Shown in pieces: positions 1-37,398 of a DNA stretch of 37,398 bases. The stretch covers positions 1-37,398 of the forward strand of contig CAIYDQ010000271.1 of assembly GCA_903925075.1 (NCBI GenBank). Direction: 5' to 3'. The notes below the pieces were generated by a model. That model saw only the letters and a program-made list of their open reading frames with translations, searched no databases and was not told the DNA's origin. A program made the position numbers and the translations under genes. This stretch comes from an uncultured Geobacter sp. (GTDB lineage: Bacteria; Desulfobacterota; Desulfuromonadia; Geobacterales; Geobacteraceae). How positions within the stretch are numbered: the first letter of the stretch is position 1; each line of letters begins with the position of its first letter.

Positions 1-317
1 AGCAGGTGACAAGCTGTCGGGAGCAGGTGATAAGTTGTCGGGAGCAGGTGACAAGCTGTCCGGAGCAGGTGACAAGCTGTCCGGAGCAGGTGACAAGCTG
101 TCGGGAGCAGGTGACAAGCTGTCCGGAGCAGGTGACAAGTTGTCGGGAGCAGGTGACAAGTTGTCGGGAGCAGGTGACAAGCTGTCGGGAGCAGGTGACA
201 AGCTGTCGGGAGCAGGTGATAAGTTGTCGGGAGCGGGTGATAAGCTGTCGGGAGCAGGTGATAAGCTGTCGGGAGCAGGTGACAAGTTGTCGTGAGCGGC
301 TGACAAGTTGTCAGCCG
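1..317. repeat. 21-bp tandem array of 15 dyad sites
   Basis: Fifteen copies of an 11-bp dyad (GACAAGYTGTC, or GATAAGYTGTC) start at position 8 and recur every 21 bp exactly, the last at 302-312. The linker is mostly GGGAGCAGGT. The period is two helical turns, so all dyads face the same side of the helix. Variation is nearly confined to two pyrimidine positions inside the dyad. The array runs off the left edge, so its true length is unknown. Two frames stay open across it (heptads SCREQVT and SGAGDKL), but this follows from a 21-bp unit without stops and is not evidence of a gene. Confidence 0.95.
297..317. promoter_or_regulatory. Perfect palindrome capping the 21-bp array
   Basis: The last array unit departs from the consensus linker and becomes a perfect inverted repeat: arms CGGCTGACAA and TTGTCAGCCG around a central G. 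It holds the same GACAAGTTGTC core as the internal copies. It could be the strongest site for an array-binding protein, or a stem-loop if transcribed. No function is known from the sequence. Confidence 0.6.
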
Positions 318-395
318 GAGACCCCCCCGAAGGGCTCAGGCACCAATTAATGTCGGAGAAACCCCGAAGGGGTCCGGCACCTGCGCGTCCGCCTG
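313..395 (-). terminator. Twin GC hairpins downstream of the oxidoreductase gene
   Basis: Two related segments follow each other (about 314-343 and 353-387). Each reads roughly GGAGA, then a C-run, GAAGGG, then a GGCACC end. The second contains the inverted repeat ACCCC-GAA-GGGGT (361-373). On the minus strand this hairpin is followed by TTTCT, so it may be a weak intrinsic terminator for the gene ending at 427. The T-run is short and the duplication is unexplained. Confidence 0.35.
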
Positions 396-426
396 GCTGC
401 CGGCTCCTCAACCCTTGGCCGGCGCC

Positions 427-2304
427 TCAGAAGGTCTCGCACAGCGACTCGTTGATCCCTTTCAGCATCTCGTACCAGAAATCTTTGGCGGCCTCCAACT
501 GGTCAGCCTCGAACTTCTCCAGCCACAGCTTCAGCTCCGGGCTCTCATCCCCATCCACCTCCCGCTTTCTTCTCAAAAAGGTGTGCACGTAGTCGACGTC
601 GCGCTGCGACTCCCAAAATATCGGACAGTTGTGGCTGTTGAGCCGGCTGGCCAGCACGGAGATGGCACGCAGGAACTCGTCCCGACAGCCGTAAAGGGAA
701 TCCATCACCTCCGGCAGCAGTTCCTCGGCCCAGGCGCGGTGGAAACGGCAGATGCCGAGGTTGTCGAGTATCAACTCCGCCTTCAGGCGGCCGGCGCACT
801 TTCGTCCGAGTTCCCGCGGCGGCAGGAAGTCGTTGCTGTACACCATGTAGTACTTCCCCATCACCGTCATCGGCGCCAGCGCGCCCGCCACCCAGTACTG
901 GTTGGGGGCCATCCAGCCGCGCCGCCCGAAGGCGATGTAGGCCATGGAGTCGTGCAGATTTATTCCGCGCCCGGCGGAATGGATGCGGCTCCACTTCCGG
1001 ATCCCTTCCCGTAAATCGAGGATGCCGCGACGCTCCAGGATGGCGTCGATCAGCTCCATCCCCAGTTCGGCGTTGTGCAGCGAATCGGCGATCAGGTCGA
1101 AGCGCTCCAGGTCCCAGCGCGGCAGCCTGGTCACCCCCAGTTCGCCGGGGGTAAGCGTCCCGACATCGAGCAGTTCCATGAGCCAGGCGAGCACCGCGCC
1201 GCCGGAGATGCCGTCGAACCCCATGGCGTCGCAGCGGTGGTTCAGCTTTTCGGCGGCGCGCTGATCGAAGATGCCGCACAAGGGACCCATGGTCTGGTAG
1301 GGCTCGTAATCCTTCTTGAATTCGCCGTTCATCTTCTTGCAGACGGCGACGCACGGCTCGCCGCAGGTCGACTGCTGCTTGCCGCCTATGGTCTCCTCGT
1401 TGAACTGCTTCAGGTAATGATCGACGATGAACCTGCCGTGCAGGTCGAGCCGCGCCTCTTCCGTGTCGAAAATAGTGCGGTAGTTGAACGCCATGATCTT
1501 GCCGCCCATCCCCGCGTAGTTCACGCCGAAGGTGCCGCCGGTGCTGAACTTCTCGTCGAAACGGTACTTGCTGGTCGCCTCCAGGTCCTTTTGGTGCAGT
1601 TTAAGGTTGTATTTGTTCTGGAACCACTGGTCGGCGACCTTGTGGTCGCGGAAATCGTCCTCCACCACGGTGCCGCCGTAGATGACGGCGACGATGCCGT
1701 GCTGCTGCAGCATGGCGCTGCCGAATCCGCCCCGCCCGGCCCAGGTGTCGACCTGCCCGATCTTGCCGCGGCTGATGGGAACCGACATGATCGCACCCAT
1801 GTCGGTCTGGCCCGCAGCCGGCCCGCAGACCAGGATGCGCGGGTCGCGCTCGTAGCGCCCGCCGAACAGGCGGTGGACCTCATCGGTGAGGGCGTAGACC
1901 CCGGTGCGTCCGCTGCGCCAGATCGCCTCCACGTCGACCGGGACCACCTCGACCTCGATCTCCTCGCCGTGGTTGCGGTTGAGCACCAGGACCGACGGCG
2001 AGTGCGCCTTGCCTACCAGGCTCAGCATGTTGATGCCCAGGTTGTTGAAGACCAGTCCGGCGCCCCCCATGGAGGAGACGTAGAGCCCCTGCCAGCAGGG
2101 GGAGCGGCCGGTGAGCACCAGGCGATTGGAGCCGGGGAAGATGGAGCCGGCGAAGACGCCGACCCCGAAGTTGAGGCTGTTGGCCTTGTCGGCCAGGTGG
2201 ATGCCGAGGTCTACCGGCCCGAAGTAGCGGTCGAAGCCGTATTTGCGCGTTCGATAGAAACCGGTGGCAGGATCTACGAACAGCACTTTTTGATGCATAT
2301 CCAT
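427..2304 (-). CDS. Aldehyde:ferredoxin oxidoreductase family (tungsten/molybdopterin) enzyme
   Basis: The predicted 625-residue cytoplasmic enzyme belongs to the family that oxidises aldehydes to acids, or works as the active-site subunit of low-potential reductases, using a bis-pterin W/Mo cofactor and one [4Fe-4S] cluster. Visible signatures are the N-terminal pterin-domain motif AGRGGFGSAM, a cysteine set CGEPCVAVC near residue 313, CDAMGFDGISGG shortly after, and DNLGIC near residue 515, matching the family DxxGLC motif that supplies the last cluster cysteine. The first cysteines are spaced C-x3-C-x3-C; from memory archaeal AOR has C-x2-C-x3-C. The start is set at the ATG at 2304 because AGGAGGG lies about 6 nt upstream; an in-frame ATG at 2328 lacks a ribosome site. 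No ferredoxin or maturation gene is adjacent, so the substrate is unknown. BamB-type reductase subunits are in the same superfamily, but the other Bam genes are absent. Confidence 0.88.
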   Translation of the reverse strand: MDMHQKVLFVDPATGFYRTRKYGFDRYFGPVDLGIHLADKANSLNFGVGVFAGSIFPGSNRLVLTGRSPCWQGLYVSSMGGAGLVFNNLGINMLSLVGKAHSPSVLVLNRNHGEEIEVEVVPVDVEAIWRSGRTGVYALTDEVHRLFGGRYERDPRILVCGPAAGQTDMGAIMSVPISRGKIGQVDTWAGRGGFGSAMLQQHGIVAVIYGGTVVEDDFRDHKVADQWFQNKYNLKLHQKDLEATSKYRFDEKFSTGGTFGVNYAGMGGKIMAFNYRTIFDTEEARLDLHGRFIVDHYLKQFNEETIGGKQQSTCGEPCVAVCKKMNGEFKKDYEPYQTMGPLCGIFDQRAAEKLNHRCDAMGFDGISGGAVLAWLMELLDVGTLTPGELGVTRLPRWDLERFDLIADSLHNAELGMELIDAILERRGILDLREGIRKWSRIHSAGRGINLHDSMAYIAFGRRGWMAPNQYWVAGALAPMTVMGKYYMVYSNDFLPPRELGRKCAGRLKAELILDNLGICRFHRAWAEELLPEVMDSLYGCRDEFLRAISVLASRLNSHNCPIFWESQRDVDYVHTFLRRKREVDGDESPELKLWLEKFEADQLEAAKDFWYEMLKGINESLCETF

Positions 2305-2364
2305 GCTTCCCTCCTCGCGAAGTGCCATTAATACAAACTCACGCGTCGCAGTTCTTCCCCTTTT

Positions 2365-2485
2365 TCCTTCGCCTAGGCTTCGGCGGACGAGCCTTTTATG
2401 GGAGGTGGTTGGGGGGAGCGAAGGCTATGGCGAGCTTTTCACCCTCTCCCCTACCCTCCTTCGCCAAGGCTTCGGCGGACGAGCC
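2365..2485. repeat. 29-bp direct repeat pair
   Basis: The 29 bp at 2365-2393 recur at 2457-2485 with a single difference (T to A inside GCC-T/A-AGGC). The core is itself partly palindromic, as in REP-type intergenic repeats. The pair lies in the gap between divergent genes, so copy change here would not disrupt a coding region. Confidence 0.75.
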
Positions 2486-2661
2486 CTCTCACATCAAGGG
2501 AGAGGGGGCTTTTGATCTACGCTGGGCCGCCAGTGACCCTTCGCACCGCCGTGAAATAAAGTCAATTAATTTTTTTGCAATGAACTGCGCGACTGCCGGT
2601 CCCGCGCCAGTTTGAAGTTTCGGGTGACTATTACCACATCGGCTGGCGACTCTGCACGCCG

Positions 2662-2752
2662 GTAGGTCGTGTTGAACGGCTTCATCGTGAAACGCGACAT
2701 TGCCGCCGTGGCGCCGTGGCGACGTCGCGTTTCGTGCCTCAACGCGACCTAC
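2662..2752. repeat. Palindromic intergenic element, copy A
   Basis: This 91-bp element begins GTAGGTCGTGTTGAACGG and ends with the reverse complement of GTAGGTCGCGTTGAGGCACG. A second copy lies at 17248-17374 in the opposite orientation. The two ends are imperfect inverted repeats. No transposase is encoded, so it looks like a MITE or REP/BIME-type sequence. Confidence 0.75.
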
Positions 2753-2850
2753 TGAAATAGGTGCTGAATGCTGCAAGAAAATTAGTGATTTTCCCGGAAA
2801 AATAATGTTAGAAGAGTTGCTCGCGACCAAAAAGAACACCGGGAGAAGAC

Positions 2851-3351
2851 ATGAAAACCAAAAAAGTGGACCATTTTTGCATTGCGGTGAGGGACCTGGA
2901 GGCCGCCAGGAAACTGTGGCAGCCGATTCTGGGGAAGTCGGAACCGGACGACGCTTACGAGGACCAACCGGAGCAGATTCGCGTCGCCCGCTACTGGCTG
3001 GGCGAGGTGGGATTCGAGCTGATGCAATCGACCACGCCGGACGGCCCGGTGGCCAAATGGATCGAAAAAAACGGCGAGGGGATCATGCTGATCGGCTTGA
3101 ACGTGGAGAACACCCGCGAGGCGGTTCAGGAACTGGAGGCCAAGGATTACCGCTTCCTCCCCAACCCGGAACCGATTGCGGGCGACGCTACCGGCAAGGC
3201 GCGCCCCTTTCGCGACTGCGAATTCGCCTTCCTGCATCCCAAGCAGATGAACGGCGTGCTCCTGGAATTGATCGACTATAAATGGCGGGAACTGGACGAG
3301 CGGCCGGAAGTGCGCGGGGACCGGGAGCAGGTCGGCGACGAGTCTCGCTAA
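2851..3351 (+). CDS. VOC (glyoxalase/methylmalonyl-CoA epimerase-like) protein
   Basis: This 166-residue protein has the vicinal-oxygen-chelate fold pattern (DHFCIAVRDLEAA near the start, GVLLELIDYK near 140). It resembles methylmalonyl-CoA epimerase, which interconverts (2R)- and (2S)-methylmalonyl-CoA with a divalent metal. Aligned by eye, likely metal ligands H8, Q59 and E139 are present. However, the family GEG-I-H-H segment reads GEGIMLIGL (residues 76-83), so the third ligand histidine is missing. It may therefore be a relative with another substrate or no metal-dependent epimerase activity. GGGAG lies just upstream of the ATG. It is divergent from the oxidoreductase gene and precedes the signalling operon. 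The IcmF mutase at 13969 offers a distant link to branched acyl-CoA chemistry. Confidence 0.7.
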   Translation: MKTKKVDHFCIAVRDLEAARKLWQPILGKSEPDDAYEDQPEQIRVARYWLGEVGFELMQSTTPDGPVAKWIEKNGEGIMLIGLNVENTREAVQELEAKDYRFLPNPEPIAGDATGKARPFRDCEFAFLHPKQMNGVLLELIDYKWRELDERPEVRGDREQVGDESR

Positions 3352-3457
3352 TCTGGTTTACATTTTCGCCAAATTGTGAGATTTAAATGGTTTATGCGTT
3401 TCGCAGGTGTGTTGCCGTTCAGGGCCGGCATCTCGCGAACCCCTTGTCGAGGTGATA

Positions 3458-5767
3458 GTGAGGCAGCGCCCCCGCCTTTACATTTCATGCCGCGCCCGAT
3501 CGCCGCTTCTGCCGGCGGCGCTGATGACGCTCGGCGTCTGGACGCTGCTCCTTGCCGGCGCCTCGCTGCTGCAGGCCGCCCAGTCGCCCGCGACGGCAAC
3601 CCTGATCCCCTCCGCGACCTCCTCCTACTCGGTGAACAAGACGGTCTTCTGGGTCGGGGCGGTCTTCACTTTTTACCTCACCGCCGCCTCGCTGTTCCTC
3701 TATCTGAACGTCCGGCGCCGCAAAAGCCTGGAAAAGGTGCTCCGGATGACGGAGGCCAAGTTCCGGCAGCTGTTCAACAGCGCCGGCGACGCCATCTATA
3801 TACATGACCTGCAGAACCATATCCTGGAGGTGAACCAGGCGGCCTGCGACTTGATGGGGTTCAGCCGCGACCAGTTCCTGGGGCTCACCTTGAGCCAGGT
3901 GGACTCCGCCGAGCGGATACCGGGCGGCTACGAGCCGATCGAGATGCTCAAGCAGCACGGCAGCGCGCGCTACGAGACGCTGCACCGCACGGCCCGCGGC
4001 GAGTTCATCCCGGTGGAGGTGAGCGCCAGGGCGATCGACTACGACGACCGCCCCGCCATCCTCAGCCTGGTGCGGGACATCAGCGAACGGAAAAGCATCG
4101 AGCTGCGGGAAAAAACCCGCCTGCAAATTCTCGAGGAGATGGCCAGCGGCGCCCCCTTGGAGGACCTTTTGAGCTACATCGTCAGGTTCGTCGAGCAGGA
4201 AAGCCCGGGGGCGCTCTGCTCGGTGCTTTTGACCTGCGAGTCGGGGGAGAAATTGCAGTTGGGCGCCGCTCCCAGCCTGCCGGATTTCTACAACCAGGCG
4301 GTGGACGGCTTGCGGATCAAGCACGGCATGGGTTCCTGCGGCACGGCGGCTTTCCTGCGCGAGCGGGTGATCGTGGCCGACATCGACAACCACCCGTTCT
4401 GGAAGGGGTTCGAGCCGGCTCGCCGGGCGGGCCTTTTGGCCTGCTGGTCGGAGCCGGTGTTCTCGGTGAACGGCGAGCTTTTGGGCACCTTCGCCATCTA
4501 CTACCGCAGTTGCCGGACCCCCACCGCCAAGGAACTCTCCCTGATCGAGTCGGCGGCCCATATGACCAGCATCGCCGTGGGACGGGTGCGCAGCGACGAG
4601 AGCCGCTTGAACCTGGAAATGCAGATGCGCCAGATGCAAAAGATCGAGGCGGTCGGGCAACTGGCGGCAGGCCTCGCCCACGACTTCAACAACCTGTTGA
4701 CGCCGATCTTCGTCTACGCCGACATCGTCAAGCGCAGCCTCTCCGAGGACGACCCCAACCGCGGCAAGATCAAGGGGATCATCTCCTCCGCCGGCAAGGC
4801 CGCCGACCTGACCAAGCAACTGCTCTCCTTCGGGCGCAAACAGATCCTGAAAAAAGAGACCCTCGACTTGAACGAGGTGATCGTCTCGCTCTACGACCTG
4901 CTGCAAAGAACCATCCGCGCCAACATCGAGATCAAGACGGAATTGGCCGTCGACGGCGCCGCCGTCTTCGCCGATCGCGGACAGTTGGAGCAGATCCTCG
5001 TCAACCTGGCGGTCAACGCCCAGGACGCCATCAAGGGGAACGGCCTGATCGTGGTGGCGACCCAAAACGTGGTGATCGACCCGGAACTGGCCAAGCTGAA
5101 CCCCGGCATGAAGAGCGGCCCCCACGTCCTCTTGTCCTTCATCGACGACGGTTGCGGCATGCCCGAAGAGGTGCTGGCCCACATGTTCGAGCCGTTTTAT
5201 ACCACCAAGCCCCTGGGGAGAGGCACCGGCCTGGGGCTTGCCACGGTCTACGGCATCGTCAAGCAGCATAACGGCTTCATCAAGGCGCTGAGCGAGGTGG
5301 GCCAGGGGAGTTCGCTTTTGGTCTACCTGCCAAGCGTCGGCGGCGAAACCGGCAGCGCCTCCGCGCCGGCGCCCGACCCGCCCGAACCTTCCCGCAGCGC
5401 CGGGGCGCAGCTGATACTGGTGGTGGACGACAACGAGTTGATCCGGGAAATGGCGGTGGAGCTGCTGGAATCCTCCGGCTACCGGGTGCTGGCGGCCGAC
5501 ACCCCGGCCAAGGCCAGGGAACTGGCGCAAAGCCACGGCGACACCGTCGCCCTGCTGGTAACCGACGTGGTCATGCCGGAGATGAGCGGGCCGCAACTGT
5601 ACGAGATCCTGGTCGCGGCGCAGCCGGAGCTCCCCGTGCTCTATATTTCCGGCTACACCTTCGATCTGAAATTGCAGGGACGAGGCGGCGGGGACCGGGT
5701 CAACTTCCTCCCCAAGCCGTTCACCAGCGAGCAACTGTTGTCCGGCATTCAGCAGGCGCTGAAGTGA
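3458..5767 (+). CDS. Hybrid sensor histidine kinase (TM-PAS-GAF-HisKA-HATPase-REC)
   Basis: The 769-residue membrane kinase starts the signalling operon. Two hydrophobic segments (about residues 18-40 and 65-87) enclose a short periplasmic loop. A PAS domain (about 100-215) and a GAF domain (about 225-385) follow. The dimerisation helix carries phospho-acceptor H408 in GLAHDFNN. The ATPase domain has NLAVNAQDAI, DDGCGM and GRGTGLGLATVYGIV. The C-terminal receiver has its acidic pocket in VVDD, phospho-acceptor D703 in VTDVVMPEMSG, and the lysine in LPKPF. The start is uncertain: GTG at 3458 follows GAGG by 5 nt and is preferred over GTG at 3407, which has no ribosome site. The stop overlaps the next start (GTGA). 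The GAF/PAS ligands cannot be read from sequence. Confidence 0.9.
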   Translation: MRQRPRLYISCRARSPLLPAALMTLGVWTLLLAGASLLQAAQSPATATLIPSATSSYSVNKTVFWVGAVFTFYLTAASLFLYLNVRRRKSLEKVLRMTEAKFRQLFNSAGDAIYIHDLQNHILEVNQAACDLMGFSRDQFLGLTLSQVDSAERIPGGYEPIEMLKQHGSARYETLHRTARGEFIPVEVSARAIDYDDRPAILSLVRDISERKSIELREKTRLQILEEMASGAPLEDLLSYIVRFVEQESPGALCSVLLTCESGEKLQLGAAPSLPDFYNQAVDGLRIKHGMGSCGTAAFLRERVIVADIDNHPFWKGFEPARRAGLLACWSEPVFSVNGELLGTFAIYYRSCRTPTAKELSLIESAAHMTSIAVGRVRSDESRLNLEMQMRQMQKIEAVGQLAAGLAHDFNNLLTPIFVYADIVKRSLSEDDPNRGKIKGIISSAGKAADLTKQLLSFGRKQILKKETLDLNEVIVSLYDLLQRTIRANIEIKTELAVDGAAVFADRGQLEQILVNLAVNAQDAIKGNGLIVVATQNVVIDPELAKLNPGMKSGPHVLLSFIDDGCGMPEEVLAHMFEPFYTTKPLGRGTGLGLATVYGIVKQHNGFIKALSEVGQGSSLLVYLPSVGGETGSASAPAPDPPEPSRSAGAQLILVVDDNELIREMAVELLESSGYRVLAADTPAKARELAQSHGDTVALLVTDVVMPEMSGPQLYEILVAAQPELPVLYISGYTFDLKLQGRGGGDRVNFLPKPFTSEQLLSGIQQALK

Positions 5768-7884
5768 AAAAACCGCGCCAAGGCAATCAGCAGATGCGAA
5801 CCACGACCAAACTGATCATAGCCAACGGCATGCTGGCTCTTGCCAGCGCCGGTGCGCTCGCCCTCCTGCTCGACTCCCGGGAGCCGTTGCGCCAGGCGGG
5901 CTCCCCGGTCGCCGTCCTGCTGGCGGCGCTGATCTGCGGCATGCTGGCGATCAACCTGCTGCTCTTGAGAAAAACCCGCGGCTTCGAGAACGCCGAGACC
6001 AACAGTCTCAGGCTGTTGCGAACGCTGATGGACACCATCCCCTGCCCCATCTACTACAAGGACGTCGACGGCCGCTACCTCGGCTTCAACAAGGCCTACG
6101 AGTCCTTCGTGGGCCTTGCCCAGGAGCGGATGATCGGCAGGACGTCCCGCGACCTGTGGCCCAAGGACCTGGCCGAAACCTACGAGCAGCAGGACAGGGC
6201 CTTGCGCGAACACCCGGGCACCCAGATCTACGAGGGGGCCTTCCTGTACGCGGACGGCAACCGGCGCGACGTCATCTTTCACAAGAGCACCTTCCTGTCG
6301 GAGCACGGCTCCGTCGCCGGCTCGGTGGGGGTGATCTTCGACATAACCGAGCGCAAGGCCGCCGAACAGGAGATCAAGAACTCCAACCAGCGCCTGCACG
6401 ACATCATCGAGTTTCTCCCGGACGCCACCTTCGTGGTCGACGGCCAGGGGCGGGTGATCGCCTGGAACAACTCGATCGAGGAGATGACCGGGGTGAAGAA
6501 GGAGGAGATCGTCGGCCAGGGCGACTTCGCCTATGCGCTCCCCTTCTACGGCGCGCGCCGGCCGATCCTGATCGACCTGATCGACGAGGACCCGGACACG
6601 CTCATCGCCGATTACCCCTTCCTGAAAAGGGAGGGACGCAACCTCTTCACCCAGACGCTGATACCGGCGACCCCGGAGCGGGCGAGCCGCTACATCTGGG
6701 GGACGGCCGCCCCGCTGTTCGACAATTGCGGCAACCGGGTCGGGGCCATCGAGTCGATGCGCGACATCACCGACTACAAGCGGGTCGAAGACGAACTGCG
6801 CGTGACCAACCTGCTGCAGTCCACCCAGCTGGAATGCTCGATCGACGGCATCCTGGCGGTGGACGCGCAGGCGCGCATCGTCTCCTACAACCGGCGCTTC
6901 AAGGAGATCTTCCAGGTCTCCCAGTCGGTGCTGGACGCAGGCTCCGACGACGCCATGCTAAGGCACGCCATGGAGCAGGCGGAGCGCCCCGGGGAGTTTT
7001 TGCAGGCGGTGCAAAGGATCTACCGGCAGCGCCACGACACCAGCCGCGACGAGCTGCGGCTCAAGGGGGGAGCGGTCATCGACCGGTATTCCGCCCCGAT
7101 GTTCGACGCCGACGGCCGCTATTACGGCAGGGTCTGGTACTTCCGCGACGTGAGCGAGCAAAAGCGCGCCGAGGAGGTGCGCCTGCGCCTGGAAGCCCAG
7201 CGGCACCACTCGCAGATGATGGAGTCGTTCATCACCCAGTTGGGGCACGACCTGAGGACCCCGCTCACGCCGCTCTTCGCCCTGATCCCGCTGATCAGGA
7301 AGAAGGTGGTCGATCCCGACCTGGTGATGATGATCGACATCTGCAGCCAAAGCGTGGTCACGGTGCGCGAACTCACCGAGAAGGCCCTGAAGCTGGTGAG
7401 CCTGTCGGCCTCCACCGCCGGCGGGGTGCTGCAGCAGGTGGACCTTGCCGAGGAGGTGGCCGGGTACCTGGTCGAGAACGGCGCCCATTTCGACGGCAAC
7501 GGCGTATACTGCGAAAACGGCATCGAGCCGGGGATCGCGGTGCTGGTGGTGCCGGACCAGTTGAAGGAGCTTTTCAACAACCTGCTCTCCAACGCCGCCC
7601 GCCATTCCCATCAGGGGGGGGTGATCAGCATCCGGGCCGAGCGCGGCCAGGACAAGGTGACGGTGGCGGTGCAGGATCAGGGGGTGGGGGTCGATCCGAC
7701 CGTGTTGGAGCAGATCTTCGACGAGTTTTTCAAGGTGGACGAATCCAGGCACGACCTCGGTTCTCCCGGATTGGGGCTGGCCATCTGCCGCAGGATCGTC
7801 GCCAACCACCAGGGGACCATTTGGGCGGAAAGCGACGGCAAAGGGCGGGGGCTGACGGTCCGCTTCACCCTGCCGATCCAATAA
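5764..7884 (+). CDS. Membrane sensor histidine kinase with three PAS domains
   Basis: This 706-residue kinase has two N-terminal hydrophobic segments (about residues 15-35 and 45-65), then three PAS domains (about 75-200, 205-345, 350-475). HisKA carries H495 in QLGHDLRTPLTPL, and the HATPase domain has NNLLSNAARH and SPGLGLAICRRIVANHQG. The second PAS domain contains FAYALPFYGARRPILID, nearly repeated in the kinase at 8902, so the two probably sense a similar cue. The GTG start shares bases with the upstream stop (GTGA); ATG at 5794 is an alternative. There is no receiver in the protein, so partners are probably the receivers at 7930 or 10390. Confidence 0.9.
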   Translation: MKKPRQGNQQMRTTTKLIIANGMLALASAGALALLLDSREPLRQAGSPVAVLLAALICGMLAINLLLLRKTRGFENAETNSLRLLRTLMDTIPCPIYYKDVDGRYLGFNKAYESFVGLAQERMIGRTSRDLWPKDLAETYEQQDRALREHPGTQIYEGAFLYADGNRRDVIFHKSTFLSEHGSVAGSVGVIFDITERKAAEQEIKNSNQRLHDIIEFLPDATFVVDGQGRVIAWNNSIEEMTGVKKEEIVGQGDFAYALPFYGARRPILIDLIDEDPDTLIADYPFLKREGRNLFTQTLIPATPERASRYIWGTAAPLFDNCGNRVGAIESMRDITDYKRVEDELRVTNLLQSTQLECSIDGILAVDAQARIVSYNRRFKEIFQVSQSVLDAGSDDAMLRHAMEQAERPGEFLQAVQRIYRQRHDTSRDELRLKGGAVIDRYSAPMFDADGRYYGRVWYFRDVSEQKRAEEVRLRLEAQRHHSQMMESFITQLGHDLRTPLTPLFALIPLIRKKVVDPDLVMMIDICSQSVVTVRELTEKALKLVSLSASTAGGVLQQVDLAEEVAGYLVENGAHFDGNGVYCENGIEPGIAVLVVPDQLKELFNNLLSNAARHSHQGGVISIRAERGQDKVTVAVQDQGVGVDPTVLEQIFDEFFKVDESRHDLGSPGLGLAICRRIVANHQGTIWAESDGKGRGLTVRFTLPIQ

Positions 7885-7929
7885 AATAACAGCTCGGGGG
7901 AGCCCACCCCGTTAAGGAGGCGATGAACG

Positions 7930-8310
7930 ATGAACAGCACCAAGGTGATGATCGTTGACGACAACAAGATGATCAGGGAATCGGTCAGGATCCTTTTGCA
8001 CAGCGAGGGAGTCGACATCGTGGTCGCCGACGGCGGCAGCGAGTGCCTCAGCTGCCTGCAGGCCGGCTTTCGGGGGATCATCCTGATGGACGTCATGATG
8101 CCGGGGATGGATGGCTGGGACACCATCAGAGAGATCGTCGACCAGGGGCTGTACGACGGCAACGTGATCCTGATGCTGACCGGCAAGAGCGAGCCGGACC
8201 TCAAGATGGAAGGGATCCAGGAATACGTCACCGACTACGTCACCAAGCCGTTCGACCCGCTGGAACTGATCGGCACCATTCGCTATCTGGCGGAGCTGCG
8301 CAAAGGATGA
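7930..8310 (+). CDS. Single-domain response regulator (CheY-like receiver)
   Basis: The 126 residues form only a receiver domain: MIVDDNK acidic pocket, phospho-acceptor D54 in LMDVMMPGMDGW, switch threonine in LTGK, and lysine in TKPFDP. It has no output domain, so it would act by protein contact or as a phosphate relay or sink for the kinases around it. TAAGGAGG lies about 10 nt before the ATG, the clearest ribosome site in this operon, suggesting it is made in excess over the kinases. It begins 45 nt after the upstream stop and is followed 10 nt later by the CheB-type gene. Confidence 0.93.
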   Translation: MNSTKVMIVDDNKMIRESVRILLHSEGVDIVVADGGSECLSCLQAGFRGIILMDVMMPGMDGWDTIREIVDQGLYDGNVILMLTGKSEPDLKMEGIQEYVTDYVTKPFDPLELIGTIRYLAELRKG

Positions 8311-8320
8311 GATCACCACA

Positions 8321-8890
8321 ATGACCGTCAACGTAGTCATGATAGGGGTATCCACCGGCGGACCGGTCGCGCTCAAGCAGCTCTTGGGCGAATTGCCGGC
8401 CGGCAACGCCGCCTTCGTGGTGGTGCTGCACGTTCCTGCGGGGATGGACGACAAGGTCGCCAAGAGCCTGGACGCCGTCTGCCCGATGCCGGTCGCCCTG
8501 GCGCGCCACGGCGAGTCGCTGCAAGCCGGCAGGATCTACCTGGCCCCCGCCGGCCTGCACCTGTCTCTGGAGGGGAACAACAGCCGCATCGCGCTCAAGG
8601 AAGGACCGCGGGTGAATTTCGTGCAACCCTCGGCGGACGTGGCCATGTTGTCGCTGTCCAAGCCCCGCGGGGAGCGGCTGATCGGCGTGATCCTGACCGG
8701 CATGGGGAGGGACGGCGCCGAAGGGATTCGGCACATCAAGTCGCTGGGCGGCGTGACCTTCGCCCAGGAGCGGGCATCCTGCGCGATCTACGGCATGCCC
8801 AAGGCCGCGGTGGAAACCGGCGCGGTCGATTTTGAACTGACCCCGCAGGCGATCAGGAAGAAGCTGGGCGAGCTGTTGGGCGGGAGGTAG
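8321..8890 (+). CDS. Stand-alone CheB-type protein-glutamate methylesterase
   Basis: The 189-residue protein is the catalytic domain of CheB without its usual N-terminal receiver. CheB removes methyl groups from (and deamidates) glutamines/glutamates of chemoreceptors. The serine, histidine and aspartate of the triad are visible: S11 in GVSTGGP, H37 in VVVLHVPAGM, and D131 in ILTGMGRDGAEG. Length equals the catalytic domain alone. No CheR or methyl-accepting protein is in the operon, and no regulatory receiver is fused. Control may come from the separate receiver at 7930. Its target could be a non-chemotaxis receptor or a kinase in this cluster, which is inference. Confidence 0.9.
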   Translation: MTVNVVMIGVSTGGPVALKQLLGELPAGNAAFVVVLHVPAGMDDKVAKSLDAVCPMPVALARHGESLQAGRIYLAPAGLHLSLEGNNSRIALKEGPRVNFVQPSADVAMLSLSKPRGERLIGVILTGMGRDGAEGIRHIKSLGGVTFAQERASCAIYGMPKAAVETGAVDFELTPQAIRKKLGELLGGR

Positions 8891-8901
8891 CGACGACGCG
8901 G

Positions 8902-10317
8902 ATGAATCGATTCGAAAAATCCCTGATACCGTTTTTGACCCTGCTGCTGGTCGGCTCGCTCATCGGCGCGCTCATCGCCGTACTTGGCCGCCGCGTCGCG
9001 GTGGTGCCGGTCTTGGAGATACTCGCCCTGGGAGCCCTGGTGCTCCTTTCCCTGCTGCTCCTGGCCCCGGTCCGTTATTACCGGCGCAACGCCCAAGAGG
9101 CGCTTCAGGAGGAGCGCCGCCAGTTGGCCGACATCGTCGACCTGCTGCCGGACGCCACCTGGGCGGTGGACGCGAAGGGGACGGTGATCGCCTGGAACCA
9201 GGCGATCGAGGAGCTGACCGGGGTCAAATCCCGGGATATGGTGGGACTGGACGACTTCGCCTACTCGGTCCCTTTTTACGGCTGTCGCCGGCCGATCCTG
9301 GTCGACGTCGCCATCGCCCCCGACCCCGCGCAGGAACTCAGGTACGACTCCTTCCGCCGCAGCGGCGACACGGTGGAGGCGGAGATCTTCATCCCGCACT
9401 TCGGAGCCAGCGGGCTGTTTTTGTGGGCCCGGGCCCGGCGGCTTCTGGACGCCGAAGGCCAGGTGGTGGGCGCCGTGGAAACGGTGCGCGACATCACCGA
9501 GAGAAAGCGCCTGCACGAGGTGATGATGCAGACCGAGAAAATGCTCACGGTGGGCGGCCTGGCGGCGGGAATGGCGCACGAGATCAACAACCCGCTGGCG
9601 GCGATCCTGCAGAACATCCAGAATTTGCAGCGGCGGCTGTCGCCGGGGCTGCCGGCCAACGACAAGGCGGCCCAGCAGTTTAACCTTGATTTCGCGGCCA
9701 TGCAGTGCTATCTGAAGCAGCGGGGAATTTTCGAGCTCTTGGGGATGGTGGAGGCCGCGGGTGCGCGGGTGGCCGGCATCGTCGAGAAGATGATGTTCTT
9801 CAGCCACAGCGACTCGGCGCTGCTGGAGCCGGCTCGCCTCGACCAGCTGCTCGATCAGGCGGTGGATCTGGTGGCCTGCGACTACGACCTGAAGAAGAGG
9901 TGCGAATTCCGGACCAGCCAGATCGTGCGCGACTACGACCCAACGCTTCCGGCGCTGATGGTCAACCGCGCCGAGTTGGAGCAGGCGCTGATCAACCTGA
10001 TCAAGAACGCGGTCCATGCCCTTACCCCGACGCCGGAGGGGAGGACGCCGCGCATAACCATCAGCACCAGGCAAAACGGCTCCTACGCCGCCATCCAGAT
10101 CGAGGACAACGGCTGCGGCATGACCCCCGAGGTGAGACGGCGCATCTTCGAACCGTTTTTCACCACCAAAGACGTCTGCATCGGCACCGGCCTCGGCCTG
10201 GCGGTCACCTACGCCGTGGTGGTGAAGAACCATCGCGGCAGCATCGAGGTCGATTCCACGCCCGGCGTCGGCAGCAAAGTCACCGTCAACCTGCCGATAC
10301 CGAGGGAGGAAGGCTAA
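8902..10317 (+). CDS. Membrane PAS histidine kinase
   Basis: This 471-residue kinase has two hydrophobic segments (about residues 8-29 and 33-57) with almost no periplasmic loop, so it probably senses in the membrane or cytoplasm. One PAS domain (about 75-200) holds FAYSVPFYGCRRPILVD, a close relative of the second PAS of the kinase at 5764. HisKA has H226 in GMAHEINNPLAAIL, typical of NtrB/ZraS-like kinases. The ATPase domain has NLIKNAVHAL, EDNGCGM and GTGLGLAVTYAVV. An insert (about 245-290) lies between HisKA helices. It begins 11 nt after the CheB-type gene. The only G-rich ribosome-like stretch, GGGAGG, lies at the end of that gene. Confidence 0.9.
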   Translation: MNRFEKSLIPFLTLLLVGSLIGALIAVLGRRVAVVPVLEILALGALVLLSLLLLAPVRYYRRNAQEALQEERRQLADIVDLLPDATWAVDAKGTVIAWNQAIEELTGVKSRDMVGLDDFAYSVPFYGCRRPILVDVAIAPDPAQELRYDSFRRSGDTVEAEIFIPHFGASGLFLWARARRLLDAEGQVVGAVETVRDITERKRLHEVMMQTEKMLTVGGLAAGMAHEINNPLAAILQNIQNLQRRLSPGLPANDKAAQQFNLDFAAMQCYLKQRGIFELLGMVEAAGARVAGIVEKMMFFSHSDSALLEPARLDQLLDQAVDLVACDYDLKKRCEFRTSQIVRDYDPTLPALMVNRAELEQALINLIKNAVHALTPTPEGRTPRITISTRQNGSYAAIQIEDNGCGMTPEVRRRIFEPFFTTKDVCIGTGLGLAVTYAVVVKNHRGSIEVDSTPGVGSKVTVNLPIPREEG

Positions 10318-10389
10318 AGGCTAAGGGCTGAGGGATAGGGATGAGGAACCAGCGATGAGCGAGCAGGGATGAGGGATAAGGAACCAGGA
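10314..10389. repeat. Degenerate short repeats (GGGAT/GATGAGG) between operon genes
   Basis: The 72-bp gap between two operon genes is made of drifting short purine-rich units such as AAGGCTAAGGG, GAGGGATAGGGAT and GATGAGGGATAAGGAACCAG, the last family appearing twice. They resemble the TAAGGGC heptamer (reverse strand) of the array at 13245. The final AAGGA serves as ribosome site for the next gene. Confidence 0.6.
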
Positions 10390-10788
10390 ATGTGCCATGC
10401 CATTGCCGTACTGCTCGTGGACGACGACGAACTGGTCAGCACCTGCATCTCCATCTGGCTGGAGGACGAGGGCTTCACCGTCTACAGCGCCAATAGCGGC
10501 GAGGCGGCCTTGCGGCTCATGGCCGAGAACCCGGTCGACGTGGCGCTGGTGGACCTGCAACTGGGGGAGCTCAACGGCGAAGAGGTGATCGCGCAGGCCT
10601 GCGCCGCTCATCCGGCCACTCAATTCATGGTGCACACGGGCCAACACTACTATCAACTGCCCGACAGACTGCTGGAGCTGGGGCTGCAGCAGCAAAACGT
10701 CGTCTTCAAGCCGATCCTGGATCTCGATTCTTTTGTCGCCGCCATCCGCCGTTCGGTTTCAGGAGTTCCCAAACATGCCGTCAACTGA
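10390..10788 (+). CDS. Single-domain response regulator
   Basis: The 132-residue protein is a receiver domain: LLVDDDE pocket, phospho-acceptor D55 in VALVDLQLGELNGEEV, histidine-rich segment HTGQHYYQLP after the switch threonine, and K107 in VVFKPILD. There is no output domain. The ATG at 10390 is chosen over ATG at 10369 because AAGGA lies about 8 nt upstream and the extra residues come from the repeat tract. Its 3' end overlaps the next gene by 14 nt, so translation is probably coupled, which makes the REC-GGDEF-EAL protein a likely functional partner. Confidence 0.88.
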   Translation: MCHAIAVLLVDDDELVSTCISIWLEDEGFTVYSANSGEAALRLMAENPVDVALVDLQLGELNGEEVIAQACAAHPATQFMVHTGQHYYQLPDRLLELGLQQQNVVFKPILDLDSFVAAIRRSVSGVPKHAVN

Positions 10789-12496
10789 CCAGATTTCAGT
10801 GCTGATCGTCGAGGATGACGCCTGCCAACGGCGCAGCATCGTCGATTACCTGGAAGACAGCGGCTTTCAAACCTACGAAGCCGCCAGCGGCGAGGAAGGG
10901 ATCGCCCTTTTCAGGCAAAGGCACCCGGACCTGGTGTTCACCGACCTGAACATGGCCAACGGCCACGGCCTAAACCTGATCACCCAGGTGAAGAAGGAGA
11001 GCCCGTTGACCCCGGTGGTGGTGATCTCCGGGACCGGCATGATCAGCGACGCGGTCGATGCCATGAAACGAGGGGCCTGGGACTTCATCACCAAACCGGT
11101 GCGCCGGCTCTCCGAGTTGGAAGAGCTCTGCCGGAAACTATTGAAGCAGGCGCACGAGGAGAGAGAGCGGCAGCGCTGCAGCGAGCAAAACGAGCAGGAG
11201 TACCGTTTCCGACGGCTGCACGACGCGCTGACCGGACTTCCCAACCGGCTGCAACTGGGCGACCTGTTCCGGCCGCGCACCGGCGCCGGCTTGCGCATGT
11301 GCCTGATACTTCTGGATTTGAACAACTTCAAGATCGTCAACGCCAACTTCGGCCATCGGGTCGCCAACGAGCTCCTCTGCCAGGTCGCCTCCCGGCTCAC
11401 CGCCGCCTGCGGCGGCACCGACATACTGGCTCATCTGGGGGGGGACGAATTCGCCGTCCTCACCACCTACAGCGAAACGAACACCGACGCCTTCATCGAT
11501 GGCTTGCAGCGGGCCTTCGGCACACCCTTCACCGCCGGCGACCAGGAGCTGTTCGTCTCGGCAAGCCTGGGGGTCGCCAGTTGGCCCGGCGACGGCAGCG
11601 GGGTCGAAGACCTGCTCAGGTGCGCCAATATCGCCATCTGCCGGACCAAGGAGCGCGGCCGCACCACGGTGCAATACTACGATCCGGTTTTCGGAGATCA
11701 CGTGCGCGGCCGCATCGAGCTGGAAACCAGCCTGCGGCGGGCCTTGGAGCGCGACGAGTTCACCCTGCACTACCAGCCGCAGATCGAACTCGCCAGCGGC
11801 ACCATGTCCGGGGTCGAGGCGCTGGTTCGTTGGCAGCGCAGCGACGGCGTGCTGGTCAGTCCTTCGGATTTCGTGCCGGTGCTGGAGGAGTCGGGGCTGA
11901 TCATCCCGGTAGGCGAGTTTATTTTGAGGCAGGCTTGCCGTCAGTACGTGGAGTGGCAACAACAGGGGACGCCTTCCTTCATGCTCTCGGTGAACATCTC
12001 CGCCACCCAGTTCAAGTCCGGCACCCTGCCGGCGACCGTGATCAAGACCCTCAGGGAGACCGGGATGAGTCCGGACTACCTCTGCCTGGAGCTTACCGAG
12101 AGCATCGTCATGGACGACGTCGAGGACACCGTGCGCACCCTCACCGTCCTTCGCGACCTGGGTCTTTCGCTCTCCATCGACGACTTCGGCACCGGCTACT
12201 CGTCGCTCAGCTATCTGCGCAGGATGCCGATCAGCGAGCTGAAGATCGACCGCAGTTTCATCTCCACCATTCCCGACGACCAGAACAACACCGTGATCGT
12301 CAACTCCATCATCAGCATGGCCCAGTATCTGAACATCAGGGTGGTGGCCGAAGGGGTGGAAACCCTGGAGCAATTGCAGCAACTCTCCCAGTGCCAATGC
12401 CACATGGTACAGGGCTTTTACTTCAGCAAACCGCTGGTGGCCGAGCGGATCGCCGAGTTCGCCGGCCGGACCTTCGAAGTGCCCGCCGCCGACTAG
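10775..12496 (+). CDS. REC-GGDEF-EAL protein, probable c-di-GMP phosphodiesterase
   Basis: The 573-residue protein has a receiver (D57 in FTDLNMANG, K107 in ITKPV), a GGDEF domain (about 145-305) and an EAL domain (about 315-565). The EAL domain looks active: EAL at 348-350, then NIS, ELTES, DDFGTGYSSL, K in ELKIDR, EGVE and QGFYFSKP. The GGDEF domain keeps HLGGDEF (222-226), but its nucleotide site departs from the family: the usual LDLDxF reads LDLNNF, IND reads VNA, and GHxxGD reads GHRVAN. The inhibitory-site arginine is also absent (GGTD). It is therefore likely a phosphorylation-controlled phosphodiesterase with a regulatory GGDEF domain. CAGGAG precedes ATG 10775; a start at 10733 is less likely. 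Confidence 0.9.
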   Translation: MPSTDQISVLIVEDDACQRRSIVDYLEDSGFQTYEAASGEEGIALFRQRHPDLVFTDLNMANGHGLNLITQVKKESPLTPVVVISGTGMISDAVDAMKRGAWDFITKPVRRLSELEELCRKLLKQAHEERERQRCSEQNEQEYRFRRLHDALTGLPNRLQLGDLFRPRTGAGLRMCLILLDLNNFKIVNANFGHRVANELLCQVASRLTAACGGTDILAHLGGDEFAVLTTYSETNTDAFIDGLQRAFGTPFTAGDQELFVSASLGVASWPGDGSGVEDLLRCANIAICRTKERGRTTVQYYDPVFGDHVRGRIELETSLRRALERDEFTLHYQPQIELASGTMSGVEALVRWQRSDGVLVSPSDFVPVLEESGLIIPVGEFILRQACRQYVEWQQQGTPSFMLSVNISATQFKSGTLPATVIKTLRETGMSPDYLCLELTESIVMDDVEDTVRTLTVLRDLGLSLSIDDFGTGYSSLSYLRRMPISELKIDRSFISTIPDDQNNTVIVNSIISMAQYLNIRVVAEGVETLEQLQQLSQCQCHMVQGFYFSKPLVAERIAEFAGRTFEVPAAD

Positions 12497-12519
12497 CACC
12501 CGGGCCCTTCGCCCTTCGC

Positions 12520-12933
12520 CTACCTCCCTTCGCTCTCGCTCTCCGACAGACGCAGCAGCATCTTGCGCCGGTAATCGATGATGTCCTTCCTGAGCGAGGC
12601 CAGTTGCGCCATCTTTTCGTCCACCTTGTTGACGTGCTGGTCGAGGATCTCGATCAGACGCGGAATCATCTTGTCCGTCTGCTTGGCGTCGCCGTAGGCC
12701 ACGTAGAGATCCTGCATCTCCTTGATGGTCAACCCCAGTTCCTTCAGCTTCAAAATGAACTTTATCCTTCTGACATAGTAAGGGGTGTAGCCTCGGGTCG
12801 CGCCGTCGGAACGCTCCACCGATTCGACGATCCCCACTTCCTCCCAGTAGCGAAGCGTCCTGGTGGTCAGACCAAACGCCTTTGCCAGTTCACCTATCGA
12901 GACCGCCTCTTCGCCTTCCTTCAGTATGTTCAT
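12520..12933 (-). CDS. MerR-family transcriptional regulator (LiuR/acyl-CoA-mutase type context)
   Basis: The 137-residue regulator has a winged-helix DNA-binding domain (SIGELAKAFGLTTRTLRYWEEVG, residues 12-34, then RGYTPYYVRRIKFI) and a long C-terminal dimerisation coiled coil. It lacks the cysteines of metal-sensing MerR proteins, so an acyl-CoA or other organic effector is more likely. It is divergent from the DUF6125-icmF unit. The palindrome at 12943-12954 overlaps its transcript start, and a near copy sits in the opposite promoter. This agrees with LiuR-like MerR proteins of branched-chain amino acid catabolism, whose reported motif contains TTTACGTAAA. ATG 12933 follows AAGGTGA; a GTG at 12942 is possible. 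Confidence 0.85.
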   Translation of the reverse strand: MNILKEGEEAVSIGELAKAFGLTTRTLRYWEEVGIVESVERSDGATRGYTPYYVRRIKFILKLKELGLTIKEMQDLYVAYGDAKQTDKMIPRLIEILDQHVNKVDEKMAQLASLRKDIIDYRRKMLLRLSESESEGR

Positions 12934-12942
12934 TCGTTTCAC

Positions 12943-12954
12943 CTTTACGTAAAG
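12943..12954. promoter_or_regulatory. Operator-like palindrome CTTTACGTAAAG
   Basis: This perfect 12-bp palindrome lies 9 bp before the merR-type ATG, at about +2 to +13 of its predicted transcript, where binding would block transcription. The related TGTACGTAAAC lies in the divergent promoter spacer (13089-13099). The core matches what is remembered of LiuR-type operators. Confidence 0.6.
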
Positions 12955-12962
12955 TATTATTA

Positions 12963-12991
12963 TTTTTAGAATACCTGTTTGTTTTTGTCAA
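12963..12991 (-). promoter_or_regulatory. Sigma-70 promoter of the MerR-type gene
   Basis: Read on the minus strand: TTGACA (12986-12991), a 17-bp spacer, then TAAAAA (12963-12968) in an AT-rich stretch. The transcript would start near 12956, next to the palindrome CTTTACGTAAAG. Confidence 0.55.
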
Positions 12992-13015
12992 CAGTTATCC
13001 GTTTCTTTAATTAAA

Positions 13016-13050
13016 TTGCCGGCCTGGACAGGCAGCCGGACAACTTTTTT
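13016..13050 (+). terminator. Intrinsic terminator-like hairpin with T-run
   Basis: Nested complementary blocks TTG/CAA, CCGGC/GCCGG and CTG/CAG form a GC-rich stem with small bulges, followed by CTTTTTT. On the plus strand it would stop readthrough from the signalling operon before the icmF promoter at 13083. Confidence 0.45.
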
Positions 13051-13082
13051 AGCACCTCAATATAAAATTGTTTTATTTCGGC

Positions 13083-13111
13083 TTGACATGTACGTAAACC
13101 GCGGATATTTT
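13083..13111 (+). promoter_or_regulatory. Sigma-70 promoter of the DUF6125-icmF unit with operator in the spacer
   Basis: TTGACA (13083-13088), a 17-bp spacer and TATTTT (13106-13111). The spacer contains TGTACGTAAAC (13089-13099), one change from the TTTACGTAAA core at the divergent MerR gene. MerR proteins characteristically bind between -35 and -10. The spacer is the normal 17 bp and not the stretched 19 bp of activated MerR promoters, so repression is more likely than activation. Confidence 0.6.
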
Positions 13112-13346
13112 AGCTGGCAGTCCCGCCCCATCTCCGGGCTAACCCGCTAATGAGCTGGGTATTCGGCGGCATGCCGCGCCGCGCAGCGGAGGAGAGAGGG
13201 CCGGCAAGCTGTCCATAACGTCAAAGTGAAGCGTTTGCAGGGCCGCCCTTAGCCCTTAGCCCTTAGCCCTTAGCCCTTAGCCCTTAGCCCTTAGCCCTTA
13301 GCCCTTAGCCCTTAGCCCTTAGCCCTTAGCCCCGAGGACTTTCCCC
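13112..13346 (+). other. Leader of the DUF6125-icmF transcript
   Basis: About 230 nt separate the predicted transcript start from the ATG at 13347. The first half is GC-rich without an obvious ORF. It was searched for a cobalamin riboswitch B12 box because IcmF uses B12; none was found. The second half is the heptamer array at 13245-13328. GAGGA at 13333-13337 serves as ribosome site. Confidence 0.4.
13245..13328. repeat. Twelve tandem copies of the heptamer GCCCTTA
   Basis: Twelve uninterrupted, identical 7-bp units (84 bp) end 4 bp before the ribosome site of the gene at 13347. Perfect short tandem repeats of this length are prone to slippage, so the leader length between promoter and start codon may vary between cells. 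Confidence 0.95.
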
Positions 13347-13913
13347 ATGACAGAACCGACCGAAAAACCCGCCGCGGACCTCCAGGCCGGCGACGAAGGC
13401 ATCAGGCTCCTTTACGACTTGAGCAAAGAGGAACTGGTGAAGATCATCACCGACGACGCCAAAAACTGGCTGGCCCACGACGGGGTCTGGTTCCAGTCGC
13501 TGGAGAAAAAGTTCGGCATGGAGGTGGCGGTCGACATCGACACCGACGCCTGGCGCATGTTCACCGTCATCGAGGCCAAGCGCATCATGGAGCGCCTGGG
13601 GATGAAGCCGGGCGGCGGCATCCCGGCCCTGATGGAATGCCTGAAACACCGATTCTACGCCCGGCTCAACCTGCAGGAATGCATCGAAGCCAGCGACACC
13701 CGGGTGATCTTTCGCATGCTCGATTGCCGCGTGCAATCGGCGCGCAAACGAAAGGGACTCCCGGACCACCCCTGCAAGTCGGTCGGCATCGTCGAATATT
13801 CCGAGTTCGCCAAAGCGATCGACCCGCGCATCCAGACCCGCTGCCTCGCTTGTCCGCCGGACCGGCATCCCGAGGAGTTCTGGTGCGCCTGGGAATTCAC
13901 CCTCTGCTCATAA
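13347..13913 (+). CDS. DUF6125-like protein preceding icmF
   Basis: This 188-residue soluble protein resembles the DUF6125 family as remembered, with the segment [19 protein letters not shown] (about residues 39-57) and [15 protein letters not shown] [23 protein letters not shown]. Function is unknown. The C-terminal half is rich in cysteine: C126 in DCRVQ, then [15 protein letters not shown] and FWCAWEF, enough to bind a metal or cluster, which is inference. It lies 55 bp before icmF in the same direction and behind the same promoter, so a role in B12 mutase function or acyl-CoA handling is plausible. The GAGGA ribosome site directly abuts the heptamer array. Confidence 0.7.
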
Positions 13914-13968
13914 ACCCCGGCGAAACGCCGGCAAGACTGCCGAACAGCCCACCCAAGGAGAAGCTACC

Positions 13969-16900
13969 ATGCACACAGCCGCTGTGGCACCCTACCAGTC
14001 GAAGCACAAGATCCGTTTCGTCACGGCCACCAGCCTCTTTGACGGCCACGACGCAGCCACCAACATCATCAGGCGCATGCTCCAGGCCTCGGGCGCCGAG
14101 GTCATCCACCTGGGGCACAACCGCTCGGTGGAGGTGATCGTCACCGCGGCCATCCAGGAGGACGCCCAGGGGATCGCGGTCAGTTGCTACCAGGGGGGAC
14201 ACGTCCCCTTCTTCAAATACATCCGCGACCTGCTTGAGGAGCGAGGGGCCGGGCACATCCGGGTCTTCGGCGGCGGCGGCGGCGTGATCGTGCCCGACGA
14301 GATCGCCGAGATCGAAAGCTACGGGGTGAGCAAGATCTTTTCCCCGGACGACGGCCGCCGCATGGGATTGCAGGGGATGATCAACCATATGCTGGAAACC
14401 TGCGACTTCAGCCCGGAGCGCAACCTGGAAAGGGAGATCGAGCGGCTGACGGCGCGGGACATCCGCGCGGTGAACACGCTGATCACCCTGGCCGAGCAGT
14501 CCGTGCACGACCACTCGCAGGGGTACGGCCTGGTGCGGGAGCGGATCCGCGCCATGGGGCGCGAGGTCCCGTCGCTGGGGATCACCGGCACCGGCGGCGC
14601 GGGCAAAAGCTCGATCACCGACGAGCTGGTGCGCCGCTTCATCAGGGACTTCCCGGAGAAGAGCGTGGCGATCCTGGCGGTCGACCCCTCCCGGCAACGG
14701 ACCGGCGGGGCGCTCTTGGGCGACCGCATCAGGATGAATTCCATCAACACGGACCGCATCTACATGCGCTCGCTCGCCACCCGCGATTCCCGCTCGGAGC
14801 TCTCCGCCGCCATCCACGACGCCCTCGACGTGGTGCGCGCCGCGGGCTTCGACCTGATCATCGTCGAGACCTCCGGCATCGGCCAGGGTGACGCCGGCGT
14901 GGTGCAGATCTGCGACGCCTCGCTCTACGTGATGACCTGCGAGTTCGGGGCGCCCACCCAGTTGGAGAAGATCGACATGCTCGACTTCGCCGACATGGTG
15001 GCGCTGAACAAGTTCGAGCGCAAGGGGGCGGAGGACGCCCTGAGAAACGTCCGCAAGCAGTACCGCCGAAACCGCAACCTGTTCGAGATCGGCGACGAGG
15101 AGCTGCCGATCTACGGCACCATCGCCTCCCAGTTCAACGATCCGGGGACCAACGTGCTCTACCGCGCCGTGCTGGACAGCCTGAACGAGAAAAAGGGGCT
15201 GGGGTGGCTCTCCCGCCTGGAGATCGGCGAGCGCGAAAGCCTGAAGAAATACATCATCCCGCCGGACCGGATCCACTATCTGGGCGAGATCGTGAACACG
15301 GTGCGCAACTACCGAAAGACCGTGCAGGAGCAGGCGAAGATCGCCCGCACCCTCTTCCAGTTGCAAGGGAGCCGCGCGCTGGTCACCGGAAGCGCCGCCC
15401 AGGCGGAGCTGGACGGGCTGATCGGCAGCTACGACGGCAAGCTCCAGGCCGAGCCGCGCCGCATCATCGAGGGGTGGCCGGCGGTGAAGAGTTCCTATCG
15501 CCAGGACGCGCTGGTGACCCGGGTACGCGACAAGGAAATCCGCACCGAGCTCTACACGACCTCGCTCTCCGGCACCAAGATCCCCCGGGTCTGCGTCCAC
15601 GAATTCGAGGACTGGGGCGAGATCGTCAAATGGACCATGAAGGAGAACGTCCCCGGCGAGTTCCCCTACACGGCGGGGGTCTTCCCTTTCAAGCGGGTCG
15701 AGGAGGATCCCAAGCGCCAGTTCGCCGGCGAGGGAACCCCGGAGCGGACCAACCGGCGCTTCCACTACCTTTGCCAGGACGACGGCGCCAAGCGTCTTTC
15801 CACGGCCTTCGACTCGGTCACCCTCTACGGCGAGGACCCCGCCTACCCGCCCGACGTCTACGGCAAGGTCGGCGAGAGCGGTGTCTCCATCTGCACCGTG
15901 GAGGACGTGCAAAAGCTCTACGCCGGCTTCGACCTCTGCGCCCCCAGCACCAGCGTCTCCATCACCATCAACGGCCCGGCGCCGATGATGCTCGCCATGT
16001 TCTTCAACGCCGCCATCGAGCAGCAGACCGACGCCTTCAGAAAGGCGCAAGGGCGCGAGCCATCCGCCGAAGAGCGCGCCCGCATCGAGCTTTGCACCGT
16101 GCAGACCGTGCGCGGCACCGTGCAGGCCGACATCCTCAAGGAGGACCAGGGGCAGAATACCTGCATCTTCTCGACCGAATTCGCCCTGAAGATGATGGGG
16201 GACATCCAGCAGTACTTCATCGACAAGCAGGTCAGGAACTATTACTCGGTCTCCATCAGCGGCTACCACATCGCCGAGGCCGGCGCCAACCCGATCTCCC
16301 AGCTCGCCTTCACCCTCTCCAACGGCTTTACCTACGTGGAATATTATCTGTCGCGCGGCATGCAGATCGACGACTTCGCCCCGAACCTCTCCTACTTCTT
16401 CTCCAACGGCCTCGACCCGGAGTACACCGTGATCGGCCGGGTGGCCAGGCGCATCTGGGCGGTGGTGATGCGGGAGAAGTACGGCGCCAACGACCGCAGC
16501 CAGAAGCTCAAGTACCACATCCAGACCTCCGGGCGCTCGCTGCACGCCCAGGAGATGGATTTCAACGACATCCGCACCACCCTGCAGGCGCTGATGGCCC
16601 TGTACGACAACTGCAACTCCCTGCACACCAACGCCTACAACGAGGCGGTCACCACCCCCACCGAGGAGTCGGTGCGCCGGGCGATGGCGGTGCAGATGAT
16701 CATCACCAAGGAGTTGGGTCTGGCCAGGAACGAGAACCCGCTGCAAGGCGCCTTCATCATGGACGAGCTCACCGACCTGCTGGAGGAGGCGGTGCTGGCC
16801 GAGTTCGAGCGGATCGACCAGCGCGGCGGCGTGCTGGGGGCGATGGAGACCCAGTACCAGCGCAGCAAGATCCAGGACGAGTCCATGCTCTACGAGCACA

Positions 16901-17217
16901 AGAAGCACTCCGGCGAGCTCCCCATCATCGGCGTCAACACCTTCCTGAACCCCCATGCCGACGAGGAGGGGTACAACGTGCCGGGCGAGTTGGCGCGCGC
17001 CACCACCGAGGAGAAAGAGCAGCAGATCGTCAACCTCAAGGCCTTCCAGGAAAGAAACCGTGAGCGGGCGCCGCAGGCCCTGCGGCGTCTCCAGGAGACG
17101 GCGGTGGCCGGAGGGAACATCTTCGCCGAGTTGATGGACACCGTAAAATACGCCTCGCTCGGCCAGATCACCCGGGCGCTCTACGAGGTGGGCGGCGAGT
17201 ACCGGCGCAACATGTAG
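13969..17217 (+). CDS. icmF: Fused isobutyryl-CoA mutase IcmF
   Basis: The 1082-residue protein fuses all parts of a B12 acyl-CoA mutase: an N-terminal cobalamin-binding domain (residues about 12-145; DGHDAA with H27, [15 protein letters not shown]), a MeaI-type G-protein chaperone (P-loop GTGGAGKS at 207-214, then [19 protein letters not shown]), and the (beta/alpha)8 mutase domain (about 520-1080; [32 protein letters not shown]). IcmF interconverts isobutyryl- and n-butyryl-CoA with adenosylcobalamin, and some members also act on isovaleryl/pivalyl-CoA. The G domain gates cofactor loading. Length and order match the family. AAGGAG precedes the ATG. Regulation by the divergent MerR protein is likely. 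No separate mutase subunit is nearby. Confidence 0.95.
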
Positions 17218-17247
17218 CGCTTCATCGACGAGGCGGTAGCGGTAGCG

Positions 17248-17374
17248 GTAGGTCGCGTTGAGGCACGAAACGCGACGTTGCGATGCCGCCACGAGTTGCG
17301 GTGACGCCAAGGGGGGCGGTCATGGCGTCCATGTGACGTTGCGTTTCACGAAGAATCCGTTCAACGCAACCTAC
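17248..17374. repeat. Palindromic intergenic element, copy B
   Basis: This 127-bp element begins GTAGGTCGCGTTGAGGCACG and ends with the reverse complement of GTAGGTTGCGTTGAACGG. The GAACGG-TTC-TCGTGAAACGC arm of copy A (2662) is here on the right, so the copies are inverted. Here it lies between icmF and the nitroreductase gene. Confidence 0.75.
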
Positions 17375-17424
17375 GAATGTACCGGCCAAACATGCAGCGG
17401 CTCATAGACGAGGAGAATCAACCG

Positions 17425-17964
17425 ATGGACGTTTACCAGGCGATCAGCGACAGACGAAGCATCAGGAAATATAAGGATCAGCCGGTCGAGCCGGAAAAGA
17501 TTACCCGCGTCCTGGACGCGGCGCGCCTGGCGCCATCCTGGAAAAACATGCAGTGCTGGCGTTTCCTGGTGCTGAACCAGGCAGCCGGCAGGGAGGCGCT
17601 CTTGGCCGCCTTCGATGACGACAACCCCGGCAAGAAGGCGCTGGCCCAGGCGCCGGTGCTGATCGTGGTCTGCGCCGACCCCGCCCAGTCCGAAGTAAGT
17701 CACGACATGGAATACTACATAGCCGACGCGGCTGCGGCCTTCCAGAATTTATGTCTGGCGGCTCATGAAATTGGGCTTGGCACCTGCTGGATGGGGATGT
17801 ATGATGAGGCAGCCGTCAAAGAGCGGCTGGGCATTCCGGCGGGGATCAGAGTGATCGGGGTGACGCCGCTTGGCTATCCGGACCAGGAGCCGAGGCAGCG
17901 TCCGCGCAAGGATCTGACCGAAATCGCCTATTACAATGACTGGGGGAAGACCGATGCTGACTAA
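17425..17964 (+). CDS. Nitroreductase-family flavoprotein
   Basis: The 179-residue protein matches the short FMN-dependent nitroreductase family, which transfers hydride from NAD(P)H to nitro compounds, quinones or other acceptors. The FMN-binding start is seen in AISDRRSIRKYKDQPV (residues 5-20), then ARLAPSWKNMQCWRF, and AHEIGLGTCWMGMY with the C-terminal VIGVTPLGYP. The true substrate cannot be read. GAGGAG lies about 9 nt before ATG 17425; upstream in-frame codons overlap the repeat element. Its end overlaps the M24 peptidase gene by 11 nt, so the two are probably co-translated. Confidence 0.88.
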   Translation: MDVYQAISDRRSIRKYKDQPVEPEKITRVLDAARLAPSWKNMQCWRFLVLNQAAGREALLAAFDDDNPGKKALAQAPVLIVVCADPAQSEVSHDMEYYIADAAAAFQNLCLAAHEIGLGTCWMGMYDEAAVKERLGIPAGIRVIGVTPLGYPDQEPRQRPRKDLTEIAYYNDWGKTDAD

Positions 17965-19123
17965 GATGGAATCGGAGCAAAGAATCATCAGGCTGCAAAA
18001 AGAGTTGCAGGAAAAGGAAATCGACGGGGCGCTGTTCATCTATCCGATCGACGTCTACTATTTCGCCGGCACGCGCCAGAACTCCGCACTCTGGATTCCG
18101 GCGCAGGGAAACCCGTTTTTGCTGGTGAAAAAAAGCTACAGCCGGGCCCGGGTCGAGAGCGTGATCAGCGACGTCCGCCCCTTCCCCTCCAGCAAGGAGT
18201 TCGCCGCGCAGTTCGCAGCGGATGTCAAAAAGGTCGGTTTCACCTTCGACGTGGCGCCGGTGCAGCAGTACAACTTCTACCTGAAGCTCTTGGCGGGGCG
18301 CGAATTCGTCGACATCTCCGCCGTCAACAGGGATATCCGCTCGGTCAAAAGCGACTGGGAACTGGCGCAGATGCGCAACTCCGGCGCCAAGGTCTGCGAG
18401 GTGTACCGACAGGTGCCGCAGTTTCTGAAGGAGGGGATGCGGGAGTTGGACATGGCCGCCGAGTTCGAGTGCCGGCTGAGAAAGGCGGGGAGCGAGGGGT
18501 ACGTGCGCATGCGCGCCTACAATCAGGAGCTGTTCCTGGGGTTGTGCGTCTCCTCGGCCACGGCCGGCAATCCCGGATTCTTCGACGGCGCGGTCACCGG
18601 CCGGGGATTGTCCAACGCCGCGCCGCACGGGGCCTCGACCGAGGTCATGCCGGCCGACACAGCCCTATTGCTCGACTACGCGGGGATCTTCAACGGCTAC
18701 ATCGTCGACATGACCCGGGTATTCGTGATCGGCAAGCTGGCGCCGGAGCTTGAGCACGCCTTCGCCACCTCGCTCGCCATTCAGAAGTACCTGGTGGAAA
18801 ACCTGAAGCCGGGAGCAATCTGCGAGGAGTTGTTCCTGAAAGCCGCGGAGATGGCGGCGGCCGCCGGTCTCGCGCAGAACTTCATGGGGGCGCCGGGAGA
18901 AAACGCCAAGTTCGTCGGCCACGGCTGCGGGTTGGAGCTGGACGAGTTTCCCGTGCTGGCCCAGGGCTTCAAGGTGCCGCTCAAAGCCGGGCAGACCCTC
19001 GCCATCGAGCCGAAATTCGTGCTGCCGGGGATCGGCGTGATCGGCATCGAGAACACCTTCGCCGTGAGCAGCGAGGGGGGGGTGAAACTCACCGACATGC
19101 CGGACGACATCGTCTACGTTTAA
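17954..19123 (+). CDS. M24-family Xaa-Pro peptidase-like protein
   Basis: The 389-residue protein has the creatinase-like N-terminal domain (about 8-135) and a pita-bread catalytic domain. All five metal ligands are visible: D241 (LLLDYAG), D252 (IVDMTRVF), H323 (FVGHGCGLELDE), E352 (AIEPKF) and E366 (GIENTF). Such enzymes remove N-terminal residues before proline using two Mn/Co/Zn ions. There is no signal peptide, so it is cytoplasmic. Start ATG 17954 follows GGGGGAAG and overlaps the nitroreductase gene. ATG 17966, right after that gene's stop, is an alternative. Confidence 0.9.
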   Translation: MLTKMESEQRIIRLQKELQEKEIDGALFIYPIDVYYFAGTRQNSALWIPAQGNPFLLVKKSYSRARVESVISDVRPFPSSKEFAAQFAADVKKVGFTFDVAPVQQYNFYLKLLAGREFVDISAVNRDIRSVKSDWELAQMRNSGAKVCEVYRQVPQFLKEGMRELDMAAEFECRLRKAGSEGYVRMRAYNQELFLGLCVSSATAGNPGFFDGAVTGRGLSNAAPHGASTEVMPADTALLLDYAGIFNGYIVDMTRVFVIGKLAPELEHAFATSLAIQKYLVENLKPGAICEELFLKAAEMAAAAGLAQNFMGAPGENAKFVGHGCGLELDEFPVLAQGFKVPLKAGQTLAIEPKFVLPGIGVIGIENTFAVSSEGGVKLTDMPDDIVYV

Positions 19124-19145
19124 AACCTGAAAGCGTCAATCGCTC

Positions 19146-19271
19146 ACCGCGAAGACGCGAAGAGCGCGGAGAAATTCAAATTCTTATAAAGGGTAAAAAT
19201 CCGAACCGATCACGGTGAAGGGTTTCTTTGTAACTGTCTGGTTTTCTCTGCGTGCTTCGCGTCTTCGCGGT
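19146..19271. repeat. 126-bp element with 29-bp terminal inverted repeats
   Basis: The left arm (19146-19174, ACCGCGAAGACGCGAAG, then GCGC and AGAAA) is the inverted complement of the right arm (19243-19271), differing mainly in five central bases. It fills the gap between converging genes (peptidase ending 19123 and kinase ending 19282). It looks like a MITE/REP-type sequence that may also end transcription from both sides. Confidence 0.75.
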
Positions 19272-19281
19272 TCGATGCTTT

Positions 19282-22239
19282 TTATCTGCTGAACTTGAAG
19301 AAAAAGGTCGCGCCCTCCCCTACTTTCCCCTCGGCCCATATCGAGCCGCCATGGCGCTCGAAGATGCGCAGCACGGTGGCCAGGCCGATGCCGTTGCCGC
19401 CGTAGTCGGTTCGGTGCAGCCTCTGGAACACCCCGAAAATCTTGTCGTGATACTGCATGTCGAACCCTATGCCGTTGTCCTTCACGAAAAAGGTCCTGTG
19501 GCCCTTCACCACGGTTTCGCCGACCGTCAGCAGCAGCTTCTCCTCGCGCGACGAGTATTTCCAGGCGTTACTCAGCAGGTTCTCCAAGGCCTGTTTCAGC
19601 AGCACTTTGTCGCCTCTCGCCGTCAGCCCCTCGCTGACGGTGAACTCCACCTCCCGCTCAGGCTCCATCTCCTGCAACTCCGCGAACACCAGGCGGGCAA
19701 GCTCACTGAGATCCACCGTCTTTTTCACCAGCTCCGTCCTGCCCACCCTGGCCAGATCCAGGATGTCGTCGATCAATTTGCCCATGGTGGCGCTGGCCAC
19801 GCGGCTGCGATTCAAAAAGGGAAGCGCTTCGGGGGGGAGATAGTCGGCGAAGTCTTCCATCACTATGGCCAGATAGCCGTTGATCGCTCTGAGCGGGCTG
19901 CGCAGATCATGGGAGACGGAGTAACTGAAGGTCTCCTGCTCCCGCAAGGCAGTTTCCAGTTCTACCGTCCGCTCATGCACCCGCGCCTCCAGCACGCCGT
20001 TCAGCTCCCGGATCTGGGTTTCCCATTTTTTTTGTTCGGTGACGTCGCGCGAGATGCCGAAGGTGGCGAAAACCCTGCCGTTCTCGTCGAAGAGCGGCCC
20101 CTTCGTGCTGGAAAAGATGCGCCTGTCGCCGTTGGCCGTGGTCAGCGCATCCTCGGAAACCAAGGTCGCGCCGGCAATTTCCGCCGACCAGTCGCTAGCG
20201 ATTAAGCCGTCGGCGTCGCTGGGGAAAAGCTCGGCATCGTCCCGGCCGAGGACCTCGTCGGCGCTTCTTCCAGTGGCAAGCGACGCCGAGGTATTGAAAA
20301 GGAGGTAGCGTCCGCGGGTGTCTTTGACATAAATGGCGTCCCTGCTCGCTTCGATCACGGCGTTGAGCAGATTGCGGCTGCGCCGCAATTCTTCTTCTAT
20401 CGCCTTTTTCCCGGTAATGTCGTGCACGATCGAGAACACCAAACTGGAATTCACCAACTCGATGGGCGTGGAGTGGACTTCTACGGTGCGCACTCCGCTG
20501 TGGCAGGTCTTGTGCCGAAAAACGAAGCGGTTCTCGTCGCTCTCGTTGGCGCGCCGGAGTTGATGCCGCAGGGCGTCGGAGGGAAGCTCGTTGATTTCGT
20601 CGATATTCATGCTCAGCAGGGCGTCCCGGGAATAGCCGTAAAACCTCTCGGCAGCCAGGTTGGCATCGACGATGGTCCCGGCGGTCGGCTCGATCAGCAG
20701 CATCACGGCGCCGTTCGCGAAAAACATCTTCTTGAAGCGCTCCTCTCTTTCCCGCAGCAGCTCCTGCGACCGTTTGAGTTCGGTTATGTCCTCCAACAGC
20801 CAAATGGCGCCTCTTGACATGTCCGTCGGGTCGATAGCCTTGCCGACATTCCTCACCAGAACATGAACGCCGTCTTTTCTCACCAATTCCTGCACCGTCT
20901 CGAAGATCTGCCCCTTGGCCAGTTGGGTATAAGCGGCATCGCCCACTTCCTGAAATTTTTCCTGCGAAGGGTACAGCGCTCTGGTCGGCTGAGACTCCAT
21001 CTCTTCCTTGGCATACAGGAATATTTCTTCCATCTTCTTGTTAACCAATACCTGCGTGCGACCTATCGTCTTGGAAATGCCGATGGGAGCGTTTTCCAGG
21101 ATGATCGCCCGCTCCAGCATCACGCCGGTCAAGGCTTCCTGCGCTTCCCTGCGCTCCAGGATTTCTCGCCGCAGCGCCTCGTTCAGCCGGATCAACTCCA
21201 ACCCGGCGCGGTCGCGCTGCCGAGACCGCAGGCGCAGGGCGGTGGAAGCCTCCTCGATTTCGGTGATGAGGGGCTGCCGGGCAAGCCCTCCCTCCCCAGC
21301 AGCGGGGTCGGCCAGCGATTGAATGTCCAAAGCGATCCTGCGCGCGTAACCGATGGCCAAGACCACGCCGAAAAGAGAAATGGATGCCGCTCCGACCACC
21401 GCGGACCACGTCCAACGCGAGATCTTGAGCATCAGCGAAGCCTTGGGAGCGCCCACCAACACGGTCCAACCGGACATGGCGGAGCGGCTGAAGGATGCAA
21501 AGACGGACACTCCATCCAGATTCGTGCCGTCGACGGTTCCTTCCGGGGCAAGCGCCATCGCCTGCTGCAGCCCTTTGGTGCTTTTGCCTCCGACGAACCG
21601 CCGGCCGTTTGGGAACCTGGTCACCACGTTTTGTTTGCCGTCCACAACGGTTCTGTATTCGCCCGGTTGCAGCTTTTCCTTCAGAAAGACGGCCTCCAGA
21701 TATTCGCTGGGGAAAGTCATGGCCAGATCGTAGGCCACCTTCCCATCCAAAACCACGGGTACGTCGACGCCGACCTTTGGGCGCCCGGTGGTGGAGCCGA
21801 AGAACAAATTGGTGATCACCGGCTTTTCGCTGCGAAATACCAGGCGAGTCGCTTCCAGGTTTTGCCTTCTCGGCAATTTGGCGGACGAGGGGCGCAAGGT
21901 ATTGACCAGTTGCACTCCGGCGGCATCGGCCACGATGATGTCCGCTCCCGGATAGGACTTCAACAGTTGCAAAGCCTGGCGGTGCACGCCGTCGAAGTCA
22001 CCGGTGGCGAAGTTTGGGGAGGTCGCGAAGGCGAGCAGCGCCGCCTGGATGTTGGCCAGTTCCATGTCTACCGCCCTGACCATGGAGCGCGCCGAAGCCA
22101 TCTGGATCCGTTCCATGTCGGCGCACTTGTCGGCATAGGCATTAAAAAGGAAGGCCGCCACCAGCCATACCGGAAGGGTCGCGGCAACGAGCAATTTAGC
22201 CAGTTGGGTGCGAACGGGAGAAGGAGTTTTGAAAATCAT
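19282..22239 (-). CDS. Large sensor histidine kinase (dCache-like, three PAS)
   Basis: The 985-residue membrane kinase has two hydrophobic segments (about residues 14-33 and 278-300) flanking a roughly 245-residue extracytoplasmic region with the pattern of a double Cache sensor (PGADIIVADAAGV, VGVDVPVVLDG, SGWTVLVG). A coiled linker (about 335-375), three PAS domains (about 375-490, 495-615, 620-745), HisKA with H777 in YSVSHDLRSPLRAI, and an ATPase domain (NLLSNAWKYS, DNGIGFD, GNGIGLATVLRIFERHGG) follow. The HisKA type is that of phytochrome-like kinases. It has no receiver and no adjacent regulator, so its partner is elsewhere. AGAGG precedes the ATG. Confidence 0.92.
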   Translation of the reverse strand: MIFKTPSPVRTQLAKLLVAATLPVWLVAAFLFNAYADKCADMERIQMASARSMVRAVDMELANIQAALLAFATSPNFATGDFDGVHRQALQLLKSYPGADIIVADAAGVQLVNTLRPSSAKLPRRQNLEATRLVFRSEKPVITNLFFGSTTGRPKVGVDVPVVLDGKVAYDLAMTFPSEYLEAVFLKEKLQPGEYRTVVDGKQNVVTRFPNGRRFVGGKSTKGLQQAMALAPEGTVDGTNLDGVSVFASFSRSAMSGWTVLVGAPKASLMLKISRWTWSAVVGAASISLFGVVLAIGYARRIALDIQSLADPAAGEGGLARQPLITEIEEASTALRLRSRQRDRAGLELIRLNEALRREILERREAQEALTGVMLERAIILENAPIGISKTIGRTQVLVNKKMEEIFLYAKEEMESQPTRALYPSQEKFQEVGDAAYTQLAKGQIFETVQELVRKDGVHVLVRNVGKAIDPTDMSRGAIWLLEDITELKRSQELLREREERFKKMFFANGAVMLLIEPTAGTIVDANLAAERFYGYSRDALLSMNIDEINELPSDALRHQLRRANESDENRFVFRHKTCHSGVRTVEVHSTPIELVNSSLVFSIVHDITGKKAIEEELRRSRNLLNAVIEASRDAIYVKDTRGRYLLFNTSASLATGRSADEVLGRDDAELFPSDADGLIASDWSAEIAGATLVSEDALTTANGDRRIFSSTKGPLFDENGRVFATFGISRDVTEQKKWETQIRELNGVLEARVHERTVELETALREQETFSYSVSHDLRSPLRAINGYLAIVMEDFADYLPPEALPFLNRSRVASATMGKLIDDILDLARVGRTELVKKTVDLSELARLVFAELQEMEPEREVEFTVSEGLTARGDKVLLKQALENLLSNAWKYSSREEKLLLTVGETVVKGHRTFFVKDNGIGFDMQYHDKIFGVFQRLHRTDYGGNGIGLATVLRIFERHGGSIWAEGKVGEGATFFFKFSR

Positions 22240-22523
22240 GGCGCCTCTGGCAAACGATTAGCGGCCAGCGATCCGGCTTGCCGCTTGGTTCTGAGAAGTT
22301 TATTCCACTGCCTCAGGACGACGAAGAACTGGGTAAGGCCGGCTAACGCATGGGGCCAACCATGCTTAAAACCAAGCGCCGCCGTCGTGTATGTTTTTGG
22401 TCCCGCGAGTTTATATGTTAATTATTTAATAATCAACTTCTTTTATTAAAAAGAGGAGTGGAAAAAAGGGCCGGGGTACATCGAACTGCGGTGCAGGCTT
22501 TTAGGCGGGGGTGAAATGACATT
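22240..22523. other. Intergenic, AT-rich upstream region of the kinase
   Basis: This 284-bp gap lies between the starts of the kinase gene and a hairpin repeat. The AT-rich core (about 22405-22455, TTAATTATTTAATAATC) could hold the kinase promoter, but no clear -35/-10 pair was found. No ORF with a ribosome site is seen. Confidence 0.4.
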
Positions 22524-22612
22524 AGAACAGTCCCCCTCCCCTTGCGGGAGGGGGACTGTTCTCGGCCAGAGCTTGACTTAACTGCAGCGGGGTTAGGGAG
22601 GGGGAAGCCGGC
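22524..22612. repeat. Long perfect hairpin repeat, copy 1
   Basis: A 17-bp arm AGAACAGTCCCCCTCCC (22524-22540) pairs perfectly with its complement at 22546-22562 around the loop CTTGC. A trailing segment (GGC-AGAGCTT to GGGAGGGG, up to about 22612) is also shared with copy 2 at 29963. It lies just downstream of the dehydrogenase gene, but no T-run follows on that strand. Confidence 0.85.
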
Positions 22613-22628
22613 TGATCCTCAGACTACA

Positions 22629-23564
22629 TCACGGGCAGGACTCCAGCATGTCTTCGGCGGTCGCGATGACGTACTTGGAAAGATCCCTGGGCTTGGGGTT
22701 GCGGGGGTCGCTCCAATCGTAGAACCCCAGACCGGTGCTGGTGCCGTTCTCGCCGTTCTTCACCATGCGGATCAGCGTTACCGGCGGATACATGCGGGGA
22801 TCGTTGGTTGCCTGATACATCTGCAGCGCGACCCGCAGCATGGTCGGAGCGGTGATGAAATCGTGCAGCTTGAAGGTCCCTTGCGGATGCCCGACGCTGG
22901 TATTCAGGCCGAGGTCGCCGTCTTCCACCTTGATCTTCCCCTGCTCCAGCAACCGCACGGCGTCCAGCATCTGGGGCACGAGCAGACGGTTCACCCAAAA
23001 TCCGGGGATGTTCGGCGCCAGGAACGGCGATTTTTTCATGTCGAGCAGCGTCTGGCGCGTGAATTCGATGGTCGCGGCGCTGGTCTTGGCTCCCGGCACC
23101 ACCTCGACTCCCGGCATGAGCGGCACCGGGTTCATGCCGTGGGTGACGATGGAGCGATCCGGGCGGCCACCGGCTTCAGCCATGGGATCGATATCGAGGC
23201 TGCTGCTGTTGGACCAGAAAATCACCGATTCCGGCAGTTGCGGCAGGTACTCGGCCAGCACGGTGCATTTCAGTTTCAAGTCTTCGTAGATGACTTCCAG
23301 AAATACGTCGCATCCTTTGGCCGCATCGATAAAGGCGGTTTTTTCCGTATGGACGCGGATGTTTCCCATGGCGTTGGCCACGAAATCAGCTCCTTCGAGC
23401 TTGAACTTCTTGGCAACCGTCGCGGCAAGCTTCTCGCAACCGCCGACCACGCCGGCAAGCGTCTTCGGGCTCGCGTCGTAGCAGTGTACTTCGTGCCCGC
23501 TGATGGCGCACTGCGTGATCCAACCGCGCCCCATAATTCCTGTTCCTAAAACTGCAAATTTCAT
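22629..23564 (-). CDS. 3-hydroxyacyl-CoA dehydrogenase
   Basis: The 311-residue enzyme oxidises a 3-hydroxyacyl-CoA to 3-oxoacyl-CoA with NAD. It has the N-terminal Rossmann motif GTGIMGRG (7-14), the SNSSSL serine, the catalytic histidine in THGMNPVPLMPGVEVVPG, and the helical C-domain signature NIPGFWVNRLL. The usual HFFNPVP reads HGMNPVP, a change beside the catalytic histidine that suggests an unusual acyl group, possibly aromatic or branched (inference). AGGAGG lies 6 nt before ATG 23564. A strong sigma-54 promoter (23728-23742) reads into it, so it belongs to the regulon of the adjacent NtrC-type regulator. Confidence 0.9.
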   Translation of the reverse strand: MKFAVLGTGIMGRGWITQCAISGHEVHCYDASPKTLAGVVGGCEKLAATVAKKFKLEGADFVANAMGNIRVHTEKTAFIDAAKGCDVFLEVIYEDLKLKCTVLAEYLPQLPESVIFWSNSSSLDIDPMAEAGGRPDRSIVTHGMNPVPLMPGVEVVPGAKTSAATIEFTRQTLLDMKKSPFLAPNIPGFWVNRLLVPQMLDAVRLLEQGKIKVEDGDLGLNTSVGHPQGTFKLHDFITAPTMLRVALQMYQATNDPRMYPPVTLIRMVKNGENGTSTGLGFYDWSDPRNPKPRDLSKYVIATAEDMLESCP

Positions 23565-23727
23565 GCTCATCCTCCTCAAGTGATTTAAAAAACCCTTTTG
23601 CAACCATTGCCCTGCGGGTCACCCCCGAAGCAGGGGGTAAACTATCAAACTGGTACCAATTTACTTCTTTAGCGCCGTACCCGCTCGCCCCGCTAGCGGC
23701 GATCCGGACCGGCGGCAGCCATTACCA
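23565..23727 (-). other. Leader of the dehydrogenase transcript
   Basis: About 150 nt of untranslated leader follow the predicted sigma-54 start near 23716. It includes a hairpin with 6-bp arms CCCTGC/GCAGGG (23610-23635) and the small palindrome TGGTACCA (23651-23658). Neither matches a known regulatory RNA. Confidence 0.35.
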
Positions 23728-23742
23728 GCAAGGCATGTGCCA
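23728..23742 (-). promoter_or_regulatory. Sigma-54 (-24/-12) promoter of the dehydrogenase gene
   Basis: On the minus strand the sequence is TGGCACATGCCTTGC followed by T, matching the RpoN consensus with GG and GC at the required spacing. It has the same layout as the promoter at 27026. Start of transcription is expected near 23716. Confidence 0.8.
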
Positions 23743-23968
23743 ACATTTCTCAAATCAAAGGGCGGTGGCTGCCGGTACGGGTAACAGCCCAAATCAGCGG
23801 GGTTTTTTTGCGGATTATCGACGGCAAAACAAACTTACGGCCGGGCGAGGCAAGCCCTCGACACCGAAAGGACGATTCCAATTGAAAGATCCTTACACCT
23901 CTCCGGCGGATAGCCGGCGAATAGGCACGTTTTCTTTCAAAGTGTCGCTTCGGTATGGAAAGAAACTT
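23743..23968. other. Region between regulator gene and dehydrogenase promoter, possible enhancer
   Basis: No gene is seen in these 226 bp. Activator-binding sites would be expected here. Candidates are TGAAAGATCCTTACA (about 23883), CTTTCAAAGTG (23934-23944) and TGGAAAGAAACTTTCA (23956-23971, overlapping the regulator stop codon). The last shares CTTTCACTTT with the palindrome at 26970, the proposed site near the other sigma-54 promoter. Confidence 0.4.
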
Positions 23969-25324
23969 TCACTTTCCCTTCTCCAGGCCGTAGATCTTGA
24001 TCTTCGCCCGCAGCGTCGGCCGGGATATCTGCAGGGCCTGACAGGTCTTTCCCAGGTTCCAGGCGTAGGTGTTGAGGGCGAAGCGGATGTAGTCCTGTTC
24101 CGCCTCGGCCAGGGGGCGCACCGACTTCTCCGGCGTGGGGCGGTAGTGGTCGCCGTCCAGGGCCGAGGCGATGTCGTCTCCGGTCAAGAGCGAGGACTTG
24201 GACATGAGGGAGGCGCGGGTCAGGACGTTTTCCAGCTCCCGGACGTTTCCCGGCCAGTCGTAATTCATCAACAAGGAGTTCGCTTCGCCGGAGAGGGTCC
24301 GCGGCTTGAGAGCGGCGCGGGCGGCGACCTTCTCCAACAAATAGCGCGCCAGGTCCGGGATATCCGAGCGCCGGTCGCGCAACGGCGGCATGTAAATGGT
24401 CACCACCTTGAGTCGGAAGAAGAGGTCCTCCCGGAAGGTTCCTTCCGCCACCATGGCCTTCAGGTCCCGATTGGTGGCCGCGACGATCCTGGCGTTGGAC
24501 TGAATGGGGGTCACGCCGCCGACCCGCACGAACTGCCCTTCCTGCAGAAAACGGAGCAATCGGCTTTGCAGCTGCAGAGGCAGTTCGCCTATCTCGTCGA
24601 AGAAGACCGTGCCGTCGCCGGTAAGCTCGATGCGCCCGGGACGAGTGCGCTCGGCGCCGGTGAAGGCGCCTTTCTCGTAACCGAACAGTTCGCTCTCCAC
24701 CAGCGTCGGCGCCAGCGTCGAGCAATCCATGACGGTAAAGGGCTTGTCGCTCCACGGGCTGTTGCGGTGGATCACCTTGGCGACCATATCCTTGCCGGTC
24801 CCGCTCTCCCCCTGGACCAGCACGGTGACCCTCGATTCCGAGGCGAGCGCGATCTTCTTGAACACCTCCTTCATCGCCTTGCTCTTTCCCGCCAGATGCA
24901 GCTTCCCCACCGGCGCCGCCTGTTCCTTGGGCGGCTCCTCGACGGCAGAGGAAGCGAGGGCGGATCTAAAGGAGCTGAGGCGCTTGAGGACGGCGTCCAT
25001 CTCTTCGATATCCAAGGGCTTGTGCAGGTAGTCGAAGGCGCCCAGCTTGATGGCCTGGATGGTGCTCTCCATATCCTGATGGGCGGTGATCATGATCACC
25101 TGGGCCACGGGGTCGTGCAGGCGGAGTTGCTCCAGAACCTGCAAGCCGTCGATGTCGGGGAGCCGGATATCGAGGACCACCAGATCGGGACGGCTCTTTT
25201 TGGCCTGGGCTATCCCCTTTTTGCCGGTGGGAGCGGTCTGGACCCTCCAGCCCCGCAGCTGGAAGAAGACCTCCATGGATTGGAGGATGGAAGCTTGATC
25301 GTCGATGATGAGAACCGTTGCCAT
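23969..25324 (-). CDS. NtrC-family sigma-54 response regulator
   Basis: The 451-residue activator has a receiver (D52 in VVLDIRLPD, K102 in LHKPLD), an AAA+ domain (Walker A GESGTGKD at 172-179, GAFTGA sigma-54 contact at 219-224, Walker B VFFDE at 240-244, arginine finger in FREDLFFRL) and a C-terminal Fis-type helix-turn-helix (NLGKTCQALQISRPTLRAKI). Phosphorylated hexamers remodel sigma-54 polymerase at distant promoters. It starts 3 nt after the stop of the kinase gene upstream. Sigma-54 promoters lie on both sides of this gene pair, so both flanking catabolic units are likely targets. It is analogous in layout to BamW-type regulators of Geobacter aromatic metabolism; orthology is not claimed. 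Confidence 0.95.
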   Translation of the reverse strand: MATVLIIDDQASILQSMEVFFQLRGWRVQTAPTGKKGIAQAKKSRPDLVVLDIRLPDIDGLQVLEQLRLHDPVAQVIMITAHQDMESTIQAIKLGAFDYLHKPLDIEEMDAVLKRLSSFRSALASSAVEEPPKEQAAPVGKLHLAGKSKAMKEVFKKIALASESRVTVLVQGESGTGKDMVAKVIHRNSPWSDKPFTVMDCSTLAPTLVESELFGYEKGAFTGAERTRPGRIELTGDGTVFFDEIGELPLQLQSRLLRFLQEGQFVRVGGVTPIQSNARIVAATNRDLKAMVAEGTFREDLFFRLKVVTIYMPPLRDRRSDIPDLARYLLEKVAARAALKPRTLSGEANSLLMNYDWPGNVRELENVLTRASLMSKSSLLTGDDIASALDGDHYRPTPEKSVRPLAEAEQDYIRFALNTYAWNLGKTCQALQISRPTLRAKIKIYGLEKGK

Positions 25325-25327
25325 GAT

Positions 25328-26830
25328 TTATTGCTCCAGGGGTAATTTAAGGGAGACGCGCAGTCCCCGAGGATGCCGGATGCCCGCCTCGACGCTGCCG
25401 CCGTGGGCTTCGACGATCCTCTTCACGTTGTCCAGTCCCAGGCCGATGCGCCGGCTCCGCTTCTCGTCGAAGAAGAAGGGCAAAAGGTCTTTGGGGATGC
25501 CGGGGCCGTTGTCGGCGACCGAGATCTTTCCCCACCGGCGCCCGCCCGATTTGACCGGCCCCGAGGAGAGGTAGATATGCCCCCCCATCGGCACCGCTTC
25601 GATGGCGTTGAACAGCAGGTTCACCAGCGTCTGCTCCATGCGGTGCGGGTCCATCAGCAGGTGATCCAGCTGCGGGCTGAGCCGCAGCGAGGCGGTGACG
25701 TTCTTTTGCGCCATGCGGGAGCGCAGCGACTCCACGCACCCCTCGATGAAAGGCTTCAAGAGCACGTCCTCCCGGTTCAACCGGAAGGGCCTGGCGAGAT
25801 TCATCATCTCCTCCACCGAGCGCTGGATGCTTTCCACCTCTTTCAGGGAGATTTCCAGCAGGCGATGATGGGTGCTGTCCCCCTCCACCGCGGCGGAAAG
25901 CATCTGCACGTTCATCTTTATGGCCGTCAAGGGGTTGCGGATATCGTGCGCCAGCGAGGCCGCCTGCTGGGCCAAGGCGTTGAGCGTCTCCGCCTCCCGC
26001 GTTTTTTGCTCCAGCGCGCGGCGCTCGCTGATGTCCCTGCAGATGCCGAGCGCAGCGCCGTTCCCCTCGTAGGTGGAAAATTTGGCCAGCGCCTCGGTCG
26101 GCAACTTTCTCCCGTCCACATGCAAACGGAAGTACTCCACCAGGCTTGAGGTCTGCTGGAGGCGGTTGCGCTCATAGCAGCGGCCCCCTTCTTTTTTCGA
26201 TTCCGGGGCGACCAGCTCCAAAAAGGCAAGCCCCGCCATTTCCTCGATGGAGCGGCCGTGCATTTCGCAAAAGGCGCGGTTGGCATAGACGATGATCCCG
26301 TCCTGAACCACGTAATATCCGTCCCGGATGTCCTCCACCAAGGTCTTGTATTTGCGCCGCGATTCGGACAGCTCCCGGGTCCTTTTCCGGACCTCGCTTT
26401 CCAGCACGACGGTCTGCTGGCGCATGCACTCGTCGTGCAGTTCCTGAAAGAAGTCGCTGAATTTCCCCACGGTCTCCGAGATGCAAATTCCCAAGCGGAA
26501 AATCGCCTGATCCAGCTCGTCGCCGCCGGCTTCGCGGATCAGGATCGCAGAGACCACCTGCTGAAACGCCATGAACGCCTTTTGCACGCTGGAAAGCCTG
26601 AAACCCTGCGACAGTCTCTTGCGGGCGATCAGCGTGATGAAGGCTTCCAGGTCCTCCCAGCCCCTCCCGGAGAGGCCTCGAAGAAAGGCGGTCGTCGCCT
26701 GGCTCACCAACGGGCGTAGATCCGCCTCCCGCTCAAGGCCGTAAGGGCTCGCCTGATCGCTCAGCAGCCGGCGGACCCAGGCGTCGACGATCTCGTCATG
26801 GTGTCTTGCCAACTTGTCGAATATCGCCAT
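25328..26830 (-). CDS. Soluble sensor histidine kinase with RsbRD-like N-domain and PAS
   Basis: The 500-residue kinase has no membrane segment. Residues about 5-135 form an all-helical domain like the RsbRD N-terminal domain (HHDEIVDAWVRRLL, ARKRLSQGFRLSSVQKAF), then a coiled coil, a PAS domain (about 160-270), HisKA with H295 in ASLAHDIRNPLTAI, and an ATPase domain (NLLFNAIEAV, DNGPGIP, RRIGLGLDNVKRIVEAHGG). It would sense a cytoplasmic signal, for example an aromatic acid or its CoA ester (inference), and phosphorylate the regulator encoded next. ATG 26830 is chosen because GGGAG lies 9 nt upstream. The frame extends to 27052, but that would overlap the divergent sigma-54 promoter and lacks a ribosome site. 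Confidence 0.92.
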   Translation of the reverse strand: MAIFDKLARHHDEIVDAWVRRLLSDQASPYGLEREADLRPLVSQATTAFLRGLSGRGWEDLEAFITLIARKRLSQGFRLSSVQKAFMAFQQVVSAILIREAGGDELDQAIFRLGICISETVGKFSDFFQELHDECMRQQTVVLESEVRKRTRELSESRRKYKTLVEDIRDGYYVVQDGIIVYANRAFCEMHGRSIEEMAGLAFLELVAPESKKEGGRCYERNRLQQTSSLVEYFRLHVDGRKLPTEALAKFSTYEGNGAALGICRDISERRALEQKTREAETLNALAQQAASLAHDIRNPLTAIKMNVQMLSAAVEGDSTHHRLLEISLKEVESIQRSVEEMMNLARPFRLNREDVLLKPFIEGCVESLRSRMAQKNVTASLRLSPQLDHLLMDPHRMEQTLVNLLFNAIEAVPMGGHIYLSSGPVKSGGRRWGKISVADNGPGIPKDLLPFFFDEKRSRRIGLGLDNVKRIVEAHGGSVEAGIRHPRGLRVSLKLPLEQ

Positions 26831-26969
26831 TGCCAATCTCCCGTGGTCCGGCCGCTGGGAAGCGATGCTCGGCACTGAAAGTAATTTGCCATACAGTGTT
26901 TGGTTTAAGCCATCCGCAGGTATCAAAACGGTGTTATTGAAAATATCTTTTAGGTCCGGCGGAGCCCGA

Positions 26970-26985
26970 TGAAAGATTTCTTTCA
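26970..26985. promoter_or_regulatory. Candidate enhancer site TGAAAGATTTCTTTCA
   Basis: This perfect 16-bp palindrome (arms TGAAAGA/TCTTTCA around TT) lies about 75 bp upstream of the predicted start of the sigma-54 transcript, the usual distance for an NtrC-type activator. A degenerate copy with the same CTTTCACTTT flank lies at 23956-23971. Confidence 0.5.
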
Positions 26986-27025
26986 CTTTGCACTGGGAAA
27001 GCCTATAAAAACAACTGTTTTTTAC

Positions 27026-27040
27026 TGGCACGTCCATTGC
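27026..27040 (+). promoter_or_regulatory. Sigma-54 (-24/-12) promoter of the aryl-AMP ligase unit
   Basis: TGGCACGTCCATTGC followed by T fits the RpoN consensus (TGGCACG, four bases, TTGCT). The predicted start is near 27052, 74 nt before the ATG at 27126. Confidence 0.85.
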
Positions 27041-27125
27041 TCTACCCCCCACCGAGTGCCAGAAAACGGAACGGCAGGAACCACCCCACCGCCTTCTCAG
27101 GGCATTAACGAAAAGGAGCAGAGTA

Positions 27126-28832
27126 ATGATAGAAAAAGGTTTTATCGGCTGGCCGGACGAATTCGGACAGCGCTACCGGGCTGATGGCTACTGGCAGGAC
27201 GCGACCATCGGCGAAATCCTCGACGACCGGTTCGACCGCTTCGCAACCCGGACAGCGCTCATCGGCGACGACGGCATACATTATTCATACGCCGAAATCG
27301 GCCGCCTTGCCACGCGATTGGCATTGCACCTCAGCAAGTCGGGGTTCAAGACCTACGACCGGATCATCCACCAGATCCCCAACAGCCCCGAGAGCGTTTT
27401 AACCTTCCTGGGGATACTCAAGGCGGGCGCGGTGCCCATCATGACGCTGCCTCCCCATCGCGAATCGGAAATCGCCCACTTCGCCTCTCTGGCGAACGCG
27501 CGCGGCTATGCCATTGCCAGCCGGGTGCGCGATTTCGATTTTCAGGAACTCGCCGAGGTCTTGCAAAAAAGGGGCCTACTGGAGGCGGTTTTCGTCTGCG
27601 GCGGCGTTCCCCGCCCCGGATTCCACTCGATCGACGACTTTCTGAGTGATCCGATCGAGAAAACGGTGGCAGCCGGCATCATCCCGCGCCCCGATCCCGA
27701 CCTCCCCGCGGTGCTGCAGTTATCCGGGGGGACCACCGGGATGTCCAAACTGATACCGAGAACCCACAACGACTACGCCTACAACTTTCTGCGCAGCGCC
27801 GAGGTTTGCGGTCTCGACGAGCAGACGGTGATGTTGATGGCGGTCCCGCAGGCTCACAACTTCGCCTTTGCCTGCCCGGGGCTGTTGGGGATCCTTGCCA
27901 CCGGCGGCTGCGAGGTCATCGCTTCGTCCACCGCCACCGACCACCTGATGAGGTTGATCCAGCAGCACAGGGTGACCCATTTCGTCGCGGTCCCGACCAT
28001 GATCCTGGGGCTTCTCGACCATCCGGACCGTCACCTGTACGACCTCTCCTCGCTGAAGATGATCCTCACCGGCGGCTCGAAACTCAATCCTGAGGTGGCC
28101 CTGCGGCTTCGCCCCGAACTCGGTTGCGAAGTCCAGCAGGTGATGGGTATGGCGGAAGGTCCCCTTTATTGGACGCGTCGCGACGATCCCGACGACATCG
28201 CCCTCCATACCCAGGGACGCCCCCAGTCCCCGGCGGACGAGTTCCGCATCGTCGACCCGGAAACCGGCGTGGACGTAGCGCCGGGCGAGGTGGGAGAGCT
28301 CTGGTGTCGCGGCCCGCATACCATCCGGGGATACTACCGGGCCGACGAGCACAACGCCAAGGCCTTCAGCGCCGACGGCTTCTATAAATCGGGAGATCTG
28401 GTGCGGTTGCACCCGAGCGGCAACATCGTGGTGGAGGGGAGGAACAAGGACTGCATCAACCGCGGCGGGGAAAAGATCAGCGCCGAGGAGATCGAGAATC
28501 ACCTGATCGCGCATCCTTGCGTACTCAACTGCGCGGTGGTGGCCATGCCGGACCAGCTTTTCGGCGAGAAGTGCTGCGCCTTCGTCGTCCTCGCCCCGGA
28601 CACCTCCTTGACCCTGGAGGCCCTGGGCGAGTTCCTCTTGCGGGAAAGAAAGATCGCGCGCTACAAACTCCCGGAGCGATTGGAGATCCTGGAGGCCCTT
28701 CCCCTCACCAACGTCGGAAAATTGAACAAAAAGATGCTGCGCGAGATCGTCCTGCAACGGATGGAAGCCGATCTCCAGCAACACGGCGAAAGCCATCCCC
28801 TGCAGCAACCGATGCGCAACGCCAATGCTTGA
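27126..28832 (+). CDS. Aryl acid-AMP/CoA ligase of the EntE/DhbE type, salicylate-type pocket
   Basis: The 568-residue enzyme is closely similar to 2,3-dihydroxybenzoate-AMP ligases: IGWPDEFGQRYRADGYW at the start, P-loop LSGGTTGMSK (199-208), AHNFAFACPG (243-252), GMAEGPLYWT (341-350), GFYKSGD, INRGGEKISAEEIENHL and the catalytic lysine in TNVGKLNKK. Pocket residues of DhbE (N235, S240, V337) align by spacing with N245, C250 and L347. Cys and Leu at these places are, from memory, the salicylate-type code of YbtE/PchD/MbtA. No carrier protein or siderophore gene is near, so it may form an aryl-CoA for catabolism instead of loading a carrier. AAGGAG precedes the ATG; a sigma-54 promoter lies upstream. 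The C-terminal 25 residues are an extra polar tail. Confidence 0.88.
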   Translation: MIEKGFIGWPDEFGQRYRADGYWQDATIGEILDDRFDRFATRTALIGDDGIHYSYAEIGRLATRLALHLSKSGFKTYDRIIHQIPNSPESVLTFLGILKAGAVPIMTLPPHRESEIAHFASLANARGYAIASRVRDFDFQELAEVLQKRGLLEAVFVCGGVPRPGFHSIDDFLSDPIEKTVAAGIIPRPDPDLPAVLQLSGGTTGMSKLIPRTHNDYAYNFLRSAEVCGLDEQTVMLMAVPQAHNFAFACPGLLGILATGGCEVIASSTATDHLMRLIQQHRVTHFVAVPTMILGLLDHPDRHLYDLSSLKMILTGGSKLNPEVALRLRPELGCEVQQVMGMAEGPLYWTRRDDPDDIALHTQGRPQSPADEFRIVDPETGVDVAPGEVGELWCRGPHTIRGYYRADEHNAKAFSADGFYKSGDLVRLHPSGNIVVEGRNKDCINRGGEKISAEEIENHLIAHPCVLNCAVVAMPDQLFGEKCCAFVVLAPDTSLTLEALGEFLLRERKIARYKLPERLEILEALPLTNVGKLNKKMLREIVLQRMEADLQQHGESHPLQQPMRNANA

Positions 28833-28914
28833 CCGACAAACGAGAACCCCGGAATCAGCTATTACCGACCCTGAACAATACCGACCGCAACTAAAAAAAA
28901 CCGGAGGAGTACCC

Positions 28915-29955
28915 ATGAAAACATTGAAAGCAGCGGTAATTTTAACCCTTGTCGCCCTCAGCTTCGGGGCCGGCTCGGCCTTTGCCTCAACCGACGTCGT
29001 CGTCCTCAAACTGGCCCATTTCTGGCCGGGCAATTCCCATTTCAACAAGGACATCGTCGAGCCGTGGTGCGCCAAAATCAGCAAGGACTCCGGCGGAAAG
29101 CTCAAGTGCCAGATCTATCCGTCCATGCAACTGGGCGGCACCCCTCAGCAACTCTTCACCCAGGTGCGCGACGGAGTAGCCGACCTCGCCTGGACCCTGC
29201 CAAGCTACCAGGCGGGAATGTTCACCAAGACCGAAGTGTTCGAACTCCCCTTCATGACAAAGCATCCGGAAACCGCCAGCCAAGCCATGTGGGACTACGT
29301 GCAGAAAAATGCGCTGGACGAGTTTAAGGGGGTCAAACTCCTCGCGACCCACACCCATGACGGCTCGCACCTGCACTTCGGCAAGAAGCAGGTCAAGACC
29401 ATGGAGGACTTGAAAGGGCTGAAAATTCGCGCCACCAGTCGCATCGATGCCAAGATCCTGGCCGCGCTGGGCGCCATTCCGGTACAGATGCCGATGCCGG
29501 CGGTCCCCGAAGCGATTTCCAAAGGCGTGGTCGACGGCACCTCCCTTCCCTGGGAGATATCGACGGCGTTCAAGATCCAGGAAATCTGCAAAACCCACAC
29601 CGAAACCCCGCCGAATCAGGCCAAGCGCGGCAACGCCATCTTCGTCCTGGCCATGAATCAGGCCAAGTACAACGGCCTGCCGCCCAACCTTAAGAAGGTC
29701 ATCGACCAGAACAGCGGGCGCGAAACCTCCAGGTGGGTAGGGATGGTCTGGGACGGAGGCACGGCGCCGGCGCGCAAGATCGCCGTCGATCGCCATAACA
29801 CGATAAACGTCTTGAGCGAAGCCGAGTACCTACGCTGGGAAAAGGCGACCGAACCGGTCACCACTGAGTGGATAAAGGAGGTCAATGCCAAAGGGGGAAA
29901 TGGTAAGGCGCTGCTGAACGATGCCAAGGCGCTGCTGAAACATTATAAGGACTGA
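28915..29955 (+). CDS. TRAP transporter solute receptor, DctP family
   Basis: The 346-residue periplasmic protein has a signal peptide (charged MKTLK start, hydrophobic core, likely cleavage after SAFA at residue 24) and the DctP pattern: LKLAHFWPGNSHFNKD, YPSMQLGG, and the conserved carboxylate-binding arginine R172 in LKIRATSRID followed by GVVDGTSLPWE. TRAP receptors deliver organic acids to DctQM membrane subunits, driven by sodium. GGAGGAG lies before ATG 28915, 82 nt after the ligase stop, so both are probably on the sigma-54 transcript. No dctQ or dctM gene follows; it is an orphan receptor here. The ligand may be the acid activated by the ligase. Confidence 0.92.
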   Translation: MKTLKAAVILTLVALSFGAGSAFASTDVVVLKLAHFWPGNSHFNKDIVEPWCAKISKDSGGKLKCQIYPSMQLGGTPQQLFTQVRDGVADLAWTLPSYQAGMFTKTEVFELPFMTKHPETASQAMWDYVQKNALDEFKGVKLLATHTHDGSHLHFGKKQVKTMEDLKGLKIRATSRIDAKILAALGAIPVQMPMPAVPEAISKGVVDGTSLPWEISTAFKIQEICKTHTETPPNQAKRGNAIFVLAMNQAKYNGLPPNLKKVIDQNSGRETSRWVGMVWDGGTAPARKIAVDRHNTINVLSEAEYLRWEKATEPVTTEWIKEVNAKGGNGKALLNDAKALLKHYKD

Positions 29956-29962
29956 TGCCAAT

Positions 29963-30047
29963 CCGAGTTCCCCCTCCCCTTGCGGGAGGGGGAACTCGGC
30001 AAAAGCTTAAGGTAGCGCCAGTGCCCATCAAGGGGGAGGGGCTTTGC
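29963..30047. repeat. Long perfect hairpin repeat, copy 2
   Basis: A 16-bp arm CCGAGTTCCCCCTCCC (29963-29978) pairs perfectly with 29984-29999 around CTTGC. The core equals copy 1 at 22524, but the outer arms differ and remain self-complementary. A shared tail (AAAGCTTA to GGGAGGGG) extends to about 30045. It sits in the gap between converging genes. Confidence 0.85.
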
Positions 30048-30081
30048 TTCATGTCCAGGGAAAGCGCCGATTGGGCGACCG

Positions 30082-30846
30082 CTATCCCGCTTCGATCTTA
30101 TCGAGCAGCCTCAAGAGTCCGTCCAGGATGGTGACGGGATGGGGCGGGCAGCCGGGGATGTAGAGGTCGACGGGGAGCAGGTCCTGAACGCCGTCGTGGG
30201 CCTCGGGCGAGCCGATGAAGGGGCCGCCGTTGATGGCGCAGGCGCCGCAGGCTACCACGAATTTGGGCGCGGGTATGGCCTCATACGTCATCATCAGCGC
30301 CTCGCGCATGTGCTCGGTCACCGGTCCGGTCACCCAGAGGGCGTCGGCGTGGCGCGGCGAGGCGACGAACTGGATGCCGAAGCGACCGATGTCCCAACCG
30401 ATGGTGGACAGCACGTTGGTGTCGGCTTCGCAGCCGTTGCAGCCGCCGGCGACTACCGAGCGAAATTTCAACGAGCGTCCGAACAGGGAAAGCATCTTGG
30501 CGTTCAGCGCCGTGGCCAGCCTTCGCTCCTCCCCTCCCCTCACCACCAACTCCTCGCGCCGGTTCACGGCCAACCGCGCATCGCGGCTGTAGGCGATCCC
30601 GCCGTGCGGACAGGCGTCGGCGCAGTCGGGGCAGAACAGGCACTTCCCCAAGTCCACTGCGAGCCCGGCTGCGCAGTCGATGGCGCCAACGGGACAGGCG
30701 TCGGCGCAGAGCCGGCAGTCGGGCGGGCAGGCGGCCCTGTTCAACAGGGGATACCCCCTGAAGCGCTCGGGCAGCTCGATCGGCTGCTTGGGATAGCTCA
30801 TGGTCCGGTGCCCCTGCTTCATGCGGGCTAGTATGGCCTTTATCAT
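30082..30846 (-). CDS. Ferredoxin-fused [NiFe] hydrogenase small subunit / NuoB-like protein
   Basis: The 254-residue protein combines a two-[4Fe-4S] ferredoxin domain (C40, C44, C47, C51 and C69, C72, C75, C79) with a NuoB/HycG-type domain (about 115-254). Its cluster cysteines are in GGCNGCEAD (136, 139), CGAC (200/203) and PGCPPHP (233). Such proteins carry electrons in group 4 membrane hydrogenases, formate hydrogenlyase and related complexes. The N-terminal MIKAILARMKQGHRT fits the family start, so the first ATG (30846) is used although no ribosome site is seen. Large-subunit and membrane-subunit genes, normally just upstream, are absent. Non-bacterial-looking phage-type sequence begins within 300 bp, so the operon seems to have been cut. 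Confidence 0.88.
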   Translation of the reverse strand: MIKAILARMKQGHRTMSYPKQPIELPERFRGYPLLNRAACPPDCRLCADACPVGAIDCAAGLAVDLGKCLFCPDCADACPHGGIAYSRDARLAVNRREELVVRGGEERRLATALNAKMLSLFGRSLKFRSVVAGGCNGCEADTNVLSTIGWDIGRFGIQFVASPRHADALWVTGPVTEHMREALMMTYEAIPAPKFVVACGACAINGGPFIGSPEAHDGVQDLLPVDLYIPGCPPHPVTILDGLLRLLDKIEAG

Positions 30847-31124
30847 GGGTGCGACTCGTTTGGTGGAACACAGGGAATGCGTCGAATGCGGGAAGCATAT
30901 GGGGTACGCCGCTGAGAACTATCGGCACTTGACCGTAAAGCGAGCACGTTATTGGCAGTTCCGCCTTCGTGCAGCGATGGCCTTATTGTCCAATTAGCGC
31001 CCTATCGACTTTTAGCCGATGGTATACAATAGATCCTGTGTGAGTGCTCACCCGCAAAACTTGTACAGAAGTGCTCTTTATTGCATGTTAGGCTGCTGGG
31101 GAGAGAAAGCAAAGTCTGGGGGTC
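30847..31124. other. Junction region between host-type and phage-type DNA
   Basis: No gene is recognised in these 278 bp. The base composition changes here from GC-rich chromosomal codon use to AT-richer sequence. It holds TATACAAT (31024-31031, a possible -10 without a good -35) and the palindrome GTGAG-TG-CTCAC (31040-31051), which could be a repressor site. No tRNA, integrase gene or duplicated attachment core was found in the window. Confidence 0.4.
31040..31051. promoter_or_regulatory. Operator-like palindrome GTGAGTGCTCAC
   Basis: Five-bp arms GTGAG/CTCAC flank TG, 85 bp before the first phage-type gene and 9 bp after a TATACAAT box. A repressor or an attachment-related site are both possible; nothing decides between them. 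Confidence 0.3.
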
Positions 31125-31394
31125 ATGCAAGGGACGATGCCTGAGATAAAGTGGCAGATTGACGTCGGACACATCATAACGATCGTGGCCCTTATTATTG
31201 CCGGGGCCGTCGCCTGGGGTGCTATGAGTACTAAACTAGACCAGTACTCGGGTACCTTAGTGGAGGTGAAGACGGAGTTGGGGGCCATGCGAGGCCAACT
31301 GGATGCGGTGCGGACGGAGCAGATTAAGACTTCCACGGAGTTGAGGGTGCGGCAGGAAGAGGATGATCGGCTGAGGGAGAAAAGGGACAAATGA
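31125..31394 (+). CDS. Small membrane-anchored coiled-coil protein, phage-type
   Basis: The 89-residue protein has one hydrophobic segment (about residues 15-34, HIITIVALIIAGAVAWGAM) followed by a charged coiled coil (LVEVKTELGAMRGQLDAV) with a lysine/arginine-rich end. This shape is common among small phage proteins of lysis or tail-tip modules, but the family was not recognised. Either ATG 31125 or 31137 could be the start; neither has a strong ribosome site. Its stop overlaps the next start (ATGA), so the two are translationally coupled. Confidence 0.6.
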   Translation: MQGTMPEIKWQIDVGHIITIVALIIAGAVAWGAMSTKLDQYSGTLVEVKTELGAMRGQLDAVRTEQIKTSTELRVRQEEDDRLREKRDK

Positions 31395-31672
31395 GCGATC
31401 CGGTAATGCTGGCTTTAATCGCTGGTTTGCCTGCAACCTTGGGGGCCGTCGCATAGATTATCAATGCCTTTTCCCTGAGCCGACATAGCGAGAAACTCAG
31501 GCAAGTCTCTCAGCATGTAGATGAAACCCAAACCCAAATGAATACGCTGGAAAAAAACACCAACAGCATTAAGGATGCGCTGGTGAACTCTACTCGGGAT
31601 GCGGCGCATAACGCGGGTATGTTGGAAGGCGTGAAGAGCGAGCGGGATCGCATGGACCGGACTGAGAAGTAG
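31391..31672 (+). pseudogene. Membrane/coiled-coil gene with an in-frame amber codon
   Basis: The ATG overlaps the previous stop (ATGA) and follows AAGGG. The frame gives MSDPVMLALIAGLPATLGAVA, then TAG at 31454-31456, then IINAFSLSRHSEKLRQVS and a coiled coil ending DRMDRTEK before TAG at 31670. A hydrophobic helix runs straight across the amber codon, so the two halves were clearly one 93-codon gene. A single-base nonsense change (for example TCG to TAG) is the simplest cause. The frame continues after the second TAG into the next gene. Confidence 0.65.
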
Positions 31673-31840
31673 GTAAGTAGGCAAGTCAGAACACAGAACA
31701 TGCGAGACTTTGAGTTTTACGAGCGGGCGTTGAGATTGCTTGAGCGGATCGAGCAGGCGGTCCTCAAGTTAGTCCATCCCGATCCAGGTCCTGCAATCGC
31801 CACATCGTTCGGAATTAAGTTTGAACAAAGGAGAAAGAAA

Positions 31841-32191
31841 ATGCCGTTAAGTTTACCGTTGAATTTGCTGGATGAGGAATACTTTATTATCGGGACCGAC
31901 GCGGGAGGGAATGCCGGGGCGCAGCTTGGACTAGGACAAACCATCACCGTGGTGTCGGCCGACCCGACCATTGTCAACTTGGTGTCCGACGCGACCGCCG
32001 GCACCGACAACGAGGGGGTTGTATCCATCGCCTCGGGGAAGGTGACCCCAGTTAAAGTAGGGGGTCCGGTTAACGCCACATGGACCGTGACCAACGTGGA
32101 CGGATCGGTGGCGGAGATTGCAATCGACACGATTACGGTTACGTCGGCTGTCGCAGGCGTGGCTACGTCCATCGGTGTGTTGTTTGTTTGA
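31841..32191 (+). CDS. Ig-like (beta-sandwich) small protein, phage-type
   Basis: This 116-residue protein has the alternating pattern of a bacterial Ig-like domain: TITVVSADPTIVNLVSD, NEGVVSIASGKVTPVKVGG, ATWTVTNVDGSVAEIAIDTITVTS. Such domains decorate phage capsids and tails or act in adhesion. AAAGGAG lies 7 nt before ATG 31841. The frame is open from ATG 31700, which would add 47 residues (MRDFEFYERALRLLERIEQ) but lacks a ribosome site. The function within the particle cannot be told. Confidence 0.55.
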   Translation: MPLSLPLNLLDEEYFIIGTDAGGNAGAQLGLGQTITVVSADPTIVNLVSDATAGTDNEGVVSIASGKVTPVKVGGPVNATWTVTNVDGSVAEIAIDTITVTSAVAGVATSIGVLFV

Positions 32192-32263
32192 AGAGCCTAC
32201 GGCGGTAGGGACGTTGGCCGCTCGGAAGAAGGGCTAGACTAGGATAGTCCATCTGTAGGACTG

Positions 32264-32704
32264 TTACTTAGTCGGTACGGGGGTGTTGGTTGGGCAAGGC
32301 TCCAACACCCGCCGGTTTCCCACCTGCACCTTGCACTCCCAATTGTCATCCGGGTCTCCGGTAAGCCAGTGTCGCTGTTCTTTCATTTTATTCACCGCGG
32401 CACGATAGGCTTGCGTCTTCTCGGATTCCAATTCCTGTGCTTTGCGGAGTTCCGGGGTGGTGATGGATTCGACCAGGCGGTGGGCGGTCTCGGCGGCGTT
32501 GCGGAGGATGGAGAGGGATACGATGTCGGAGGGGGTGAAGGGTTCGGGGGATATAGGTGGGATTGGCTGAGTTGGGCCAAGTTGGGCCGGAGGAAAGGTT
32601 ACAGGTCCGTGGGAAGATTGGGCTGATAGTTTAATCGGACAGGTAGAGATGGCCACGCAAACGACAAACATCAACCCGAACGCTTTAGCCTCATTAGGTT
32701 TCAT
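32264..32704 (-). CDS. Small exported protein, unknown function
   Basis: The 146-residue protein starts with a signal-peptide-like segment (AFGLMFVVCVAISTCPIKLSAQS). A proline-rich linker (PPAQLGPTQPIPPISPEPFTP) and a helical region (LRKAQELESEKTQAYRAAVNKM) follow. Cysteines near the end (WECKVQ, EPCPTN) could pair in the periplasm. The family was not recognised. It follows the beta-rich protein gene on the same strand by 40 bp and converges with the plus-strand genes. Confidence 0.55.
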   Translation of the reverse strand: MKPNEAKAFGLMFVVCVAISTCPIKLSAQSSHGPVTFPPAQLGPTQPIPPISPEPFTPSDIVSLSILRNAAETAHRLVESITTPELRKAQELESEKTQAYRAAVNKMKEQRHWLTGDPDDNWECKVQVGNRRVLEPCPTNTPVPTK

Positions 32705-32743
32705 AAGCACTTATTTTACCGCATTGGACCTATCTGCGGAAAA

Positions 32744-34033
32744 CTAGGGCGTTCTCATGCTCGAATCGGTTGCGCCGCCAACACCGCAGTCTGAAGCTAC
32801 CGTCGTCAATGTCCCAGCGGGGAGAATCACTCCCGCAATATTACAGATATACACGATGTGCGTCCCGGCCCCTAGCGAGAACGTGCTTGTGACATTAAGT
32901 GTGCTGTGGATTGTCATGGCCCCAGAGAAATCGGAAGACCCAACAACTCCGGTAATTCCGCCTCCTGTGATATCTATACCCGCAGAGAATGTCTGCAATG
33001 CGGAGAAGGTATTGGATACGATAGTACTGGCAAGGTCACATGTACCAACGACTAGAAATCCGGAAGTGTCCAGACACATCGCCCCACCACTAACGAACGG
33101 AGCGCCACTAAACAAGACGGTAGTTCCACCTACGCTCAGATTTCCGCCGATAAACCCAGCGCCAGTAACGGCCATCTGGCCGCCGTTAAGGTATAGGCCG
33201 CCAGTTACTTCCAGCGTTGGAGAAGTAGCGCCTACATTGGATGTCAAGAGCAGAACATCGCACGCCCCCACAGGGCAACCGAATCCGGCACTAATAGTTG
33301 ACGTGGTGACGTCCCATTGCTCCGTGCCGGTCCCTATATCCACCTCTACAGGCACGAGCAACTTTCCGAGAATGCCTACGGTGATCGGACTGGCAATATC
33401 GAACTCTGGATTAAGCGCCACGATTTGATTCAACGTAAGAAGCGATTGAGTTCCAGTGTTTGTAGCTTGGATCTGCCAGATATCGCTGACGCTGTTTTTG
33501 AAGTACAATCCTGGGGATGTGGATGTCGGCCCCGGCCCAAGGAGGATAGACCCGTCTGTGTTGATATTCATCAACGTGGGAGTGCCGCCGTAGGCTAGGA
33601 GGGAAAAGGCCGGGGTGGTTTGTAGGTGAAACTCGGTGGTGGTTATGCCGCCGGTGAAAGTGCTTAGTGTGGGTCCTATGAAAGCCGCCAGAGTAGGGGT
33701 GAAAGGCGTGGGAGTCACTGGGTCCAGACTGCTGTTTAAGTAGAAATTGAACCCGGTTGTCTGGACTATTAACTCAGCGGCGGATGTGCTGGTGGGAACC
33801 CATGAGGATCCATTTTTGTACGATCCCACCGTAATGTCCATGCCTGCGAGAAGACTGGCCGTGAGTTCTCCAGTGAGGGTGTTGAAGGCGCTGGGATCGT
33901 AGATGTATATCACGCCGGGATTGCCGGAGGATGGGTTGAGGTCGATCTGGTTAAAGCCTTGGGTGCTTTGGGATATAGCCAAACCGCAAGCCGCCAAACC
34001 CAAAAGCGCCAGTCTCAGTATTCGGTTCGTCAT
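32744..34033 (-). CDS. Beta-rich Ser/Thr/Gly-rich exported protein, tail-fibre-like
   Basis: The 429-residue protein has an N-terminal export signal with a possible lipobox (RLALLGLAACGLAISQ). The rest is low in charge and rich in Gly, Ser, Thr and Val, with repeated short strands (ITGGGITGVVGSSDFSGAMTI, LEVTGGLYLNGGQMAV), the look of a beta-helix fibre or spike. The ATG at 34033 overlaps the stop of the long upstream gene (ATGA), indicating coupled translation. A signal peptide is unusual for a phage tail protein, so a surface adhesin is an alternative. Confidence 0.65.
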   Translation of the reverse strand: MTNRILRLALLGLAACGLAISQSTQGFNQIDLNPSSGNPGVIYIYDPSAFNTLTGELTASLLAGMDITVGSYKNGSSWVPTSTSAAELIVQTTGFNFYLNSSLDPVTPTPFTPTLAAFIGPTLSTFTGGITTTEFHLQTTPAFSLLAYGGTPTLMNINTDGSILLGPGPTSTSPGLYFKNSVSDIWQIQATNTGTQSLLTLNQIVALNPEFDIASPITVGILGKLLVPVEVDIGTGTEQWDVTTSTISAGFGCPVGACDVLLLTSNVGATSPTLEVTGGLYLNGGQMAVTGAGFIGGNLSVGGTTVLFSGAPFVSGGAMCLDTSGFLVVGTCDLASTIVSNTFSALQTFSAGIDITGGGITGVVGSSDFSGAMTIHSTLNVTSTFSLGAGTHIVYICNIAGVILPAGTLTTVASDCGVGGATDSSMRTP

Positions 34034-37000
34034 AAGGTGCTCGCGGCATTCTTCAAAATCCATTCCCCCGGAGTGGTGAATTGGGAGAACTCGTATCGGG
34101 TTTGGGCATTAGGTAGAAGACCTGGATTGCCAGGGACAATTCCGAATCCTCCAAACGGTCCATAGCTGGCGTCGAACGTGACGGTATGATTGCCCACGGA
34201 GTCTTGCACGATGACCAAATCGAACGGTTGTCCCGCGCCGGATGGTGGATTGGCAAGAGCGTTGACATGCAGGTTTCCGGTCAGCTTAATATACTGGGTT
34301 GCCCCGAGGGTGTAGTCAGGCGTGATGGTGGAGGTGTACGTGATTACGTGGGCGCCCCAGGAATTCCCGCCCGCCTGACCAATCACCCATAACATGCGCC
34401 CCGGCGCGTCCACCGAGGAAGACTCCACCCCGTTTGTATCCACAGTGACGGCCTCGATCCATAACCCCGACCCAAGGTAGTTCTCGATAGGAAGTTGGAT
34501 TTGGGTGGATTTAGCCGGGTCGGCATTCCCGGACACATCCACCTCGTTGATGTTAGTCCAGGCTGGACTGACGATAATCCAGACGGATGTGGCGTCGATG
34601 AGGAGCGGGGTGGCGAGAGTGTAGTAAGTCTGTCCGTTGCCGATGATCTTGGCCGACGCGCCACGGTTTGTTCCTGAGATGACCAACGCATACAAACCTT
34701 GTAGGTAGGCGGAGTTGGGAACCTCGCCATTATGTGCGTTTTGGACGTTTATCAAACCCGTGTCGGTGAGTTGGTAGGGGTTGGAGGAATTGTCATACCC
34801 GAGGAAACAGATTACTAATTCGTCGGCGAGCAGCACGCCGGCGGAGATAGGGTTGCGGTCCAAAGCACAGGCTCCGGTGGAGGGGGTGAAGCCGGTGATG
34901 TTGAAGGCTTGGAATGGGGAGGAGGCCGACAATACCGACGTGACGTTGACAATGAAGCCTACCCCGCTGCCGGTTAGGGCAATGGTGGATAAGCCGGACG
35001 CTGGGACAAACCCGAAGCCTTGCGTGGAGATGTGGGAGGAGGTAGGTACGCCGCCACCGCTGACGGTATCGATGGTGATGACGCAGGGGGAGGTGGCGGA
35101 TAACTCCATGACTTGAACTGGGTCACCGGGAGCGAATCCGGTGCCAGAGTGAGACGTGTATCCGGTAACTCCGCCGGCGTTCTCTACATACCGACCGATG
35201 ATGGCCAGTTTACGCCCGGTCCAGTTGTCCGCGCCTGTAACATCGATGGAGTCGTGGACGGAGATTGACGTACTGGTAATCCCGGTTACCGACCCACCCT
35301 CCACCCCTCCGTGAACCAAGTGCTGTCCTTTAAGTTTGACCTGCTTGGTGGCTAGATTCCCCACGGCGTAGGAGGAGCGGGCGAAGGGCTGGCCGGACGG
35401 GTGGGAGACCGACGCCGCGTATCCGATAGTCAGACTGGTAGGACCGTAGTTGGGAGCGGAGCCGGTGAGAGCGCCTGTCGTCTGAGCACAGATTAAGTCT
35501 GGTTGAGTCCCCACGCAAATCGTGAATCCAGTGAGACCGGCGATGTTCGGCCATTGGATATGGGACAGAGTGAACTCCCAAGTCGATCCGCCTGGGGGAG
35601 TGGTGATGACCAGGACTTGGGAGGGTGGGGAGTATTGGCCCGCGGCGTTGGTGGCGAAGACTTGCACATACAGTACCGTCCCACCTGGAATCTGTCCTCC
35701 GGTGCTGGTGTACGCGACCTGTCCGATCTGGATGTTGGGGGCCGGGCAGGAGGATATGAATTGACTGACGGGGAGGACGCCGGTTGCGACAGCTGTGGCG
35801 ATCGGTCCCGCTGCTCCAGTTGTGTAGATCTGCTCTAAATCGAAAGTCCACTCAGCCGGGTACATAGCGTCGGCTGCGTCGGCTTGAACTTCAAACGGCG
35901 CCCATTGGCCAAGGGTTTCCGGGTATATCAAGACAGAGCCAGGGGCGGGCGGGGTGGGCTGGACTTGCGGACCCACATCCACGTTGTACATGCTGTCGGT
36001 GACGGAGCGGCCTTTGAGCGTGATCGACCAGTCTTGGTGCAACGTCCAACTGGTGACACGGTAGGGCCATGTGTTTGCCGGGAAGGGGCCGGGGGGATTG
36101 CTGTTAGGCGGGTATGGGCCGGATAGCGGAGGCTCCGGGCCGGGGTACGTCGCGACGGGAGCGCCGGCGGATTGGCCGGGTCCGTTGGTCAAACTGACAA
36201 CCTGTCCCACGCCGACTGGGAGGGACAGGATGGTGGACTTCCACGTCGCCTCCAGGTAATTCGACCATTCGATGTATTGGGAGGCGGTGGGCAGATCTGG
36301 GCGGAGCGTACCGCCCGTCTCCTCCCGTTGGCGAGTGATAGCCACACGCAACATCTGGGACAATGTGGACCCGCCGACGGAGCGAATCTGGGAGGATAAC
36401 GGTGCGCCCGGCCGTCCCATGAACGCCTCGTGATCCTTATCCTCGTATTCCGCGAAGTTTTCCTGGAATTGGAGGTTGGTGTCGGCGAAGAAGATCTTCA
36501 GGTATTCGATATCGGTGGGACCGCCGAACAGACTCTCCGTCGGGGGTTTGAGAGACAAGCTCATGTACAGGATGTTGCCGGGGGTGAAGGCGGAGGTGGG
36601 GACGGCGTCATACCGGCAACCTACGGAGAGCTTGCCAAAGTCGAACCAGAAGTAGCCCAAAGCGCAGTTTAGGATTTCAATCCCCCAATCCCGGAACGGC
36701 TTGCGCTGGTTGATCGTGCCCTGGAATTGGAATTGGACTTCCGGGACTAATCCGCCGCCTGTAGTCACAATCAGATATCCGGCTGTAACAGCGTCGGATA
36801 GGGACATCGTAGAAGGGGGAGTGACTGTAGGAGGAGCGCCTACTAAAGGAGGAGGCCAGCCGATGGAGATTGGCCAATAGGAGAACAACTGAGTGAGATT
36901 GTTTAGTGTGCCGTGAACTAATGCCCCAGCGGGAGTACGTGCGTAGACTGGGTTGGTGGTTGCCGTACCAATCAATGGAACCACGATGGTGGAGGAGATA

Positions 37001-37398
37001 TCGGAAGCGCCTGTGCCGGCGGAGTTGGTGAAGGTGGGGAGATTCAGTACGGCAAGCTGGTCGGACGGAGCAGCCGAGTCTAACCCGAGAGCGCGGAGGA
37101 ATGTGTTGGCGAGTACCCAGAACGGGTCCACCAAACCTTGAGTAGTACTATAGACTCCCGAGGCATCCCATTGAGATCCCGGCAATCCGAGGGAAACCGG
37201 GACTTGCATGGAGTGGGATTCGGCAAGGGTGGGAGCGAGGGCTTGGTTGGAGCCTTTGGTGTAGATAATCTCACAGAATGCCGTGCCGGCCGCGACCGGA
37301 AAGATATCGTCTGCGACACCAGTGATCTGATTAGAGAATCCGCCACCGCCGGCCGGGTATGGAGGATTGGGTACATCGAAACGAGGACCGCCTCCGGG
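34030..37398 (-). CDS. Very long phage tail/baseplate-like protein (5' end beyond the window)
   Basis: The frame is open from the right edge to TGA at 34030, giving the last 1122 residues; the ATG at 37209 is internal, since the codons before it up to the edge contain no stop. The sequence is rich in Gly, Pro, Ser, Thr and beta strands. The first half has a globular part (ADTNLQFQENFAEYEDKDHEAFM) and proline-rich linkers. The middle has fibronectin-III-like modules (GTVLYVQVFATNAAGQYSPP), and the C-terminal part has repeated jelly-like strands. This organisation resembles tail-tip host-specificity proteins, but no diagnostic motif was recognised. Base composition differs from the chromosomal genes. 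It overlaps the next gene by 4 bp. Confidence 0.65.
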   Translation of the reverse strand, partial: PGGGPRFDVPNPPYPAGGGGFSNQITGVADDIFPVAAGTAFCEIIYTKGSNQALAPTLAESHSMQVPVSLGLPGSQWDASGVYSTTQGLVDPFWVLANTFLRALGLDSAAPSDQLAVLNLPTFTNSAGTGASDISSTIVVPLIGTATTNPVYARTPAGALVHGTLNNLTQLFSYWPISIGWPPPLVGAPPTVTPPSTMSLSDAVTAGYLIVTTGGGLVPEVQFQFQGTINQRKPFRDWGIEILNCALGYFWFDFGKLSVGCRYDAVPTSAFTPGNILYMSLSLKPPTESLFGGPTDIEYLKIFFADTNLQFQENFAEYEDKDHEAFMGRPGAPLSSQIRSVGGSTLSQMLRVAITRQREETGGTLRPDLPTASQYIEWSNYLEATWKSTILSLPVGVGQVVSLTNGPGQSAGAPVATYPGPEPPLSGPYPPNSNPPGPFPANTWPYRVTSWTLHQDWSITLKGRSVTDSMYNVDVGPQVQPTPPAPGSVLIYPETLGQWAPFEVQADAADAMYPAEWTFDLEQIYTTGAAGPIATAVATGVLPVSQFISSCPAPNIQIGQVAYTSTGGQIPGGTVLYVQVFATNAAGQYSPPSQVLVITTPPGGSTWEFTLSHIQWPNIAGLTGFTICVGTQPDLICAQTTGALTGSAPNYGPTSLTIGYAASVSHPSGQPFARSSYAVGNLATKQVKLKGQHLVHGGVEGGSVTGITSTSISVHDSIDVTGADNWTGRKLAIIGRYVENAGGVTGYTSHSGTGFAPGDPVQVMELSATSPCVITIDTVSGGGVPTSSHISTQGFGFVPASGLSTIALTGSGVGFIVNVTSVLSASSPFQAFNITGFTPSTGACALDRNPISAGVLLADELVICFLGYDNSSNPYQLTDTGLINVQNAHNGEVPNSAYLQGLYALVISGTNRGASAKIIGNGQTYYTLATPLLIDATSVWIIVSPAWTNINEVDVSGNADPAKSTQIQLPIENYLGSGLWIEAVTVDTNGVESSSVDAPGRMLWVIGQAGGNSWGAHVITYTSTITPDYTLGATQYIKLTGNLHVNALANPPSGAGQPFDLVIVQDSVGNHTVTFDASYGPFGGFGIVPGNPGLLPNAQTRYEFSQFTTPGEWILKNAASTL

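Follow-up and report, generated by a model that had tools for sequence, protein, structure and literature searches.

A noncoding 21-bp tandem array at a Geobacter contig end, apparently an orphan member of a family of gene–array modules

What is a tandem repeat of strictly constant step at the end of a Geobacter contig, and to what system does it belong? The window, a stretch of 37,398 nucleotides from an uncultured Geobacter sp., corresponds to contig C271 in its entirety, one of the 368 that make up a 6.55-Mb draft genome. It begins with a tandem array of 15 in-phase 21-bp units (positions 1–322, no strand assigned), truncated on the left; since the window is a whole contig, this left end is the end of the assembly and not the true end of the array. 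Cores of the form GAYAAGYTGTC, 15 in number, start at 8, 29 and onward to 302 (8 + 21n, n = 0–14; 8–312, plus strand), each step being exactly 21 bp. TRF reports the array at 1–312 (period 21, 14.9 copies, 93% match, 0 indels, score 505), in agreement with the first-pass annotation, which had described dyads from 8 to 302 at an exact 21-bp period without an indel. Lag-21 identity is 0.94 over 250 bp; the best lag that is not a multiple of 21 (lags 12–60, whole window) reaches an identity of only 0.50.

The terminal unit (297–317, no strand assigned; CGGCTGACAAGTTGTCAGCCG) is a perfect 21-bp palindrome with 10-bp arms flanking a central G, as had been claimed for the unit at 302. It is identical to its reverse complement at 20 of 21 positions, the central G excepted (dyad pairs 10/10, shuffle p 0.0004). 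An ordinary unit, taken as a whole-unit dyad, forms 6/10 pairs and is not above chance (p 0.24). Within the dyad C/T is the sole variation, at unit positions 10 and 14, so that the earlier description of pyrimidine swaps is accurate there; it does not extend to the whole unit, which also varies outside the dyad (A/G at 4, G/C at 19, G/T at 20).

The array appears to be an orphan within a family of modules that each combine a gene for a small helical protein with a private noncoding array. The protein encoded beside the arrays is here named AAP. No AAP gene is present in the window, the whole of which was searched. The gap between the array and the neighbouring gene (323–426, 104 bp, no strand assigned) is without one and holds a short hairpin, ccccgaagggg, at 362–372 (by eye). 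The neighbouring gene (427–2328, minus strand, pointing at the array) resembles aldehyde ferredoxin oxidoreductase (Pfam AFOR_N and AFOR_C). Its single close ortholog found, in genome G004, is without an array, and the gene is not thought to be part of the system. The array is thus an orphan on its visible side; alternatively, an AAP gene may sit past the contig end.

Units similar to those of the window occur in the same genome on contigs C275, C247, C143 and C161, and within the genus in G005 (G. paludis Red736), G010 (Geomonas oryzae S43) and G013 (G. azotofigens Red51). Among 277 genomes of the class, a pattern of four successive cores matched 4, each within the genus and with 0 control matches; two others of the genus, G006 (Citrifermentans bremense R1) and G015 (presumably G. 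bemidjiensis), gave control matches only. The search of related genomes for the unit, proposed at the outset, thus found similar arrays in the own genome and the genus, with the period conserved and the unit sequence not. Matches to exact TGACAASTTGTC (both strands) lie inside arrays in 14 of 15 cases in the own genome, 22 of 22 in G005 and 2 of 2 in G010; none is observed in G013. With a single own-genome match outside arrays (exact matches only), single sites do not recur as in a regulon. An operator cluster, one of the functions first suggested, is unlikely because TGACAASTTGTC is almost restricted to arrays and the ortholog of the neighbouring gene in G004 lacks one.

Linkage to AAP genes was evident from the first 11 array loci, 5 with an AAP-family gene adjoining the array and 6 without; two of the latter, the window array and that of C161, end at contig ends. 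A first AAP profile was built from those 5 genes, and genomes were searched by protein alone. It matched 20 of 39 genomes, namely all 19 of the genus and one from another genus, at 73 places; flanks were taken for 70 (three were not fetched). The best self-match lag (lags 12–40, within about 1.5 kb of the AAP gene) was exactly 21 in 63 of the 70 loci. Coding DNA alone favours some lags, and the measure was therefore repeated on 140 random windows, sampled with replacement in 400 kb from 4 genomes; lag 21 was best in 22. Since random windows by chance already favour 21 or 42 (22/140 at lags 12–40; 25/140 at lags 12–60), the identity cut carries weight: lag 21 with identity of at least 0.55 was found at 60/70 AAP loci and 2/140 random windows (Fisher 3e-39), related loci not being independent. 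By an explicit rule an array is present at 62/70 loci. L091, fetched for the second of two neighbouring AAP genes in G008, was scored on the gene and array of L076 and is a duplicate, the second gene having no array of its own; counts of distinct genes are accordingly 62/70 (lag), 59/70 (identity cut) and 61/70 (array). Arrays lie downstream of the AAP gene in 56 of 63 cases, at a median distance of 144 bp, 53 of the 56 within 400 bp. Seven lie upstream, five of them at low-scoring, more distant members. The eight loci without an array by the rule are L068, L069, L079, L119, L128, L094, L097 and L123; the last three are at contig ends, and L068 has a unit of 42 bp. That the module of AAP gene and two-turn array is real is close to certain.

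The linkage was also approached from the side of the arrays. A blind reverse test (400 kb in even steps from four genomes, genes ignored) gave three arrays of period 21/42, all in G015. Two of the three lie directly downstream of diverged AAP genes missed by the first profile; the third (L143) is without an AAP gene. In control L148 a weak AAP-like ORF is not accompanied by any array scoring 80 or more in TRF. Across the order, a broad N-terminal profile had matches in 22 of 141 genomes, which belong to 4 of the 29 genera, with up to 19 copies in one genome (G024). At 43 diverged loci, other genera included (one, L174, is the same gene as L079 of the first set), the best lag (lags 12–60) was 21 or 42 in 27, of which 25 had identity of at least 0.55 and two (L230 and L231, 0.48–0.51) are near background; it was 41, 43, 20 or 22 in 7, of which L206 and L221 (0.48–0.50) are likewise near background, and unrelated in 9. 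The same measure on the 140 random windows gave 25 at 21/42, 3 of them at identity of at least 0.55, and 1 at 20/22/41/43. Neither 41 nor 43 is divisible by 3, but both are close to four helical turns. Arrays of 43 bp with motifs of the GGCATACC/GGTATGCC type occur at L136 (3647–4341), L238 and L239; the latter two lie downstream of diverged AAP genes, and that of L136 is without an AAP match in its 20-kb locus.

AAP is a protein of about 140 amino acids, or of about 215 with a C-terminal fibronectin-III-like domain (Pfam fn3 26.4 bits in the L142 member, cut-off 25; weaker in other long members). For the members tried, the N-terminal domain has no match above the curated Pfam/NCBIfam cut-offs and few weak ones below, no accepted PADLOC match and no match in PHROGs; no DNA-binding domain is recognised. 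The AlphaFold2 model is a bundle of long helices (pLDDT 83), for which a structural search returned no significant fold match. Basic residues are conserved close to both ends of the protein. The dN/dS ratio is 0.09–0.46 in 19 of 20 pairs, the remaining pair having no synonymous change: AAP is under purifying selection.

Unit sequence diverges together with the protein. Where AAP proteins differ by more than 50%, units agree at 9.3–9.6 of 21 positions, near the shuffled level of 9.3 (computed without L060 and L061); where they differ by less than 35%, units agree at 12.9–16.7, and better in the orientation of the gene. The Mantel correlation of protein and unit distance is 0.56 over 61 arrays, with 0 of 2000 permutations as high. 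Such joint divergence also follows from mere physical linkage. Dyad symmetry, prominent in the window, is only slightly raised over 63 arrays (6.08 pairs, 5.39 in shuffles; p<0.05 in 10), and the first-pass annotation's emphasis on the dyad as the conserved feature does not carry over to the family. What is conserved is a step of about 21 bp, neither sequence nor dyad. In B-DNA 21 bp make two turns, and the proposal of two helical turns per unit fits this step.

Binding of the arrays by one or more other host proteins, with AAP regulated by the complex or accessory to it and not itself touching DNA, would suit the shared period of most paralogs, yet with an AAP that has no known DNA-binding fold, and the retention of orphan arrays that have no gene in cis. 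The tetranucleotide CGCG is present in 33 of 61 consensus units, where shuffling predicts 6.1, although related arrays are not independent and part of this is common descent. A single common binder would, however, constrain the units, and those of distant paralogs are near chance. This alternative is distinctly unlikely.

That the array encodes a heptapeptide-repeat protein, the outcome named at the outset as counting against a binding array, is highly improbable. The period is divisible by 3 and open frames span the window array, but the codon-phase share in 56 arrays is 0.448 against 0.447 (Fisher p 0.94), giving no codon signal; in 22 of 63 arrays none of the six frames is open, the number of synonymous changes in the open frames taken together is as expected (ratio 1.00), and steps of 20, 22 or 43 occur in some related arrays. 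If only the best frame per array is counted, synonymous changes number 1058 where 825 are expected, an uncalibrated figure read as the effect of picking maxima. A single open frame with synonymous bias, as of a protein-coding heptad repeat, was not found in the arrays.

A terminator-like site lies between the AAP stop codon and the array in at least 19 of 52 cases, compared with 3 of 52 upstream stretches of equal length. RNA folding of 61 arrays is weak on average (mean z −0.41 and −0.65 by strand) with no clear strand preference (p 0.07); z is below −1.64 in 11% and 18% of them on the two strands, somewhat above expectation. GC skew is absent from the arrays and AT skew is small (0.09). Except for two tRNAs, nothing in the window or in 10 array loci reaches the Rfam gathering score. 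The lack of codon phase, the terminator-like sites, the weak mean folding and the absence of GC skew together point to duplex DNA as the working form, and the arrays are probably not RNA-acting. The alternative that the array has its own promoter and yields a repeat RNA as a partner of AAP, remotely like type III toxin–antitoxin or Avd–RNA complexes, is unlikely. The small helical bundle with basic residues near both ends would suit such a partner, Avd of diversity-generating retroelements appears as one of the weak Foldseek matches (E 3.6–4.5), and a minority of arrays show the significant dyads and stronger folds given above. This alternative is opposed by the terminator-like sites that often part gene from array, the weak and strand-indifferent mean folding, the lack of GC skew, the Rfam result and the unconstrained unit sequence among distant paralogs.

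Arrays can outlast their genes. One G006 module has an orthologous locus in G015 where almost the whole gene is gone and about 20 units remain; the G006 AAP gene itself has an in-frame stop. The array thus persists without a gene in cis. Terminal repeats that we take to be IS256-like are found no more than 150 bp from the array in 8 of 61 modules, and at 2 sites in the 400-kb control, one of which is the site beside the L143 array. They also adjoin the orphan arrays L143 (11698–11727) and L242 (847–876), and occur at L017 (4442). As these ends are more frequent near array edges than in the control, arrays would attract or tolerate insertions, and insertions at arrays may help explain contig breaks.

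These observations suit an account in which the arrays are neutral minisatellites, made and homogenised by slippage, with AAP genes residing in slippage-prone regions or hitch-hiking on moving segments: orphan arrays exist, one has outlived its gene, units are reshuffled next to a nearly unchanged gene, mobile-element ends are frequent near arrays, and the array is missing at the G004 ortholog of the window's neighbouring gene. Slippage alone cannot, however, fix a step of 21 across unrelated sequences, and it leaves unexplained both the excess of 60/70 over 2/140 and on which side of the gene, and how far from it, the arrays usually lie. Neutral origin is unlikely. The earlier judgement that the window repeat is not a random minisatellite is supported by the recurrence of its step in dozens of sequence-unrelated arrays of relatives and by the absence of coding signal.

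Two loci show further neighbours of arrays. At L053 (3540–3740) the array enters the 5' part of a DinD-resembling ORF (by eye), as if inserted at its start or replacing it. At L055 (6820–7413) an ORF like a REP-associated tyrosine transposase (by eye) adjoins the G. azotofigens module and has no visible counterpart at the matching locus of G. oryzae.

The preferred reading, assigned a probability of roughly 0.5, is that AAP coats its array on one helical face to form an iteron- or centromere-like DNA platform. The linkage, the period and the noncoding character of the arrays are shown; the role of AAP as the binder, the one-face geometry and any purpose are inferred. AAP, or a complex containing it, would bind the array cooperatively on one face of the helix, and the bound array, roughly 5–28 units spaced at about 21 bp, would form a local nucleoprotein structure like those of plasmid iterons or partition sites. 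In each paralog protein and array sequence would drift jointly while the two-turn spacing is held. Candidate purposes are anchoring DNA, insulating DNA and titrating AAP. The first-pass reading of the window repeat as a protein-binding array is partly supported; drawn from the window alone, it missed the linked protein family and the period as the conserved feature.

In the P1 and F plasmids an extra array lies downstream of the rep gene (incA, incC). Iterons are direct repeats of 17–22 bp bound by a dedicated protein, and binding ceases to be cooperative when half a helical turn separates two sites (PMC4980987). The modules resemble iteron–Rep systems (F, P1, R6K, pPS10) in tandem repeats of about 17–22 bp beside a gene, the cognate relation being putative; they differ in being chromosomal, several per genome, of up to 28 units and with no replicon. 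AAP as a winged-helix Rep initiator was rejected, the N-terminal domain of the members tried having no accepted Pfam/NCBIfam/PHROG match and the model being a long-helix bundle. A plasmid replication origin was also rejected, modules being dispersed in single-contig genomes of 4.5–5.0 Mb; for the one member tried, no plasmid match was observed.

Partition centromeres (pSM19035, TP228, pCXC100) likewise combine a small protein with a repeat site (PMC5016525). AAP modules share with the ParB/ParR/ParG type an array and a small, putatively binding protein, and differ in the several unrelated arrays per genome. No motor NTPase is seen as a regular neighbour near 11 arrays inspected by eye; a single ORF resembling ParA was noted about 2.8 kb away from the array on C247 (by eye). 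In type III toxin–antitoxin systems (ToxIN) a gene for a small protein is preceded by short tandem repeats, which act as RNA. AAP arrays differ in lying mostly downstream (56/63), often past a terminator-like site. This assignment was rejected on the position of the arrays, and no match to ToxN-like or toxin families is observed for the members tried.

Direct repeats are also on record for this group of organisms. The genome of Geobacter bemidjiensis has multicopy intergenic direct repeats of 6–42 nt, and that of G. metallireducens has other repeat families (PMC2996986; PMC2700814). The former are like AAP arrays in being intergenic direct repeats of the same organism group and may include some arrays of this type; the available text of that account makes no mention of a 21-bp rule or of an associated gene family (PMC2996986). 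No link between arrays and a gene family was found in the open-licence literature on Geomonas/Geobacter tandem repeats, on fibronectin-III proteins with repeats and on 21-bp arrays. The set of modules in Geobacter relatives (Geomonas/Citrifermentans) is apparently large and undescribed in the literature examined.

A broader interpretation is put forward tentatively. The modules may form a new class of chromosomal element, in which each AAP paralog owns a private, fast-evolving satellite, free in sequence and locked to a two-turn step; some ten orthogonal protein–array pairs per genome would then serve as local anchors or chromatin-like domains. AAP–array pairs would be a bacterial parallel of centromeric satellites and their binding proteins. 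Bacterial minisatellites are usually dismissed as noise; here the step is constrained and the sequence free, and most arrays examined are tied to an unnamed protein family present in all 19 genomes of the genus searched. If the pairs are specific, they would supply many natural orthogonal protein–DNA pairs, open the role of a two-turn array in bacterial chromosomes to direct testing in soil bacteria that can be cultured, and give the uncharacterised AAP family a genomic partner.

The remainder of the window has repeats and genes of other kinds. GCCCTTA is repeated 12.6 times with zero mismatches at 13245–13332, directly 5' of a DUF6125 gene (13347–13913); its step of 7 bp is one third of 21. 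An interspersed repeat lies at 2649–2770 and 17248–17374, and at 8489–8608 of L018; a second contig of this genome carries it with 89% identity across 122 bp. By eye its halves are inverted around GTAGGTCGTGTT, and it looks to be of REP or MITE type. PAS/GAF histidine kinases, response regulators, CheB and a GGDEF–EAL protein occupy 3407–12496 in one run.
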